A stretch of DNA of 64,000 bases from Bacteroidales bacterium (lineage in GTDB: Bacteria; Bacteroidota; Bacteroidia; Bacteroidales; Marinilabiliaceae): the NCBI GenBank assembly GCA_024401365.1, contig JAKSLE010000012.1:18892-82891 (forward strand). The letters are read 5' to 3'. Below the pieces are notes generated by a model. The model was not told where the DNA came from. It was given only the letters and a program-made list of their open reading frames with translations, and did no database searches. Position numbers and translations under genes: made by a program. Positions 1 through 64,000 of the stretch are shown piece by piece. Numbering within the stretch: position 1 is the stretch's first letter; every line of letters begins with the position of its first letter.

Positions 1-242
1 AATGCATCCTCCTCCTCTTTGGAAGCCGACGATACATTCTTGTTCATGATCATGGCAAAAAGTTCATCTACGCTAGCAACGCCCAAAGTCTCCACTGCGG
101 CCATCAGATCTTCGAGAGGTAGATCAGACAACTCTTCAATTGACATTGAGAGGATTTGTTCCTTTGTGAGATTAGATTGTGCATTTACCCAGCTAGAACA
201 CAGAGCCAATGATAGTAATAGTGCTGCGAATTTTCTTTTCAT
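1..242 (-). CDS. TonB-dependent receptor, N-terminal fragment (runs off the window)
   Basis: The first 80 codons of a gene that continues beyond base 1. The start is the ATG whose complement lies at 240-242. It is followed by a typical signal peptide (MKRKFAALLLSLALCSSWVNA) that would direct export to the outer membrane. The mature part begins with a 55-residue segment containing SIEELSDLPLEDLMAAVETLG and DELFAMIMNKNV. This segment is almost identical to residues 24-79 of the complete TonB-dependent receptor at 60966-63731, which fixes the family assignment. The plug and barrel lie outside the window. The two genes point outward from the 60-kb segment between them. The substrate is unknown. 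The identification rests on the paralogue only. Confidence 0.85.
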   Translation of the reverse strand, partial: MKRKFAALLLSLALCSSWVNAQSNLTKEQILSMSIEELSDLPLEDLMAAVETLGVASVDELFAMIMNKNVSSASKEEEDA

Positions 243-589
243 CTTAGTGTAAAATAAGTCTCTAAACACCCTATATTACGTCAATGTATTATGCAATGTT
301 ATACCAATAAGCAATGTTTATATCTAAAAAAGTTTAAAGACCCTGTTAACTCTATCATCATGAGTCCTTTTATAATAATAGGCTGTATACGGAGAGGGTA
401 TTTGTTGCTCGCAGTTTTTTTGTTTGTTGCATGAAAAATGATGTTTCAAGATCAAAAATCAATGAAAAATGGGGAGAATTGCGGAGATTTTACGAAAAAC
501 ACTGAATTAACAGTGTAAAACGTGGCATAACGGGATTTAATTTATAACTTCGCACAATTTCGGTCAATAAAGATTTACCCATATAATTT
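243..589. other. Divergent intergenic region between the receptor fragment and carB
   Basis: No open frame of note. It holds one copy of the TTGCTCGCAG-plus-T-run repeat (405-421). A short inverted repeat ACACTG/CAGTGT lies at 499-516. A weak -7-like element, TAACTTCG at 545-552 (one mismatch to TAnnTTTG), lies about 37 bases before carB. No convincing promoter for the leftward receptor gene was found. Confidence 0.5.
405..421 (+). repeat. Dispersed TTGCTCGCAG-T7 repeat, single copy
   Basis: TTGCTCGCAG followed by seven T. The same core occurs three times at a 55-bp period at 36703-36828 and once, inverted, at 63838-63854. This copy is preceded by GAGGGTATTTG, also resembling the sequence before the copies near 36.7 kb. 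Function is unknown. Confidence 0.7.
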
Positions 590-3500
590 ATGAAAAATAA
601 ACTCAACAAAGTACTAGTCTTAGGCTCCGGTGCGCTGAAAATTGGTCAGGCAGGAGAGTTCGACTATTCTGGTTCTCAAGCGCTGAAGGCTTTGCGCGAA
701 GAGGGTATCAGCAGCGTGTTGGTCAATCCTAACATCGCAACCATCCAGACGTCAGAGGGTATTGCAGACAAGGTTTACTTCTTGCCTATTACTCCTCACT
801 TCATTACAGAAATCATCAAGAAGGAGCGTCCTGATGGCATCATGCTCGCTTGGGGTGGACAGACTGGCTTGAATGTTGGTACTGCACTCTACCAGAGCGG
901 TACTCTTGCAGAGTATGGCGTTAAGGTTCTCGGTACCAGCGTAGAGGCTATCATGAATACAGAGGACCGTGACCTCTTCGTCAAGGAGCTTGATAAGGCA
1001 GAGCTTAAGACTCCAGTCAGCCAGGCATGTGAGAATATGACAGATGCTCTCGCAGCAGCTCACAAGATCGGATTCCCTATCATGATCCGTTCGGCTTATG
1101 CACTTGGTGGTCTTGGTTCGGGTATCTGTCCCGACGAGAAGACATTCAAAGAACTTGCCGAGAGTGCATTCACATTTGCTCCACAGGTACTTGTTGAGGA
1201 GTCACTTAAGGGTTGGAAAGAGATTGAGTTCGAGTGTATCCGAGATGCCAACGACCACTGCTTTACAGTTGCGTCAATGGAGAACTTCGACCCACTTGGT
1301 ATCCACACAGGAGAGTCTATCGTAGTTGCACCTACATGCTCACTTACAGATGCACAGGTTAAGTTCCTTCAGGATATTACCATTAAGTGTGTACGTCACC
1401 TCAATATTGTAGGTGAGTGTAACATACAATTTGCATTCAACGCTGAGACAAACGACTACCGTATCATCGAGGTAAATGCACGTCTCTCGCGTTCATCTGC
1501 TCTTGCATCTAAGGCAACAGGTTATCCATTGGCTTTCGTAGCTGCTAAGATTGCCCTTGGCTACACACTCGACCAGATTGGCGAGATGGGTACACCAAAC
1601 TCGGCATACGTAGCTCCTAGCCTCGACTATATGATATGTAAGATCCCTCGTTGGGACCTCACTAAGTTCTCTGGTGTAAGCCGTTTGATTGGCTCATCAA
1701 TGAAGTCGGTAGGCGAGATCATGTCTATCGGTCGCTCATTCGAGGAGATGATTCAGAAGGGCTTGCGTATGATTGGTCAGGGTATGCACGGCTTCGTAGG
1801 CAACGACCATGTTAAGTTCGATAACCTCGATGAGGAACTTCAGAACCCAACTGACCTCCGTATCTTCGCTATTGCTCAGGCACTCGAAGAGGGCTACACA
1901 CCAAAGCGTATTGAGGAGTTGACAAAGATCGACGTTTGGTTCCTCGACAGACTTAAGAATATCGTTGATATAGAGCACAAGCTTCAGTCGTACAACAAGC
2001 TTGAGGAGCTTCCAGATGCTCTATTGAAAGAGGCTAAGGTTGCCGGCTTCTCAGATTTCCAGATTGCTCGTTTCGTTCTCAAGAACGAGGAAGGCAACAT
2101 GGAGAAGAAGAATCTCGATGTTAGAAAGTACCGTAAGGCTAAGGGTATTGTTCCTGCAGTAAAGCGCATCAATACAGTTGCCAGCGAGCATCCAGAGTTG
2201 ACAAACTACCTCTACGTGACATACGCAGTAGAGGGACACGATATTGAGTATTACAAGAACGAGAAGTCGGTAGTCGTTCTCGGTTCAGGCGCATACCGTA
2301 TCGGTTCATCAGTAGAGTTCGACTGGTGTTCGGTAAATGCTATCAACACAGCACGCAAGCTCGGTTACAAGTCGATCATGATCAACTACAACCCTGAGAC
2401 AGTATCTACAGACTACGATATGTGCGACCGTCTCTACTTCGACGAGCTCTCACTTGAGCGTGTACTCGACGTTATCGACCTTGAGGCTCCTAAGGGTGTG
2501 ATTGTATCGGTAGGTGGTCAGATCCCAAACAACCTTGCTATGAAGCTCCATCGTCGTGGTGTACCTGTACTTGGTACAAGCCCACTCGACATCGACCGTG
2601 CAGAGAACCGCGACAAGTTCTCGGCTATGCTCGATAAGCTTGGTATCGATCAGCCAGCATGGCGTGCGTTGACATCAATGGACGACATCAAGGCATTTGT
2701 CGATCAGGTAGGCTTCCCTGTATTGGTTCGTCCATCATACGTACTCTCTGGTGCTGCGATGAACGTATGTTACGACAACGATCAGCTCGAGCGCTTCCTC
2801 AAGATGGCTACAGAGGTATCTAAGGAGTTCCCAGTTGTAGTTTCTCAGTTCATGACAGATACTAAGGAGATAGAGTTCGACGCTGTTGCCGACAAGGGCG
2901 AGGTTGTTGAGTATGCTATCTCTGAGCACGTAGAGTTTGCAGGTGTTCACTCGGGTGATGCTACAATGCTCTTCCCAGCACAGAACATTTACTTCGCTAC
3001 GGTACGCAAGATCAAGAATATTGCACGACAGATTGCCAAGGAGCTCAATATCTCGGGTCCTTTCAATATCCAGTTCCTTGCTAAGAACAATATGGTAAAG
3101 GTAATCGAGTGTAACCTCCGTGCATCGCGTTCGTTCCCATTCGTATCCAAGATACTTAAGCACAACTTCATCGAGACAGCTACAAAGATTATGCTCGACG
3201 CACCTTACACTCGTCCAGAGAAGGGTGAGTTTGATATCGATCATGTAGGTGTCAAGGCATCGCAGTTCTCATTTGCACGTTTGCAGAATGCCGACCCAGT
3301 TCTCGGCGTAGATATGTCGTCTACAGGCGAGGTTGGTTGCTTGGGTGATGATGTCAATGAGGCTCTCCTCAACGCGCTTATCGCTACAGGTTACTCGCTC
3401 CCTAAGAAGTCTATCCTTCTCTCTTCAGGCGCGCCTAAGGGCAAGGTCGACCTCCTTGAGCCAGCACAGGCACTCGTTGCCAACGGCTATGAGATCTACG

Positions 3501-3811
3501 CTACAGCAGGTACAGCTAAGTTCTTGAACGAGAATGGCGTTAAGGCTACTACAGTTAGTTGGCCAGACGAGAATGGCGAGAACAACGTGATGGATATGAT
3601 TGCCAACCATAAGTTCGACCTCATTGTCAATGTTCCTAAGAACCAGACAAAGAGAGAACTTACAAACGGCTACAAGATCCGTCGTGGCGCTATCGACCAC
3701 AACATTCCATTGATGACCAATGTACGTCTTGCTAAGGCATTCATCAACGCCTTTACTTCGGTTAAGCTCGAGGATATCAAGATCAAGAGCTGGCAAGAGT
3801 ACAAGTTGTAA
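590..3811 (+). CDS. carB: Carbamoyl-phosphate synthase large subunit
   Basis: Makes carbamoyl phosphate from bicarbonate, ammonia (delivered by the CarA glutaminase) and two ATP, for arginine and pyrimidine synthesis in the cytoplasm. The 1073 residues equal the length of E. coli CarB. Two homologous halves are visible. The first has the opening KVLVLGSGALKIGQAGEFDYS, GGQTGLNVG and EVNARLSRSSALASKATG. The second restarts at VVVLGSGAYRIGSSVEFDW with GGQIPNNLA and ECNLRASRSFPFVSK. The last ~130 residues form the MGS-like allosteric domain. No carA lies next to it in this window. Codon use is strongly biased (AAG, GAG, CGT, GGT), as expected for a highly expressed gene. A hairpin with a T-rich tail follows at 3834-3873, so it is probably transcribed alone. 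Confidence 0.97.
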   Translation: MKNKLNKVLVLGSGALKIGQAGEFDYSGSQALKALREEGISSVLVNPNIATIQTSEGIADKVYFLPITPHFITEIIKKERPDGIMLAWGGQTGLNVGTALYQSGTLAEYGVKVLGTSVEAIMNTEDRDLFVKELDKAELKTPVSQACENMTDALAAAHKIGFPIMIRSAYALGGLGSGICPDEKTFKELAESAFTFAPQVLVEESLKGWKEIEFECIRDANDHCFTVASMENFDPLGIHTGESIVVAPTCSLTDAQVKFLQDITIKCVRHLNIVGECNIQFAFNAETNDYRIIEVNARLSRSSALASKATGYPLAFVAAKIALGYTLDQIGEMGTPNSAYVAPSLDYMICKIPRWDLTKFSGVSRLIGSSMKSVGEIMSIGRSFEEMIQKGLRMIGQGMHGFVGNDHVKFDNLDEELQNPTDLRIFAIAQALEEGYTPKRIEELTKIDVWFLDRLKNIVDIEHKLQSYNKLEELPDALLKEAKVAGFSDFQIARFVLKNEEGNMEKKNLDVRKYRKAKGIVPAVKRINTVASEHPELTNYLYVTYAVEGHDIEYYKNEKSVVVLGSGAYRIGSSVEFDWCSVNAINTARKLGYKSIMINYNPETVSTDYDMCDRLYFDELSLERVLDVIDLEAPKGVIVSVGGQIPNNLAMKLHRRGVPVLGTSPLDIDRAENRDKFSAMLDKLGIDQPAWRALTSMDDIKAFVDQVGFPVLVRPSYVLSGAAMNVCYDNDQLERFLKMATEVSKEFPVVVSQFMTDTKEIEFDAVADKGEVVEYAISEHVEFAGVHSGDATMLFPAQNIYFATVRKIKNIARQIAKELNISGPFNIQFLAKNNMVKVIECNLRASRSFPFVSKILKHNFIETATKIMLDAPYTRPEKGEFDIDHVGVKASQFSFARLQNADPVLGVDMSSTGEVGCLGDDVNEALLNALIATGYSLPKKSILLSSGAPKGKVDLLEPAQALVANGYEIYATAGTAKFLNENGVKATTVSWPDENGENNVMDMIANHKFDLIVNVPKNQTKRELTNGYKIRRGAIDHNIPLMTNVRLAKAFINAFTSVKLEDIKIKSWQEYKL

Positions 3812-3833
3812 TCTGATTTTTACAATTCGCTAT

Positions 3834-3873
3834 ATAGGCACTGGCTTTGGCTGGTGCCTATTTTCTTTTTATT
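3834..3873 (+). terminator. Rho-independent terminator after carB
   Basis: ATAGGCAC (3834-3841) pairs with GTGCCTAT (3854-3861) across a 12-base loop, and is followed by TTTTCTTTTTATTT. It separates carB from miaB. Confidence 0.8.
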
Positions 3874-3876
3874 TAC

Positions 3877-3897
3877 TACCTTTGTGCCGTAATTTTG
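3877..3897 (+). promoter_or_regulatory. miaB promoter, two overlapping -7 elements
   Basis: TACCTTTG (3877-3884) and TAATTTTG (3890-3897) both match the Bacteroidota -7 consensus TAnnTTTG exactly. They place transcription starts near 3888-3901, just before the ATG at 3906. This rules out the longer reading frame that begins at 3720, inside carB. Confidence 0.65.
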
Positions 3898-3905
3898 TAC
3901 GGGAT

Positions 3906-5240
3906 ATGGAAACCAAACATTTATACATAGAGACATACGGTTGCCAGATGAATGTGGCCGACACTGAAGTTGTAGCTGCAGTAATGCAGACCGTAGGTTA
4001 TGAGATGACAGAAGATGCCAAGAAGGCCGACGCCATATTGCTCAATACATGCAGTATACGCGACAATGCAGAGCAGCGAGTACTCGGTCGCCTCAGAGAG
4101 CTCTCGGCGCTTCGTGCAGACAATCCTAAGCTCGTTTTAGGAGTCATAGGATGTATGGCTGAGCGCACACAGCAGACACTCTTTGAGAATGGGGTCAATC
4201 TTGTGGCTGGTCCTGACAGTTATATGGATATGCCCAACCTCATTATGGCTGCAGAGGCAGGAGAGAAGGCTATCAATGTGCAACTGTCGACAACCGAGAC
4301 ATACAAGAGTGTACTTCCACGACGTATATCAGCAGGCAGCATATCGGCATTCGTAAGCATTATGCGCGGATGCAACAACTTCTGCTCATACTGTATTGTA
4401 CCTTATACCCGAGGTCGTGAGAGAAGTCGCGAGCCAGAGAGCATACTCAACGAGATACGCGATCTTCAGGAACGAGGCTACAAGGAGGTTACCCTTCTCG
4501 GTCAGAATGTCAACTCGTACAACTATACCAATGAGAGCGACTCGAGCAAGAATCTCCATTTCCCTGGCTTGCTTGCGTTAGTAGCAGAGACATTCCCGGA
4601 TATGCGTATACGTTTCACCACATCGCATCCTAAGGATATGACCGACGAGACACTCCAGGTTATAGCAGCGCACAAGAATCTTTGCCGTCATATACACCTG
4701 CCATTGCAGTCGGGATCCGACCGTATATTGCAGTTGATGAACCGTAAGTATACCTCGGAGTGGTACAAGGACAGAGTGAACGCTATACGTCGCATTTTGC
4801 CAGATTGCGGTATTACTACCGATGTCTTCTGTGGATTCCATTCAGAGACTGAAGAGGACCATCAGATGACGCTCGACCTCATGAAGTGGGCTGGTTACGA
4901 CTCGGCATTTATGTTCCAATACTCAGAGCGTCCTGGCACATTTGCTGCCAAGAATCTGCCAGACAATGTCTCTCCCGAGATTAAGGGCCGACGACTCAAG
5001 GAACTCATTGATCTTCAGAATGTTCTCTCGCTCGAGAGCAACAAGAAAGATATAGGTAAGGAGTTTGAGGTACTTGTAGAGGGCTTCTCTAAGCGTTCCA
5101 AGGACGACCTTATGGGACGTACATCGCAGAACAAGGCTGTAGTATTCCCTGCCGAGGGCCATAAGAAGGGCGACCTGGTACGAGTACGCGTCTACGATGC
5201 TACGCAAGCTACGCTTCTTGCCAAGAAGATTGCCGATTAA
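3906..5240 (+). CDS. miaB: tRNA-2-methylthio-N6-dimethylallyladenosine synthase
   Basis: A radical-SAM iron-sulfur enzyme that adds a methylthio group to i6A37 of tRNAs reading U-starting codons. It has 444 residues from the ATG at 3906. Key residues are in place: Cys13, Cys49 and Cys83 of the N-terminal UPF0004/MTTase domain hold the auxiliary cluster. The radical-SAM motif CxxxCxxC is Cys156, Cys160 and Cys163 (RGCNNFCSYCIVPYTRGRE). The C-terminal ~65 residues resemble a TRAM RNA-binding domain. The reading frame is open back to 3720, but that part overlaps carB and encodes no conserved sequence. The stop overlaps the next start (TAATG), so the two genes are translationally coupled. Confidence 0.96.
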   Translation: METKHLYIETYGCQMNVADTEVVAAVMQTVGYEMTEDAKKADAILLNTCSIRDNAEQRVLGRLRELSALRADNPKLVLGVIGCMAERTQQTLFENGVNLVAGPDSYMDMPNLIMAAEAGEKAINVQLSTTETYKSVLPRRISAGSISAFVSIMRGCNNFCSYCIVPYTRGRERSREPESILNEIRDLQERGYKEVTLLGQNVNSYNYTNESDSSKNLHFPGLLALVAETFPDMRIRFTTSHPKDMTDETLQVIAAHKNLCRHIHLPLQSGSDRILQLMNRKYTSEWYKDRVNAIRRILPDCGITTDVFCGFHSETEEDHQMTLDLMKWAGYDSAFMFQYSERPGTFAAKNLPDNVSPEIKGRRLKELIDLQNVLSLESNKKDIGKEFEVLVEGFSKRSKDDLMGRTSQNKAVVFPAEGHKKGDLVRVRVYDATQATLLAKKIAD

Positions 5241-6406
5241 TGAAGATAAGAATAATCATAACGACCCTGCTTTGCGCCTTGATGCTTATTGAGGCTCAAG
5301 GCAGGGATGTTTATTCCTCTCCGGCCGATAGTACTCATAATGCGTTGGAAAGAGTCATAGGATTGGCAGAGAAGGTTCTGGATCTTGTGACATACAATCC
5401 CGATTCTTCGCGCTATTCATTTGCTCTCTATCCGGCGGCTTCGTATGGACACCGCACAGGGCTCGAGGTAGGCCTTATGCCTATCATGCAGGTAAAGTCT
5501 CTCACCCACAGGCAATCGTCCATCGTCATGGGGCTCCTTGTCTCCACCAAGAAGATGTGGGAGGTGCAACTTGACATGGATCTCTATCCTACAGACAATA
5601 TATCACTTGCCGGCAAGGTAGAGTGGATGCGCTTGCCCGATGAGTTTTATCTCTTCGGCAATAAGAAGAAAAAGGTAGAGGCAGAGATGCTCACCCGCAC
5701 CTTGTCGGCCAATCCAGCCATGCTTGTCAGACTAGGGGAGTCGAACTGGGAGGTTGGTCCCACATTGCGCTATTACTATGCCAGTTACACCGATATAGAG
5801 GCTCGCGACGAGATGCTTCAGACGTACATAGAGAAGATACTCCATGACAGCAGTTGCACCTCATTCGGCATTGGCCTCAGGTTGCGACGCGATACGCGAG
5901 ACAATAACGATTGGCCTAGGTCGGGATCGCTGTTCGACTACGAGATAGATGGGTGGAACAACTCCAACTATAGTGGTTGGGGCGACTTTGTGACTATGAC
6001 GGCCGACTACAGGAAGTATATCTCCATAAAGAAGAGTGTACTGGCTGCGCAGGCATATCTATCCACTGCCTCGGGCGATACGCCTATTCACCTTCTACCC
6101 ACCTTTGGCGGTACGCGTCTCGACAGGGCTGTAGGGCACAACCTCAAGTACCTAGGCGATATTGCGTGGTTCACTCAGGTAGAGTGGCGTATGCCGTTGT
6201 TCTGGCGTCTGGGCGCTACTGTTTTTACCGGTGTTGGTAAGGCTACCGACAAGGCTAAGGATGTGTTGCAAGATGCGCATGGGGTAGTAGGAGCAGGGTT
6301 GCGCTTCAAGGTATTCCCTAAATCGGGTATGAATATCCGTCTGGATTATGGTAGGGGTACGCATGGCGACCATGGTTTTTACCTCAATGTCAAGGAGGGC
6401 TTTTAA
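5240..6406 (+). CDS. Outer-membrane beta-barrel protein, BamA/D15 surface-antigen type
   Basis: 388 residues with a signal peptide (MKIRIIITTLLCALMLIEAQG). The C-terminal half carries the Omp85/D15 hallmark RRDTRDNNDWPRSGS around residue 215 and alternating hydrophobic strands typical of a 16-stranded barrel. There is no room for POTRA domains before the barrel, so it is a barrel-only member rather than BamA or TamA. Its start overlaps the miaB stop by one base. Role unknown: such proteins in Bacteroidota are usually annotated only as 'BamA/TamA family outer membrane protein'. Family assignment is by motif and length, not by alignment. Confidence 0.75.
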   Translation: MKIRIIITTLLCALMLIEAQGRDVYSSPADSTHNALERVIGLAEKVLDLVTYNPDSSRYSFALYPAASYGHRTGLEVGLMPIMQVKSLTHRQSSIVMGLLVSTKKMWEVQLDMDLYPTDNISLAGKVEWMRLPDEFYLFGNKKKKVEAEMLTRTLSANPAMLVRLGESNWEVGPTLRYYYASYTDIEARDEMLQTYIEKILHDSSCTSFGIGLRLRRDTRDNNDWPRSGSLFDYEIDGWNNSNYSGWGDFVTMTADYRKYISIKKSVLAAQAYLSTASGDTPIHLLPTFGGTRLDRAVGHNLKYLGDIAWFTQVEWRMPLFWRLGATVFTGVGKATDKAKDVLQDAHGVVGAGLRFKVFPKSGMNIRLDYGRGTHGDHGFYLNVKEGF

Positions 6407-6425
6407 AAGAGCTTGATTATTCACT

Positions 6426-6480
6426 GTGCGAAAACGCACGCTTAGGGTGTGCGAAAACGCACATGTGTGCGATAATGCAC
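6426..6480. promoter_or_regulatory. Three phased inverted repeats (GTGCGA-type activator sites)
   Basis: GTGCGAAAACGCAC at 6426-6439 and 6449-6462, and GTGCGATAATGCAC at 6467-6480. The starts are 23 and then 18 bp apart. The same three-site arrangement with identical spacing lies upstream of the tolC operon (14233-14287). The position, about 85-140 bases before the predicted start of transcription, fits upstream activating sequences for a sigma-54 enhancer-binding protein. The activator itself is not identified. Confidence 0.75.
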
Positions 6481-6537
6481 ATGTCGAAGCATTCTGGTTT
6501 TTGTGTTAAGTATCACAGTATCAGTTGGTTGTGTGTT

Positions 6538-6553
6538 TGGCATATTTTTTGAC
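6538..6553 (+). promoter_or_regulatory. Sigma-54-like -24/-12 promoter of the lone permease gene
   Basis: TGGCATATTTTTTGAC. GG at 6539-6540 and GA at 6551-6552 are separated by ten bases, the spacing of sigma-54 promoters (consensus TGGCAC-N5-TTGC), with A for C in the -12 dinucleotide. The tolC operon has the same TGGCATA-N4-TTGAC form at 14346-14361. It predicts transcription from about 6564, 21 bases before the ATG at 6585. Confidence 0.6.
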
Positions 6554-6584
6554 GTAGGGTTAGTGAACGAAAAATAATGAATAT

Positions 6585-8969
6585 ATGTTTGCACATTATC
6601 TGAAAATCTCTTTTCGCAATCTTTGGAAGCATCGTCTCCAGACAATAATAAGTATTGTCGGTCTCTCTGTTGGCATGGCATGTTTTGCTATTTCAGCAAT
6701 GTGGTTGCAATATATTGAGTCGTTTGAGGATTTTGTCAAGGATAGAGACAGGCTCTACGTATTATCTCCTGGTCCGGATGGGTTTGAGGCCGACTCAAAG
6801 AACTATCTATCACAGTCATTCATAGCCGAGAATCTCCAGAAGATGTGCTCTGAGATAGAAGATGTATACTCGTACAATATATCAGGCTACGAAATGTACG
6901 ACGAGGAAGGGAACGTCTTCTATTTTACGTCCATAGCTCTTGATGATTGCAGCAAGATATGTGGGGTATTGGATATCGACATGAAATATGGTTGTCTGCC
7001 CAAGAACAACAGCTCCGAGATAGCAGTCAGCACTGTTGTAGCCAAGTTATTGTTCGATACAGAAGATGTTGTAGGTCGTGCTGTTACTTCGGGTTCCAGA
7101 GCGTACGGTATCAAGAACGAACTCACTATAGTTGGTGTTTTTGAGCCTCTGCCCGACAATACCACTCTTTTCTCGGGCGTTTCCATCATATCAATATCAG
7201 ACCACGGCACAAATCTTATGGACTGCTACAATCTGATTAAAGTATACGAAGGCACTGATATCGACGCCTTATCGGACAAGATACGACACGCTGATATTTC
7301 AAGTAAGGTCACATACTATCAGGGAATAACAGAGGATATTCGTCCCGACATGTCGTTGTATTCGCTTCTGCCGCTCACTAAGTTGCGTAGTGATTTTCCA
7401 TCGGCCTTTCGCGGTGTAAACGGTCGCAATGTACGCATTATAGTGGCTATATCGCTCATTACCATCATCAGTGTTCTTTGTCACTATTTTATTACCATGA
7501 TAACGCTTATCCGTATCCGTTGTCGTGCATTGGCGCTCCGTCGTATGTTGGGTTCGTCGATTATTGGTATAGTAGGCATGAACGTTATAGAGACGTTGAT
7601 ACTGTTCATTGCGTCATCTGTATTAGGTGCAGTAGCCATATACTTTATTTTCCCAGTCTTCCTTGTCTACTCGCAGTTGTACACTATTACCTATGAGTAT
7701 CTCATTATTGCAACTGCCAAATTCTGGTCGTTAGTCTTTGCAGCAGGCATAGTACTGACTATTGTTGCCACTCTCATTTCGTTGCGTCGGACGCAGCATA
7801 CCATACTTCACGGACATCAGTCGCACAAGACATCTTCAAAGCTCGATACGGTGGCCAATATGATACAACAGACGGTAAGTCTGTCTATATTGTTCTGTAT
7901 CGGAACTATAATGATGCAGATAACGTTCTTGAAAGAATCGGCCGATTTAGGGTTTGATCACAAGAACAGGTTGTCCATAGCCAAATGTCCTGGTGCCGTG
8001 AAAGAGTATCTTCTCTCATTGTCAGAGATTGTAGATTCGTATGAATCAACAGACCCCCTCTTCCCAAGGTCGAGTTACTCGCCCTACAAAGTATTTCCAT
8101 TCAAAGATACAAACGAATATTTCGACGCCATAGGTCTATGTATTAGAAAGTCCGCTGTCGATTTCTGGGGAATGACGCTTCTTGAAGGTCGTCTACCTGA
8201 AGAGCAGAGGGAGCTATTGATCAATGAGACGTTAGCCATGCGGTTGCCCGATAGCATTATTGGTAGTACCATACGAATTGCGGCAGCGGCCAATCCATCA
8301 TTCCCATTCACCATAGTGGGCATTGTGAAGGATACCTACGATACATCTGTATTGACACAGCCAAAGCCTACCACGTACGAATTTGATGAGTTGTATACTG
8401 ATCCGTGGAATCCATGCCTCTCGCTGTCAGTCAAAGCCAAGACTGCCGAAGATATGATTTTTCTGTATCGTAAGGTATGGGAATATTCCGATTCGCTATA
8501 CAGGGCAGGGACCACAACTACGTTGCCACGTTCGATATCAAGCATGGATCTGCATTTTGAGTCGATCATGAGGAACGAGAATCTACTTTTCAGTGTCCTT
8601 ATGCTTATAGCTGTGTGTACGCTCATGACCACGCTCTTTGGAGTCTTTTCGCTTCTTTCGCTCTCACTTGAGCAAAGAAAGAAAGAGATAGCGCTGCGCA
8701 AGATACATGGGGCCACGGTTCGTCAGGTAATGGCAGTGTTTGTGCGTTCCAATATTCTGACGCTACTCATCTCATCGGCCATAGCGTTTCCTATAGCATA
8801 TATTCTTATGCAAGAATGGCTTTCGGTTTATGTGCGTCAGATACCGTTTCCATGGTACTTAGGTATCATAATTTTTGCAGCGATGGCTATATTGATATTC
8901 CTCACTACCATTTGGCGAATCATGGGAGCAGTGAAGGAGAACCCGGTAGAGGTTATAAAGAACGAGTAA
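6585..8969 (+). CDS. FtsX/MacB-type ABC transporter permease
   Basis: 794 residues. The layout is that of a Bacteroidota MacB-like permease with two FtsX domains. There is one N-terminal membrane segment (about 14-35) after the amphipathic start MFAHYLKISFRNLWKHRLQT, then a periplasmic MacB_PCD region (about 40-270). A first FtsX domain of three helices spans about 285-405, a second periplasmic region about 440-665, and a last three-helix FtsX domain about 665-790. It ends in the typical NPVEVIKNE. No ATPase gene is adjacent, so it may use the ATPase at 17188, whose operon shares the same control region. A bidirectional terminator follows. Substrate unknown. Confidence 0.88.
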   Translation: MFAHYLKISFRNLWKHRLQTIISIVGLSVGMACFAISAMWLQYIESFEDFVKDRDRLYVLSPGPDGFEADSKNYLSQSFIAENLQKMCSEIEDVYSYNISGYEMYDEEGNVFYFTSIALDDCSKICGVLDIDMKYGCLPKNNSSEIAVSTVVAKLLFDTEDVVGRAVTSGSRAYGIKNELTIVGVFEPLPDNTTLFSGVSIISISDHGTNLMDCYNLIKVYEGTDIDALSDKIRHADISSKVTYYQGITEDIRPDMSLYSLLPLTKLRSDFPSAFRGVNGRNVRIIVAISLITIISVLCHYFITMITLIRIRCRALALRRMLGSSIIGIVGMNVIETLILFIASSVLGAVAIYFIFPVFLVYSQLYTITYEYLIIATAKFWSLVFAAGIVLTIVATLISLRRTQHTILHGHQSHKTSSKLDTVANMIQQTVSLSILFCIGTIMMQITFLKESADLGFDHKNRLSIAKCPGAVKEYLLSLSEIVDSYESTDPLFPRSSYSPYKVFPFKDTNEYFDAIGLCIRKSAVDFWGMTLLEGRLPEEQRELLINETLAMRLPDSIIGSTIRIAAAANPSFPFTIVGIVKDTYDTSVLTQPKPTTYEFDELYTDPWNPCLSLSVKAKTAEDMIFLYRKVWEYSDSLYRAGTTTTLPRSISSMDLHFESIMRNENLLFSVLMLIAVCTLMTTLFGVFSLLSLSLEQRKKEIALRKIHGATVRQVMAVFVRSNILTLLISSAIAFPIAYILMQEWLSVYVRQIPFPWYLGIIIFAAMAILIFLTTIWRIMGAVKENPVEVIKNE

Positions 8970-8974
8970 CGATA

Positions 8975-9008
8975 AAAATAGCCAGGCGTCGAACCTGGCT
9001 TTTGTTTT
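8975..9008. terminator. Bidirectional terminator between convergent genes
   Basis: AGCCAGG (8980-8986) pairs with CCTGGCT (8994-9000). T-rich sequence flanks the stem on both strands (TTTTGTTTT after it; the complement of GATAAAAAT before it). It can end both the permease (+) and the carboxylesterase (-). Confidence 0.8.
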
Positions 9009-9023
9009 AATATCTTAGGTGGC

Positions 9024-10565
9024 TTATTTCAGTCGTTCGTAGAGCATATCCTCCATATCGCGATCGAAGTTGTATTTCATTTCGCAAGTGTTGTCGAGGA
9101 TCAGTGTAGCTCCATTCTCCTTGGCATAAGGGTCCCAAGCAGGTACGTCGTTAGCCACAGGCTTACCGTTTTTGGCGAAGCTGAACCATAGGTCGCTCAT
9201 TCTGTCGGCTATAGAAGCAGCCTTTGGGTCGCCCTCCTTCACCTGATAACGCTCGTCGTAAGGATTATTGAAGCACAAAGGTATATCGAGAGAATGGTAG
9301 CAACCGCTGCCGCCCTCGTCGAAATCCGACACCCAAGTGAGCAGATATACATATACAGGCGCTGTATTGACGGCCGATACTGCGTCGGCGGTAGCCAATG
9401 TGAGGGTACGTATATTGCTGTCTATGCCCAGTATATCGGCCAGAGAGCCGTCGGGGAATGCCTTAAGGAAAGCCTCTTCGAACTTCTTTGCGTCGTCGCC
9501 ATAGCGCTTAGCCATTATTTCGTCAAACTTAGCGCGGTCGAGCGTTGTATCGTTGTAGAATTTACGTTCCAGCTCATTGAAAGTAGTACCTATCATGATA
9601 GGTATGTCAGTTGCGAGTTCCGACAAGCCAGGAGTATAAGGTTGCGACAGCAGTGTTTTGCCATCGGCGGTAGGGCAGAATCCCCACATCTTGATGCTGC
9701 CAGGGGTACGGGCTCCCAGTATCTCGGCCTGACACATATCGCTCACCTTCATTAGGGAGTCGCAGTCCATGGTCTGTATCTGGTCGAGGTTCTCGGCAGT
9801 CAGGCCCAATGCCTCCACTACGCGGTTGCCCAGTTTCTTCGATATATTACTGTCTGTGATATTTATCTTAGCGCCACTTTGTATTACAGCGCGTTGGAAC
9901 AATCCCTTAGCCTCTGGCATACAAAGGAGTGTGCCTACCTTTCCGCCGCCGCCCGACTCGCCGAAGATGGTTATATTATCGGGGTCGCCGCCAAATACTT
10001 CGGCATTCTCCTTAGCCCATTTAAGGGCGCTTATGATATCGCGCATACCTACGTTGACTGTCTGTTCCCACTTACCGCCGAAATCCGATAAGTCGAGGAA
10101 TCCCATCACGCCAAGGCGGTGATTGATGGTAATGGTCACAGCGCCCTTGCGAGCCAAAGCTGCGCCATCTGTTGGGTCGGCGTTACCCGAGCCTACTGAG
10201 AAGCCGCCACCATGAATCCACATCATGATAGGGCGTTTGCCGCCATCGTTGAGACCCGATGTCCATACATTTGCGAGGTAGTCACCCTTGCCCTCTACCG
10301 AATTGGGGTTGTTTTGTTTAGCCCATGGGCCGTACTCTTTGCACACCAGGGTATCGGACCAAGAGTCGCAAGGACGTGAAGGCATGAAGCGTTCGCCCTG
10401 TGCGTAAGGTACACCCTTGAAAGAGAATATACCGTTATCTTTTGTACCCTCGATGATACCGGAAGAGATTTTTGCGATTGGTTCATTTGTAACCTTCTGT
10501 GAACATCCCGACAATAGCACGAGAGCTGCTATGGCTACGGATGTCAGTAATTGTGTTCTGCTCAT
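9024..10565 (-). CDS. Lipoprotein carboxylesterase (type B esterase/lipase family)
   Basis: An alpha/beta-hydrolase of the type-B carboxylesterase (para-nitrobenzyl esterase) family, 513 residues. The start was chosen at the ATG complement 10563-10565. The frame extends to a TTG at 10589, but that overlaps the -7 element at 10587-10594. The N-terminus is a lipoprotein signal with Cys21 in LLSGC. The oxyanion hole HGGG is at about 118-121 and the nucleophile Ser204 in FGESGGGG. The conserved FGGDPDNITIFGES context is intact, and a His late in the protein (HSLDIP) is a likely triad member. Likely exposed in the periplasm or on the surface; the substrate is not predictable. Confidence 0.9.
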   Translation of the reverse strand: MSRTQLLTSVAIAALVLLSGCSQKVTNEPIAKISSGIIEGTKDNGIFSFKGVPYAQGERFMPSRPCDSWSDTLVCKEYGPWAKQNNPNSVEGKGDYLANVWTSGLNDGGKRPIMMWIHGGGFSVGSGNADPTDGAALARKGAVTITINHRLGVMGFLDLSDFGGKWEQTVNVGMRDIISALKWAKENAEVFGGDPDNITIFGESGGGGKVGTLLCMPEAKGLFQRAVIQSGAKINITDSNISKKLGNRVVEALGLTAENLDQIQTMDCDSLMKVSDMCQAEILGARTPGSIKMWGFCPTADGKTLLSQPYTPGLSELATDIPIMIGTTFNELERKFYNDTTLDRAKFDEIMAKRYGDDAKKFEEAFLKAFPDGSLADILGIDSNIRTLTLATADAVSAVNTAPVYVYLLTWVSDFDEGGSGCYHSLDIPLCFNNPYDERYQVKEGDPKAASIADRMSDLWFSFAKNGKPVANDVPAWDPYAKENGATLILDNTCEMKYNFDRDMEDMLYERLK

Positions 10566-10586
10566 TTTTGATTTTGATTTATAGCG

Positions 10587-10594
10587 CAAAGGTA
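10587..10594 (-). promoter_or_regulatory. -7 element of the carboxylesterase promoter
   Basis: On the minus strand TACCTTTG, an exact match to TAnnTTTG. Transcription would start about 18 bases before the ATG at 10565, which decides the start codon. Confidence 0.65.
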
Positions 10595-10640
10595 ATTATT
10601 GTTTTTGGATTTTGTGCGAGGCGTTTGGCCGCAATATCGT

Positions 10641-10680
10641 ACAAAAAGAATGGACGTCTCTGCTGTGGAGGCGTCCATTC
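10641..10680 (-). terminator. Terminator of the leucine-rich-repeat gene
   Basis: On the minus strand GAATGGACG (complement 10672-10680) pairs with CGTCCATTC (complement 10648-10656), followed by TTTTTG. It lies between the LRR gene and the esterase promoter. Confidence 0.7.
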
Positions 10681-10695
10681 CCGTATCATTTGTTA

Positions 10696-10728
10696 CCGTA
10701 GAGACGCGATGAATCGACGTCTCTACGG
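10696..10728. repeat. GTAGAGACG palindromic repeat
   Basis: CCGTAGAGACG and its exact complement CGTCTCTACGG, separated by an 11-base spacer. It lies just past the LRR stop codon. A related palindrome sits at 11714-11735. Arms of this GTAGAGACG type recur in intergenic DNA of many Bacteroidota, so this is probably a dispersed palindromic element, not only a terminator. Confidence 0.6.
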
Positions 10729-10734
10729 GGTGTA

Positions 10735-11619
10735 TTACAATTCGCGACCTGTGAGATCATATTTCTTGTCATCGCGGATGATGACTACGCGGCCGTTCTC
10801 GAGGGTCTTGATTGTCTTGCCAGACTTGTCGGCGTTGATAGCGTCGACGGCTGTAGGTGTAGTGGATGTGTAGTCGCACTCGAACGTGAGTGTGACGTCG
10901 AAGGGTGAGGTTTCGGAAGGGGCCACAGCGCTCTTGGTATCGTAGATGTATTTTATCTCTGTGGAGCCATTATCTGGGATGAACATACCGTTGGCTATGG
11001 TACCGCCTGAGACGATGGATACGCGCGACATATCGAGGCCGTCGATGGTAAAGCCAGCGGCGCTGACTGTGCCGAGGTCGACTGATTGGTTGTCGCAAAT
11101 CAAATACCAAAGTTTGGTATGTTGGCTCAGGTCGAGTGATGTCAGATGATTGTGGCTGCAATCTAGTATTTCTATCATCGTATTATTGCTCAGGTCGAGC
11201 GATGTCAGATGATTGCGGTCGCAATCTAGCCGATTTATCATCGTATTATTGCTCAGGTTGAGTGATGTCAGTTGATTGGCGGTGATGATAAAATTTTCCA
11301 GATTAACATTGCTGGAAAGATCAACCTCTTGCAGATTGTTGATCATGCAGGTTAACTCCTTGAGAGGAGTAATGAGTCCTATGCCTTTGAGAGATGAGAT
11401 ACCCTGCCATGATAAATCTATTTTTGATAATCCCTCATTACCATCGTTAAACTCATCTTCGTCGATGACCTCGTTATGGTTCCGGTCAGCATTGTTTTTG
11501 AGCCACGTAATGAGAGCATCCTCATCGAAGTTTGTCTTGTCTAGGGCTATCGGTTCGAAGTCCTGTGCGTAAGCTGCTATGGAGCAAAATGAGCAGAGCA
11601 GCATGATAAATTGTTTCAT
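10735..11619 (-). CDS. Secreted leucine-rich-repeat protein with an EF-hand-like loop
   Basis: 294 residues with a signal peptide ending at AYAQ. The loop DRNHNEVIDEDE (about 45-56) resembles a calcium-binding EF-hand or dockerin loop. It is followed by leucine-rich repeats of 21 residues, pattern LTSLDLSNNTMIEILDCSHNH, over about residues 85-175. The repeats are near identical at the DNA level too (about 11115-11290). The C-terminus (VVIIRDDKKYDLTGREL) resembles the short tail found on many exported Bacteroidales proteins that ends in a 'YdltGr' motif. The role is probably binding at the cell surface, but no partner is known. Confidence 0.75.
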   Translation of the reverse strand: MKQFIMLLCSFCSIAAYAQDFEPIALDKTNFDEDALITWLKNNADRNHNEVIDEDEFNDGNEGLSKIDLSWQGISSLKGIGLITPLKELTCMINNLQEVDLSSNVNLENFIITANQLTSLNLSNNTMINRLDCDRNHLTSLDLSNNTMIEILDCSHNHLTSLDLSQHTKLWYLICDNQSVDLGTVSAAGFTIDGLDMSRVSIVSGGTIANGMFIPDNGSTEIKYIYDTKSAVAPSETSPFDVTLTFECDYTSTTPTAVDAINADKSGKTIKTLENGRVVIIRDDKKYDLTGREL

Positions 11620-11657
11620 ATATATTCTACTTTATTGTTATTTCATAATAGTGTGGG

Positions 11658-11665
11658 CAAAGATA
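11658..11665 (-). promoter_or_regulatory. -7 element of the LRR gene promoter
   Basis: TATCTTTG on the minus strand, an exact TAnnTTTG, about 40 bases before the ATG at 11619. Confidence 0.6.
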
Positions 11666-11713
11666 ATGTTTTCGTTTTGATAATTGTTTTTTTCGCTGAC
11701 TTTGGTGGGGTTT

Positions 11714-11735
11714 GAGACGTAGCGCGCTACGTCTC
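11714..11735. repeat. 22-bp perfect palindrome of the GTAGAGACG family
   Basis: GAGACGTAGCG followed directly by its complement CGCTACGTCTC, then TAC. It shares the GAGACG/CGTCTC arms with the hairpin at 10696-10728, about 1 kb away. Confidence 0.65.
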
Positions 11736-11860
11736 TACATTGCGGTGGGGGTTGCCTAGGGAAAAGCCTTGGGGGTATATCTGTATGAATTGTTGGTTTC
11801 ACTTGTGTGACTTGTTTATCAACGTTGACGATGCAAATATAGTACGACTCAAAACGGTGC

Positions 11861-11940
11861 TTTCCCGTTATTTCCCACATCTTCCCGTTATTTCCCATAT
11901 CTTCCCGTTAGCGCACGATATTGCCCAATATTGCCCAATA
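11861..11940. repeat. 20-bp tandem repeat plus two 10-bp repeats
   Basis: TTCCCGTTATTTCCCACAT-like unit at a 20-bp period (11861, 11881, partial at 11901; one mismatch region ACAT/ATAT). It is followed by TTGCCCAATA twice at 11921-11940. No function is evident. Confidence 0.7.
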
Positions 11941-12000
11941 CGTGTTGTATAGAGATATGTGGAAGGATCCTGGTGTGGGGTATTTAAGCGGGGTGGCCAG

Positions 12001-12070
12001 TGTTATGATTTTTTTAATATGGCTGGATAGTCTCTGTCTATATAGTGTCTATATAGAGCGTATATAGAAG
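12001..12070 (+). repeat. TATATAGAG intergenic repeat, copy 1
   Basis: TGTTATGATTTTT, then GTCTCTGT, then TGTCTATATAGAGCGTATAT followed by AGA. The same ordered blocks occur at 49208-49285, including the 20-base central block. A dispersed intergenic repeat of unknown role. Confidence 0.7.
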
Positions 12071-12365
12071 TATCAGAGAAGGGAGGGGAAATGATTTGTT
12101 AGATTTTATAAGCAAAAGAGAGTGTGACGAGACGAGCATACTGGTAAATTCGGATTTAGTCATTGCTTTAGAGATGTAGATAGGATTTTGGGTAGGAAAG
12201 TGAAGCTCGTTCATTTCTATTGCAGTTATTTTGTTTTTGTATGTGGTTATAAATGAGTTTGTTATGAGAAAGTGAAAAACTGAAGTGAAATTGTACCATT
12301 CTTTTCTTTCCACGCGTAAAGTAGTAAGATTTTTTGATATACACAATAGTATACTTCATTTTTTC

Positions 12366-12401
12366 AAAAAAAATAGCGAGTCAATATAACATTGACTCGC
12401 T
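12366..12401 (-). terminator. Strong hairpin with T-run, minus strand
   Basis: AGCGAGTCAAT (12375-12385) pairs perfectly with ATTGACTCGCT (12391-12401). On the minus strand it is followed by TATTTTTTTT. The nearest upstream minus-strand gene, the MATE transporter, stops 307 bases earlier. It therefore ends either a long 3' tail of that mRNA or a separate short transcript. Confidence 0.7.
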
Positions 12402-12461
12402 TAGGGAGGTCTGGAGGTCTGCTCTGCGAGCTATGTGCACGATAGTGCCCAGACCCACTCG

Positions 12462-12600
12462 GTTTTTTGGGGCACGCTGATTTTTTGGGGATTTTTGCTT
12501 GGTGGGATTTTTGGTTTTTGGCACGCAGATTTCGCAGATTCTGGGGATTTTTGGTTTGGGGCGAGCAGATTTTTGGGAATTGTTTGGTGGGGTAGGTAAG
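12462..12600 (+). repeat. G/T-rich degenerate tandem repeat
   Basis: Repeated units of the form GCACGCAGATTTTTGGGG and GGGGATTTTTGGTTT, with several runs of three to four G on the plus strand. The minus-strand open frame across it is proline/lysine-rich low-complexity sequence and is not called as a gene. Confidence 0.55.
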
Positions 12601-12707
12601 GGTTTGGTGTAGGCTGTCGATACTTTTGTGCCAAAACTTAAACCTAATGTGAGCCGTCTTTGTTGATGGTATTTTAACTGAAGCAAGTGCTTGTCGAGAG
12701 TGAGTGA

Positions 12708-14138
12708 TTAGAATTTATGCCGATGGTTGCCGCGGTAAGATTTCAGGTGGACCTTGCTTTTGATGATGGATAATGTTCTGCGACCTTTGCCGGCGATGGT
12801 AATTGGATGTCGCCAGAAGACATAAAGAAGTTGCAGCGTCATTACCACCCATAGCAGTGGCTCGCATATAATAATACCCCAAATACCCATATAAGGTACT
12901 ATGACATAGGTGAACACTATTTTGCCGATCAGCTCAATGAAGCTAGATACAAGAGGCAGCATTTTTTCGCCTAGCCCCTGCAATGAATGGCGGGAGACAA
13001 ATAGGATGCCGAGCACTCCGTAGAATGGTTGTATGAACGTTACATACGTACTGCCATAGTCCAGAACCTCTTCCTCGGAAGAGCCACTCATGATGGATAT
13101 GAGATAACGCGAGATGAATGGGATGATAAGTGTGCACGTGATGCCCCAAGCGACGCACAGGTAATTGGCTACTGTGACTCCTCGACGTATGCGACTGTAT
13201 TTGTGGGCTCCCAGGTTCTGAGAGACAAATGTTGCACAGGCTGTTCCCAATGCCAGGAGTGGGATGACGGAAAGACCGAACACTTTGCGGGCTGATATAT
13301 GGCCAGCTATGACTAATGTGCCGAAAGAGTTGATGGACGACTGCAAGATGACAGAGCCAGAGCTGACCAGTGCGCTCATGAGAGCCATGGACAAGCCCTG
13401 TTGCATGAGTTCGACATATATAGCTCTGTCGAGGCAGAAGTGACGTCGCTGAGGAAGGAGGATAGGTGTCTTGCGGAAGATATAGACAGCGCAAAGCAAA
13501 GCGCTCACACCCTGAGCCACAACGGTTGCAATGGCCGTTCCCTGGACTCCCATCCCAAACTCACGAATGAGAACTACATCGAGTAGTACATTGAGACCAG
13601 AAGATACGATGAGAAAAACCAACGCCATGAAAGAGTTGCCTATGGCTCTCAATAGGCCTGACAATAGATTATAGGCGAACAGAACGCAGCAAAAAGCGGC
13701 TACCAATCCGATATAACCATGGGCTTCGTCCAGTATCTCTTCGGGGGTATCGAGGAGAGTAAGCAGATCGCGCAAAAAGAATAGACCCAGAAGCGTTATC
13801 AGTACTGAGACGGCCAACGAGACGACTATTGATGCTGCCACTGATTTTTTCAGTGTCTCATCATCCTGAGCGCCATAGGCACGAGCTACAACGATGCTGA
13901 GGCCGTTGCCAAATCCCAATCCGAACCCTACCATGAGTTCGAATATTGCTGCACATGCGCCGATAGCCGCCAAAGAGTTCTCGCCCAGATAGTGACCTAC
14001 GATGCTGGCATCTACAGCATTGTAAAGCTGTTGGAACAGGCACGACACTATGATAGGCGCAGAGAAGGCTATCATAGCCTTGACGATGTTGCCATTGGTC
14101 AATTCGGGATGAAGGAGACTATGTGCTGATGGACGCAT
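12708..14138 (-). CDS. MATE family efflux transporter
   Basis: 476 residues with about twelve membrane segments in two homologous halves. The first helix motif is SAPIIVSCLFQQLYNAVDASIVGHYLG, with FGFGNGLSIVVARAYGA following, as in MATE (MatE) proteins. MATE proteins export drugs or metabolites against sodium or proton entry across the inner membrane. The gene is divergent from the tolC operon. The three GTGCGA-type sites lie in the 241-bp interval, 95-149 bases upstream of its start, so it could share that regulator. It has its own -7 element (14165-14172). Substrate unknown. Confidence 0.92.
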   Translation of the reverse strand: MRPSAHSLLHPELTNGNIVKAMIAFSAPIIVSCLFQQLYNAVDASIVGHYLGENSLAAIGACAAIFELMVGFGLGFGNGLSIVVARAYGAQDDETLKKSVAASIVVSLAVSVLITLLGLFFLRDLLTLLDTPEEILDEAHGYIGLVAAFCCVLFAYNLLSGLLRAIGNSFMALVFLIVSSGLNVLLDVVLIREFGMGVQGTAIATVVAQGVSALLCAVYIFRKTPILLPQRRHFCLDRAIYVELMQQGLSMALMSALVSSGSVILQSSINSFGTLVIAGHISARKVFGLSVIPLLALGTACATFVSQNLGAHKYSRIRRGVTVANYLCVAWGITCTLIIPFISRYLISIMSGSSEEEVLDYGSTYVTFIQPFYGVLGILFVSRHSLQGLGEKMLPLVSSFIELIGKIVFTYVIVPYMGIWGIIICEPLLWVVMTLQLLYVFWRHPITIAGKGRRTLSIIKSKVHLKSYRGNHRHKF

Positions 14139-14164
14139 GAAGTGCTCTTATTTTTTTTCTGCCA

Positions 14165-14172
14165 CAAAGGTA
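14165..14172 (-). promoter_or_regulatory. -7 element of the MATE gene promoter
   Basis: TACCTTTG on the minus strand, an exact TAnnTTTG, 27 bases before the ATG at 14138. No good -33 element was seen. Confidence 0.6.
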
Positions 14173-14232
14173 TTCATGATACTCAAGCTACGTTGTAGTT
14201 TAATAATATTTAACCAGACTCTTTTTGTGTGT

Positions 14233-14287
14233 GTGCGAAATCGCACGTTCGAGGTGTGCGAAATCGCACATGTGTGCGAAAATGCAC
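14233..14287. promoter_or_regulatory. Three phased inverted repeats upstream of the tolC operon
   Basis: GTGCGAAATCGCAC at 14233-14246 and 14256-14269, and GTGCGAAAATGCAC at 14274-14287. Starts are 23 and 18 bp apart, exactly as at 6426-6480. In both places the third site is the imperfect one (ATGCAC right arm). The interval from the last site to the -24 GG is 59-60 bases in both regions. Confidence 0.78.
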
Positions 14288-14345
14288 AGTAGAGGTGGAG
14301 CGGTTGTATTGCTATAAGTGCCAGTGTATGAGGTAGTTGTATTTT

Positions 14346-14361
14346 TGGCATACTATTTGAC
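14346..14361 (+). promoter_or_regulatory. Sigma-54-like -24/-12 promoter of the efflux operon
   Basis: TGGCATACTATTTGAC. GG at 14347-14348 and GA at 14359-14360, ten bases apart. It predicts a transcript start near 14372. That leaves only 8 bases before the ATG at 14380 but 23 before the in-frame ATG at 14395. Confidence 0.6.
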
Positions 14362-14379
14362 ATACCTTTTGATGTCAAA

Positions 14380-15879
14380 ATGATGTTAAACGATATGATA
14401 GCAAATGCATACAGATATATAGTAGCTCTGTTGATTGGGTTGTTTGTCGTGAACAATGCCAATGCTGAGATGGATATGGATACTCTGCGCCTAACGTTGC
14501 AAGATGCCATACTGATGGCGCAGCAGAATTCGCCATCGGCACAGAGCGCACGTCATCAGTATCTGGCGGCATACTGGAACTATCGTTCGTTCAAGGCCAA
14601 TTATCTGCCTTCGGTAAGTATGTCGACATCGCCACGACTAAACAGGGCGATAAATAGTGTGACACAAGGTGACGGTACAAATGTATTTGTGAAGCAGAAT
14701 CAGCTGTTGACTGATGTATCGTTGAGAGTAAATCAGAATATAGCGTTGACAGGCGGCTCGCTCTTTGTGGAGACATCCGTTACGAGGATGGATGAGCTGG
14801 AACGCAACACTAAGTCGTTCAATGCCATGCCAGTGCAGATAGGTTATCAGCAGAGTCTATTCGGGTACAACGACCTGAAGTGGTCGAAGAAGATAGAGCC
14901 ATTGGCCTATCAGCAAGCCAAGAAGGAGTATGCCGAGGCACTAGAGCTAGTGTCGGCACAGGCTTGTGATGTGTTTTTTGACTGGATATCGGCGCAAAGC
15001 AACCTGGAGACGGCGCGACTCAACTATGCGGCAGCAGACACGCTATACCGTATGGCCCAGGGACGTTATGATATAGGCAGCATAAATGAGAGCGACATGC
15101 TGCAACATGAAATAAACAAGCTGAATGAAGAGACCAACTGTATGGATGCTGAGGTGTCGTTACAGAGTGCTACACAGACGCTATGTTACTATCTGGGAAT
15201 ACCAGAAAATAAAAATATTGTGTTGATTCTTCCAGAGGATGTTCCTGACCTTCAAGTTCCACTGGACAAGGCTATGATTCTGGCAATGGAGAATTCTCCT
15301 GAGCCAGACTCATACACCTTGGCGAAGATACAAAGCGAGAGCAACCTGGCCTACGCTAAGTCGGCTGCCGGTATAAGAGCTGATTTGTATGCGAGATTTG
15401 GATTGTCGCAGACGGCGGGCACGCTAAAGCAAAGCTACCAAGATATGGACCAGCAAGAGTATGTGAGTCTGACAGTATCGATACCCTTGCTGGACTGGGG
15501 TAGAGGAAGAGGCTCGGTGAAGGTGGCACGATCGAGACGCGACTTTGCCGAGACGCAAGCTAAGCGCAGTATGCAGGATTTTAGGCAGAGGGTACAGCGA
15601 CTGGTGATGCAGTATAATATGCAAGGTAGGAAGGTGTCGATAGCGCAGCGCACTACAATGCAGGCTAATCAGCGTTACAATGTGGCTAAGCACCTGTACA
15701 TAGTGGGGCGTAACACGATACTGGACCTGAATGCGTCGGTAACCGCCAAGGACCAGGCAAAGCGCAACTACATATACTCGATGAAGACCTACTGGAGTCT
15801 GTACTACACGCTACGCAGTCTGACGGGGTATGACTTCCAATATGAGATGCCGTTGGCGGATCTGCTGCCAACAGAATAA
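14380..15879 (+). CDS. TolC-family outer-membrane efflux protein
   Basis: 499 residues from the first ATG. The signal peptide ends at NNANA, and the mature start DTLRLTLQDAILMAQQNSPSAQ is the standard opening of outer-membrane efflux (OEP) proteins. Two OEP repeats rich in long helices follow, the second starting near VPLDKAMILAMENSPE. It forms the outer-membrane channel for the tripartite pump encoded downstream. It is first gene of a four-gene operon (14380-20303). Start choice: ATGs at 14380, 14383 and 14395 are all possible. The last gives a better signal peptide and a normal leader if the sigma-54-like promoter is right. Confidence 0.92.
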   Translation: MMLNDMIANAYRYIVALLIGLFVVNNANAEMDMDTLRLTLQDAILMAQQNSPSAQSARHQYLAAYWNYRSFKANYLPSVSMSTSPRLNRAINSVTQGDGTNVFVKQNQLLTDVSLRVNQNIALTGGSLFVETSVTRMDELERNTKSFNAMPVQIGYQQSLFGYNDLKWSKKIEPLAYQQAKKEYAEALELVSAQACDVFFDWISAQSNLETARLNYAAADTLYRMAQGRYDIGSINESDMLQHEINKLNEETNCMDAEVSLQSATQTLCYYLGIPENKNIVLILPEDVPDLQVPLDKAMILAMENSPEPDSYTLAKIQSESNLAYAKSAAGIRADLYARFGLSQTAGTLKQSYQDMDQQEYVSLTVSIPLLDWGRGRGSVKVARSRRDFAETQAKRSMQDFRQRVQRLVMQYNMQGRKVSIAQRTTMQANQRYNVAKHLYIVGRNTILDLNASVTAKDQAKRNYIYSMKTYWSLYYTLRSLTGYDFQYEMPLADLLPTE

Positions 15880-15909
15880 AAAAGACGAATACGAAAAAAA
15901 GCAAGATAT

Positions 15910-17160
15910 ATGGACATAAAGATAGAGAAAAGACCCTGGTACATAAGATATAAGTACACCATACTGATGGGTGTAGCGCTATTGGCCCTTGTGGTATATG
16001 CCGTAATACTCTCGCTGGGACCACGCACTATAAAGGTAAATGGGACAGAGGCGCGAGTAGCCGAGGTGAGCAAGACATACTTTATGGAATATGTGGATGC
16101 CGAAGGTGTGGTGAAGCCAATATCGACCATAAGAGTAAATGCACTCGAGAGCGGTACGCTGTCCAAGATAGTGGCAGAAGACGGTGCTATGCTGCGCAAG
16201 GGAGACTCGATACTCTTTCTGGAGAATGTGGAGCTGATGCGTACGATAGATGACGAGAGAGACGAATGGCAGAAGCAATACAACTTGCTGCAAGAACAAA
16301 AGTTGTCGCTGGAGCAAAAGGTGATATCGCTAAGGCAACAGACGCTGGATGCACAATATGAGCTATCGAGACTGGACAAAGACCTGACAATAAACAAAGA
16401 AGAGTTCAGGATGGGCATAGTGACTAAGGCTCAGCTGGAGATGAAAGAGGCAGAGTATACCTACAGGCACCAGAAGGCACAACTACAGCTACAGAGTCTG
16501 CGACACGACTCGACAGCCACAGTAATACGTCAGAAGCTACTAGAGGCCGATTTCCAGCGAGTAGACAAGCGATATGAGAGGAGCAGAGAGAGGATGGAAA
16601 ACATGGTAGTGAGGGCTACGACAGACGGACAATTTAGCTTTGCGGGAGCTACACTGGGTCAGCGTATAATGGCAGGAGAAGCCATAGGCGAGATAAAGGT
16701 GATGACGCAGTACAAGATGAGCATACAACTCAATGAGTACTACATAGACAGAATATCGCTAGGACTACCAGCTAGCATAACCTACCAAGAGCAGAAATTC
16801 GAACTTAAGGTGAGCAGGGTAGTGCCAGAGGTGAAGAATCATGCCTTTGAGGTGGAGCTAGTCTTTGTGGGTGAGATGCCAAGCAACGTGCGACTAGGCA
16901 AGAGCTACAGAGTACAAGTAGAGCTAGGTCAGCAAGAGACAGCCATAGTGATGCCAAGAGGCGACTTCTACTCTACGACTGGTGGTAAGTGGATATTTAA
17001 GCTTACATCGGATGGCAAGAGGGCTGTGAAGGTGCCGGTGACTATAGGACGTCAGAATCCTAAGCAGTATGAGATACTCGACGGTCTAGAGCCAGGAGAC
17101 AAGGTGGTACTAAACGGGTACTCGAATTATGGAGATATAGAAGAACTAAGCATACAATAA
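15910..17160 (+). CDS. Periplasmic adaptor (HlyD/MacA-type membrane fusion protein)
   Basis: 416 residues. A short cytoplasmic start (MDIKIEKRPWYIRYKY) precedes one membrane helix at about 18-36. Next come half of a lipoyl domain, a helical coiled-coil hairpin (about 95-205) and the second lipoyl half (MVVRATTDGQFSFAGATLGQ). Beta-barrel and membrane-proximal domains (GDFYSTTGGKWIFKLTSDGK, LEPGDKVVLNGY) complete it. It would bridge the inner-membrane permease and the TolC-like channel. It lies 30 bases after the channel gene and 27 bases before the ATPase gene. Confidence 0.92.
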   Translation: MDIKIEKRPWYIRYKYTILMGVALLALVVYAVILSLGPRTIKVNGTEARVAEVSKTYFMEYVDAEGVVKPISTIRVNALESGTLSKIVAEDGAMLRKGDSILFLENVELMRTIDDERDEWQKQYNLLQEQKLSLEQKVISLRQQTLDAQYELSRLDKDLTINKEEFRMGIVTKAQLEMKEAEYTYRHQKAQLQLQSLRHDSTATVIRQKLLEADFQRVDKRYERSRERMENMVVRATTDGQFSFAGATLGQRIMAGEAIGEIKVMTQYKMSIQLNEYYIDRISLGLPASITYQEQKFELKVSRVVPEVKNHAFEVELVFVGEMPSNVRLGKSYRVQVELGQQETAIVMPRGDFYSTTGGKWIFKLTSDGKRAVKVPVTIGRQNPKQYEILDGLEPGDKVVLNGYSNYGDIEELSIQ

Positions 17161-17187
17161 CAAACGAAAAAAATAAAATATACAGAT

Positions 17188-17862
17188 ATGATACAGTTAT
17201 CACAGATTCAGAAGATCTTCCGTATGGAAGAGGTAGAGACATGGGCAGTCAACAATGTTGACCTTAACATCAAAGAAGGCGAGTTCGTCGCTATCATGGG
17301 ACCATCAGGTTGCGGTAAGTCGACCTTGCTCAACATACTTGGTCTGCTTGACACGCCAACCAAAGGTGAGTACAAACTACAGGGAGTGGACGTGAGCAAT
17401 ATGAATGAGACCGACAGGACAAAGCTACGCAGAGGCGTGATAGGTTTCGTATTTCAGTCGTTCAACCTTATAGACGAGCTGTCGGTATATGAGAACATCG
17501 AGTTGCCACTGCTCTACATGGGCAAGAGCGCCAAAGAGAGAAAGCAGCTAGTGGAAGAAGCCATGAAGAGGATGAACATAGAGCACAGGCGCGACCACTT
17601 CCCTGCACAACTCTCGGGCGGACAGCAACAGAGAGTAGCCATAGCGCGAGCAGTTGTATCGAGTCCGAAGATAATACTGGCCGACGAGCCAACAGGTAAC
17701 CTCGACTCAAAGAACGGTATAGAGGTGATGAACCTATTGACAGAGCTCAACAAAGAGGGTACTACCATAGTGATGGTAACACACTCGCAGAGAGATGCCG
17801 GGTATGCATCGCGTGTGATAAGACTCTTTGACGGACAGATAGTATCGTCGGTAGAGATGTAG
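17188..17862 (+). CDS. ABC transporter ATP-binding protein, MacB/LolD type
   Basis: 224 residues, a single ATPase domain. Walker A GPSGCGKST is at 38-46, the signature LSGGQQQR is intact, and Walker B is [13 protein letters not shown]. Residues IGFVFQSFNLIDELSVYENIELPLLYMG are typical of the MacB/LolD/FtsE branch that powers FtsX-type permeases. It pairs with the permease 35 bases downstream and possibly also with the lone permease at 6585. Confidence 0.95.
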   Translation: MIQLSQIQKIFRMEEVETWAVNNVDLNIKEGEFVAIMGPSGCGKSTLLNILGLLDTPTKGEYKLQGVDVSNMNETDRTKLRRGVIGFVFQSFNLIDELSVYENIELPLLYMGKSAKERKQLVEEAMKRMNIEHRRDHFPAQLSGGQQQRVAIARAVVSSPKIILADEPTGNLDSKNGIEVMNLLTELNKEGTTIVMVTHSQRDAGYASRVIRLFDGQIVSSVEM

Positions 17863-17897
17863 TTTTTTGAGGTTAGAGGCATAGTCAGAAAAATGAT

Positions 17898-20303
17898 ATG
17901 ATATTACATTACATAAAGATTGCGATTCGCAATTTAAAGAAATACAAAGTACAGACAGCCATCAGTGTCATATCAATGGCAGTGGGAGTCACGCTTATGG
18001 CCGTGATACACTCGATGCTATTGGTAGTACTAGAGGTAAGTTCGCTTGAGAGGAATCCCGACTACAACCAGATACACTGGGTGCAAGGAACTGTATGCCG
18101 TCAGCCAGTGTTTCTGCAGAAGTTGGAAAACAGAGAATTCAAGTCGATACGCGACTACTGCACACTGCCAGACCATACATTTACGATGGAGGTCTACCTA
18201 GAAGACAATGAAGAGCAAGAGAAGTATGTGCGAGGGAGGGTGCTAAGTGTGCCGCAAAAGACGCTCGACTTCTACCACTTCATATCTCCGATAACAGGAG
18301 AGCCATTGAAGAAGCTAGAAGACAATACGGTGATAGTGACCGAGAACTTTGCCATGCAGACATACGGGACACTAGACGTAGTGGGCAGGCAAGTAAGGCT
18401 TTGGGATTACACACAAAAGTGGAATGAGCAAGAAGGAAGATACGATATAATACCCAACGAATGGAAGTCGTTCATCATCTCGGACGTACTCCATACAAAT
18501 ATGAGTGACAACTTCGACGATGCCGACATATACAAGAAACAAGACGACTATCTGTGCCAAATGTACAAGATACTGCTGATACCCAATGAAGGGTGCCAGT
18601 ACCAGCAGCTATGTGACGATATATTGCCACTAGCAGAAGAGCTGCTAGGCACGGAACATGAGACCAGCATAGGCTATCTGCCTTGGAGCTACCACAGCTA
18701 TGAGAACGGTGACAACTGGCAGCCAGATATGTATCATACGATAAAGGCGATATGCTATACGGTGGTAGGGCTCATACTATTAGCGGCATTTTTGGGCTAT
18801 ATAAGGATGCAGACGCAGCTCTTCTGGATAAGGCAGAGAGAGATAGCACTGAGAACCGTAGTAGGCGGGCAGATGAAGTCGCTCTTCGGGCTATTCTTCT
18901 CAGAGATAGGGCTAGTAATGCTATTGACACTCGGTACCTCCCTGCTGATATGCCATATAATGCGCGAGCTGCTATATGAGAGTGCGACGATATTCTTCAA
19001 GAAAGGCGGTATGCTATGGCAGATGAACGACTTTGAGCAATATGCTGTAGTTGTAATTGTGGCATTGACCATATTGAGTATGCTCTTTGTGATGCTAGCG
19101 GTATGGCAGATAAGACAATCGCAGACAGGACTGGCGCTACAGATGAAGCCACAACGCAGTCACGCCATGCGCAGGATAGCCTTAGGCTTCCAGATGATAC
19201 TATCGACGATATTCATAGCATTGTCACTGATGCTATACGACGCAGTACTGGAGAGCATAACACAGGGACAAGAGGGATATAATGTGGAGAAATACAGAGA
19301 GAGCTTTGTATGCTCCATTACAATCGCGGAGACCAACTTCTATGACAAAATGGAGAGATTGAAGAAGATGGACAAAATAGAAGGCGTTGTACCATGGTAT
19401 AGAGACTATTCGAAATATGATATGGAAGAAGAGATACAAGAGTTGAAATACTACTTAATATACACGCAAAAAGACGATGAGCTGGTGAAGTATCTGGATA
19501 TAGAGATAACCCCTGTACCATGCTCGGCCAGCAAAGAGAACACGGTATACGTATCAGAGAAGATGTATGATGCCATCACCAAGGGAGGGACACAAGCTGC
19601 ACCAGCTATAAGGATGTTTAGTTTATATGATTATGAAACAAATCAATTTCTGGAGCCAGAATATGCGTATGTGGCAGGCACCTTCAAGTCGATGCCATCT
19701 GATTCTCCCAATATACAGACAGTGATTTGGAACCGACCATACAATACGGCGACCTATCTTGTCAGTGCCAAGAAAGGCGAGACAGAAAATGTGCGAAAAG
19801 CGCTGACAGAGTTACGCGACGAAGGGTTGGCATCGGTACCGAAAGATCCAGTGCAGCAAGTGAAGAAGGCAAATGACAAGGGAGAAAGGCTGATGTTTGC
19901 GGCAGTATATACTATATTCATACTCACGGTTATCAATATAATAAGCACCTGCTCGTCGCTCTACTCAGCCATATCGCTAGATGTGCGAAGGAGGAAAAAA
20001 GAGGTGCAGCTACGCAAGATAAACGGAGCATTGGCAAGAGATATATTCAAGATATTCTCGAAAGAATATATGATACTGCTGATAGTATGTTTTGTAGCAG
20101 CATTGCCATTGAGCTATATTGCCGGAATAATAGGATCGCAAGCGCTGAATATCAGTCAGAGCAACTTCGAAGATGTAATCTGGATGTTTATCTGGAACTA
20201 TACGAAGGTAGCGGGACTGATAACCATAATAACGGTACTGACAGTAGGCGGCAAGATATGGGGCATAATGCACGTAAAGCCAGTGGAAGCCCTTAAGGAA
20301 TAG
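17898..20303 (+). CDS. FtsX/MacB-type ABC transporter permease
   Basis: 801 residues with the same layout as the protein at 6585. One N-terminal helix comes after MILHYIKIAIRNLKKYKVQT, followed by a MacB_PCD region. Three helices span about 280-415, and a second periplasmic part about 450-670. A last FtsX domain ends in MHVKPVEALKE. It completes a MacAB-TolC-like exporter: substrates are taken from the periplasm and pushed through the TolC channel by mechanotransmission. Its stop lies five bases from the stop of the convergent gene at 20309, with no terminator between. Confidence 0.9.
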   Translation: MILHYIKIAIRNLKKYKVQTAISVISMAVGVTLMAVIHSMLLVVLEVSSLERNPDYNQIHWVQGTVCRQPVFLQKLENREFKSIRDYCTLPDHTFTMEVYLEDNEEQEKYVRGRVLSVPQKTLDFYHFISPITGEPLKKLEDNTVIVTENFAMQTYGTLDVVGRQVRLWDYTQKWNEQEGRYDIIPNEWKSFIISDVLHTNMSDNFDDADIYKKQDDYLCQMYKILLIPNEGCQYQQLCDDILPLAEELLGTEHETSIGYLPWSYHSYENGDNWQPDMYHTIKAICYTVVGLILLAAFLGYIRMQTQLFWIRQREIALRTVVGGQMKSLFGLFFSEIGLVMLLTLGTSLLICHIMRELLYESATIFFKKGGMLWQMNDFEQYAVVVIVALTILSMLFVMLAVWQIRQSQTGLALQMKPQRSHAMRRIALGFQMILSTIFIALSLMLYDAVLESITQGQEGYNVEKYRESFVCSITIAETNFYDKMERLKKMDKIEGVVPWYRDYSKYDMEEEIQELKYYLIYTQKDDELVKYLDIEITPVPCSASKENTVYVSEKMYDAITKGGTQAAPAIRMFSLYDYETNQFLEPEYAYVAGTFKSMPSDSPNIQTVIWNRPYNTATYLVSAKKGETENVRKALTELRDEGLASVPKDPVQQVKKANDKGERLMFAAVYTIFILTVINIISTCSSLYSAISLDVRRRKKEVQLRKINGALARDIFKIFSKEYMILLIVCFVAALPLSYIAGIIGSQALNISQSNFEDVIWMFIWNYTKVAGLITIITVLTVGGKIWGIMHVKPVEALKE

Positions 20304-20308
20304 GTGTA

Positions 20309-21334
20309 TTAATGATTGGTAAGCTCGCGATGATAGTTGACATGAACAGCCTCGCAACCACCCGACATATTAGGGATGAGCGTAAAAGTAGTCTGCTGCA
20401 AGGCCTTCTTACTGGCTTGGGTCTTGTAATGGAGGACGGTAGTATCGGAAAGCATTTCGACGCTCCATGAGGCATCGTTGTAGCAACAATCTTTCATAGC
20501 TATTATATCCTCCTCGTCGAACGGTTCGTCGAGGAGGATTATTTCTTCTCCCTCGACCTTGTCCCACACATAGCGGTTGTATCTGTACAGAGAGGTATGG
20601 GGAGGAACTGAGCCGTAGATATACTTTATATCGCCTATATGGGCAGGGTCGGTCTGGTTGGTATATTCGCCATAAGAGACTATGAAACCAGCATCGTAGA
20701 GGTCGACAGAAGCCGCAGAATAGGAGCGGCATCCATCGGTCTCGGTATATTCGCTAGCCAGATACAGGGGGTGTTTTCTGCTATCGTGTGTAGTATGCAT
20801 ATTCTTGGAGTAGAGCTGTTTGACCAGTCCCACGTTGTATCTATACTCCGGCACGTCGAAAGGCTTAGTGAATCGGAAGCGAGCTGTGGTAATAGTAGGC
20901 TCGCTGTCGCTCTTTACAACATAGACCGTATCCATTTCGAAAGGAGGAAGGAAGCTGATATCCAGTATTCGAGCCAGTGCCTTCTCGTTGCGATATTTGA
21001 AGCCCTTGACGAGCTTCTCGTAGGGGGTATCCTTGATGAAGAAATGGAGGCATACTACGGGGACGATGATGACGGTGTGAGCCAGTGCTATAAGCCACTT
21101 ATTGTACTTAGCTACCGACATGTAGTGCAGTAATCCGCCTATTAAGAGGTAGATAGAGCTAGCATTGCCTACGGATTCGGTATTAGGTAGCAACTCGTGA
21201 AGGATAGCGGCGATGCCCACGATGAGCATAAGCATGGTGCGGACGCTAGTGTGGGGCCTTCGGGTGTAAGCGAAGTAGACCCACAGAAGCATCATTGCGA
21301 TGTCTGCTATAATGTATGCCCAGGTGGATGACAT
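20309..21334 (-). CDS. Unknown membrane protein, co-oriented with dnaN
   Basis: 341 residues, not recognised. The first ~115 residues hold four hydrophobic helices (starts near 4, 33, 58 and 84). About 220 residues of soluble sequence follow, beginning with TPYEKLVKGFKYRNEKALARILD. The soluble part alternates beta-rich and charged stretches and has no motif I can name. It starts 7 bases after dnaN ends and probably shares its mRNA. Whether it has anything to do with replication is unknown. Confidence 0.7.
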   Translation of the reverse strand: MSSTWAYIIADIAMMLLWVYFAYTRRPHTSVRTMLMLIVGIAAILHELLPNTESVGNASSIYLLIGGLLHYMSVAKYNKWLIALAHTVIIVPVVCLHFFIKDTPYEKLVKGFKYRNEKALARILDISFLPPFEMDTVYVVKSDSEPTITTARFRFTKPFDVPEYRYNVGLVKQLYSKNMHTTHDSRKHPLYLASEYTETDGCRSYSAASVDLYDAGFIVSYGEYTNQTDPAHIGDIKYIYGSVPPHTSLYRYNRYVWDKVEGEEIILLDEPFDEEDIIAMKDCCYNDASWSVEMLSDTTVLHYKTQASKKALQQTTFTLIPNMSGGCEAVHVNYHRELTNH

Positions 21335-21341
21335 GCGAGTG

Positions 21342-22463
21342 TTATACCTTCATTGGCATGAGGAGCATAACCTCGTCTTCGCCGTCGCGCTTAAGAGCTG
21401 GAGCGAAGAGTGCAGAGCGGACAGGGTCGGCGAGAGAGATCTCGAGTTCCTGACACTCCATGTTGTTGAGGATATCGGCGAAGAAAGCGCCCTTGAAGCC
21501 GATAGTCATATCATTGCCATCGAAATCGCAAGGGAGAGTCTCGTTGGCCTTGCAAGAGAGATCGAGGTCCTGCGAAGATACGCGAACAGAGTTGGACGAT
21601 ATATCGAGGCGGAGCAACTTAGTGTTGTCCGAGAACAACGATACGCGGCTGACTGCGTTGGCGAGATCCTGGCGATTGATAGTCATCTTGTAAGGGTTGC
21701 CGTTGGCAGGGATTACGCTCTTGTAAGCAGGGAAGACGCCCTCTGGCTGAGTACAAGTCATAGTGTACAAAGGCATCTGGAATACGATACGCTTGCGGTC
21801 GAACGATATGTTGATAGAAGTATCGACCTTATCGAGTACACCCTTAACCAAAGCGGCTGGTCGCTTGTTGAGAATGAACGAAGCTGTGATGCCAGGCTGT
21901 ACGTCGGTACGGCTATATCGTACGAGGCGGTGAGAGTCGGTAGCTACGATAGTGAGCAAAGTAGGCTCGATATCGAAGAAAATACCATTCATTGCAGGGC
22001 GGAGGGAATCGCTGGCTGTAGCGAAAGCAGCGCGTGAGATGCCTATGAGCAAGCTCTGCGAAGAGATGGTGAAGTTGGACGTCTCATTAGCGTCGAGAGT
22101 AGGAACGACAGGCCACTCGTCGGCTGACTCGCCAGCCTGAGTGCTGGTACCCATCATAGTAGATATCTGTATTGAATGAGTGTCGTCGTTGATAGCTATT
22201 TCGATAGGTTGCTCTGGGAGTTTCTTGAGGTAGTCCATAAGCTTACCGCCAGGGACTACGGCGCGGGAATCGCTCTCGGACTCCATAACAGAGAGCTCTG
22301 TCTGCATGATAACGTCGGAAGAACCGGCTGTGATGAATAGGCTGTCGCCCTTAGTTTCGAAAAGGAAATGGCCCCATACAGGTACAGCAGGCTTGCTTTC
22401 GATGACGCGGCCGAGCACTGAGAGACGGCGGTCGAGGTCACCACTAGACACTTTGAATTTCAT
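21342..22463 (-). CDS. dnaN: DNA polymerase III sliding clamp (beta subunit)
   Basis: 373 residues. The N-terminus KFKVSSGDLDRRLSVLGRVI, the middle FTISSQSLLIGISRAAFATASDSLRPAMNG and the C-terminus EVMLLMPMKV are those of the ring-shaped clamp that holds replicative polymerase on DNA. Three clamp domains of about 125 residues each fit the length. The partner subunit gene holA lies at 25446. Its -7 element is TATCTTTG on the minus strand at 22505-22512. Confidence 0.96.
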   Translation of the reverse strand: MKFKVSSGDLDRRLSVLGRVIESKPAVPVWGHFLFETKGDSLFITAGSSDVIMQTELSVMESESDSRAVVPGGKLMDYLKKLPEQPIEIAINDDTHSIQISTMMGTSTQAGESADEWPVVPTLDANETSNFTISSQSLLIGISRAAFATASDSLRPAMNGIFFDIEPTLLTIVATDSHRLVRYSRTDVQPGITASFILNKRPAALVKGVLDKVDTSINISFDRKRIVFQMPLYTMTCTQPEGVFPAYKSVIPANGNPYKMTINRQDLANAVSRVSLFSDNTKLLRLDISSNSVRVSSQDLDLSCKANETLPCDFDGNDMTIGFKGAFFADILNNMECQELEISLADPVRSALFAPALKRDGEDEVMLLMPMKV

Positions 22464-22504
22464 ATATATTTGATTTGTTATATTATTTACTCTTTATATA
22501 CACG

Positions 22505-22512
22505 CAAAGATA
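22505..22512 (-). promoter_or_regulatory. -7 element of the dnaN promoter
   Basis: TATCTTTG on the minus strand, an exact TAnnTTTG, 42 bases before the ATG at 22463. It is divergent from the fbp promoter 32 bases away. Confidence 0.65.
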
Positions 22513-22543
22513 CGGAAAAATACTCAGTGAACCAAAAAAACAC

Positions 22544-22551
22544 TATATTTG
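22544..22551 (+). promoter_or_regulatory. -7 element of the fbp promoter
   Basis: TATATTTG, an exact TAnnTTTG. It overlaps the in-frame TTG at 22549, so translation must begin downstream, at the ATG at 22585. Confidence 0.65.
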
Positions 22552-22584
22552 CTTTCTATAAGTTTTGAAGAATTTGAGAAGGAT

Positions 22585-24555
22585 ATGACAATACAAGAAG
22601 TAAAGAACGATCAGCGCTATCTAAAACTTTTATCAGAGAAGTTTCCGACCATTGCAGATGCAGCGACAGAGATAATAAACCTGGAGGCGATTATGAACTT
22701 GCCCAAGGGTACTGAACATTTTTTGAGTGACTTGCATGGGGAGAATGTTGCATTTCAGCATGTACTGAAGAATGCGTCGGGAGTTATCCGTCGTAAGGTA
22801 GACGATATATTTGGGATGAATTTGAGGGAATCGGACAAGAATGAATTGTGTTCGTTGATATATTACCCAGAAGATAAGTTGCGACTTGTAGCCACGACCG
22901 AAAGCAATCTGAACGACTGGTACCGCATAACGCTTCACCGAGTGGTGGAGGTAGCCAGAGTAGTTTCGTCGAAATATACCCGTTCAAAGGTACGTAAACT
23001 TTTGCCACACGATTTTGCGTACATCATCGAAGAGCTTCTTCATGAACAGCAGAGCGAGCCAGACAAGCAAGAGTATTATGCCGGCATTATCAATTCGATA
23101 ATAGACACCAACCGTCCTACAGAGTTTATTGTGGCTATCTGTCAACTTATACACCGACTGGTCATAGACTCGTTGCACATAGTGGGAGATGTATATGACA
23201 GAGGTCCTGGAGCATGTTCGATAATGGATACGCTATGTGGGTATCATGATTTTGATATACAGTGGGGAAACCATGATATATCGTGGATGGGTGCTGCTGC
23301 GGGCAACTTGGCATTGATAGCCAATGTGGTGCGTATATCTATCCGCTATATGAATGTTGAGACATTGGAAGAAGGTTACTCGATCAACCTCCTGCCATTG
23401 GCTACATTTGCCATTGACAATTATGGTGGAGACCCATGTACGGAGTTCCAGGTCAAGGAGTTTGAAGCAGACAGTCGTATGGCGCACTCGACCGATATGA
23501 TGGCAAAGATGCACAAGGCCATATCGATAATTCAGTTCAAGCTAGAGGGGCAGATAATAGCTCGCCATCCAGAGTATAAGATGGACGACCGCAGGCAGTT
23601 GCATCTGATAGATTTTGAGTCGGGCAAGATAATCATAGACGGCAAGGCATACGAGATGTTGGATTCCAAATTCCCAACGGTAGACCCTAAGGATCCCTAT
23701 GCGCTAACTCCGGCAGAAGAGCGACTTATGGGTCAGCTACATCACTCGTTCACTTGTTCGGAGCGATTGCAGAAGCATTTGAGGTGTCTGTATCGTCATG
23801 GCAGTCTGTTCCTGACGAGAAACAATACGTTGCTCTACCATGCTGCTGTGCCGTTGAATGATGATGGGACATTCCGTGAAGTGGTAGTAGATGGCACGTC
23901 GTACAGTGGACGAGCATTGATGGAGAAACTCGACCGAGTGATACGTGATGCGTACTTTGCAGAAGAAGGTACTCCTGTGAGAGATTATGCGCTCGACTAT
24001 ATGTGGTATCTGTGGTGCGGTCCCGATTCTCCGCTCTATCACAAGGATAAGATGACCACCTTCGAGAGGTACTTTGTAGCAGATACAGAATTGTACAAAG
24101 AGAAGAAGGGCGCATATTTCGAACTATGTGATACGGAAGAGACATGTGACGTGATACTCAAGGAATTTGGTTTGGATCCATCCGTTTCGCGCATTGTGAA
24201 CGGTCATATACCAGTGAGGACGACCAACGGTGAGAGCCCGCTCAGGGCCAATGGTAAGCGACTAGTGATAGATGGCGGTTTCTCGAAGCCATATCACGAG
24301 ACTACCGGTATAGCGGGTTATACGCTTATTTACAATAGTCACGGTCTGCAGTTGGTACAGCACGAAGCCTTTGAGAGCAAGGAGAAGGCTGTGCTAGACG
24401 GTACCGATATCCATAGCCGTATGCAACTTGTAGAGTTCAAGACGCACCGTATGTTGGTCCGCGACACCGATCGTGGCAAGGAGTTGGCCGAGCAGGTAGA
24501 CAATCTGCAGCGACTACTTGTAGCGTACCGTAACGGCTTGATAAAGGAGAACTGA
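22585..24555 (+). CDS. fbp: Fructose-1,6-bisphosphatase, class III
   Basis: Hydrolyses fructose 1,6-bisphosphate in gluconeogenesis. 656 residues from ATG 22585, the usual size of this Firmicutes/Bacteroidota family. The calcineurin-like metal-site motifs are visible: SDLHGE at 48-53, GDVYDRGPG from 201 and GNHD at 228-231. A later HIPV stretch (RIVNGHIPV) with GKRLVIDGGFSKPYH also fits the family. The frame extends back to a TTG at 22549, inside the promoter, so the ATG was chosen. Confidence 0.96.
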   Translation: MTIQEVKNDQRYLKLLSEKFPTIADAATEIINLEAIMNLPKGTEHFLSDLHGENVAFQHVLKNASGVIRRKVDDIFGMNLRESDKNELCSLIYYPEDKLRLVATTESNLNDWYRITLHRVVEVARVVSSKYTRSKVRKLLPHDFAYIIEELLHEQQSEPDKQEYYAGIINSIIDTNRPTEFIVAICQLIHRLVIDSLHIVGDVYDRGPGACSIMDTLCGYHDFDIQWGNHDISWMGAAAGNLALIANVVRISIRYMNVETLEEGYSINLLPLATFAIDNYGGDPCTEFQVKEFEADSRMAHSTDMMAKMHKAISIIQFKLEGQIIARHPEYKMDDRRQLHLIDFESGKIIIDGKAYEMLDSKFPTVDPKDPYALTPAEERLMGQLHHSFTCSERLQKHLRCLYRHGSLFLTRNNTLLYHAAVPLNDDGTFREVVVDGTSYSGRALMEKLDRVIRDAYFAEEGTPVRDYALDYMWYLWCGPDSPLYHKDKMTTFERYFVADTELYKEKKGAYFELCDTEETCDVILKEFGLDPSVSRIVNGHIPVRTTNGESPLRANGKRLVIDGGFSKPYHETTGIAGYTLIYNSHGLQLVQHEAFESKEKAVLDGTDIHSRMQLVEFKTHRMLVRDTDRGKELAEQVDNLQRLLVAYRNGLIKEN

Positions 24556-24612
24556 CAGAAGGATTGAAAACCTCCGATGGAGGTATGTAAGGGTAGAATC
24601 AAGCAAAAATAT

Positions 24613-24620
24613 TAACTTTG
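24613..24620 (+). promoter_or_regulatory. -7 element of the AMP nucleosidase-like gene
   Basis: TAACTTTG, exact TAnnTTTG, 33 bases before the ATG at 24654. Confidence 0.6.
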
Positions 24621-24653
24621 TCGGAAATAGTCCGTTAAATAAACAGCACCGAA

Positions 24654-25418
24654 ATGAAGACGAAAGAAGAGATAGTTCACAATTGGCTTACTCGATATAC
24701 AGGTAGAGCGATAGAGAATTTTCCGAAGTATGTACTTCTGACAAATTTTCAGAATTATGTTGAGATGTTTGCTGAGAAGCATGGGGTGGGGGTAATATAT
24801 TCGAATATGCCCAATGCTTCGAATGGAGATATTATAATCATCAATTTCGGTATGGGTTCGGCCAATGCGGCTACTATAATGGACCTTCTGATGGCGGCTA
24901 AGCCTAAGGCTGTGCTCTTTTTGGGAAAATGTGGCGGACTGAAGATGAAGAGTCAACTTGGAGATTTCATTCTTCCATTGGCAGGCATCAGAGGCGAAGG
25001 TACATCAAACGACTATTTCCCACCAGAGGTTCCCGCGTTGCCAGCATTCTCGTTGCAGCGAGCTGTATCTACGGCTATACGCAAGAGAGGATTGGACTAT
25101 TGGACAGGAACTGTGTATACGACCAACAGACGTGTCTGGGAGCATGATGACAACTTCAAGCGCTATTTGGAGTCGATTCGTGCTATGGGTATAGATATGG
25201 AGACTGCTACGCTGTTTGCTGTAGGTTTTCACAATGAGATACCTGTAGCGGCGTTGCTCCTAGTGTCTGACCAGCCTATGATACCAGAGGGTGTAAAGAC
25301 AGCTGCCAGTGATAAGATAGTGACCGCCAACTTTGCGGAGTTGCATCTCGACATCGGCATAGAGTCGCTGACGGACATTATGAATGAGGGCCATTCGGTG
25401 AAGCATCTGAGGTGGTAA
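24654..25418 (+). CDS. AMP nucleosidase-type purine phosphorylase-family protein
   Basis: 254 residues of the nucleoside phosphorylase (PNP/UDP) superfamily. Motifs: INFGMGSANAATIMDLL, then FLGKCGGLKMKSQLGDFILP and the purine-site ESIRAMGIDMETATLFAVGF, where MGIDMETA holds the ribose-binding Glu. Bacteroidota proteins of this length and pattern are annotated AMP nucleosidase, which splits AMP to adenine and ribose 5-phosphate. It lacks the long N-terminal domain of E. coli Amn, so the exact substrate is inferred. It probably forms a transcript with holA, 27 bases on. Confidence 0.85.
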   Translation: MKTKEEIVHNWLTRYTGRAIENFPKYVLLTNFQNYVEMFAEKHGVGVIYSNMPNASNGDIIIINFGMGSANAATIMDLLMAAKPKAVLFLGKCGGLKMKSQLGDFILPLAGIRGEGTSNDYFPPEVPALPAFSLQRAVSTAIRKRGLDYWTGTVYTTNRRVWEHDDNFKRYLESIRAMGIDMETATLFAVGFHNEIPVAALLLVSDQPMIPEGVKTAASDKIVTANFAELHLDIGIESLTDIMNEGHSVKHLRW

Positions 25419-25445
25419 AGTAGATAATTCCGATAGAGGAGCAGA

Positions 25446-26513
25446 ATGGCAGCATCGACATACGAAGAGATAATGAGGGATATATCGGCTAAGAAATTTA
25501 GTCCGATATATTTCCTTTATGGGACAGAGCCATATTTCATAGATTCTGTAGCCTCGGAGATAGAGCGTACGGCTCTTGATGAGGATATGAAGGTATGGAA
25601 TCAGATTATTGTATATGGCAAGGATGTGCTTCCCGATCAGATTGTCATAGAGGCGGGGCAGTATCCTACGATGGGCGACCGTCGAGTTGTCATAGTCAGA
25701 GAGGCTCAGGATATGGATTCCAAGCCCAAGGGGGATGTGGAGGCGCTGATACCATATTGTGATGCAAAACTGATGCAGCCATCGACGATATTGGTAGTAT
25801 GTGTCAAACTGCCCGAAGATAAGGGTAATCATAAGACCCTATACAGCAAAACAGCAAAGTTTGCCACTGCCGTACAGAAGGCAGGCGGTGTGACGCTAGA
25901 GACCAAGCGCCTATACGACAATCAGGTAGTGGGATGGATAAATAACTATGTGGCGTCGCAGCGCATAACTATTGATGTCAATGCGGCAGAGATGCTAGCT
26001 GAGTTTGTGGGAGTAGATATATCGAATATAGTAGCCTCGATAGAAAAACTCAAGGTAGCTGTGGGCGGTAAGTTGTCGCATATTACAGCCGATATAGTAC
26101 AAGAAAATATAGGTCTGTCGAAGGAGTACAACACCTTTGAGCTCAAGTCGGCTCTGATGACGCGAAATGTGGCGAAAGTCAACAGGATAGTCAAAGCCTT
26201 CTCGCTTAATCCCAAGCAGCATCAAATTATACCTATCATAGCCAATCTGTTTCCTGTCTTCAGGAAGGTGTTGATATATCACTATTCGAAGAATCTGCCT
26301 ATGGCGGAGATATTGAAGGCAGTGGAAGAGAGGAGTGAATGGTCGATGCGAGAGAATGTACTTAGGCCTGCAAGCTTTTACAATCCACAGCAATGTTACA
26401 GGGCGCTTTTGTTGCTTGAGCAATATGATATGCGTGCCAAGGGGCTTAATTACCCTAGTGTGCAGGATGGTGATTTGCTGAGGGAGTTGGTATTCCGAAT
26501 AATGAATTGTTAG
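25446..26513 (+). CDS. holA: DNA polymerase III subunit delta
   Basis: 355 residues. The opening FSPIYFLYGTEPYFIDSVASEIE, then GQYPTMGDRRVVIVREAQDM and the later EMLAEFVGVDISNIVASIEKLKVAVGG with NTFELKSALMTRNVAKVNRI, match delta of the clamp loader. Delta opens the DnaN ring. The Walker-A-like site is degenerate, as expected for delta. The gene is followed after 12 bases by mutS. Confidence 0.92.
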   Translation: MAASTYEEIMRDISAKKFSPIYFLYGTEPYFIDSVASEIERTALDEDMKVWNQIIVYGKDVLPDQIVIEAGQYPTMGDRRVVIVREAQDMDSKPKGDVEALIPYCDAKLMQPSTILVVCVKLPEDKGNHKTLYSKTAKFATAVQKAGGVTLETKRLYDNQVVGWINNYVASQRITIDVNAAEMLAEFVGVDISNIVASIEKLKVAVGGKLSHITADIVQENIGLSKEYNTFELKSALMTRNVAKVNRIVKAFSLNPKQHQIIPIIANLFPVFRKVLIYHYSKNLPMAEILKAVEERSEWSMRENVLRPASFYNPQQCYRALLLLEQYDMRAKGLNYPSVQDGDLLRELVFRIMNC

Positions 26514-26525
26514 ATACAATAATAT

Positions 26526-29171
26526 ATGTCCAAGGAGAATGAACAGCCTCAGACGCCGCTGATGCGTCAGTATTATTCAATCAAGGCCAAACACCCTGAT
26601 GCTATATTGCTATTTCGTGTAGGCGATTTTTACGAGACTTTTTCAGAAGACGCTATAAAGGCCTCGGAGGTACTAGGCATCACGCTTACGCATCGTGCAG
26701 GTACTGAGTTGGCTGGAGTCCCATATCATGCTATTGATACCTATCTGCCCAAACTTGTTCATGCAGGTTTGCGAGTAGCGATATGTGAGCAGTTGGAAGA
26801 CCCCAAGATGGTAAAGGGGCTGGTAAAGCGAGGCATTACGGAGATGGTAACGCCAGGTGTTGCCATATCTGACGGTGTGTTGGACAATAAGGAGAATAAC
26901 TTTTTGGCGGCGGTAGATCTGCGTCAGCCCAATATATATGGTATAGCTTTCCTTGATATATCGACGGGAGAGTTTTTGCTTGGACAAGGAAGTGTTGAGT
27001 ATCTGGACAGGCTTATGGCATCGTTCAAGCCCAAAGAGGTGCTGTTTGAGAAAGGTCGCCGTATGCAGTTCAACGAGCTCTTTGGAACGAAGCTCGTCAC
27101 CTATGCCTTTGATGACTGGGCATTTCAGCCAGAAGCTGCCAGAGAGCGACTCTTGAAGCATTTTCAGACACATTCGCTCAAGGGATTTGGTGTAGACAAT
27201 CTTACACAAGGTATCACGGCAGCTGGTGCTATAATGCATTATCTGGATGTGACACAACACGACAGGATAAGTCATATTCAGCGTATCAACCGTATTGAGG
27301 CGGACAGTTTTGTATGGTTGGACAAGTTCTCGATACGCAATCTAGAGCTCTTCTCGTCGGGCATTGACGGTATGGTATCGCTGACAGATATCATAGATCG
27401 CAGTATAACCCCTATGGGTTCGCGTATGCTCAAGCGTTGGGTAGCTATGCCGCTGAAGGAGAAGAACAGCATTATCAACCGACACAATACGCTATCGACA
27501 CTCATAGAGAAAGAGGAGTTGGCGGAAGATATTGTGACATCATTGCGTATAGTGGGAGACTTAGAGCGATTGGTTTCCAAGATTGCCACTGGGCGAGTAT
27601 CGCCACGAGAGTTGGTACAGTTGCAGAAATCGTTCGTTGCCATTAAAGATCTGAAAGAAAAGATGGATGGTGTGGCTGAGAGTGAACAGACACGTCATAT
27701 ACTTACCCTTGCAGATAGGCTCAATGGCTGTGCATCGATGCGAGAGAGGATAAAGCGAGAGATATTAGCTGAGCCAAATGTGAGTATAGCCAAGGGTGGT
27801 GTCATAGCAGATGGGGTGGACGAGAACCTTGATGAGTTGCGTATGATGTCTACCAACAGTAAGGCATACCTTAGTGATCTTCAGGACAGACTCTCGGACG
27901 AAACAAGCATACCAAGTCTAAAGATATCGTTCAACAATGTCTTTGGGTATTATCTGGAAGTGAGAAATACGCACAAAGACAAGGTTCCTGAAGACTGGAT
28001 AAGAAAGCAGACGCTGGCAAATGCGGAGCGATACATAACGCCTGAGCTTAAGGAGTATGAAGACAGGATACTGACAGCAGAAGAGAGGATGTTGGCCATT
28101 GAGAATGAGATATACAACAGGCTTGTATCCGACTTGCAAGAGTTTATCACACCTATTCAAGAAAATGCTGCGGTACTGTCGGAGTTGGACGTTCTCCATT
28201 CATTTGCTATGTTGGCTAAAGAGTACAACTACTGCAGACCAGTGATGGAAGAGTGTGATGTATTGGACATTACAGACGGCAGACATCCGGTTATTGAGAG
28301 ATTATTGCAAGAAGGTCAGGTTTATACTCCAAACAGTGTTCATCTTGATACTCAAGAGCAACAGATTATCATTGTTACCGGTCCGAATATGGCAGGTAAG
28401 AGTGCGCTTTTGCGACAGACTGCGCTGATAGTGCTCTTGGCCCAGATAGGATCGTTTGTGCCTGCTACTGCGGCTACGATAGGTATAGTAGACAAGATCT
28501 TTACCCGTGTGGGAGCGAGTGATAATATATCGGCAGGTGAATCGACATTTATGGTAGAGATGAGCGAGGCGGCCAATATACTTAACAATGTGACACCTAG
28601 GAGCTTGGTTCTCTTTGATGAACTTGGTCGTGGTACATCTACGTACGACGGTATATCGCTAGCTTGGTCGATAGTAGAGTATCTTCATAATGTTCCATCG
28701 GCGCGTGCCAAGACACTTTTTGCTACGCATTATCACGAATTGAACGAGATGGAGGTTCAGTACCCCCGCATCAAGAACTTCAATGTTGCGGTAAAGGAGG
28801 TCAACGGCAAGGTAATATTCATGCGAAAGCTTATGCCTGGAGGTTCGGCGCACTCCTTTGGTATCCATGTAGCGCGACTGGCAGGTATGCCAAAGGCTGT
28901 AGTAGAGAGAGCCGAAGAGGTATTGAAGCAGTTGGAAGCTCAGCGAGACTCGCAGAACAGTGAGAATGGCGGAGATAGACCATCGGTACAAGTGAAAGGC
29001 GATCCTATGGCAGGGTTGGCATCGGGCTATCAGATGAGTATATTCCAGTTGGACGACCCAGTATTGTCGCAAGTAAGGGATGAGATAGCAGGAATAGACA
29101 TAAACAATCTCACGCCATTGGAGGCGCTCAATAAGCTAAATGAGATAAAGAAGGTTTGTGGTGTTAAATAG
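26526..29171 (+). CDS. mutS: DNA mismatch repair protein MutS
   Basis: 881 residues, the usual MutS size. The N-terminal mismatch-binding domain has the conserved GDFYETF (Phe-x-Glu wedge) near residue 35. The Walker A site GPNMAGKS is at 619-626, and the Walker B region is [16 protein letters not shown]. The C-terminal helix-turn-helix dimer region is complete. It binds mispaired bases and recruits MutL, which is not in the window. It overlaps the alternative GTG start of the next gene by one base. Confidence 0.98.
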
Positions 29172-29179
29172 TGACGTAT

Positions 29180-30085
29180 ATGAGGGAATGTGCAAAAGAA
29201 GATAGGCAGAAAGAGATAGTGAAGGTAACACTTATAGGCAGTGTGATAAATGCGCTGCTTATAGTATTGAAATTTGCTGCAGGTATAGTAGGACGCTCGT
29301 CGGCCATGATAGCTGACGGCGTGCACTCGTTGAGTGATTTTCTGACCGACTTTGTGGTAATCATAATGCTAAGGATAAGCAGTAAGCCTAGCGATGAAGG
29401 GCACGATTACGGACATGGTAAGTTTGAGACACTAGCGACAACCATAATAGGACTATTGTTGATATTAGTAGGTGGTGGTATACTATGGAGTGGGGTTGTA
29501 AAGATATACGATTATTATGCCAATGACATAGAGATAGCTGCGCCGGGGTGGCTTGCTTTCTGGGCGGCGATAGCCAGTATTTTATTGAAAGAGGGGATAT
29601 ATCAGTATACCATATATAAGAGCAAGAATCTGAACAGTGAAGCTTTGGTGGCCAATGCTTGGCACCATCGTTCGGATGCGCTCTCGTCGGTAGGTACGGC
29701 GATAGGTATTGGAGCCTCATGTTTCTTGGGAGATAAATGGAGTATTCTTGATCCATTGGCGGCAGTTGTTGTAAGTTTCTTCATATTCAAGGTATCCATA
29801 CAGTTGATACGCAACAGTGTAAATCAGCTATTGGAGAGCAGTCTGCCCAAGGAGGTAGAAGACAGTATAGAAAAACTTGTGCATTCATTTGAAGGGGTTG
29901 AAGATATGCATAATCTTCGTACGCGTCAGATAGGAGTTCACTATGCAATAAATATGCATGTGCGAATGAATGGAGATATGACACTTCATGAGGCGCATGA
30001 GAAGGCCACTCTTATAGAGCAAAGGTTGAGAGAAGAGTATGGCGCTCAAACAATTATTACCATTCATGTTGAACCTTTGAAATGA
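29180..30085 (+). CDS. Cation diffusion facilitator family transporter
   Basis: 301 residues from ATG 29180; a GTG at 29171, overlapping the mutS stop, is an alternative. There are six membrane helices. Metal-site motifs are HSLSDFLTDFVV in helix 2, GHDYGHGKFETLATT after it and AWHHRSDALSSVGT in helix 5, all typical of CDF exporters of zinc, manganese or iron(II). A C-terminal cytoplasmic dimer domain follows (HNLRTRQIGVHYAINMHVRM). The metal specificity cannot be read from the sequence. Confidence 0.92.
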   Translation: MRECAKEDRQKEIVKVTLIGSVINALLIVLKFAAGIVGRSSAMIADGVHSLSDFLTDFVVIIMLRISSKPSDEGHDYGHGKFETLATTIIGLLLILVGGGILWSGVVKIYDYYANDIEIAAPGWLAFWAAIASILLKEGIYQYTIYKSKNLNSEALVANAWHHRSDALSSVGTAIGIGASCFLGDKWSILDPLAAVVVSFFIFKVSIQLIRNSVNQLLESSLPKEVEDSIEKLVHSFEGVEDMHNLRTRQIGVHYAINMHVRMNGDMTLHEAHEKATLIEQRLREEYGAQTIITIHVEPLK

Positions 30086-30123
30086 ATTATTATTATTTTT
30101 GTTGTCCAAACACCTTACCCATT

Positions 30124-32118
30124 ATGCGAAAAATTATACTACTACTTGCGCTTGCTATTGTGTCATCTGCTATAAGTTATAGTCAGGAGGTACAAAATGA
30201 AGAAGAGCTAGATTCACTATTGTCTGTTTATGAGAAGCAGACAGGAGTAGAAAAGTTAAAGACTTGTCACCGTATAGGAACCTATTTGTCGTTTGGTTCG
30301 ATTGACCGTGCGCAGCAATATGCTTTTGAGTCTGTGTATGAAGGTGAACAGATGCTGAATAGCAATATATCTGCAGAAGAAAAGAATGAGGTACGTTATC
30401 AATTGGTGAAGTTGTATCATTTGGTAGCGAATAGTTACTATATGATAGCATCGAGGACGGACGACGAGCAAATTCATCAAAATTCAGCGGCTAAGGTTTC
30501 GGAGTATGCCGGCATAGCGCAAAGAATGCTTTCGAAGGTAAGGTATCCAGAAAAAATAGATGGGTATGATCCTGCGATTCCCGTTTCAGTTAACCAGCTT
30601 CATGTTATTTACTATATGCTCAAGGGGAATGTGGATTCGGCCCTTTATTACAATAGTAAGGCTATGGACTATTGTCTGGAGAACGACTTAAAGGTTAAGT
30701 ATGCCAATATGCTTCAGAACAGGGCGAATTTACATATTACGGCTGGGCAACTGGAAGAGAGTAAGAAGTGTTTGATAGATGCATTAGCAGCGTTAGATGG
30801 AGAAGAAGGAACTGATCCGTTGGCGAGACGTTTGGTAGTTACCATATACGAGAATCTGGCAGCAGTGGAGGTTAACACTGGCAATTTTGATAAGGGTGAA
30901 GAGTATATAAACAAGACGCTAGAGTTGGTAGATGAAGATAAAGACTTTGTGTTGATATGTTATTGTTATGGAGGATTGTCGGAGATAGCAGAAGCCAGAG
31001 GCGACTACAAGGGGGCGTTTGAGCATTACAAGACATACAAGGCGTACGAGGACTCGTTGTTTAACAAGAACAAGGCTGAGCAGATAGCGGCATTGGAAGT
31101 TAAATATGATACCTATCAGAAAGAGACTGCCATCAAGACACTGAAGAATCAGAAAGCTATGATTGTAGTGTTGGTGGTAGTATTGGTTGTAATTATTGCA
31201 CTTATTGCTTTTTATGCGAATGTAAGACGGCGTGCTAATAAGGTATTGGCCGGTAAGAACAAAGAGATTCAAGAGCAAAGAGACAGGATAGCGGAACAGC
31301 GAGACGAGTTGAACACTATGTTGGTAGAACTGTCGGACAATATATCGTATGCCAGTCTATTGCAGAATCGTATTATGATAGGTGACCGTAACATACGAGA
31401 GATTGTAAGTGAGTCGTTTGTTATCTATTCGCCCAAGGATGTGGTAGGTGGAGACTTCTTCTATGTTAAGCAATGTGGGGATTATAAGATATTATCTGTA
31501 GCTGACTGTACTGGCCATGGTATAAGTGCGGCTATGTTGACTATAGTAAATATTTCTCTTTTGAACGAGTATTTTGCGGCTGCAAACGAGACGTGCAACA
31601 GTGCAGTATTTGACCCTTATTTTGATCCTGCGTCGATACTAGAGACACTCAGAGTCAATGTAAAGAAGACGTTGAATGCCCGTGAGTATGAGACGATAGC
31701 CATGAGTGGTATGGATATGGCTATGATGGTACATAAGAAGGGAGACGCGGAAGTGAGGTTTGCGGGAGCCAACAGACCTCTGTATGTGGTGAGAGAAGAC
31801 AAAGAGCTAGTAGAAGTGAAGCCAGTACGAAATCCTATAGCATCGTATGTAAACGAGAAGACGTTTGAGACGCATAGCTTTGAATATAGAGATTCGGATA
31901 TGTTCTATATGTTCTCGGACGGTATGACAGACCAGTTCTCGGCAGACGGTTCGGCCAAGTTGAAGACAAAGGGATTGAAAGACATACTTATTGCGCATTC
32001 AGCCGAAGAAGAGCAGATGCAGAAGAAGAGTATAATGGAAGATTTCAATAAGTTCAGAGGCAGAGCTGAGCAATTGGATGATTTCATCTTAGTAGGAGTG
32101 AGAGGGTCGTCATTGTAA
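30124..32118 (+). CDS. TPR-containing SpoIIE/PP2C-type serine phosphatase, membrane anchored
   Basis: 664 residues from ATG 30124; the frame is open from 30082, but those codons overlap the upstream gene and precede a clear signal peptide (MRKIILLLALAIVSSAISYS). Domain order: periplasmic helical TPR-like repeats (about 25-330), one membrane helix at about 345-363, a short coiled coil (NKEIQEQRDRIAEQRDEL), and a SpoIIE phosphatase domain from about 405. The metal-binding motifs are DVVGGDFF and VADCTGHGISAAML, with SDGMTDQF near the end. It probably relays a periplasmic signal to a phosphorylated anti-sigma-antagonist or similar protein. No partner kinase is in the window. ArgR follows but has its own promoter. 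Confidence 0.88.
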   Translation: MRKIILLLALAIVSSAISYSQEVQNEEELDSLLSVYEKQTGVEKLKTCHRIGTYLSFGSIDRAQQYAFESVYEGEQMLNSNISAEEKNEVRYQLVKLYHLVANSYYMIASRTDDEQIHQNSAAKVSEYAGIAQRMLSKVRYPEKIDGYDPAIPVSVNQLHVIYYMLKGNVDSALYYNSKAMDYCLENDLKVKYANMLQNRANLHITAGQLEESKKCLIDALAALDGEEGTDPLARRLVVTIYENLAAVEVNTGNFDKGEEYINKTLELVDEDKDFVLICYCYGGLSEIAEARGDYKGAFEHYKTYKAYEDSLFNKNKAEQIAALEVKYDTYQKETAIKTLKNQKAMIVVLVVVLVVIIALIAFYANVRRRANKVLAGKNKEIQEQRDRIAEQRDELNTMLVELSDNISYASLLQNRIMIGDRNIREIVSESFVIYSPKDVVGGDFFYVKQCGDYKILSVADCTGHGISAAMLTIVNISLLNEYFAAANETCNSAVFDPYFDPASILETLRVNVKKTLNAREYETIAMSGMDMAMMVHKKGDAEVRFAGANRPLYVVREDKELVEVKPVRNPIASYVNEKTFETHSFEYRDSDMFYMFSDGMTDQFSADGSAKLKTKGLKDILIAHSAEEEQMQKKSIMEDFNKFRGRAEQLDDFILVGVRGSSL

Positions 32119-32134
32119 TGCGCAAAACAATAAG

Positions 32135-32165
32135 TTGCACAATGAGAATATTATGAATATATTTG
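32135..32165 (+). promoter_or_regulatory. argR promoter with both -33 and -7 elements
   Basis: TTG at 32135-32137 and TATATTTG at 32158-32165 with a 20-base gap, an exact fit to the Bacteroidota promoter pattern. Transcription would start near 32169. That supports the ATG at 32189 over the in-frame TTG at 32174. Confidence 0.75.
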
Positions 32166-32188
32166 CATTGTAATTGGATATAAATACA

Positions 32189-32686
32189 ATGGCTCAGATA
32201 TCAGACGATAAGACAAAGCAAAGCAGGCAGCAACTAATCAGGGAGTTGATTAAGGAGACGACAGTCCGTAGTCAGGATGATTTGTTGGCGTTGCTCAGGG
32301 AGAATGGAATAGTTACGACGCAAGCTACGTTGTCTCGTGATTTGAGGGAGCTGAAAGTTGCAAAGATTACCGATTCGGACGGATACAAATATGTATTGTC
32401 GCACAATACGGTAGGGCAGGCGCCTATCAGGAGTGTGGCGTCGTCAACGATAGTACCAGGTAATCTTACGGTAGAGATGTCGGGGCAGATGTGTGTATTG
32501 CATACGATGCCTGGGTATGCTGGAGCAGTGGCGGCGACGTTGGATGCGATGCAATTGAGAGGAGTGATGGGAACGTTGGCTGGAGATGATACGATACTGA
32601 TAATATTGAGATCTGACGCGGATAAGATATATATACTTGAAGGACTGAAGAGTGTGTTTCCAGATATTACGATGATTAATGCCTGA
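32189..32686 (+). CDS. argR: Arginine repressor family regulator
   Basis: 165 residues. The N-terminal winged-helix domain contains SRQQLIRELIKETTVRSQDDLLALL and the recognition segment TTQATLSRDLRELKVAK, hallmark of ArgR/AhrC. The C-terminal arginine-binding oligomerisation domain has TMPGYAGAVAATLDAM and GTLAGDDTILIILRS. It senses arginine and represses biosynthesis genes. The carbamoyl-phosphate gene carB is in the window, but I could not find an ARG box before it. ATG 32189 was chosen over TTG 32174. Confidence 0.94.
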   Translation: MAQISDDKTKQSRQQLIRELIKETTVRSQDDLLALLRENGIVTTQATLSRDLRELKVAKITDSDGYKYVLSHNTVGQAPIRSVASSTIVPGNLTVEMSGQMCVLHTMPGYAGAVAATLDAMQLRGVMGTLAGDDTILIILRSDADKIYILEGLKSVFPDITMINA

Positions 32687-32781
32687 CATTGATCATCGTT
32701 TGTTTAATGCCGCAACACTTTTCGTGGCGACTTCGTATATAATAAGGAACGAATTTATCAACCAAAGCTATAACTGTATAT

Positions 32782-34557
32782 ATGAGCAGCAAGAAATGGA
32801 ACAGCATGAATATGCTGATTATGGGGCCAGTGATTTCGGCTATTGTTGTGTTTTTAGGGTCTCTTGCAATTGATTATTTTGTTGTTAAGCGAGATGTAGA
32901 AAAGTTGTCTATTAGTGAGCTTCATAGTAAGGCGGCAGCTTTAGGATATGCCAGTATGGTACAAGGGCAGTCGCTCAATCGACTCAATGAAGCGATGAAC
33001 AATAATTATGATGTTCTGTACGATGCGATAGAGTCGGGAGATCAGAAGAGGATAGCGCAGATACTTGATTGGGTGAAAGACGTGACAAAGTTGACTGCCT
33101 TTATCTTGACTGATTTAGATGGAAATGTAATATGTGCTTCGCAATCGAATATCAATGAAGAGACGCTCAGCAATATTTTAGAAGCTGTTGCGGAGAGAGG
33201 ACACATAGAGGGAACCGATCCTATTTTTGATGATCAGAACTGTTCATTCAGTGCCGACTATGTAAAGAACAATGATGGTACGCCGATAGCTATTTTCCTG
33301 CCGATAGGTACGAATACATCGGTAAAGGGGCAGATGTCGGTTAACCTTGAGGTAGAGGGGTCGCACACCTATATGTTTACGCGAGAACGATGTGTTAATG
33401 CGACCTATGACGTAGACGACCTAGCCAGCATCAAGACGCCACAAGAGATAGTGGATAGCTGTTTTACGGCAGGAAAAGTGCTTTCGGCCGAGTTGAAGAT
33501 AGAGGGTGATGAAGGGTATTTTCTTTGTACTCCGTTGAGGAGTTATACTGGGGAGGTAACGATAGTAGCGGCAGTTTATTCGTTTGAAGAGCAGACGGAT
33601 GCGATAGTTGCTAGGCAAGGCACTGTGTTTGTGGTTTGTTCTATCATAGCATTGATGGTTACGACGCTTCTTTTCTGGTTGATATTATCAAGGTTGATAA
33701 GGCCTGTAAAGAAATTTGTAAGAGATTTGCATCCTATTGCCAAAGGAGATTTCAGGCAAGACATAGAGATGAAGCACTCATGCAATGAGATGATAGAGAT
33801 ATGTTCGAGTGTTCAGCAGATGAAGACGGACATTCGCAATGTGCTGATACCTATAATGAAGAAGGCCGACTATGCGTTGCAAGGGACAGAGAAATTGTCG
33901 GAGTCGTCGAATATAGTATCAGAAGCCTCGAGTACGCAGGCGGCATCTCTAGAAGAGATTTCCAGTACGATGGAAGAGATGAACTCCAACTCGGAGCAGA
34001 ATTCATTCAATGCCAAGAATGCAAATGAGTTGGCCAAGAGTATAGGTCAGGAGATAAAGATTATTGGAGAAGCTTCGGCGAGCAGTTATGAGTCGATTCA
34101 GCAGATTGCAGAGAATATTCAAGACATCAATGCGTTGGTACGACAGACGAATATTCTTTCGTTGAATGCTTCGGTAGAGGCAGCCAGAGCGGGAGAGCAA
34201 GGACGAGGATTTGCGGTAGTAGCGCATGAGGTAGGGCGATTGGCCGATCAGACATATCAGACGGCAGATGGTATTACTCGCAATGCCAACAGCAGTATAG
34301 AAGAGGTGCATGCCACCAATGACCGCATAAAAGAGATAGCTCCAAAGATTCAGCAGATTGTGGCTCAGATGAATGAGATTACGGCTGCCAGCATAGAGCA
34401 GAATTCTGGTTCGGCTCAAGTGAATTCAGTAATAGTTGAGCTCAACCGTACAACTCAAGAGAATGCTGCCTCGGCAGAAGAGATGGCATCGCGTACGGCA
34501 GATATCAAGCGCGTTATCAATGAGATGGTAGAAGCGATACGAGTATTTAAGGTATAG
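32782..34557 (+). CDS. Methyl-accepting chemotaxis-type receptor
   Basis: 591 residues. TM1 is at about 10-33, a periplasmic Cache-like sensor at about 35-280, TM2 at about 281-303, HAMP at about 304-360, and a helical signalling domain extends to the end. The hairpin tip (457-490) is well conserved: LNASVEAARAGEQGRGFAVV. The usual EVRxLA that follows reads EVGRLA here, so the conserved Arg is Gly. No cheA, cheW, cheR, cheB or motility gene is in the window. The signal is unknown. It may serve a non-chemotactic array or pathway. It ends before a strong shared terminator. Confidence 0.9.
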   Translation: MSSKKWNSMNMLIMGPVISAIVVFLGSLAIDYFVVKRDVEKLSISELHSKAAALGYASMVQGQSLNRLNEAMNNNYDVLYDAIESGDQKRIAQILDWVKDVTKLTAFILTDLDGNVICASQSNINEETLSNILEAVAERGHIEGTDPIFDDQNCSFSADYVKNNDGTPIAIFLPIGTNTSVKGQMSVNLEVEGSHTYMFTRERCVNATYDVDDLASIKTPQEIVDSCFTAGKVLSAELKIEGDEGYFLCTPLRSYTGEVTIVAAVYSFEEQTDAIVARQGTVFVVCSIIALMVTTLLFWLILSRLIRPVKKFVRDLHPIAKGDFRQDIEMKHSCNEMIEICSSVQQMKTDIRNVLIPIMKKADYALQGTEKLSESSNIVSEASSTQAASLEEISSTMEEMNSNSEQNSFNAKNANELAKSIGQEIKIIGEASASSYESIQQIAENIQDINALVRQTNILSLNASVEAARAGEQGRGFAVVAHEVGRLADQTYQTADGITRNANSSIEEVHATNDRIKEIAPKIQQIVAQMNEITAASIEQNSGSAQVNSVIVELNRTTQENAASAEEMASRTADIKRVINEMVEAIRVFKV

Positions 34558-34578
34558 GAGATATAGGTTAGAATATAA

Positions 34579-34612
34579 AACGCCGTATGAGATAGATCAT
34601 ACGGCGTTGTTT
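34579..34612. terminator. Bidirectional terminator, 12-bp perfect stem
   Basis: AACGCCGTATGA (34579-34590) pairs with TCATACGGCGTT (34597-34608) over a 6-base loop, with TTTATTTTATT after it and an A-rich stretch before. It ends both the receptor gene (+) and the methyltransferase gene (-). Confidence 0.85.
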
Positions 34613-34618
34613 ATTTTA

Positions 34619-35329
34619 TTAAAGAGACAATTCGGCGAGGTACTGGTAGTGGTCGTCCTCGAAGACCTTTCTACAATTGAACCCTTCGCGACGGGCTATC
34701 TCCTCGAGGTTGTCGTAATCGACGAACAGCCAAGGGAACTCCTCGTCGGTTTCTCCGGCGTAGGACATTTTGTATCGCAGTTCTCCGTAGTAGCTTGAAT
34801 CCAGGTCGATGAGAGCAGAACCATCCTCGTCCATGAATAGGTAAATAAGGTCGGAGCTATCCATGAGTATTCGGCCTCCGTCGTTCAGCAACTGTTTGCA
34901 AGTGAGAAGGAATCGAGGCAGGTTGTCCATTGTTCCGGCGATGCCTGCTCCGTTCATCAGAGAGATGATGGTATCGAACTTACCGCCAAGAGGAGCGTAG
35001 CCTGGGGCGGCATAGAAATCGATATGTTGAGCATGGAGGCCGCGTTCGGTCATGACCTCTACGGCGCCTGGAGAGACATCGATAGGGGTAACATCCAAGC
35101 CTTCGGACTGTAGCCATAGAGAGTGGCTACCGCTACCTGCGCCTACGTCGAGTACGCGACCTCGGCATAGTTTGAGGGCCTCTCTTTCGATTGTGCTCAT
35201 ATTCTTCCAATCGTGGAAAAACTCCTTAAGAGGCCAGTATTCTGTCTCTGCTATATCGCTCTCCACCTTGATGGTAGCTTTTTTCTTTCCTCCGAAGTAT
35301 GCCTTTAAGGCCTGTCCGTATGCATCCAT
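34619..35329 (-). CDS. Class I SAM-dependent methyltransferase
   Basis: 236 residues from the ATG complement 35327-35329. The frame is open to 35374, but the -7 element at 35350-35357 lies within that part. Motif I is RVLDVGAGSGSHSLWLQ, followed by acidic motif II (VTPIDVSPGAVEVM) and FDTIISLMNGAG (motif IV). The N-terminal YWPLKEFFHDWKNMSTIEREAL is common to this uncharacterised family. The substrate is unknown. Confidence 0.85.
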   Translation of the reverse strand: MDAYGQALKAYFGGKKKATIKVESDIAETEYWPLKEFFHDWKNMSTIEREALKLCRGRVLDVGAGSGSHSLWLQSEGLDVTPIDVSPGAVEVMTERGLHAQHIDFYAAPGYAPLGGKFDTIISLMNGAGIAGTMDNLPRFLLTCKQLLNDGGRILMDSSDLIYLFMDEDGSALIDLDSSYYGELRYKMSYAGETDEEFPWLFVDYDNLEEIARREGFNCRKVFEDDHYQYLAELSL

Positions 35330-35349
35330 AAGTAACTTACACTTTATTG

Positions 35350-35357
35350 CAAAGATA
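35350..35357 (-). promoter_or_regulatory. -7 element of the methyltransferase promoter
   Basis: TATCTTTG on the minus strand, exact TAnnTTTG, about 20 bases before the ATG at 35329. It decides the start codon. Confidence 0.65.
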
Positions 35358-35467
35358 GTGAATAAAGCTGGCATATTTTCACTGATTGCTTCTTTAAAAA
35401 AAAGGTAGTTTATGGGTGAGAAAAAATGTCCTTAGTGTAAATTTAAAACAAAAAGAGGGGGTATTGG

Positions 35468-35497
35468 TTGCAATTTGAATATATAATGCTATCTTTG
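35468..35497 (+). promoter_or_regulatory. asnA promoter with -33 and -7 elements
   Basis: TTG at 35468-35470 and TATCTTTG at 35490-35497 with a 19-base gap. The predicted leader is about 40 bases. Confidence 0.7.
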
Positions 35498-35543
35498 CAT
35501 CCAAAATAGTTATAGAATAGAAAAACAGATAGGTCAGTATATT

Positions 35544-36581
35544 ATGTCTCAACTATACATACCACAAGGTTACAAGCCATTACTTGATCTTCGTGAGACG
35601 GAGATGGGTATTCATATGATAAAAGAGTTCTTTCAGCAGAACCTTTCGGCAGAGCTACGTTTGCGTAGAGTAACTGCGCCATTGTTTGTGCTTCAAGGAA
35701 CAGGCCTTAATGATGACCTTAATGGTGTAGAGCGTCCTGTGACGTTCCCAATCAAGGACCTAGGAGATCGCAGAGCTGAGGTTGTACATTCGCTTGCAAA
35801 GTGGAAGCGTATGATGTTGGCTGATTATGATATTCCTGTAGGATATGGTTTGTATACAGATATGAATGCTATACGTTCGGACGAGGAGTTGGACAATGTT
35901 CACTCGTTGTATGTAGACCAGTGGGATTGGGAGGCATCGATAAGCAAAGAGATGCGTACTATTGACTTTTTGAAGCAGGTAGTACGTCGTATATATGCAG
36001 TTATCAAGCGTACAGAGTATGTGGTATATGAGAGATACCCAATGCTCAAGCCACAGTTGCCTGAAGATATTTTCTTCATCACGGCGCAGGAGTTGCTTGA
36101 TATGTATCCAACCCTTACGACAAAGCAGCGTGAGGATGAGATAGCAAAGAAGTACGGTGCAGTGTTTGTCATGGGTATTGGTGGTGATTTGACCAATGGA
36201 GAGCCACATGACGGTCGTGCTCCAGACTACGATGACTGGACAACACCTACAGCAGCCGGACAGAAGGGTCTCAATGGAGACATCCTTGTATGGAACAGTG
36301 TATTGAACCGTTCGTTTGAGTTGTCGTCGATGGGTATTCGTGTTGACAAGGAGGCTCTTTTGAGGCAGTTGGCTATCAGGGGCAAAGAAGAGCGCAAGGA
36401 GTTGTACTTCCACAAGAGACTGCTCAATGATGAGTTGCCACTTTCGATAGGTGGTGGTATTGGTCAATCGCGTCTCTGTATGTTCTATCTTCGCAAGGCG
36501 CACATTGGAGAGATTCAGGCTAGTATTTGGCCAGAAGATATGAGAAAGTCATGTAGTGAGAATAACATACCGTTGTTCTAA
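35544..36581 (+). CDS. asnA: Aspartate-ammonia ligase (asparagine synthetase A)
   Basis: 345 residues. Makes asparagine from aspartate, ammonia and ATP; related to class II aminoacyl-tRNA synthetases. Recognisable parts: LRLRRVTAPLFVLQGTGLNDDLNG, HSLAKWKRMML, DQWDWE and the C-terminal class II motif 3 GGGIGQSRLCMFYLRKAHIGE. The protein is complete and near the usual ~330-345 residues. It has its own promoter and a terminator 40 bases after the stop. Confidence 0.97.
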   Translation: MSQLYIPQGYKPLLDLRETEMGIHMIKEFFQQNLSAELRLRRVTAPLFVLQGTGLNDDLNGVERPVTFPIKDLGDRRAEVVHSLAKWKRMMLADYDIPVGYGLYTDMNAIRSDEELDNVHSLYVDQWDWEASISKEMRTIDFLKQVVRRIYAVIKRTEYVVYERYPMLKPQLPEDIFFITAQELLDMYPTLTTKQREDEIAKKYGAVFVMGIGGDLTNGEPHDGRAPDYDDWTTPTAAGQKGLNGDILVWNSVLNRSFELSSMGIRVDKEALLRQLAIRGKEERKELYFHKRLLNDELPLSIGGGIGQSRLCMFYLRKAHIGEIQASIWPEDMRKSCSENNIPLF

Positions 36582-36622
36582 TAAGAATCAGGAAAGACAA
36601 ATCCCAACTATATAATTTAAGA

Positions 36623-36662
36623 AAGCAGACTTACTGAAGAGGTGGGTCTGCTTTTTGTTTTT
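36623..36662 (+). terminator. Terminator after asnA
   Basis: AAGCAGAC (36623-36630) pairs with GTCTGCTT (36646-36653), followed by TTTGTTTTTG. Confidence 0.75.
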
Positions 36663-36689
36663 GTGTTATTGGGGTAGTGGGGGGTATAA

Positions 36690-36830
36690 GGGAGGGTAGT
36701 ATTTGCTCGCAGTTTTTTTATATAGAGGGTAGTTGCTGTATATAGAGAGCATAGTGCTTGCTCGCAGTTTTTTTATATTGAGGGCAGTTGCTAGGTATAT
36801 AGAGCACAGCGTTTGCTCGCAGTTTTTTAT
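36690..36830 (+). repeat. 55-bp-period tandem repeat, three copies
   Basis: The core TTGCTCGCAG-T6/7 begins at 36703, 36758 and 36813, exactly 55 bp apart. Between cores the unit reads TATATAGAGGGTAGTTGCT and TATATAGAGAGCATAGTG, with small differences between copies. An inverted copy of the longer unit is at 63838-63895 and a single core at 405-421. The spacers are near identical to each other, unlike CRISPR spacers. Confidence 0.8.
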
Positions 36831-36884
36831 TTAACGGCGAGGGTGGGGAGGGTAGGAAAATAAGTGTAGGGAAGAGAGATTGGT

Positions 36885-37706
36885 CTAGTCTTTCTTTTTG
36901 ATATATAAGAGAAGGGCGGACAAGCCTAAGCCGAATATAGCTGTGATGACAGAAGCCTCTGGTCCGAATTCTCCGCCCGTTATGATGTCTGGGCCAGATA
37001 TCTCGGAGCAGAAGACAGAGACCTCGTCGTAGTTGCCCGAGACATTAAATCCGTATATATTACCCTGGGTAAAGTTCCACGCCCAATGGATACCTATAGG
37101 CAGCCAAAGATTGCGAGATAGCTCATAAGCTGCGCCAAGGAGCAGACCAGCCTCGATAGCTATGTCGACAGCTGCAATAACGGTTGCGTTATCGTTTGTT
37201 ATATGGGCGAAACCGAATAATAAGCTAGATACTATGAGGGCTGCGGTGAGGCCGAAGCGCTCGGAAATCATACGATGTAATATGCCACGGAACATTACCT
37301 CTTCGCCTACGGAAACCAGGAGGTAGAGGAACAGGCATTTGATGACATCGCTGAAGTAGACATCGTTGGCGTAAGGTGTATAGTATCCATAGCAGAACAA
37401 TATAGCGGCTATGACACTCATGAAGACGGCGCCTATAGCGAAACCGATAGGGGTGTCGATATAAGATCTACGGATATTTAGCTCGTGGACAGTGCGATGT
37501 TCTGTCAATTTGACGAAACCTGCATATATAGCGAGGTTGATGAGGGCACCAACGATATATAGTATAGATGCGACCCAAGAGTTATCTGTGAAGAGGTCGA
37601 TATTAGCAACAAGCAGGTAGACAATGAAGAAAAACACTGAACCACCGGTTACGAGTAATATCCACTTCCACAATGGACTTTGGCTTAGGAAAGTTGTTTT
37701 AGTCAT
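36885..37706 (-). CDS. CPBP-family intramembrane glutamic endopeptidase
   Basis: 273 residues with about eight membrane segments. The CPBP (Abi/Rce1-like) motifs are present: EEVMFR with Glu135, Glu136 and Arg140, FGFAHI with His168, and the third motif HWAWNF near residue 218. Family members cleave prenylated or membrane-bound substrates or act in bacteriocin self-protection; no target is evident here. It has an exact -7 element, TATATTTG on the minus strand at 37739-37746, 33 bases before the start. Confidence 0.88.
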   Translation of the reverse strand: MTKTTFLSQSPLWKWILLVTGGSVFFFIVYLLVANIDLFTDNSWVASILYIVGALINLAIYAGFVKLTEHRTVHELNIRRSYIDTPIGFAIGAVFMSVIAAILFCYGYYTPYANDVYFSDVIKCLFLYLLVSVGEEVMFRGILHRMISERFGLTAALIVSSLLFGFAHITNDNATVIAAVDIAIEAGLLLGAAYELSRNLWLPIGIHWAWNFTQGNIYGFNVSGNYDEVSVFCSEISGPDIITGGEFGPEASVITAIFGLGLSALLLYIKKKD

Positions 37707-37738
37707 CGTGTAACAAGTAGATTATAACGATTCCATCG

Positions 37739-37746
37739 CAAATATA
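37739..37746 (-). promoter_or_regulatory. -7 element of the CPBP protease gene
   Basis: TATATTTG on the minus strand, exact TAnnTTTG, in the 61-base gap between this gene and the DUF486 gene. Confidence 0.6.
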
Positions 37747-37767
37747 TAAAAACCTTTGAATAGTATC

Positions 37768-38136
37768 CTATTTCTTAAAGATAAAAAATACTGCCAATAT
37801 CAAGAAAACGAAACCTACTATATGGTTCCATCTCAGGTGTTCGTTAGGGAAGAGAGCTAATGTAAATACGGTAAATACGGAGAGAGATATGACCTCCTGG
37901 ATGACTTTGAGTTGGATGAGGTTGAAGGGGCCTCCATTATCGACGAATCCGATACGGTTGGCAGGAACCTGGCAGCAATACTCGAAGAAAGCTATTCCCC
38001 AAGATATGACGATGACGCCGAACATGCCCCATTTCTGCATAATAGGGAGGTTGCCGAATCGGAGGTGGCCATACCAGGCGAAAGTCATGAAGGTGTTGCT
38101 CAGTAAGAGGAGCAATATAGCGTAGAAGCCCTGCAT
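37768..38136 (-). CDS. DUF486 (DMT-like) small membrane protein
   Basis: 122 residues from the ATG complement 38134-38136. Four hydrophobic helices are visible (MQGFYAILLLLLSNTFMTFAW; GMFGVIVISWGIAFFEY; LKVIQEVISLSVFTVFTLALF; HIVGFVFLILAVFFIF). The motif FEYCCQVPANRIG is characteristic of DUF486, a small four-helix family in the drug/metabolite transporter superfamily. The frame is open to 38259, but that part runs through the proS terminator and matches nothing. Function unknown. Confidence 0.85.
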   Translation of the reverse strand: MQGFYAILLLLLSNTFMTFAWYGHLRFGNLPIMQKWGMFGVIVISWGIAFFEYCCQVPANRIGFVDNGGPFNLIQLKVIQEVISLSVFTVFTLALFPNEHLRWNHIVGFVFLILAVFFIFKK

Positions 38137-38150
38137 AATGTGTGAGTTAT

Positions 38151-38182
38151 AAAAAAGAGACGGAGCGCACAACTCCGTCTCT
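38151..38182 (-). terminator. Terminator of proS
   Basis: AGAGACGGAG (38156-38165) and CTCCGTCTCT (38173-38182) form a 10-bp stem. On the minus strand it is followed by TTTTTTATAA. It lies just downstream of the proS stop and upstream of the DUF486 start. Confidence 0.8.
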
Positions 38183-38201
38183 GTATTGTAAAGATAATTT
38201 T

Positions 38202-39677
38202 TTAGTAAGAAATAGCGAAGAGAGCGCGTTGGTGAGAAGGTTTGCCAGTGTAGATACACTTACCCTCCTCAGGTACGCTATCGAGAGGGATGCAACGGAT
38301 AGTAGCCTTTGTCTCCTCCTTGATTTTCTCCTCTGTTTCTGTTGTTCCATCCCAGTGAGCAGAGATGAAGCCGCCCTTCTCTGTAAGAACCTTCTTGAAC
38401 TCCTCGTAGGTATCGACCTTAGTTATCATAGAGTCGCGGAAAGTGAGAGCTTTTTTGTAGATATTAGCCTGGATTTCATCGAGGAGAGCCTTGATGCTCT
38501 GAGCGAGGCCCTCGAGAGGCATTTGCTGTTTTGTGAGGGTATCGCGGCGTGCGATTTCGGCCTCGCCATTCTCGAGGTCGCGAGGACCCATAGCGACGCG
38601 TACTGGAACACCCTTGAGCTCGTACTCGGCGAATTTCCATCCTGGCTTTTTCTGGTCGTTGTCATCGAACTTAACGCTGATACCCAAAGCCTTGAGGTCG
38701 GCCATGAGAGCCTGAGCCTTCTCGGAGATAGCAGCCAATTCCTCGGCTTTTTTATAGATAGGAACGATTACTACCTGGATAGGGGCCAATTTTGGAGGGA
38801 GTACGAGACCGTTGTCATCGGAGTGGCTCATGATGAGAGCACCCATAAGGCGAGTAGACACGCCCCAAGAAGTAGCCCATACGTACTCGAGTTTATTCTC
38901 CTTGTTGACGAACTGTACGTCGAATGCCTTAGCGAAATTCTGGCCCAAGAAGTGAGAAGTACCGCTCTGGAGTGCCTTACCATCCTGCATAAGAGCCTCG
39001 ATAGTATATGTATCGAGAGCACCGGCGAAGCGCTCGTTGGCAGACTTAACACCCTTTACGACAGGAACAGCCATCCAATTCTCGGCGAAGTCGGCATATA
39101 CGTGGAGCATCTTCTGAGCCTCAGCCTCGGCCTCTTGGCGAGTTGCGTGAGCTGTGTGTCCCTCCTGCCAGAGGAACTCAGCTGTACGGAGGAAGAGGCG
39201 AGTGCGCATCTCCCAGCGCATTACGTTAGCCCACTGGTTGCAGAGGATAGGGAGATCGCGGTAAGACGAAATCCAGTTTTTGTATGTATTCCAGATGATA
39301 GTTTCAGAAGTAGGACGGATGATGAGCTCCTCTTCGAGGCGAGCCTCTGGGTCGACTACTACGCCCTTACCGTCGGGATCGTTTTTAAGGCGGTGGTGAG
39401 TAACTACGGCGCACTCCTTAGCGAAACCCTCAACGTGCTCTGCTTCGCGGCTGAGGAAAGACTTAGGGATAAGGAGAGGGAAGTAAGCGTTGACGTGGCC
39501 AGTCTCTTTGAACATATCATCGAGGGCGCGCTGCATCTTTTCCCAGATTGCGTATCCATAAGGTTTGATAACCATACAGCCACGTACGGCTGACTGCTCA
39601 GCAAGGTCGGCCTTTACGACCAACTCGTTGTACCACTGCGAGTAATTCTCGCTACGAGGGGTAAGTTCTTTTGCCAT
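38202..39677 (-). CDS. proS: Prolyl-tRNA synthetase, short (archaeal/eukaryote-like) type
   Basis: Charges tRNA-Pro. 491 residues, without the editing (INS) domain of the long bacterial form. Class II motifs: motif 2 region [27 protein letters not shown] and motif 3 [26 protein letters not shown] (here preceded by TS). The N-terminal [31 protein letters not shown] and the C-terminal zinc-domain-like end are typical. It has its own promoter and terminator. Confidence 0.97.
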
Positions 39678-39712
39678 TGTATATTGTATTCCTTTTATTC
39701 CGAATTATGCTA

Positions 39713-39720
39713 CAAAGTTA
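39713..39720 (-). promoter_or_regulatory. -7 element of the proS promoter
   Basis: TAACTTTG on the minus strand, exact TAnnTTTG, 36 bases before the ATG at 39677. Confidence 0.6.
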
Positions 39721-39775
39721 GTTATTCTTTTCCACATAATGCGAAATGAATTAAAATAACCCGTAAGCGTTTTTG

Positions 39776-41710
39776 TCAGACTTTCAGGGTTATGCCGTTG
39801 GCAGGAGAGATATTGATTTTTTCCCAGTCCTGCAGATAGCGCAGTGCAGTCATGGTGGCGTCGCGGTCCGTTTGGATTACTTTGGGGTCGATGATATTAC
39901 AGAGGTTGTCGATAGATATATTTGGGTGGGATTCGAGTTCACGTAAAATATGGTTGCACAGTGATTCGAACTCCTCCTTTGAAGAAGGCGAATTGGGGGT
40001 GCTATTTGAGCGACATACATCGCACATGCCGCAAGGGGCAGCGTTTTTTTCGCCAAAATAGCGAACAAGTTGCACTGTACGGCACTCCGAATCGTTGTTG
40101 AGGTATTCGCACATAGCTGTGATTCGAGCCTGGAGATCCGCCTGTCGGAGCGAATAGACCTCTGGGGGCAAGACGAAGTATTTATCACGTATACGATCCT
40201 GTAGCCAGGTAACCGTTGACATGTGCTTAGAGGGGTTATACAATATTACACCCATACGGCTAAGTGTCAGCATACGTTCGTACAACACCTGGTGAGATAT
40301 GTTGCATTTTTTGCAGATACGGTACTCGTCGATTTGGCAATAACGGGTATAGAGGCCCTCGTACGAGCGCAGAAGAGTCTCGATAATAGGGTTTAGGTCG
40401 GGATATTTCTGACGGATATGCAACAATTCCGGGCCATCCAAGAGGAACATGACGCGAGGTGGGAAGTCGGCATCCGGCTCATAATGCATGTAGCCCGCGT
40501 TATCCAGGATCTGTAGGGAGTGATGGACGGTGACAGCTGACAGGTGGAAATTCTTGCATAAGACGCCCAGGTTGATTTCGCCCATTACGCCTTCGCCCGA
40601 TTCGACGCCCACCACCATATAATCGCCTATAGCGTTGTAGACCTCCAGTATTTTCTCCTTAGGGGGGAATGAGTTACGCAGCTTAGCCTCGAGGGTAGAT
40701 ATATCGCGAGGTCCGTTGAGCAGTACTGCGTAGGCCTTTTTGCCATCGCGGCCTGCTCGGCCAGCCTCCTGGAAATAAGCCTCGATAGACGAAGGGACAT
40801 CCATGTGGATGACGAGGCGGACATCAGGTTTATCGATACCCATACCAAAAGCGTTGGTACAGACCATTACGCGTACTACGCCCTTGGTCCATTTCTCCTG
40901 GTAATCCTTTTTTATTTTAGAATCCAGACCTGCGTGGTAGGGGAGAGCCGTTATGCCCTGGGTATTCAGTATGTTAGCGTACTCCGTGGTACTTGCGCGT
41001 TTACCCACGTAGACGATAGCCGACCCTTGGGTACGTTGGAGCATATTGATAGTCTCCCCCACTTTATCCTGAGTATGGCGGACTATGTAGGCGAGGTTAG
41101 GACGGACGAAGCTAGCAGAGAGTGCGTTAGGGGAGCGGAACTCCAGTCGGGACATTATATCCTCCACTACGCGAGGAGTGGCGGTAGCAGTGAGTGCCAA
41201 GATAGGAGGTCGGGCAGGGTAGATATCCTCGAAGACATCAGTGATATTCATATAAGAAGGGCGGAAGTCGTATCCCCATTGGGAGATACAATGCGCCTCG
41301 TCGACCACCAGTAGAGAGACATTCATCTGTCTCAGTTTGATACGGAAAGGCTCGGAAGCCAGGCGTTCTGGGGCGACGTATAGGAATTTGCAGTGTCCAT
41401 ATATAGCATTATCGAGGAGGATATTTATGTCGTTGTACGACATGCCCGAGTAGATGGCACCTGCGCGGATACCACGATTTAAGAGGCCATTGACCTGGTC
41501 CTGCATGAGAGCGATAAGAGGCGTTATGACCAAGCATACGCCCTCCATGGCCATAGCGGGGACTTGGAAAGTGATGGATTTACCTCCACCCGTAGGCATG
41601 AGGCCGAGCGTGTCGCGACCCTCTCCAATGGACCTTATTATATCGCCCTGAATGGAGCGGAAGCTATCGTAGCCCCAGTATTCCTTCAGTATTTTGAGGT
41701 ATTTATCCAT
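39776..41710 (-). CDS. recQ: ATP-dependent DNA helicase RecQ
   Basis: 644 residues. A 3'-to-5' helicase in recombination and fork repair. Walker A PTGGGKS is at 39-45, DEAH at 137-140 in the RecQ-specific VVDEAHCISQWGYDFRPSY, and motif VI QEAGRAGRDG. The RecQ zinc site is intact: Cys-x16-Cys-x2-Cys-x2-Cys ending PCGMCDVC. The C-terminal end is short and lacks a clear HRDC domain. Upstream, four 11-bp repeats sit at 41797-41840. Confidence 0.95.
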   Translation of the reverse strand: MDKYLKILKEYWGYDSFRSIQGDIIRSIGEGRDTLGLMPTGGGKSITFQVPAMAMEGVCLVITPLIALMQDQVNGLLNRGIRAGAIYSGMSYNDINILLDNAIYGHCKFLYVAPERLASEPFRIKLRQMNVSLLVVDEAHCISQWGYDFRPSYMNITDVFEDIYPARPPILALTATATPRVVEDIMSRLEFRSPNALSASFVRPNLAYIVRHTQDKVGETINMLQRTQGSAIVYVGKRASTTEYANILNTQGITALPYHAGLDSKIKKDYQEKWTKGVVRVMVCTNAFGMGIDKPDVRLVIHMDVPSSIEAYFQEAGRAGRDGKKAYAVLLNGPRDISTLEAKLRNSFPPKEKILEVYNAIGDYMVVGVESGEGVMGEINLGVLCKNFHLSAVTVHHSLQILDNAGYMHYEPDADFPPRVMFLLDGPELLHIRQKYPDLNPIIETLLRSYEGLYTRYCQIDEYRICKKCNISHQVLYERMLTLSRMGVILYNPSKHMSTVTWLQDRIRDKYFVLPPEVYSLRQADLQARITAMCEYLNNDSECRTVQLVRYFGEKNAAPCGMCDVCRSNSTPNSPSSKEEFESLCNHILRELESHPNISIDNLCNIIDPKVIQTDRDATMTALRYLQDWEKINISPANGITLKV

Positions 41711-41796
41711 GCGCTATATTTTGAGACAGGCACCGACGAGGTGATGATAAACATTATCAATATATAAACAATGCGTATACTCTGTGGTAGGTGTCT

Positions 41797-41840
41797 GTGT
41801 TAAGCCTGTATTAAGACTGTGTTAAGCGAGTGTTAAGAGA
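41797..41840 (-). promoter_or_regulatory. Four 11-bp tandem repeats, CTTAACAC on the minus strand
   Basis: Consecutive units GTGTTAAGCCT, GTATTAAGACT, GTGTTAAGCGA and GTGTTAAGAGA fill exactly 44 bp, 87-130 bases upstream of the recQ start. On the minus strand this is TTAACA at an 11-bp (one helical turn) period. That layout is known for PhoB/OmpR-family sites, notably the Bacillus PhoP box. The binding protein is inferred, not shown. Confidence 0.5.
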
Positions 41841-41869
41841 AAGTAGAGAAGATAGAAACTATATATAAG

Positions 41870-43441
41870 TTATAATAGTTCGGCGATCTTCTCGGCACAC
41901 AATTCGCCATCCACGGCAGACGATACTATACCGCCAGCGTATCCTGCGCCCTCGCCACAAGGGTATAGGCCCTCGACGCCAGGGTGTTGCATTGTTGCTG
42001 GGTTACGAGGGATGCGGACGGGGGAAGACGTACGGCTCTCGACGCCCACTACCAGCGCCTCGTTGGTCATGAAGCCGCGGGCCTGTTTGCCGAAAGTCTC
42101 AAAGCCCTTACGGAGGCGCATACCTATATGTTCGGGCAACCAGAAATGCAGAGGGGAAGTCATGATTCCCGGTACGTATGAGCAAGGAGGCAACTGCTGA
42201 GAAATCTTACCCTGGACAAAATCGGCCAGAGCCTGAGCAGGGGCAGTGATACCGCGACCGCCATTGATGTATGCCATCTGTTCCAGTTGCTCCTGATATT
42301 TCAAGCTACCAAGAGGACCCTCGTTTTGCAATTCGCCTATATCCTCGGGGCGTATTTCGACCACCATACCCGAGTTGGCGAAAGGAGAGCCACGGTGAGA
42401 AGGAGACATACCGTTGACCACCTGTTGGTCGCCCGCAGTCATAGCCGGCACGATGAAGCCACCAGGGCACATACAGAAAGAGTATACGCCGCGATCGGCC
42501 ACCTGAGTAACGAAGCTATAAGAAGCTGCTGGGAGGTAATCGCCGCGACCCTCGCGAGAATGGTACTGTATTTGGTCGATAAGCTCCTGAGGGTGTTCGA
42601 CGCGGACACCCATAGCCCAAGTTTTAGCCTCGAGAGATATACCTTTAGAATGCAAGAGATGATATACGTCGCGAGCCGAGTGACCTGTAGCCAATATTAC
42701 GGCATCGGCGTCGATATTATCCTTGTTGTTGACCACTATACCGCGAACCTTACCATCGACCACCTTGATATCGGTCATTTTTGCTCCGAAGAGGACCTGT
42801 CCGCCATGAGCGATGATAGTCTCGCGCATATTTTTGATGACGGTAGGGAGGACATCTGTACCTATATGAGGGTGGGCATCGATGAGGATATCCTCCTTAG
42901 CTCCGTGGTGGCAGAACACTTGGAGGATTTTGTTGATATTTCCACGTTTTGTGGAGCGAGTATACAATTTACCATCAGAAAAAGTACCAGCGCCGCCCTC
43001 GCCGAAAGCGTAATTAGACTCGGGGTCGACATTATGAGTACGACAAAGTTGCGCTATATCCACCTTACGTTTGCTAACATCCTGGCCTCGCTCAACCACT
43101 ATAGGGCGCAGACCCAGCTCCACCAAGCGCAGTGCGGCGAACAGACCACCTGGGCCGGCTCCAACCACTATGACAGGTTGGGCTGCAGAGACATCCTTAT
43201 ACCCTGGGAGGTCGATGACAGGACGTTCGGGCTCCTCATCCACCCACACTCCGAAGGTGAGCAACACCAAAACTCCATGGGCGCGGCGGGCGTCGATAGA
43301 GCGCTTAAGCATACGGATGTGAGAGATGCTATTGCTCTCCACGTCGACCTCCTTAGCCAGGCGGCGAGAAGCGAACGATGTATCGGCTGCCATTTGGGCT
43401 GCCTCGAGAGGGGAGAGAGTAAGTTGGACTTCTTTGTACAT
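41870..43441 (-). CDS. FAD-dependent dehydrogenase (COG2509 type)
   Basis: 523 residues. A dinucleotide-binding motif PVIVVGAGPGGLFAALRLVELG begins near residue 88 after an N-terminal ~85-residue domain. Then comes NYAFGEGGAGTFSDGKLYTRS, characteristic of COG2509, and late motifs FGKQARGFMTNEALVVGVESRTSSPVRIPR and YPCGEGAGYAGGIVSSAVDG. The family's substrate is not established. It is last in an operon after murF-alr and recX (gaps of 2 and 7 bases). Confidence 0.9.
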   Translation of the reverse strand: MYKEVQLTLSPLEAAQMAADTSFASRRLAKEVDVESNSISHIRMLKRSIDARRAHGVLVLLTFGVWVDEEPERPVIDLPGYKDVSAAQPVIVVGAGPGGLFAALRLVELGLRPIVVERGQDVSKRKVDIAQLCRTHNVDPESNYAFGEGGAGTFSDGKLYTRSTKRGNINKILQVFCHHGAKEDILIDAHPHIGTDVLPTVIKNMRETIIAHGGQVLFGAKMTDIKVVDGKVRGIVVNNKDNIDADAVILATGHSARDVYHLLHSKGISLEAKTWAMGVRVEHPQELIDQIQYHSREGRGDYLPAASYSFVTQVADRGVYSFCMCPGGFIVPAMTAGDQQVVNGMSPSHRGSPFANSGMVVEIRPEDIGELQNEGPLGSLKYQEQLEQMAYINGGRGITAPAQALADFVQGKISQQLPPCSYVPGIMTSPLHFWLPEHIGMRLRKGFETFGKQARGFMTNEALVVGVESRTSSPVRIPRNPATMQHPGVEGLYPCGEGAGYAGGIVSSAVDGELCAEKIAELL

Positions 43442-43448
43442 ATTCTGA

Positions 43449-43940
43449 TTAGTCGGTATTTTCTCTGTTAGCTATTAAATCATCTACAATATCGAGTATA
43501 TCGTCGTAGCTATAGCCACGGGATACGGCGAAACGGACCAGGGACGCCTTAAGTTTCCAAGGGTCGGGCTGGTGGGAAGTTCGCAATTTAGACTCCAATA
43601 TATGTCGCAAGGTATCCTCGGTAGGCAGTTCCTCCAGTTCGAGCATAGCCTTAGAGATTATTTCGGGTCTTATATGTTTAAGTTGCAGTTGGTACCGTAT
43701 TTTTTGAGGCCCCCAACCGCTGAAGCGATGTTTATCTCGTACGAAATAAGTAGCAAATCGTTCGTCGTTGATGAACCTGTTTTCTATAAGCCAAGCGATA
43801 GCCTTAGCGCGGTCGTGCTCCTCCAGGCCGTAGTTGGACAAGCGTTTCTCCACTTCGGAAGCGCAATGTTCGCTTTGGGCGCACCATTGGGCCACGCGTT
43901 CCAGGGCTTGGTTATATTCCAGGGGTTGACGGCGTTGCAT
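43449..43940 (-). CDS. recX: RecX-family regulator of RecA
   Basis: 163 residues with three-helix repeats. ALERVAQWCAQSEHCASEVEKRLSNYG, AKAIAWLIENRFINDERFATYFVRDK and GPQKIRYQLQLKHI match RecX, which binds RecA filaments and restrains them. recA is not in the window. It sits between murF-alr and the FAD dehydrogenase in one operon. Confidence 0.9.
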   Translation of the reverse strand: MQRRQPLEYNQALERVAQWCAQSEHCASEVEKRLSNYGLEEHDRAKAIAWLIENRFINDERFATYFVRDKHRFSGWGPQKIRYQLQLKHIRPEIISKAMLELEELPTEDTLRHILESKLRTSHQPDPWKLKASLVRFAVSRGYSYDDILDIVDDLIANRENTD

Positions 43941-43942
43941 GA

Positions 43943-46420
43943 TTACTCCATTATATATACACGTTTAACGCGGCGGCCTATACCAGTGAGGACCTCGTAG
44001 CAGATGGTACCCATGAGGTCGGACATTTCCCATACAGGATTCTCGTCGCCGAACAATTGGACATCATCGCCCACCTTAGCCTCGGGGATTTTGGTTATAT
44101 CCACCATACATATATCCATGCAGACATTGCCCACTATAGGAGCTTTTTTGCCACATATTATGACTTTGCCAACGCCATTGCTCAGGCGGCGGTCCAAGCC
44201 ATCGGCGTAACCGATAGGGACGACGGCGATACGAGACTCCTTTTTGAGGAGTGTTTTGCGGCCGTAGCCCACGGTAGTGCCAGCTGGTACGGTACGGATC
44301 TGAGAGATATAAGACTTAAGCGTTGCTACGTTTCGGAGTTTAGAATTATCGACAGCAGATACGCCATAGAGTCCGATACCCAGTCGGACCATTTCCATTT
44401 GGTATTTAGTAAAACGCTCTATTCCTGCGCTATTCAATATGTGGCGGTCGAAATTGTATCCCAATCCATCGTGCAATTTCTGAGTAGCGGTCTCGAAAGA
44501 ATGGATTTGTTCGAGGGTAAATCCATCGTGAACAGACTCATCAGAGCCCACGAGATGCGAGAATGCGGACGCTACGACGAGGTGGGGGCACTCCTTGAGG
44601 GCAGATATAAGATCATCCACCTCGTGGAGGTCGAATCCCGATCGGGTCATACCAGTATTCAGTTTGATATGGATAGGAGCCTGTTCGATGCCCAGACGTT
44701 CAGCCTCGTTGTTGTACATACGGAGGGTATCGAAGGTAGACAATTCAGGTTCCAGATTATCGCGGAGCATTACCTCGTAGGAATGCCATTCGGGGTTCAT
44801 TACGATTATAGGGAGACGGATACCCGACAAGCGGAGTTCGTGACCCTCGTCGGCGAAAGCCACGCCAAAGGCGTCGACGCCCTGAGCCTCGAGGTGGCGA
44901 GCTATTTCGAAAGAACCTGTGCCGTAGGAGAAAGCCTTGACCATAGCCAAGAGTTTGGTACCCGGTTTTAGCAGATTACGGAAGTAAGCCACGTTGTGAG
45001 CCAAGGCGTTGAGGTTGATCTCCATCTGGGTACGATTGCGGTGAGTCTCCAGGTGGTCGGCAATACGTTCGAAGCCGAAAGCGCGAGAACCCTTGAGCAA
45101 GATAGCCTCGCCGTGGAAGTCGGCCGTTGACATAGAATTCAAGAACTCCTCGGTAGTAGAGAAGAAACGAGAATTAGGGATACGGCCTCGCATGTAAGTG
45201 CTGACGTTTTTACCTATACAAATGAGGCGAGAGACCTGTTTTTGGATTATCAGGCGCTCCACGTCGGCATACAACTCCTCCTGCTGGCGGCGTGACTGCA
45301 AGAGATCCGAGAGGATAAGCGTTTTAGTAAGGCCCTTTTTATTACCCAAGCGATGCAGCATATCGAGGGCGATAGAGAGAGAAGTGACGTCGGCGTTGTA
45401 AGAATCGTTGATGATAGTACATCCGTTGCATCCATCCTTCTGTTGGAGTCGCATATCGATAGGGCGTATCTGTTCGGCGCGGGAAGATAATTTAGCAGGC
45501 TCTATACCGCTAACCAAGGCGTAGATGATAGACTGGGTGAGGTCTTGAGCCAGGGCTTCGTCGTTGATATAAGCATTATTGACGGTCAGTTGGTGTATAT
45601 CGTATTTAACCGACGATACCACTATATGAGAGCCATGCTCATCGACAGAGAGGTCGACCTGGAAAGTAGACTGAGGGTTGCGTCCCCATGTGATATACTC
45701 ATTCTCCTCGGCGCGAGAAGTAAAAGAGCGGTCGAGCAAGATATCATCCTTACGGTATAAGACCCTTTGGGCTGTGGCGCAGATAGTCTTTTTCTCTGCT
45801 ATTTTGTGGCTAAGGGAGTCGAATTTCTCCTGATGGGCATCGCCGATATTAGTCCATATTACGTCCTCTGGGAAAGTCATTTCGCGCAAGCGCTCCATTT
45901 CACCCGGTTGGCTTATGCCAGCCTCGATGATAGCCAATCGGGTATCGGGCTGAATAAGTAGCAATGACAAAGCCACACCAAGTTGGCTATTGTAGCTACG
46001 TGGAGAGCGGATAAACTGCACATCATCGGCCAAGAGTTGAGCCAGCCACTCCTTGACGATAGTCTTACCATTAGAGCCTATGATACATACTACGCGAGCA
46101 TTAGACTGTTGGCGGTACCAAGCAGCTACACTCTGGAGGGCGTAGAGGGCGTTGTCTGTGAGGATGAAAGTAGCCTCGGGGAAGGCCCTTGTCTGAACAT
46201 CGTGGGAGCACAAGAAGAGGCGTACTCCGCGGTCGTACAATTCCTGGATATACGATTCGCCATCATGGTTTTGGCCTTTGATAGCTACGAAGAGGCACCC
46301 AGAAGGGTCGCACATATTACGGCTATCGGTCATGATAGAGGTAATGACCGCATCGTTTTTTTTTGCTCCGGCCAGCTCAGCGTGAGTTGCCGAAACGATG
46401 TCAGAGATGTTCAGATTCAT
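43943..46420 (-). CDS. MurF-alanine racemase fusion
   Basis: 825 residues from the ATG complement 46418-46420; a TTG 15 bases earlier is also in frame. The N-terminal ~450 residues are MurF (UDP-MurNAc-tripeptide:D-Ala-D-Ala ligase), with the ATP site IIGSNGKTIVKEWLAQLL and NDSYNADVTSLSIALD. The C-terminal ~370 residues are alanine racemase. The PLP lysine lies in LAMVKAFSYGTG and the active-site Tyr region in AVVPIGYADGLDRRL. The fusion links supply of D-alanine to its use in peptidoglycan precursor synthesis and is known in Bacteroidota. It is the first gene of a three-gene operon. Confidence 0.95.
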   Translation of the reverse strand: MNLNISDIVSATHAELAGAKKNDAVITSIMTDSRNMCDPSGCLFVAIKGQNHDGESYIQELYDRGVRLFLCSHDVQTRAFPEATFILTDNALYALQSVAAWYRQQSNARVVCIIGSNGKTIVKEWLAQLLADDVQFIRSPRSYNSQLGVALSLLLIQPDTRLAIIEAGISQPGEMERLREMTFPEDVIWTNIGDAHQEKFDSLSHKIAEKKTICATAQRVLYRKDDILLDRSFTSRAEENEYITWGRNPQSTFQVDLSVDEHGSHIVVSSVKYDIHQLTVNNAYINDEALAQDLTQSIIYALVSGIEPAKLSSRAEQIRPIDMRLQQKDGCNGCTIINDSYNADVTSLSIALDMLHRLGNKKGLTKTLILSDLLQSRRQQEELYADVERLIIQKQVSRLICIGKNVSTYMRGRIPNSRFFSTTEEFLNSMSTADFHGEAILLKGSRAFGFERIADHLETHRNRTQMEINLNALAHNVAYFRNLLKPGTKLLAMVKAFSYGTGSFEIARHLEAQGVDAFGVAFADEGHELRLSGIRLPIIVMNPEWHSYEVMLRDNLEPELSTFDTLRMYNNEAERLGIEQAPIHIKLNTGMTRSGFDLHEVDDLISALKECPHLVVASAFSHLVGSDESVHDGFTLEQIHSFETATQKLHDGLGYNFDRHILNSAGIERFTKYQMEMVRLGIGLYGVSAVDNSKLRNVATLKSYISQIRTVPAGTTVGYGRKTLLKKESRIAVVPIGYADGLDRRLSNGVGKVIICGKKAPIVGNVCMDICMVDITKIPEAKVGDDVQLFGDENPVWEMSDLMGTICYEVLTGIGRRVKRVYIME

Positions 46421-46490
46421 TTTTTTATTGAACAAATTATGACATTGGCGGGCTCTTTATGCGATAGACAAAGAGTTAGTTAATGTCTTG

Positions 46491-46522
46491 TTTGCTATTT
46501 AGTTAAATGCTCACTAATTTTG
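46491..46522 (+). promoter_or_regulatory. Promoter with TTTG (-33) and TAATTTTG (-7)
   Basis: TTTG at 46491-46494, a 20-base gap, then TAATTTTG at 46515-46522. The best promoter match in the window. It drives the gene at 46569 and is divergent from murF-alr. Confidence 0.75.
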
Positions 46523-46568
46523 TGACTACAAAACGGGGCACTGATAGCTCTTGCAAAAATAAAGAATT

Positions 46569-47291
46569 ATGCGGAAAGAGACAATCATAGAGATTATTCT
46601 CTCCACTATGGAAGAGATGAGAAAACTGACGGTAACGTTTACGGACAAGGAGAAGATTCCTCAGCCCTTCATAGATTTGCTGATGAATAAGTACACTACC
46701 TTAGGTGAAGAGATTCAGTTGTTGGATTTCTGGAAGGTTGCCTCTGAGGCAGAAGAGAGTGTTGCGGAGCCCGTGAAAGAAGAGCCAAAGTCGGCACCTG
46801 CACCAGCCCCTGTAGTGGAAGTTAAAATTGAAGCACCAAAGGTAGAAGTAGCCCCACAGCCAGCAGTTGTGGAGCCAGAACCTAAGGTTGCGCCAGCACC
46901 AGAAGTCGCAGTAGAGCCAGTAGCAATAGTTCCCGAGCCAAAGGAGCCAGTTGTGGCACCAGTACAAGAGGTACAGCCAAAAGTGGACATTAAGCCTACG
47001 ATACAGCCAGTGCGTCAGGCATCAGTAAGCAAGTCGGCCTCATCGGCAGACACGATTAACTATGGTACGCCGGTAAGTGATATTCGCAAGGCGGTAGGAA
47101 TAAATGACCGATTCCTGTATCAGAGAGAGTTGTTTGGTGGGGATGCTCAGCGACTCAATCAGGCATTAGATGCTATAAATGCTTGCAGTACATACGAAGA
47201 AGCGCATGCTACGCTCAAGGCATTCGGTTGGGATGAGACAGATGCCACGGTAGAGGCATTTTTGAAAGCTGTTCATAGACGATTCCTATAA
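46569..47291 (+). CDS. Conserved Bacteroidota protein with proline/valine-rich linker
   Basis: 240 residues in three parts. The N-terminal ~55 residues are helical (MRKETIIEIILSTMEEMRKLTVTF; MNKYTTLGEEIQLLDFW). A ~95-residue linker is made of Pro, Val, Glu and Ala (about 60-155). The C-terminal ~75 residues contain VGINDRFLYQRELFGGDAQRLNQALD and AFGWDETDATVEAFLKAVHRRFL. The C-terminal pattern recurs in a conserved Bacteroidota family without a function that I know. There is no signal peptide, so it is cytoplasmic. It is followed after 13 bases by rsmI. Confidence 0.75.
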   Translation: MRKETIIEIILSTMEEMRKLTVTFTDKEKIPQPFIDLLMNKYTTLGEEIQLLDFWKVASEAEESVAEPVKEEPKSAPAPAPVVEVKIEAPKVEVAPQPAVVEPEPKVAPAPEVAVEPVAIVPEPKEPVVAPVQEVQPKVDIKPTIQPVRQASVSKSASSADTINYGTPVSDIRKAVGINDRFLYQRELFGGDAQRLNQALDAINACSTYEEAHATLKAFGWDETDATVEAFLKAVHRRFL

Positions 47292-47304
47292 AAGGGGGGC
47301 AGAA

Positions 47305-48021
47305 ATGAAGTTGACAGTTGTGCCTACTCCGGTAGGCAATCTAGAAGATATTACGATGCGAGCCTTGAAGGTACTCAAGGAGGCGTCGTTCATATTAGCT
47401 GAAGATACTCGTACGACATCCAATCTGCTAAGGCATTTTGAGATAGAGAATCAGTTGGTAAGCTATCACAAGTTCAACGAGCACCATGTGGTAGAGAACA
47501 TTGTGAAGCGAATTCAGACAGGCCAAGATGCGGCGTTGGTATCAGATGCGGGTACGCCAGCCATTTCGGACCCTGGGTATCTGGTGGTAAGGCACTGTAT
47601 AGATGCTGGCATTGAGGTACAATGTCTACCTGGGGCCACGGCGTTTGTGCCAGCGCTAGTAGATTCGGGGTTGCCAAATGACCAATTTACCTTTATAGGA
47701 TTTCTTCCTCACAAGAAAGGCAAGCAGACTGCGATGCAAGAATTAGCTACGTTGACTCGTACCTTTATATTATATGAATCACCGTTCAGGCTAGTAAAGA
47801 CATTAGAGTCGTTGGCCGAAGTTTTAGGTTCGGACAGGAGGGCATCGGTATCGCGAGAGATAAGCAAGATGTTTGAAGATACGCAGAGAGGTACGATAGC
47901 CGAGTTGATAGAGCATTTTACGGAGACCCCTCCAAAGGGAGAGATAGTGATGGTGGTAGAAGGCAAGAAAGAAGAGAAAAAGAAAAAAAATAGATACGAC
48001 GATAACAACGAAGAAGAATAA
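47305..48021 (+). CDS. rsmI: 16S rRNA (cytidine-1402-2'-O)-methyltransferase
   Basis: 238 residues. The tetrapyrrole-methylase fold motifs are clear: VVPTPVGNLEDITMRALKVL at the start, then AEDTRTTSNLLRHF, VSDAGTPAISDPGYLVV and LPGATAFVPALVDSGLP. RsmI methylates the ribose of C1402 in the decoding centre. The C-terminus ends in an acidic/lysine-rich tail (KKEEKKKKNRYDDNNEEE). It is co-transcribed with the preceding gene. Confidence 0.96.
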   Translation: MKLTVVPTPVGNLEDITMRALKVLKEASFILAEDTRTTSNLLRHFEIENQLVSYHKFNEHHVVENIVKRIQTGQDAALVSDAGTPAISDPGYLVVRHCIDAGIEVQCLPGATAFVPALVDSGLPNDQFTFIGFLPHKKGKQTAMQELATLTRTFILYESPFRLVKTLESLAEVLGSDRRASVSREISKMFEDTQRGTIAELIEHFTETPPKGEIVMVVEGKKEEKKKKNRYDDNNEEE

Positions 48022-48068
48022 GCAGTAATATTGTTCGCTGAAAATACATAAAAATAAAATATATACCT

Positions 48069-48947
48069 ATGAAAAACATTTTAGGCGCACTTGTATTTGC
48101 GGTAGTTGCGATTATGATGTGCTCTTGCGATCAGATTTCTCAGAGAGAGATACAGTTGGCCAATCAACTTGACTCAGTTGAGAGGCTCTTGAACCTGAAA
48201 GATTCGAGCATGGTTCTTCTTGCCAGTACGATGGCTGACGTTCAACAGAACTTAGCTGCCATTAAGGAGCATGAAAAGCTCATCACTACAGCCGTTTCAA
48301 CAGATGGTCGCAGTGCTAAGGAGCAGATTCAGAATGATTTGAATCAGATTAACGATTTGCTCCAGGCGAACAAGAAGAAGGTAGCAGATTTGACAGCTAA
48401 GCTCAAGAAAGCTACACAGAAGAACTCGGAGTTTGAGAGCATTATCAAGCTTTTGGAAGATCAGATTGCGCAGCAGAACGAGGAGATTGAGAAGTTGAAG
48501 AGCATTCTTGACGACAAGAATGTAGAGATTGGCTTCTTGAACAATGCTGTTATCAAGCTCTCTTCTGCAGTAGACTCTACATCGCAGGTTGCTGCGAGTG
48601 CGCTCAGCAATGTAGCTTCGTTGACAGATGCTAAGAACACAGCATACTATGTAGTAGGCTCTAAGTCGGAGCTCAAGGAGAAGGGTATCACGACATCAGC
48701 TGGTCTATTCTCTAAGAAGGTATCTGGCGATGCTGACAACAGCCTCTTTACAAAGATCAACTGGACAGAGGTAACATCAATCCCAACAAACTGCAAGCGT
48801 ATCAAGATTATCTCTTCGCACGATGAGAATAGCTACGTAGAGGAGAAGGGTTCTGACGGTTTGATTACGATCCAGATTAAGAACAAGGAGTCGTTCTGGA
48901 AGGTATCTAAGTACTTGGTAATCCAAGGTCGTGAGCAAGAAGATTAA
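48069..48947 (+). CDS. Coiled-coil lipoprotein of unknown function
   Basis: 292 residues. The N-terminal lipoprotein signal MKNILGALVFAVVAIMMCSC has candidate lipid-bearing cysteines at 18 and 20. Residues ~25-180 are predicted coiled coil (QLDSVERLLNLKDSSMVLL; ADLTAKLKKATQKNSEFESI). A smaller C-terminal domain follows (NTAYYVVGSKSELKEKGITT; INWTEVTSIPTNCKRIKIIS; SFWKVSKYLVIQGRE). Codon use is biased like carB, suggesting strong expression. A strong terminator follows. Likely a structural or envelope-associated protein; no further assignment possible. Confidence 0.8.
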   Translation: MKNILGALVFAVVAIMMCSCDQISQREIQLANQLDSVERLLNLKDSSMVLLASTMADVQQNLAAIKEHEKLITTAVSTDGRSAKEQIQNDLNQINDLLQANKKKVADLTAKLKKATQKNSEFESIIKLLEDQIAQQNEEIEKLKSILDDKNVEIGFLNNAVIKLSSAVDSTSQVAASALSNVASLTDAKNTAYYVVGSKSELKEKGITTSAGLFSKKVSGDADNSLFTKINWTEVTSIPTNCKRIKIISSHDENSYVEEKGSDGLITIQIKNKESFWKVSKYLVIQGREQED

Positions 48948-48969
48948 TAAATCTCACGGAGACATATAA

Positions 48970-49087
48970 AACAAGAAAGCATGCCGGAAGGCATGCTTTT
49001 TTGTTTCTTGCGCTATTAGTTCATAGTTGGTTTTGTGTATTAGCTGTTAATCTTCACATAGAGCTTAGTGGTCTTGATTTCTTCACG
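48970..49087 (-). ncRNA. Candidate small RNA
   Basis: On the minus strand TACCTTTG at 49092-49099 could start a transcript near 49087 that would end about 110-115 bases later at the terminator hairpin 48976-48999. The interval has no usable start codon. One frame reads REEIKTTKLYVKINS and a stop, but has no initiator. No -33 element was seen. A weak candidate based on promoter plus terminator only. Confidence 0.3.
48976..49003. terminator. Bidirectional terminator after the coiled-coil lipoprotein
   Basis: AAAGCATGCC (48976-48985) pairs with GGCATGCTTT (48990-48999) over a GGAA loop, followed by TTTG. The minus strand also has a T-rich tail (TTTCTTGTTTTAT), so it could end a leftward transcript too. 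Confidence 0.8.
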
Positions 49088-49207
49088 AAGACAAAGGTAT
49101 GGTGTTTGTCTGAGGTGGCTTTACGTAAAATTACGTAGAGCCTCATTTTTTTTTCAAAAAAAGTGATTTTAGGGTATGCTGTACGAGTTTAGATTTAGTA
49201 GGTGTTT

Positions 49208-49295
49208 GTTATGATTTTTAGGTATTTAAAAGTACTCTCTGTATATAGGCTGTCTATATAGAGCGTATATAGAGAGTATATAGAGCGTATAGAGT
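49208..49295 (+). repeat. TATATAGAG intergenic repeat, copy 2
   Basis: TGTTATGATTTTT (from 49208), CTCTCTGT, then TGTCTATATAGAGCGTATAT followed by AGAGAGTATATAGAGCGTAT. It shares order and a 20-base block with 12001-12070, and has an extra GTATATAGAGC unit. Confidence 0.7.
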
Positions 49296-49447
49296 AATGA
49301 TTGTTATGATTTTATTTTGTTGAGGAAGGTGCATTTTTTGTGATATTTTTTTGAGGGGGGTGTAGTAGAGGTTGCTTTTTCAGTAAAACAGGAACATATT
49401 ACGCTAAAATATCGTATAATTGTCGTGAAGTAATAATCAGACCTAAA

Positions 49448-52054
49448 ATGAATAGATTGTACAGTAAAATGTTGCTAGGTTGCTTTATGGCAGTCATGGC
49501 ATCGTGCACAACTAATCAAAAGTGCGAATTTAAGTTTCAGGATTCATCTCTATCGGTAGATGAACGTGTAGAAGATCTAATGCAACAACTAACGTTGGAA
49601 GAAAAGGTAGCTCTCATGCAAAACTCATCGGAAGCCATTCCAAGGCTTGGGATACAAGAGTATGACTGGTGGAATGAGGTGCTACATGGTGTTGCCCGTG
49701 CTGGAAATGCCACGGTATTTCCTCAGACGATAGGTATGGCGGCATCGTTTGATGTTCCATTAGTGAATGAAGTTTTTACGGCCATAAGTGATGAGGCGCG
49801 AGTGAAGCATCGTCAGTTTTTGGCAAAAAACAACCGTGGCAGGTACACCGGTTTGACAGTTTGGACGCCGAACATCAATATTTTCCGTGACCCACGTTGG
49901 GGTAGAGGCCAAGAGACCTATGGAGAGGATCCATATCTTACAGGAGAGATGGGCAAGGCTGTAGTAAGAGGTCTACAAGCGACAGATGAGAATGGATATG
50001 ACAAGCTCCATGCCTGTGCGAAGCATTTTGCTGTGCATTCAGGTCCAGAGTGGAACAGACATACGTACAATGCTGAGAATATTCCTGCGCGAGACCTACA
50101 TGAGACCTATCTGTGGGCATTTAAGGAATTGGTAACCAAGGCAGATGTGCGAGAAGTGATGTGTGCCTACAACAGATATGAGGGAGAGCCATGCTGTGGC
50201 AGTTCGCGACTCCTTACACGTATTTTGCGAGAAGACTGGAAGTATGAAGGTATAGTAGTATCGGACTGTTGGGCTCTTAATGACTTTTACAACCCAGTTC
50301 CTAAGGGACACGGTACAGAGCCAGATGCTGAGCATACGGCAGCCAAGGCAGTGCTGAGCGGTACAGACCTTGAGTGCGGCTCGACATTTGACAATCTTGA
50401 TGAGGCTGTAGCGGCGGGCCTTATTACAGAAGAGAGAGTAAATAAGTCGGTACGTCGTCTTCTCAAGGCCAGGATTCAGCTTGGTGAATTTGACGACCCA
50501 CAATTGGTATCATGGAACAAGTTGAAAGACGAGTTGCTCTGTTCGCCAGCGCATCATGCATTGGCTCGCAAGATAGCTACAGAGAGTATTGTATTGCTTC
50601 AGAACAAGAACAATGTGCTTCCGCTATCGACAGGAGGTAAGATAGCTGTGGTAGGTCCTAATGCGACAGACTCAGTTACGCTTTGGGCAAATTACAATGG
50701 TTTCCCACTTCATACGGTAACTATACTTGACGGTATAGAGGCCATGGCAGGCAAGGAGAATGTGAAATACATCAAAGGCTGTGACTATGTGACACGCATG
50801 ACGATGGAGAGTCAGATTTTCAACTGTAAGCAAGAAAACGGAGAGCAAGGCATAAAGGGAGAGTACTGGAACAATATAAAGATGGAAGGCGATAAGGCTA
50901 CATCTGTTGTATACAACAATCCACTAATATTCTCTACTGCGGGTGCTACGGTATTTGCTCCTGGTGTAAATTTAGAGAATTTCTCGGCTAAGTATACTAC
51001 AGACTTTGTAGGATCGGAAGATTGTGATGTTGCTGTTGAGGTACAATCGCAAGGTGCGTATGTTTTGAGGATTGACGGTGACAGCATAACCAGAGGTTAT
51101 AATTTGCCAGAGCCAACTATAGTACATACGTTCAAGACAAGGAAAGGCGAGAAGCACGCTATAGAACTCGACTTTGTAAGTTACAGAGAGCGCAGTGCGT
51201 TGAGGTTCAACATTGGCAAGGCCGTTGAGACAATGCCAGCTGAAGTGATAAAAGAGATAGATGGATACGAGACTGTAGTGATGGTAGGAGGTATATCTCC
51301 AAAGCTTGAAGGCGAAGAGATGCCTGTAAGCGTACCAGGCTTCAAGGGAGGTGACCGTGAGAACATACAACTTCCAAAGGTACAGAGAGAGCTCCTTCAA
51401 GAGTTGAAGAAAGCAGGAAAGAAAGTAGTGTTTGTCAACCTCTCAGGTTCGGCTATTGGACTTGAGCCAGAGACAAAGAGTTGTGATGCCATTCTCCAAG
51501 CGTGGTATGGAGGTGAAGCGGCAGGTGAGGCCATTGCGGATGTTCTCTTTGGCAAGGTATCGCCAAGCGGTCGTCTTCCTATCACATTCTACAAGAGTGT
51601 AGATCAGATACCAGGTTTTGAAGATTACACTATGAAAGGCAGGACCTACAGGTTTATGACACAGAAGCCACTCTTTGCCTTCGGTCATGGTCTTTCATAC
51701 ACTACATTTGAATATGGTAAGGCTGAGGTGCCATCGAGCATCAAGGCTGGAGAAGACCTAAAGGTTGTGATTCCAGTCAAGAATACAGGCAAGATGGATG
51801 CCACAGAAGTTGTACAAGTATATTTGGCCAACCCATCAGATGCGGAAGGTCCGGTAAAGACACTCAGAGGAGTAGCTAGAGTAGACATTCCTGCTGGGGA
51901 GTCTCGCAATGTAGAGATTAACCTTGGGCAGTTGGAACTCTCATGGTATGATGCAGTCAACGAACGTATGTCGGTACAGTCGGGTAATTATGCAATCTAC
52001 TATGGTGGAAGTTCAGATAGTGTTCAAAAAGCGACATTCTCCATTGCAGAATAA
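49448..52054 (+). CDS. GH3 glycoside hydrolase lipoprotein, beta-xylosidase-like with PA14 insert
   Basis: 868 residues with a lipoprotein signal (MNRLYSKMLLGCFMAVMASC, lipid Cys at 20). The GH3 catalytic domain has the nucleophile Asp273 in IVVSDCWALNDFYNP. Conserved residues are KHFAVHSGPEWNRH and GRGQETYGEDPYLTGEMG. A PA14-like domain is inserted from about 468 to 600 (GIKGEYWNNIKME). The second alpha/beta domain (LQAWYGGEAAGEAIADVLFG) and a fibronectin III-like end follow. This order fits xylan 1,4-beta-xylosidases of Bacteroidota; beta-glucosidase is the main alternative. There is no SusC/SusD pair or other CAZyme beside it. Confidence 0.9.
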   Translation: MNRLYSKMLLGCFMAVMASCTTNQKCEFKFQDSSLSVDERVEDLMQQLTLEEKVALMQNSSEAIPRLGIQEYDWWNEVLHGVARAGNATVFPQTIGMAASFDVPLVNEVFTAISDEARVKHRQFLAKNNRGRYTGLTVWTPNINIFRDPRWGRGQETYGEDPYLTGEMGKAVVRGLQATDENGYDKLHACAKHFAVHSGPEWNRHTYNAENIPARDLHETYLWAFKELVTKADVREVMCAYNRYEGEPCCGSSRLLTRILREDWKYEGIVVSDCWALNDFYNPVPKGHGTEPDAEHTAAKAVLSGTDLECGSTFDNLDEAVAAGLITEERVNKSVRRLLKARIQLGEFDDPQLVSWNKLKDELLCSPAHHALARKIATESIVLLQNKNNVLPLSTGGKIAVVGPNATDSVTLWANYNGFPLHTVTILDGIEAMAGKENVKYIKGCDYVTRMTMESQIFNCKQENGEQGIKGEYWNNIKMEGDKATSVVYNNPLIFSTAGATVFAPGVNLENFSAKYTTDFVGSEDCDVAVEVQSQGAYVLRIDGDSITRGYNLPEPTIVHTFKTRKGEKHAIELDFVSYRERSALRFNIGKAVETMPAEVIKEIDGYETVVMVGGISPKLEGEEMPVSVPGFKGGDRENIQLPKVQRELLQELKKAGKKVVFVNLSGSAIGLEPETKSCDAILQAWYGGEAAGEAIADVLFGKVSPSGRLPITFYKSVDQIPGFEDYTMKGRTYRFMTQKPLFAFGHGLSYTTFEYGKAEVPSSIKAGEDLKVVIPVKNTGKMDATEVVQVYLANPSDAEGPVKTLRGVARVDIPAGESRNVEINLGQLELSWYDAVNERMSVQSGNYAIYYGGSSDSVQKATFSIAE

Positions 52055-52074
52055 GGAAAATTATCTAAAAGTAG

Positions 52075-52082
52075 TAACTTTG
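52075..52082 (+). promoter_or_regulatory. -7 element 9 bases before mltG
   Basis: TAACTTTG, exact TAnnTTTG, 20 bases after the GH3 stop and only 8 bases before the mltG ATG. If used, the mltG mRNA is nearly leaderless. Confidence 0.5.
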
Positions 52083-52090
52083 CCCCATAT

Positions 52091-53149
52091 ATGAGCATTA
52101 CTAGCAGACATAGACGGATAGGTAAGTGGCCATTGATAATCATGGCTATCATAGCCATTGTTGTATTAGTATGTGGTATATGGGGCTATCGCTTTGTGTA
52201 TAAGTCGGTCATAGATTTGGGGTCGAGGAAGCAGATGTCGCTCTATTTACCTCAAGGTGTGACCTTTGACGAATTGTGTCAGTTGCTAGAGCTAGACAGT
52301 GCTTTGACAGACCGAGACAATCTCTCGACGGTAGCCTCGCTTATGGGGGCTAAGGATCAGATACGTCATGGGCACTACAAACTACGCAATGGCATGTCGG
52401 CCCGTCAGTTGATGAATCTGCTGCGCAGTGGCAATCAGTCGCCAATCAGAGTTACATTCAATAACTGTCGTACTTTAGCGCAAGTAGCGGGTAAGGTATC
52501 ACACTTCCTTGAAGCAGACTCGCTAGATATTCTTGCTGCGATGGAAGACAAACAGTTGATGGCGGAGTTGGGATTTAACGAGAATAGTATACCGGCGTTA
52601 TATCTGCCCAACACCTATGAGATGTTTTGGACGGCCAGTGGTGAAGATTGGGTTAGGCGCATGAAGTCGGAATACGACAAATTCTGGAATGCTCAGCGAA
52701 TGCACAAGGCAGACAGTATAGGACTCTCACCCAAGGAGGTAGTGACATTAGCCTCGATAGTAGAAGAAGAGACAAACAAGGTAGCTGATTATCCTATTAT
52801 AGCGGGCTTGTATCTCAACCGTATACGCAAGGGGATGTTGCTTCAGGCCTGTCCTACGCTTAAGTATTGCAAAGGCGATTTTACTATCCGACGAGTATTG
52901 AATTCAGATAAGGAGATTGACCATCCATACAACACCTACAAATATCCAGGATTGCCTCCTGGGCCTATTCGTGTGACTACAGGTGCTGCTATAGATGCCG
53001 TTCTTAATGCTGATGATAATGACTACCTATTTATGTGTGCGCGTCCTGATTATAGTGGATTGCATAATTTTGCGCGTACGGTAGCGCAGCATGAACGTAA
53101 TGCCCGAGAGTATCAGGCATGGCTCAATACCCAAAAGATTTACAGATAA
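52091..53149 (+). CDS. mltG: Endolytic murein transglycosylase (MltG/YceG)
   Basis: 352 residues. One N-terminal membrane helix (about 15-36), a LysM-like region, then the YceG catalytic domain. LASIVEEETNKVADYPIIAGLYLNRI contains the catalytic Glu, and NTYKYPGLPPGPI is the conserved later motif. It cuts nascent peptidoglycan strands and terminates their growth. Odd point: the usual LQxDPT motif reads LQACPT, with Cys for Asp. It is first gene of a run of six genes with gaps of 2-17 bases. Confidence 0.93.
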   Translation: MSITSRHRRIGKWPLIIMAIIAIVVLVCGIWGYRFVYKSVIDLGSRKQMSLYLPQGVTFDELCQLLELDSALTDRDNLSTVASLMGAKDQIRHGHYKLRNGMSARQLMNLLRSGNQSPIRVTFNNCRTLAQVAGKVSHFLEADSLDILAAMEDKQLMAELGFNENSIPALYLPNTYEMFWTASGEDWVRRMKSEYDKFWNAQRMHKADSIGLSPKEVVTLASIVEEETNKVADYPIIAGLYLNRIRKGMLLQACPTLKYCKGDFTIRRVLNSDKEIDHPYNTYKYPGLPPGPIRVTTGAAIDAVLNADDNDYLFMCARPDYSGLHNFARTVAQHERNAREYQAWLNTQKIYR

Positions 53150-53162
53150 ATATCTATTGAGA

Positions 53163-53867
53163 ATGGAACAGGAACAGAACATCATATCACTATCAGGGGT
53201 GACAATCATGCAAGAAGACAATATCATCTTGCGAGACATAAATCTTGAGGTGGCTAAAGGCGAAATGGTCTATCTCATTGGGCGTGTTGGCAGTGGTAAA
53301 TCGTCATTGCTCAAGACGTTGTATGCCGAGTTGCCATTCAGTGGTGTGAAAGGTCAGGTATTAGGAAGCGATTTGAGTAAGCTTGATTCGTCTACTATTC
53401 CATTCCTACGTCGCAAGATGGGTGTTGTATTCCAAGACTTCCAGTTGCTCAGTGACCGTTCGGTATACGACAATTTGCTTTTTGTCCTCAAGGCTACAGG
53501 ATGGAAGAACAGGGCAGAGATGGACAAGCGTATACGAGAGGTATTGGCGCAGGTAGATATGGTTCATAAGGGCTACAAGATGCCTCATCAGCTTTCGGGA
53601 GGTGAGCAGCAGCGTATAGCCATTGCGCGAGCATTGCTTAATGAGCCAGAGTTGATATTAGCCGATGAGCCTACGGGAAATCTTGATCCGGATACTACAG
53701 ACCAGTTGATGCGTCTTTTGATAGATATCAACAAGATGGGTAAGACGATTGTGATGGCTACCCACAACTATAATGTGATACGTCGTTTTGAGGCGCGTAC
53801 GCTCAGGTGTGAGAATTCGATGCTATTGGACAATCAGCCAGAGACGGTAGAACTTGATTTCTTCTAA
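53163..53867 (+). CDS. FtsE-like ABC ATPase
   Basis: 234 residues from ATG 53163; the frame is open from 53091, inside mltG, but matches nothing there. Walker A GRVGSGKS is at 40-47, the signature [15 protein letters not shown] and Walker [13 protein letters not shown] are intact. [28 protein letters not shown] is typical of FtsE. FtsE works with FtsX in cell-wall hydrolase control; no ftsX gene is adjacent. The neighbour mltG supports a cell-wall role. Confidence 0.88.
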
Positions 53868-53884
53868 TCAAAAAGCGATATAGG

Positions 53885-55075
53885 ATGAATATTCTCGTTG
53901 GTATAACAGGAGGCATTGCAGCATATAAGACAGCCAGTGTCATACGCTTTTTAGTTAAGGAGGGGCATGATGTGCGAGTAGTCATGACGCCTATGGCTAA
54001 GCAGTTCATCACGCCATTGACGGTAGCTACGCTAAGTAAGCATCCCATATTAGTTGATTTCTTCTCGCCCGAGAATGGTGAGTGGAATTCGCATGTAAGT
54101 CTTGGCTTATGGTCGGATGTAATGCTCATAGCACCAGCCACCGCCAATACAATGGCTAAGATGGCCAATGGTATAGCTGACAATCTTTTGTTGACATCAT
54201 ATCTTTCGGCTCGTTGTCCTGTTGCCATTGCTCCATCTATGGACTTAGATATGTATAAGCATCCAGCTACTCAGCAGAATCTGGAGACACTTCGCGGTCG
54301 TGGTGTTACGATTATTGAGCCAGAAGATGGTGAGCTAGCCAGTGGACTTGTAGGCAAAGGGCGAATGGCAGAACCAGAGCAGATAGTTGCTGCTGTAGAT
54401 GCGGTTCTTGCATCGAAGAGTAGCAGTTGTCTTAGAGGTAAGCGCATAATGCTGACAGCGGGTCCGACATACGAGAAGATGGATTCGGTACGTTTTATCG
54501 GCAACTATTCGTCCGGTAAGATGGGCTTTGCGATAGCTGAGGAGTTGGCCAACAGAGGGGTTGAGGTAGAATTGATAGCCGGACCGGTACAATTGAAAAC
54601 GCTCAATCCGAATATACACAGGCACAATGTGGAGTCGGCTGCTCAGATGTATGCAAAATGTTGTGAGATATTCCCTACTACAGATGGCGCTATAATGACG
54701 GCAGCAGTTGCGGATTTCACACCATCGGAATGTGCCGATCATAAGATAAAGCGTAAGGGACCGATGACACTTACACTTAATCCTACACAAGACATAGCTG
54801 GAGCTATGGGTAAGATGAAGCGAGACGACCAGATGCTTGTAGGATTTGCATTAGAGACGAATGACGAGGCTACAAACGCGCAGCATAAACTAGAATCGAA
54901 GAATCTTGACTTCATAGTTCTAAACTCCCTTAATGACAAGGGGGCGGGCTTTATGCACGATACAAACAAAGTTACGATAATTGACCGACTTGGAAAATCG
55001 ACAAGTTATGAGTTGAAATCCAAGAAAGATGTAGCTAAGGATATTGTGAATTATTTGGAGACATTCAACAAGTAA
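53885..55075 (+). CDS. coaBC: Bifunctional phosphopantothenoylcysteine decarboxylase/synthetase
   Basis: 396 residues. Two steps of coenzyme A synthesis. The N-terminal flavoprotein CoaC has ILVGITGGIAAYKTASVIRFLV, the catalytic-region ATANTMAKMANGIADNLLLTS and APSMDLDMY. The C-terminal CoaB has MLTAGPTYEKMDSVRFIGNYSSGKMG and KIKRKGPMTLTLNPTQDI. The spacing to the next gene is 5 bases. Confidence 0.97.
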   Translation: MNILVGITGGIAAYKTASVIRFLVKEGHDVRVVMTPMAKQFITPLTVATLSKHPILVDFFSPENGEWNSHVSLGLWSDVMLIAPATANTMAKMANGIADNLLLTSYLSARCPVAIAPSMDLDMYKHPATQQNLETLRGRGVTIIEPEDGELASGLVGKGRMAEPEQIVAAVDAVLASKSSSCLRGKRIMLTAGPTYEKMDSVRFIGNYSSGKMGFAIAEELANRGVEVELIAGPVQLKTLNPNIHRHNVESAAQMYAKCCEIFPTTDGAIMTAAVADFTPSECADHKIKRKGPMTLTLNPTQDIAGAMGKMKRDDQMLVGFALETNDEATNAQHKLESKNLDFIVLNSLNDKGAGFMHDTNKVTIIDRLGKSTSYELKSKKDVAKDIVNYLETFNK

Positions 55076-55080
55076 GATTG

Positions 55081-55986
55081 ATGAAGATACGCATATTCAT
55101 ATTAACTATTTTGAGTGCCATTGCTCTTGTTGCCACCTCGGCTCAGGAGTTGATATGCTCCATTAATGTACAATCTGCATCCATACAAGGCACGAATAAG
55201 CAGATATACGAGAATATGCGCAATTCATTGAGTGATTTTATGCGAGAGCAGCGTTGGACCGGCGATAAATATCAGACGGCTGAGCGCATAGAATGTTCCA
55301 TGAATTTCAATATTACTGAGCAAGTTTCGAGCAACGAGTTCAAGGGTACCCTTACTGTACAGCTCCGTCGTCCGGTATGGGGCTCGGCGTATACCACGAC
55401 AATGATAAACCTTCAGGATAAGGATATTCAGTTCCGATACAATGAGGGGCAGCCAATAGTATTCAATGAATCGACATACGATCAGGACAACCTTGTACCA
55501 CTTATTGCATTTTATGTATATGTGATGCTAGGTATAGATTATGACAGTTTCTCGCTCAACGGTGGTACGGACTACTGGAAGAAGGCGGAGCAGATATGTA
55601 ATCAGGCGCAGAAATCGTCCTTCAGTGGTTGGAAATCATACGATGGTACGCAGAACAGATATTGGTTGGTCAATAATGCATTGGACGACAACCATCGCAC
55701 ATTCCGTACACAATTGTACAATTACCACCGTCTTGGACTTGATCAGATGTCGGAGAGCATAGAGCGGGGACGAGAGCAGATATTGGGTTGCATAGAGCAG
55801 CTTCGAAAGGTAAAACAGAATGTATCCCGTAATGCATATTTACTTGGCCTATTCTTCACGGCTAAGAGTGATGAATTGGTGAGTATATTCAGTGAATCGC
55901 CTGATATTGAGAGGGCTAAGGCGTTGGAATATCTTTCGGTAGCCGATCCAGGTAATATCAGTAAGTATCAGAAAATCAAGAAATAA
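55081..55986 (+). CDS. DUF4835 secreted protein
   Basis: 301 residues from ATG 55081, with a signal peptide ending at TSAQ. ELICSINVQSASIQGTNKQIYENMRNSLSDF, RIECSMNFNITEQ and FYVYVMLGIDYDSFSLNGGTDYW are typical of DUF4835. This periplasmic family of unknown function is conserved between coaBC and recN in many Bacteroidota. Conservation of the order suggests a housekeeping role. Confidence 0.88.
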   Translation: MKIRIFILTILSAIALVATSAQELICSINVQSASIQGTNKQIYENMRNSLSDFMREQRWTGDKYQTAERIECSMNFNITEQVSSNEFKGTLTVQLRRPVWGSAYTTTMINLQDKDIQFRYNEGQPIVFNESTYDQDNLVPLIAFYVYVMLGIDYDSFSLNGGTDYWKKAEQICNQAQKSSFSGWKSYDGTQNRYWLVNNALDDNHRTFRTQLYNYHRLGLDQMSESIERGREQILGCIEQLRKVKQNVSRNAYLLGLFFTAKSDELVSIFSESPDIERAKALEYLSVADPGNISKYQKIKK

Positions 55987-55995
55987 TATCTGCTA

Positions 55996-57654
55996 ATGCT
56001 TCAACATCTCAATATATCCAATTATGCACTCATCGAGAAGAGCGACATTGAGTTTGATGAGGGAATGTCGGTAATCACGGGCGAAACCGGAGCTGGTAAA
56101 TCTATTATGTTAGGGGCTCTCGGACTCCTTTTAGGAGGTCGTGCCGATGTTCAAGTCCTTCAGAATAAAGATCAGAAATGTATTGTAGAAGCAACATTTG
56201 ATGTTGCTAAATATGGGTTGAATGCTCTCTTTGAGGAAGAAGAGGTGGATTATGATGATGAGACCATAATACGTCGTGAGATTCTTCCTAACGGCAAATC
56301 GAGGGCATTTGTGAATGATCAGCCTGTCAATGTATCGTTCCTTAAATTATTGGGGAATAAGCTTATTGATATACACTCTCAGCATCAGAATCTGTTGTTG
56401 TCTGACGGCTCTTTTCATCTGAACATAGTTGACACGGTAGCGCAAGATGATGCTGAACGATTGGAATACAGAGGATTGTATGACCAGTATGTTTCGCTTC
56501 AGGCTCGCGAACGATCGATGGTAGAAGACAATGAGCGCATGAAGCGTGATTTGGATTATATGGAATTCCAGCTTCGTGAGTTGCAAGATCTCAAATTGGT
56601 AGAAGATGAGGATAAGGAGCTTGAGATAGAGCAAGAGAGGCTCTCCAATGCGGAGGATATCAAGATGCAATTGTCCGAATCCATCAATCTTATGGAGGGG
56701 AATGAGCAGTCGATCATCCCTGCTTTGAAGCAGTTGTCCAATAGTGTGACAAAAATTGACCGTTTTCTGCCAAATGATACTGATGCAGCCAATCGTATTA
56801 CTTCGGCTCGTATAGATATAGAGGATCTGTTGCGTACCTTCTCGGGTGTTTATGATTCGCTTGAGGTTGACCCTCAGAGGTTGGAGTATGTTGATTCGCG
56901 ATTGAATGCCATATATAATCTTGAGAAGAAACATCGAGTAGAGAGTGTCAATGATCTTATTAAGTTGCGCGATGATTTGTCGGAGAAAGTCGGCCATATA
57001 GCCAATTTTGACGAGCAGTTGGACCTTCTCAGAGAAGAGATAGAAAAGGTATTAAGTAACCTGACGGTAGTAGCCGACAAACTCAGTGAAAAACGACAGT
57101 CGGTCTTTGCTGATATTCAGAAATATGTGGAGTCGCACTTGCACGACATGGGTATGCGCAATGCTGTTTTCACTATAGGGCATAAGCGTTCGGAGGTTTA
57201 TACTGCTACAGGTAATGATGAACTGCATTTTCTTTTTGCTGCCAATTTAGGCGGTGTGCCTACAGATATATCCAAGGTTGCCAGTGGAGGTGAGATGTCG
57301 CGAGTAATGCTCAGTATCAAGTCGCTGCTCAGTCGTAGTAAGTCGCTTCCTACCATTATTTTTGATGAGATAGATACTGGAGTCTCGGGAGATGTGGCAG
57401 ACAAGATGGGCAGTATAATGAACAAGATGGCTGATAATATGCAAGTTATAGCCATTACGCATCTTCCACAGGTTGCTGCCAAGGGAGGTCGCCATTATCA
57501 AGTCTACAAAGAAGACACGGCGGAGTCGACCGTTTCCCATATCAGGGCGCTCTCCTCTGATGACCGTGTGACAGAGATAGCTAAGATGCTCAGTGGTTCG
57601 AGAGTATCTGATGCTGCCATACAGAATGCTAAAGAACTTCTTTCTGCGGAGTAG
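55996..57654 (+). CDS. recN: DNA repair protein RecN
   Basis: 552 residues, an SMC-like ATPase of double-strand-break repair. Walker A is VITGETGAGKSIMLGALGLLLGGRAD. A coiled-coil middle runs over about 150-360. The signature is VASGGEMSRVMLSIK and Walker B is TIIFDEIDTGVSGDVA. QVIAITHLPQVAAKGGRHY completes the C-terminal lobe. The next gene starts on the base after its stop codon. Confidence 0.97.
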   Translation: MLQHLNISNYALIEKSDIEFDEGMSVITGETGAGKSIMLGALGLLLGGRADVQVLQNKDQKCIVEATFDVAKYGLNALFEEEEVDYDDETIIRREILPNGKSRAFVNDQPVNVSFLKLLGNKLIDIHSQHQNLLLSDGSFHLNIVDTVAQDDAERLEYRGLYDQYVSLQARERSMVEDNERMKRDLDYMEFQLRELQDLKLVEDEDKELEIEQERLSNAEDIKMQLSESINLMEGNEQSIIPALKQLSNSVTKIDRFLPNDTDAANRITSARIDIEDLLRTFSGVYDSLEVDPQRLEYVDSRLNAIYNLEKKHRVESVNDLIKLRDDLSEKVGHIANFDEQLDLLREEIEKVLSNLTVVADKLSEKRQSVFADIQKYVESHLHDMGMRNAVFTIGHKRSEVYTATGNDELHFLFAANLGGVPTDISKVASGGEMSRVMLSIKSLLSRSKSLPTIIFDEIDTGVSGDVADKMGSIMNKMADNMQVIAITHLPQVAAKGGRHYQVYKEDTAESTVSHIRALSSDDRVTEIAKMLSGSRVSDAAIQNAKELLSAE

Positions 57655-58431
57655 ATGAGTCGGTCGGTTGTCATATTAGGAAGTGGGAATGTGGCAACGC
57701 ATCTGGCTCGTATGTTTCAGCAGAACTCCTATGCTATAGAGTGTATTTGGAGTCGCACGCTCGACCATGCGCGGCAGTTGGCCGATGAGGTTGATGCATA
57801 CGCCTATACCGACGATTTGCTGTCTATTCCGTTGTATGCTGACTATTATATCATTGCCACATCAGACAGTGCTATTCCGTCCGTCGTGCGTAGTATTCCT
57901 GCACTTAATGAGGATGCTATATTGATTCACACATCTGGATCTACTGATATATCTGTTTTGTCGAAGGCTGGTCGATATGGGGTGTTGTATCCCTGTCAGT
58001 CGTTTTCCAAGAATATTTCGTTTGACTATTCCAATATTGAGTGGTTGGTAGAGGGCAATGACGACGAGTCGCTATTGTCGGTAAGGCAACTTGCGGAGAG
58101 TATACCTCATAAGACGGTAACTGAAGCCGATTCCAATCAGCGTCGTACTCTTCATATGGCGGCAGTGTGGGCAAGTAATTTTACCAATCGTATGTTGGTG
58201 GAGGCATATGATATAATGTCTGGTGCGAACCTTGACCCTCATTTATTGGACAGTCTTGTACGTCAGACGGTAGATAAGGCATTGTCGACCAATCCCCGTG
58301 ATGCTCAGACGGGGCCTGCGCGCAGGCGTGATGAGAATATTATCAATATGCATCTCTCGCTATTGTCGGATAATCCTGAGTTGGAGAATCTATATCGTTT
58401 GATTTCAAAACGGATATCTGATAATCAATAA
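57655..58431 (+). CDS. Rossmann-fold/DUF2520 protein
   Basis: 258 residues. An N-terminal NAD(P)-binding motif VVILGSGNVATHLARMF is followed by the middle region IIATSDSAIPSVV and ILIHTSGSTDISVL. The C-terminal DUF2520 helical domain is HMAAVWASNFTNRMLVEAYDI with TGPARRRDENIINMHL. Proteins with this pair of domains include an alternative ketopantoate reductase (PanG) in some bacteria. The presence of coaBC in the same operon makes a pantothenate role plausible but unproven. Confidence 0.85.
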   Translation: MSRSVVILGSGNVATHLARMFQQNSYAIECIWSRTLDHARQLADEVDAYAYTDDLLSIPLYADYYIIATSDSAIPSVVRSIPALNEDAILIHTSGSTDISVLSKAGRYGVLYPCQSFSKNISFDYSNIEWLVEGNDDESLLSVRQLAESIPHKTVTEADSNQRRTLHMAAVWASNFTNRMLVEAYDIMSGANLDPHLLDSLVRQTVDKALSTNPRDAQTGPARRRDENIINMHLSLLSDNPELENLYRLISKRISDNQ

Positions 58432-58441
58432 AACAAAACAT

Positions 58442-58449
58442 TAAGTTTG
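58442..58449 (+). promoter_or_regulatory. -7 element 6 bases before the hydrolase gene
   Basis: TAAGTTTG, exact TAnnTTTG. The ATG is at 58456, so the mRNA would have a leader of only two or three bases. It rules out the in-frame TTG at 58447. Confidence 0.5.
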
Positions 58450-58455
58450 TCGGTC

Positions 58456-59706
58456 ATGAAACTTCGTTATTGGATTATCTCCCTTCTATTGTGTTTTCTA
58501 ACATTCGGAATTGTTGCATGTTCGGATGATGATAATAAGAGCGAGGTCGAACTGCCTCAAGATGCGCCCTATGAACTAGCAGAGTATCTTAAGGATTACA
58601 CATACGAGCAGTTGGACGATTTCAAGCGAGGAACATTTGTGATGCAGCAATATAGGGTAGTGTACACCACTATGGACAGTCGCGATTTGCCCGTCAAGGT
58701 ATCTATGTATATGGCTGTACCGCAGAATCCATTGAGGGTGTTTGTCGATTGTCACGCTACTATATCTGCAGATGCACAGGCTCCTACGGTAGGTGGTCCT
58801 GCCATTATGGCTTCGCCCGATTTGATACCACTGATGAATGCGGTTGTCATTGCTCCCGATTATATTGGTTATGGGGAGTCGGTTGACCATACACATCTCT
58901 TTGCTGATGTTGCCTTGAATGGTAATACGGTCGTTGACGGTGTGAAGGTAGCGTACGACTTATTGTATAGTTTAGACAGGAATGTGGCGGTTGACAGACC
59001 GTCGTATATACTAGGAGCCTCGCAGGGTGGGGGAGTCGCGTTGTCCGCTCAGCGGATTATAGAGAATGAGGCAGGCTTGAGCGATTATATTCACTTGCAG
59101 GAGTCGTATGTTGGCAGTGGAGCGTACGATTTCGGAAGAATATTCGATGTGTGGACCCGTGAGTGGAGTTCCAATTCATTTCCTTGTGGCGCATTGTTGG
59201 GCGTATTAGGTATGTTCGATGAGTGCCCAGATGAATTTGGGGGTATTAAGGTAGACGATCTTTTTAGTGAGGCATTTATCGCTACTGGTATCGTAGAAGC
59301 TGTAAAGAGTAAGACGTATGACAACTCGCAGATTACTACGTTTGTGGTACAGGGACTTCAGAAGGCATATGGTGATGCTGCGTTCCCTGTTCCCAATGAG
59401 CGCATATTCAGTCCTGCTATGATGGATGAGAAGTCGGATGTCTATCAACGCGTAAAATCATATTTTTCACGAGGTAATGCATATATGTCGGTTGGTACAG
59501 GCATGTGGGTACCCTCGCATAGGGTCAATATGTTTCATTCTCCCGAAGATGAGGTGGTGCCATACGTGCTGACAGAAGAGCTCATGGCGTATTTTGATGG
59601 GCAAGGGTACAAGAATTATACATTCAAGGCCACTTCGGGCAATCATACTGGCAGTTGCATTGCGGCGTATACTGAGGCGATACGAAGGATTCTTTTCTCG
59701 TATTAG
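58456..59706 (+). CDS. Lipoprotein alpha/beta-hydrolase
   Basis: 416 residues. Lipoprotein signal with Cys22 (GIVACSDDD). The nucleophile elbow GASQGGG places Ser189. FHSPEDEVVPY carries the likely acid Asp and SGNHTGSC the likely His. NAVVIAPDYIGYGES before the elbow is typical of secreted lipase/peptidase-like hydrolases. Substrate unknown. It converges with the next gene, 73 bases away, without an obvious terminator. Confidence 0.85.
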   Translation: MKLRYWIISLLLCFLTFGIVACSDDDNKSEVELPQDAPYELAEYLKDYTYEQLDDFKRGTFVMQQYRVVYTTMDSRDLPVKVSMYMAVPQNPLRVFVDCHATISADAQAPTVGGPAIMASPDLIPLMNAVVIAPDYIGYGESVDHTHLFADVALNGNTVVDGVKVAYDLLYSLDRNVAVDRPSYILGASQGGGVALSAQRIIENEAGLSDYIHLQESYVGSGAYDFGRIFDVWTREWSSNSFPCGALLGVLGMFDECPDEFGGIKVDDLFSEAFIATGIVEAVKSKTYDNSQITTFVVQGLQKAYGDAAFPVPNERIFSPAMMDEKSDVYQRVKSYFSRGNAYMSVGTGMWVPSHRVNMFHSPEDEVVPYVLTEELMAYFDGQGYKNYTFKATSGNHTGSCIAAYTEAIRRILFSY

Positions 59707-59779
59707 CTGAATAGATTTCTCTCATGGAAGATGTGCAAATCGTACGGGCATAGCAGAATGTAATATTGTGCTGCTATTG

Positions 59780-60715
59780 TTATTTCTCTATCCATAGCAA
59801 AATTTCGTCGCTGAGGTAAGGCCTTAGTTCATCAACATGTATTCTAAATTCTGGCATATCTAGCCCATATCCATCGTAGCGGTCATACTGGAATGCTATA
59901 CTATCGCCGACCAATGCTGGTGCGTATCTAGGAAACTTTATATCATTTGTGTCAAGTAGCAGTTCGTTGTATTTCTGCTGATAAAATCGCGTGAGGCCTT
60001 TTCGTATTATATGGGGAAAGTATGAGACATTGACTCCATCCCTTAGCGCGCTTCTAACGATGTGACCATCGTTCTTTGCAATAGTAATAAATGGGCGGTA
60101 ATAATTGGCGTGTATGCCACCTGTTTCTTCAACTATATAAGATTGGTAAGTGACGTACTTGTCCGTTTCATTAGCTATAGTGTAGTATGCCCAATAGTTA
60201 TATTGATTTTCCTCGTTGCCCCATGTCGCTACGTACTTACGGATCATGAGTTCTCTACATTCCGTTTCAAAGTCGCTGTTTAATATAGGTTTATTGAATA
60301 TATAATTGTTTATGGCCTCACTAAGATATTGGGAGTTTTCTCGTGGATGTTCTATTGAGAGTTCATATTCTATGTAGACTTTGACAGGAGAGTCATCTAT
60401 AGTCATTACTTCGTCAATTGTATCAGAAACAGCTGAATACCCGTTTCTGTGTTTGTTCGCAATAGTGTTAGATGTATGAATCGGTGTTTCGTTATATATG
60501 GCTACTTTGGAGAAAGCGCAATCTAGTTTTCTTGCAACATACTCTTGACCATAATGAGATATTATCTCTGGAATAATAACTTTCCCGGAAACGTATTCAT
60601 TAATACCAGAAATAGTTTCTGAGTCTCCTTCAATATTATAAATGAATTCTTGTCGATTACATGCGGCCAATAGAACACTCAGTATGAGAGCAATTATACT
60701 TGCTAATTTCTTCAT
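59780..60715 (-). CDS. Lipoprotein, DUF3298/RsiV-like
   Basis: 311 residues from the ATG complement 60713-60715. The lipoprotein signal is KLASIIALILSVLLAAC. The second half has YWAYYTIANETDKYVTYQSYIVEETGGIHANYYRPFITIAKNDGHIV and a C-terminal PEFRIHVDELRPYLSDE, resembling DUF4163/DUF3298 proteins such as RsiV. The frame extends to an ATG at 60778, and the -7 element at 60799-60806 would allow that start as well. I prefer 60715 because it gives an intact signal peptide. Function unknown. Confidence 0.75.
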   Translation of the reverse strand: MKKLASIIALILSVLLAACNRQEFIYNIEGDSETISGINEYVSGKVIIPEIISHYGQEYVARKLDCAFSKVAIYNETPIHTSNTIANKHRNGYSAVSDTIDEVMTIDDSPVKVYIEYELSIEHPRENSQYLSEAINNYIFNKPILNSDFETECRELMIRKYVATWGNEENQYNYWAYYTIANETDKYVTYQSYIVEETGGIHANYYRPFITIAKNDGHIVRSALRDGVNVSYFPHIIRKGLTRFYQQKYNELLLDTNDIKFPRYAPALVGDSIAFQYDRYDGYGLDMPEFRIHVDELRPYLSDEILLWIEK

Positions 60716-60798
60716 CTTTGTGTGAAAGCTATTGTTGTTCTTGCGCCATATCATCATGTCAATGGAGATTATTTTCATTATATGTTATCCATATAGAA

Positions 60799-60806
60799 CA
60801 AAGGTA
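60799..60806 (-). promoter_or_regulatory. -7 element of the RsiV-like lipoprotein gene
   Basis: TACCTTTG on the minus strand, exact TAnnTTTG. It gives a leader of about 78 bases to the ATG at 60715, or about 15 to the ATG at 60778. Confidence 0.55.
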
Positions 60807-60846
60807 ATATTAAATAGTATTAAACCGTATTTTAAAGTAGGTAATC

Positions 60847-60924
60847 CTTGAAACATTTTGCTCGTTCAAGTGTAAAAATAAAACAGAAGGCAGATAAGCC
60901 TTTTGTCTGTAAACCTTTGCAGAC
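60847..60924. promoter_or_regulatory. Two inverted repeats upstream of the receptor gene
   Basis: CTTGAA/TTCAAG at 60847-60852 and 60865-60870, and GTCTG/CAGAC at 60905-60909 and 60920-60924, in the 187-base interval before the receptor start. Possible operator sites; no exact TAnnTTTG is present. Confidence 0.3.
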
Positions 60925-60965
60925 TTGCTGTTAATAAAGACTACTAATTATCAATACTGTTTTAC

Positions 60966-63731
60966 ATGAAAAGATTAATGCTTTTAGTGCTGGCATGTTT
61001 ATTTTTGTTCAGCGAGGCAGATGCCCAGGGTAAATACTCTAAGGAGCAGATTCTTAATATGTCAATTGAGGAGCTTTCCGACCTTCCTTTGGAGGACCTC
61101 ATGGCAGCAGTCGAAACACTCGGTGTTTCCAGCGTAGACGAACTCTTCGCTATGATCATGAACAAGAATGTCGCTTCTGCATCTAAGAAAGAGGAAAACG
61201 CATTCACTTCCCCATTGTCTACTACAGTTATTACTCGCGACGAGATGCGCTCGTGGGGTGTCTCTACAATCGAGGAGGCTTTCCGCCTTATTCCTGGTGT
61301 AGTTGTTCAGGAGAAGACTAATGGCGTATACGACGGCTATATTCGTGGCTTGAATAATGTTCCTGATGGTCAGCGCCTTTCTTACGCAGAAAACCAGAAT
61401 ACTCTTTTGATGGTCGATGGACGTGACGTGACTAACTATGTCCAGGGTGCCGTATTCTTCGAGACGCTACCTGTTTCTATAGAGGATGTCGATCGTATCG
61501 AGGTTGTACGTGGCGCTTCTTCTGCTCTCTATGGCCAGAATGCCGTACAGGGTGTTATCAATATCATCACAGATAAGCCTACTTCTTCATCTCCTATGGT
61601 GCAGGGTAGTATTCAGACTGGTAATCAGAATTCTACAATGGCGGATATCGCTTTGCGTAAGGCTTTGAACGATAAGTTCGCTTTCGGCCTCTCGTTTAAT
61701 ATGCAGACTCGCCAACGTAATACTGATAAGATTTTTGTTCCTTTCAGTGTAAATAAGGTTGATAAGACGAATTCTGATGAGCACTTGTATACTAGCGACC
61801 TCCTGTATATGTATAATGCAGCTGATAAATCATATACTCCTATGTCTAAGGTCGGCCACTGGGTATCTGTGTCTGAGTTGCGTAATATTAAGCGACTGAA
61901 TCAGGATATGGCTAATCAGGGTATCCCTAATCCTTATTATAACGCTTCTCCTTATCAGTACGAGCCAGAAAAGATGTTCTCTAATCCTGATATGTCTCGC
62001 GAGACTTATGGTACTAACCTCTATTTGGCCTTGACTCCTGCCGAGGAGGTTCGCTTTGATCTTACTGCTGGTTATCAGAATTCTAATGTCATCACTACTG
62101 ATGCTGAACAGCAGGTATGGTCTACTGGCGGTCGCGCTTCTAAGTCTGCTTATACAAACTTGAATGCAGCAATCAAGGATTTGCATATTAATGTAAGCTA
62201 TAATCAGGGCCCAGTCGAACTCGCTAAGGGAGTGCCTGGCTATAAGGTTAAGACCAAGAACTTCCGCGCCGGAATCGATTATGATATCAATGTCGGCGAT
62301 TTGTCTATCCGCCCTGCAGTGGCTTATAATAAGTATCTGACCGAGAATTACGCTCCTTCTGGAATCGTTCATTTCGATATGGGTTATGATGGCTATGGTA
62401 TCGTGGCTCCTGATGGTGCTAAGGTGGCTGTATCTAATCTTTTGAAGGATGACGCTTCTTTCAGCTCGTTCTCGCCTTCTGTACGTCTTGATTATAAGGT
62501 GGATGGCTGGCGTTTCATCGGCGCTTACCGCCTCGATAAGACTGATAACCCTGACAAGGCAAACCATTCTTGGCAGGCTGCTATCAGTAAGGAGGTTGGC
62601 TTACGCAATTTCCTCCGTGTCTCGTATGGCCGTTCTACTCGCTCGGCTAACTTGATGAACTCGGATGCCGACTTTACTTACGATCGCTATGGTATGAATG
62701 CTCCTCGCTTCATGCTGATGAAGGGTTCTGAATATGACTTGGTTAGCTTGGATGGAGTAGAGTTCGGTTGGCGTTCTCGTCCTAACGACCGTTTGTTGAT
62801 TGATGCCGAATTCTTCTATTCTAAGTCGTCTGATTATAGCGCTCATACCGCTAGCGAGGCTAACTTTACTCTCACTCAGAGTCGTTTGGCTCAATATCTT
62901 GTCGATCGTGCGTCTGCTTTGAATGATATGTATGTTCAGGCTGGTAACGATATGTCTCAGGTTCAGGGTATCTCATTCATGCATCCATTGAATGGTATGA
63001 AGTATCTCCTCGAGGATGTCTTTAATACAGCTACCACTATTCAGACGACAAACTTGCCTCTCGAGGCTACTCAGTTCGGTGCTAGTGTGAATCTCGACTG
63101 GATTGTGTCTTCTAAGTTGATTGCTAAGTTTAATGTCAATTTCCAACGTACAATATTCGACAATTATTACCTCTATAATCAGGAGGATGCTTTGATGAAT
63201 ATGGTCGTAATGTCATACATGAATGTGTCTCATGTCCTCGCAGACCACGACAACCGTGTTATAGAATTGGCAAAGGAGAAGGGTATATCTCCATTGGAGG
63301 CTGGCGTGCAGGTGAGAGCTCATATGACTACTCCTGAGTATATGCAGGCTGCAGGTGTAAAGCCTGACCCTAGTACTAATAGCTTCTATCTCGGAAATGC
63401 TCAGTATATTACTCCGCAGATGAAGAATGACCACCTCAATAAGGCTACTCCAAGTATCTATGGTATGTTGGGCTTGATATATAAGCCTATCAGCCAAATC
63501 AATATTGCTGCTTTCGGTAACGTAATCGGACGTCGAACATACTTTACCGCTTATGGCTCAGAGAAATTGAGCGCTCGCTATACTGTTAATCTCAAGGTCG
63601 GCTATAAGCCTACTGATGTTTGCGAGGTCTTCTTTAATGCACACAACCTGTTCAATAACGAACAGCAGGAGTATGTATATATGGACAAGATTGGCGGCCT
63701 CTATTCTTTTGGTGTGAATTTCAAGTTCTAG
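60966..63731 (+). CDS. TonB-dependent outer-membrane receptor
   Basis: 921 residues. The signal peptide ends at EADAQ. An unusual N-terminal segment of about 55 residues (24-79) is rich in acidic helices. It is followed by a plug domain (about 80-200: TTVITRDEMRSWGVSTIEEAFRLIPGV; VEVVRGASSALYGQNAVQGVINI with I for the first V) and a long beta-barrel ending in aromatic YSFGVNFKF. There is no SusC-type carboxypeptidase-like domain and no SusD partner, so it is a classical receptor for iron chelate, cobalamin or similar. It is a paralogue of the fragment at 1-242. Ligand unknown. Confidence 0.94.
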   Translation: MKRLMLLVLACLFLFSEADAQGKYSKEQILNMSIEELSDLPLEDLMAAVETLGVSSVDELFAMIMNKNVASASKKEENAFTSPLSTTVITRDEMRSWGVSTIEEAFRLIPGVVVQEKTNGVYDGYIRGLNNVPDGQRLSYAENQNTLLMVDGRDVTNYVQGAVFFETLPVSIEDVDRIEVVRGASSALYGQNAVQGVINIITDKPTSSSPMVQGSIQTGNQNSTMADIALRKALNDKFAFGLSFNMQTRQRNTDKIFVPFSVNKVDKTNSDEHLYTSDLLYMYNAADKSYTPMSKVGHWVSVSELRNIKRLNQDMANQGIPNPYYNASPYQYEPEKMFSNPDMSRETYGTNLYLALTPAEEVRFDLTAGYQNSNVITTDAEQQVWSTGGRASKSAYTNLNAAIKDLHINVSYNQGPVELAKGVPGYKVKTKNFRAGIDYDINVGDLSIRPAVAYNKYLTENYAPSGIVHFDMGYDGYGIVAPDGAKVAVSNLLKDDASFSSFSPSVRLDYKVDGWRFIGAYRLDKTDNPDKANHSWQAAISKEVGLRNFLRVSYGRSTRSANLMNSDADFTYDRYGMNAPRFMLMKGSEYDLVSLDGVEFGWRSRPNDRLLIDAEFFYSKSSDYSAHTASEANFTLTQSRLAQYLVDRASALNDMYVQAGNDMSQVQGISFMHPLNGMKYLLEDVFNTATTIQTTNLPLEATQFGASVNLDWIVSSKLIAKFNVNFQRTIFDNYYLYNQEDALMNMVVMSYMNVSHVLADHDNRVIELAKEKGISPLEAGVQVRAHMTTPEYMQAAGVKPDPSTNSFYLGNAQYITPQMKNDHLNKATPSIYGMLGLIYKPISQINIAAFGNVIGRRTYFTAYGSEKLSARYTVNLKVGYKPTDVCEVFFNAHNLFNNEQQEYVYMDKIGGLYSFGVNFKF

Positions 63732-63749
63732 AGTATTCCCACAGAAAAT

Positions 63750-63767
63750 AATGGAGAGATAATCTCC
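63750..63767. terminator. Hairpin after the receptor gene
   Basis: TGGAGA and TCTCCA around a 5-base loop, about 20 bases after the stop. The tail is not T-rich, so it may act with the stronger hairpin that follows. Confidence 0.4.
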
Positions 63768-63784
63768 ACTATACCTTTATCAAT

Positions 63785-63818
63785 AATCCCTGATTCTACC
63801 CGAATCAGGGATTTCTTG
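63785..63818. terminator. Terminator with 12-bp stem
   Basis: AATCCCTGATTC (63785-63796) pairs exactly with GAATCAGGGATT (63802-63813), then TCTTG. The likely end of the receptor transcript. Confidence 0.7.
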
Positions 63819-63837
63819 TAAAGAGTCTCTCCAAACT

Positions 63838-63895
63838 AAAAAAACTGCGAGCAAACACTATGCTCTATAGTATCAGCAACTATATACCCAATACT
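63838..63895 (-). repeat. Inverted copy of the 55-bp repeat unit
   Basis: On the minus strand: TATATAGTTGCTG, then TATAGAGCATAGTGTTTGC, TCGCAG and a T-run. It matches the unit between the cores at 36731-36774 almost base for base. Confidence 0.75.
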
Positions 63896-64000
63896 TTCCA
63901 AATTCCCTCCACCACTTATATATCCACAGTGAATTTGCTCCATTCCCCAATGCGAAATTCCCCTCAACAAAATTTAACCAATCGTGTAACGTGCTGACAT

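Follow-up and report, generated by a model that had tools for sequence, protein, structure and literature searches.

Exporter genes and promoter arrays in the window

The window analysed here is a 64,000-nucleotide stretch of a Bacteroidales genome of the family Marinilabiliaceae (GenBank assembly GCA_024401365.1, contig JAKSLE010000012.1, positions 18,892 to 82,891). It carries two exporter units (Table 1): a permease gene with no ATPase gene adjoining it, and a TolC-HlyD-ABC-FtsX operon (14380-20303) that lies on the strand opposite to an upstream MATE gene. The first genes of the two units are of different types, as originally stated, the one at 6585 encoding a permease and the one at 14380 a TolC-like protein. 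The accompanying description of these units as MacB-type exporters fits only loosely. The permeases do belong to the MacB_PCD/FtsX type; however, no ATPase is fused to them, the ATPase being encoded separately (17188-17862) and the permeases lacking an ATPase domain, and the second unit is a four-gene operon.

The exporter proteins resemble the MacAB-TolC and darobactin-type (DarBCD) systems in comprising a TolC channel, an HlyD adaptor, an ABC ATPase and an FtsX permease, but differ from both in that permease and ATPase are unfused and two permeases apparently stand alone. The adaptor scored above the RND_mfp subfamily cut-off and had DarC as its best match, while DarD was the best match of the ATPase; the equivalog cut-offs of DarB, DarC, DarD, MacA and MacB were not reached. 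These sub-cut-off DarC and DarD matches hint that the exported substrate may be a peptide. Elsewhere in the window, the gene at 30082-32118, immediately behind a cation efflux gene, encodes a TPR protein that also has a phosphatase domain of the SpoIIE type.

Table 1. Genes, predicted activator sites and promoter elements. Positions refer to the window unless prefixed.
Feature	Position	Strand	Basis or remark
NtrC-family response regulator gene and kinase	G000:C4:13497-16066		3-5 kb before window start, ~10 kb before first site
C4 regulator gene	C4:13497-14873		
Activator site 1, first exporter (GTGCGAAAACGCAC; predicted site)	6426..6439	+	sequence match
Activator site 2, first exporter (predicted site)	6449..6462	+	sequence match
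Activator site 3, first exporter (GTGCGATAATGCAC; predicted site)	6467..6480	+	sequence match
Sigma-54 type -24/-12 element TTGGCATATTTTTTG	6537..6551	+	TTGGCA-N5-TTTG pattern
Permease, MacB_PCD + FtsX, 794 aa	6585..8969	+	domain search; no adjoining ATPase gene
MATE gene, upstream of second block	12708-14138	opposite to exporter operon	
Activator site 1, second exporter (GTGCGAAATCGCAC; predicted site)	14233..14246	+	sequence match
Activator site 2, second exporter (predicted site)	14256..14269	+	sequence match
Activator site 3, second exporter (GTGCGAAAATGCAC; predicted site)	14274..14287	+	sequence match
Sigma-54 type -24/-12 element TTGGCATACTATTTG	14345..14359	+	TTGGCA-N5-TTTG pattern
TolC-like outer membrane efflux protein, 499 aa	14380..15879	+	domain search
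HlyD-like periplasmic adaptor, 416 aa	15910..17160	+	domain search
ABC ATPase, 224 aa	17188..17862	+	domain search
FtsX-type permease, 801 aa	17898..20303	+	domain search
C67 permease, FtsX-type, 784 aa	L029:8975-11329		41% identical to 6585 permease

Both units are preceded by three 14-bp palindromes whose starts are spaced by 23 and 18 bp (6426-6480 and 14233-14287), and the third site of each block has the same ATGCAC right arm, both as first reported. The DNA between the sites differs in the two blocks. Each array is followed by a TTGGCA-N5-TTTG element, which we take to be the -24/-12 form recognized by sigma-54. The textbook -12 half is TTGC; at the two window elements it reads TTTGA. 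The reported constancy of the promoter distance also holds: from the end of site 3 to TTGGCA there are 56 and 57 nt, which become the 59-60 bases originally given if the GG within the -24 element is taken as the end point. In the window GTGCG-N5-GCAC yields 10 strand-matches, all of them at the six sites, against 0.45 expected and a maximum of 4 in 100 shuffles.

Distribution of the palindromes in the genome

A scan of the genome (3,048,414 bases, 87% complete) located GTGCGANNNYGCAC at 8 places, every one within three promoters, compared with a single match for the reversed pattern. Sequences with at most one mismatch from GTGCGAAAACGCAC were found at 7 places, all inside the same three promoters, while at up to three mismatches the counts (84+62) approach those of the reversed control (71+55). 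The possibility of random scatter had been raised with the original prediction; since the genome matches are confined to three exporter promoters, with a control near nil, the motif is not randomly distributed. On the window shuffles and the genome-wide reversed controls together, we reject a chance origin of the palindromes.

On contig C67, the third promoter carries a pair of sites with 23-bp spacing, located 57 bp before a further TTGGCA-N5-TTTG element, TTGGCATGCTTTTTG, which is followed by the 784-aa permease. Here the first site carries the variant. The relative of this locus in genome G011 has three sites, and the two-site form, in which the gap is still 57, is what would be expected from the loss of one 18-bp unit. 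Among the frames adjoining the C67 permease, which encode a pseudouridine synthase, an AraC-type two-component regulator and two proteins with no match, there is no ABC ATPase. The permeases at 6585-8969 and L029:8975-11329 are thus both apparently lone FtsX-type proteins, as no ATPase gene was found beside either.

A candidate activator of the NtrC family

The genome encodes four strong Sigma54_activat proteins (on C4, C16, C23 and C45). The C4 protein contains Response_reg, Sigma54_activat and HTH_8 domains (Pfam) and a GAFTGA motif, and the adjoining kinase has HATPase_c above and HisKA slightly below the cut-off. These activators and the promoter elements suggest that the genome probably has an rpoN gene. 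In its receiver, its AAA+ domain with GAFTGA, its Fis-type HTH and its adjoining kinase the C4 protein resembles the sigma-54 activators of the NtrC family (AtoC, ZraR and NtrC-like), and the palindromes, whose centres lie ~90-131 bp ahead of the predicted start at a -24/-12 promoter, are likewise placed as in such systems. The -24/-12 promoter, the GAFTGA/HTH activator, the receiver with its kinase, and palindromes held at a fixed distance and conserved in relatives are elements of a sigma-54 enhancer-type system, and these four are found here. The protein falls under the cut-off in the best 25 of 85 NCBIfam families (top, TIGR02915, 389.6 versus 502.6), and the closest PDB entry by sequence is 4l4u, an NtrC-family regulator; the solved structures are general NtrC-family relatives only. 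The site sequence and the exporter targets distinguish the system from the NtrC-family systems described, neither having been found in the literature searched. No site is present upstream of the C4 regulator gene itself (L246), so that autoregulation is not indicated in the window genome.

Conservation in the genus and family

Triples with 23/18 spacing (at most three mismatches) occur in 5 of 15 genus genomes, which together contain eight, and in none of 56 other genomes of the family; the reversed control gave 0/71. The spacers vary among the eight triples of these five genomes, yet the 23/18 spacing persists. Seven of the eight keep a distance of 56-57 to the promoter element; in the remaining one (G006) it is 45, about one helical turn shorter. 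A single mismatch is present in three of the eight, always in the third site. The ATGCAC form of the third site occurs in three of the eight and is not conserved in the genus, and at C67 the variant is the first site. The expectation that relatives would keep the arrangement is borne out in the five genomes and fails in the other ten (five of them at least 90% complete), which also have no close orthologue of the regulator.

Close orthologues of the C4 regulator (667-1011 bits) are encoded by G000 (the window genome), G006, G011, G012 and G013, which are exactly the triple-bearing genomes, whereas the other ten score at most 409. Presence or absence of the orthologue and of the triples therefore agrees in 15 of 15 genus genomes. 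The Fisher chance of such a match is 1 in 3003, a figure that applies only if the genomes are independent; the counts are in fact linked by phylogeny, and several of the genomes lack part of their sequence. These data support the proposal of a dedicated exporter regulon under one Fis-type response regulator. In G006 the triple with its exporter lies 1.6 kb from the regulator gene, which is divergent, while in the window genome and three of its four genus relatives the C4-type gene is not adjacent to a triple. Two paralogues were considered as binders and rejected. The C16 protein scores above 440 bits in nine of the 15 genus genomes, five of them without triples, and is absent from G006, which has one, so that its distribution disagrees with the triples in 6/15; the C23 protein has no HTH family match.

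The conservation in relatives also bears on whether the window arrays are alike merely through the copying of a promoter block with its exporter gene, from which they have yet to diverge. The 6585 and C67 permeases are indeed paralogues (41% identical), and the ATGCAC third site is common to both window arrays. Nevertheless, the gene at 14380 encodes a TolC rather than a permease, the inter-site DNA is different, the triples are kept at eight loci despite changing spacers, and the same motif recurs with other spacing in other Bacteroidota. We consider copying alone very improbable and, given the conservation among relatives, reject a simple gene-border copy as the main explanation, in line with the original view that the shared element is regulatory; a copied origin would in any case be compatible with function.

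Elsewhere in the family the top regulator scores do not exceed 483 bits, and a search for pairs of GTGC sites found none. Ten loci of other genera (L235-L243 and L245) nevertheless resemble the window system in combining a divergent related regulator (450-483 bits), a kinase and an ABC-permease exporter, and their sites share a TGTNCG-N4-CGNACA frame with those of the window. They differ in that the fourth base of the site is mostly A, C or T, and in that some of the site pairs directly precede the exporter start and do not, as in the window, stand upstream of a promoter element.

Paired sites and exporters in other Bacteroidota

Species genomes were scanned for two GTGC-N6-GCAC sites 4-9 bp apart with TTGGCA 45-70 bp further on. 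The scan returned at least 118 stretches, 80 of which were taken as loci; among the matches listed, 74 of the 80 have a -12 half (L079, L080, L087, L128, L141 and L144 were left out for lack of one) and 71 of these 74 are from Bacteroidota (L078, L121 and L146 were left out as outside the phylum). In the 71 Bacteroidota matches listed, the spacing of the sites is 21 in 57, 20 in 13 and 19 in one, where six spacings were allowed, and the gap between site and promoter is 55 in 50, where 26 were allowed. Bases that the pattern leaves free are also biased in these 71 matches: in the sites, T before (75%), inner G (86%), an A/T core (97-99%), inner C (75%) and A after (52%); the promoter favours Y (100%), R (98%) and T (92%) at its free bases. 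Three sites, originally seen as the unit of binding, are thus not general, as C67 has two and the relatives beyond the family have pairs 20-21 bp apart.

The first gene encodes an exporter subunit in 58 of the 71 Bacteroidota matches listed; four have too little DNA and nine encode something else. Two of these nine precede exporter permeases after all, with a permease 581 nt on at L081 and a MacB_PCD protein at L083. The first gene encodes an outer membrane barrel at L127 and a beta-propeller protein at L145, while family searches with the first genes of L090, L124 and L134 gave no match. Because some first genes in the matches listed are of non-exporter type, the wider regulon is not purely one of exporters. 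At the remaining two of the nine, L096:2667-4322 and L136:5527-7182, paired sites precede 552-aa thioredoxin-like proteins, with leaders of just under 500 nt; these may be additional regulon members.

A regulator gene of the C4 type is adjacent and divergent in 28 of the 58 Bacteroidota matches listed that have room upstream, and elsewhere in the locus in four. These site-linked relatives, among the matches listed, have the regulator divergently beside site pairs and sigma-54 promoters that precede TolC-HlyD-ABC-FtsX exporters. In a tree, 33 site-linked regulators and the five from the genus form one clade (support 100/99, with a warning of long branches), ten regulators of the other family genera form a separate clade (99/99), and the Rufibacter protein L080 falls outside both; L139 was omitted from the sample, L141 was kept, and L080 was kept without a group. 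The tree also points to Bacteroidales as the order of the window genome.

The linkage is relevant to two further explanations. A different regulator might bind the sites, either a repressor or another sigma-54 activator of the genome: palindromes by themselves do not identify their binder, the genome offers four strong candidates, and no regulator gene is present in the retrieved DNA at 26 of the 58 matches listed with room. We regard this as unlikely: of the three types compared (C4, C16 and C23), the C16 type mismatches the distribution of the triples, the C23 type has no recognized HTH and the C4 type both follows the triples throughout the genus and has divergent counterparts beside the sites in other Bacteroidota; the sites also lie ~90-130 bp ahead of the predicted start, as would be expected for an activator. 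Alternatively, the palindromes could function at the RNA level, forming hairpins that terminate or process the transcripts of the upstream genes. Site 1 does start 20 nt past the stop codon (6406) that ends the upstream gene in the first block, and 22 nt past the upstream stop on C67. However, the arms are only 4-5 bp long, a T run is absent, the gene upstream of the 14233 block (MATE) runs on the opposite strand, like the upstream regulator gene in the 28 related matches, and the distance to the promoter element is near-constant. An RNA hairpin is accordingly rejected as the main explanation, and we give it hardly any credence.

Covariation of the recognition helix with one base of the site

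Among the matches listed, in the loci chosen by their sites, 33 of the 34 regulators whose HTH is in view carry an aromatic residue next to the invariant arginine of the recognition helix, on its C-terminal side, the exception being L080; L139, in which the HTH is cut, is outside the 34. A second set of 30 loci was picked by the regulator protein alone, and the frame was read with up to two mismatches, leaving L246 (own gene) and L272 (2 bp upstream) uncounted. In this set, all 10 loci in which the residue is aromatic and the upstream DNA could be used have a site whose fourth base is G. Of 18 loci with an R-T-S helix, 16 have sites within 400 nt, none with G at this position; the other two are L271, with no match, and L257, with only a distant weak match, which has G. 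The recognition helix of the regulator thus covaries with one base of the site.

There are counter-cases. In the ten family regions described above (nine R-T-S, one R-A-S), G occurs in two of 24 scanned sites (L236 and L239), and L080 (R-T-A) has GTGC sites, this locus having been chosen for such sites. The 24 occurrences of the TGTNCG-N4-CGNACA frame in these regions compare with a mean of 1.31 and a maximum of 6 in mononucleotide shuffles (n=200), a comparison to be read with the fact that the frame was defined after viewing the same ten regions; the regulator-chosen loci are independent of its making. As the split in helix and base follows the two clades, it possibly reflects a single event. 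A Bacteroidales-wide family of exporter-linked activators, with the present regulator on one of its branches, in which R[Y/F][A/S]LYRK would read TGTGCG and R-T-S-LYRR would read TGT[A/C/T]CG through a small change in specificity, with site number and phasing (two at 21/20, three at 23/18, or near the exporter start) freely remodelled, is a tentative proposal that we put at rather less than an even chance.

Model for control of the exporters

The sites, promoter elements, distances, genes and domain make-up read from the sequence, with the co-occurrence and linkage in relatives, indicate that the palindromes are very probably upstream activator sequences of sigma-54 exporter promoters, bound by the C4 NtrC-family regulator. 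The phosphorylated regulator would bind the palindromes as dimers, with centres ~90, 108 and 131 bp ahead of the predicted start. The bound dimers would assemble into an oligomer that contacts the sigma-54 holoenzyme at the -24/-12 element by looping of the DNA and remodels it so that the promoter opens, with transcription predicted to start at ~6563 and ~14371. The output would comprise three units, the TolC-HlyD-ABC-FtsX operon and the two apparently lone, paralogous FtsX/MacB_PCD-type permeases at 6585-8969 and on C67. Joint control of the operon and the lone permeases suggests that the latter may use the ATPase, adaptor and channel of the operon.

A 2025 paper (PMC12316311) predicted that FtsX-like antimicrobial-peptide exporters of Bacteroidia are controlled by sigma-54, and the portion of it available to us terms the link the first evidence. 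Its exporters share promoter type, gene family and class with those of the window. In the same portion no activator is named for the FtsX-like exporters, and 'UAS', 'inverted repeat' and 'upstream activat' are absent from the main text; the available part of PMC3162934 gave no match to the terms searched. In a literature collection poor in subscription journals, no paper was found that spells out the motif in any of four versions or describes the sites or activator. The control principle is thus known, and this set of sites with its activator seems to be undescribed. The arrangement is most likely common to many other Bacteroidales, judging from the related loci. If the model is correct, it names an activator and an operator for a class of envelope exporter found in many Bacteroidales and previously predicted from promoters to depend on sigma-54; according to their record titles, a good part of the site-bearing matches listed come from gut and rumen. 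The site definition, TGTGCG-N4-CGCACA, paired and ~55 bp before TTGGCA, lets the regulon be listed in other genomes, and the changed HTHs with their changed sites form a natural series for work on activator specificity and helical phasing.

Other sigma-54-like elements in the genome

The sigma-54 pattern TTGGCAYNNNNTTTG occurs at 28 places in the genome (L044-L071), with none for the reversed control. Eighteen sit 35-134 nt before an open frame, and the others fall within frames or are ambiguous; L063, which precedes a frame by 74 nt and also lies within a long opposite frame, is not among the 18. Because the palindromes are present at only three of the 28, they mark a subset of the sigma-54 elements. 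Many of the frames behind these elements have N-termini that by eye resemble signal peptides, which may point to a wider sigma-54 set of exported proteins. The genome's other TolC-HlyD-FtsX exporter (L224:2839-4460, on G000:C22) has a sigma-54-like element at L224:4224, on the minus strand, and no GTGC sites; the end of contig C13 (L223) is a possible continuation of this exporter across a contig break. Upstream of the C22 exporter lies a TTTGAC-N6-GTCAAA-like sequence, a candidate site of another activator.
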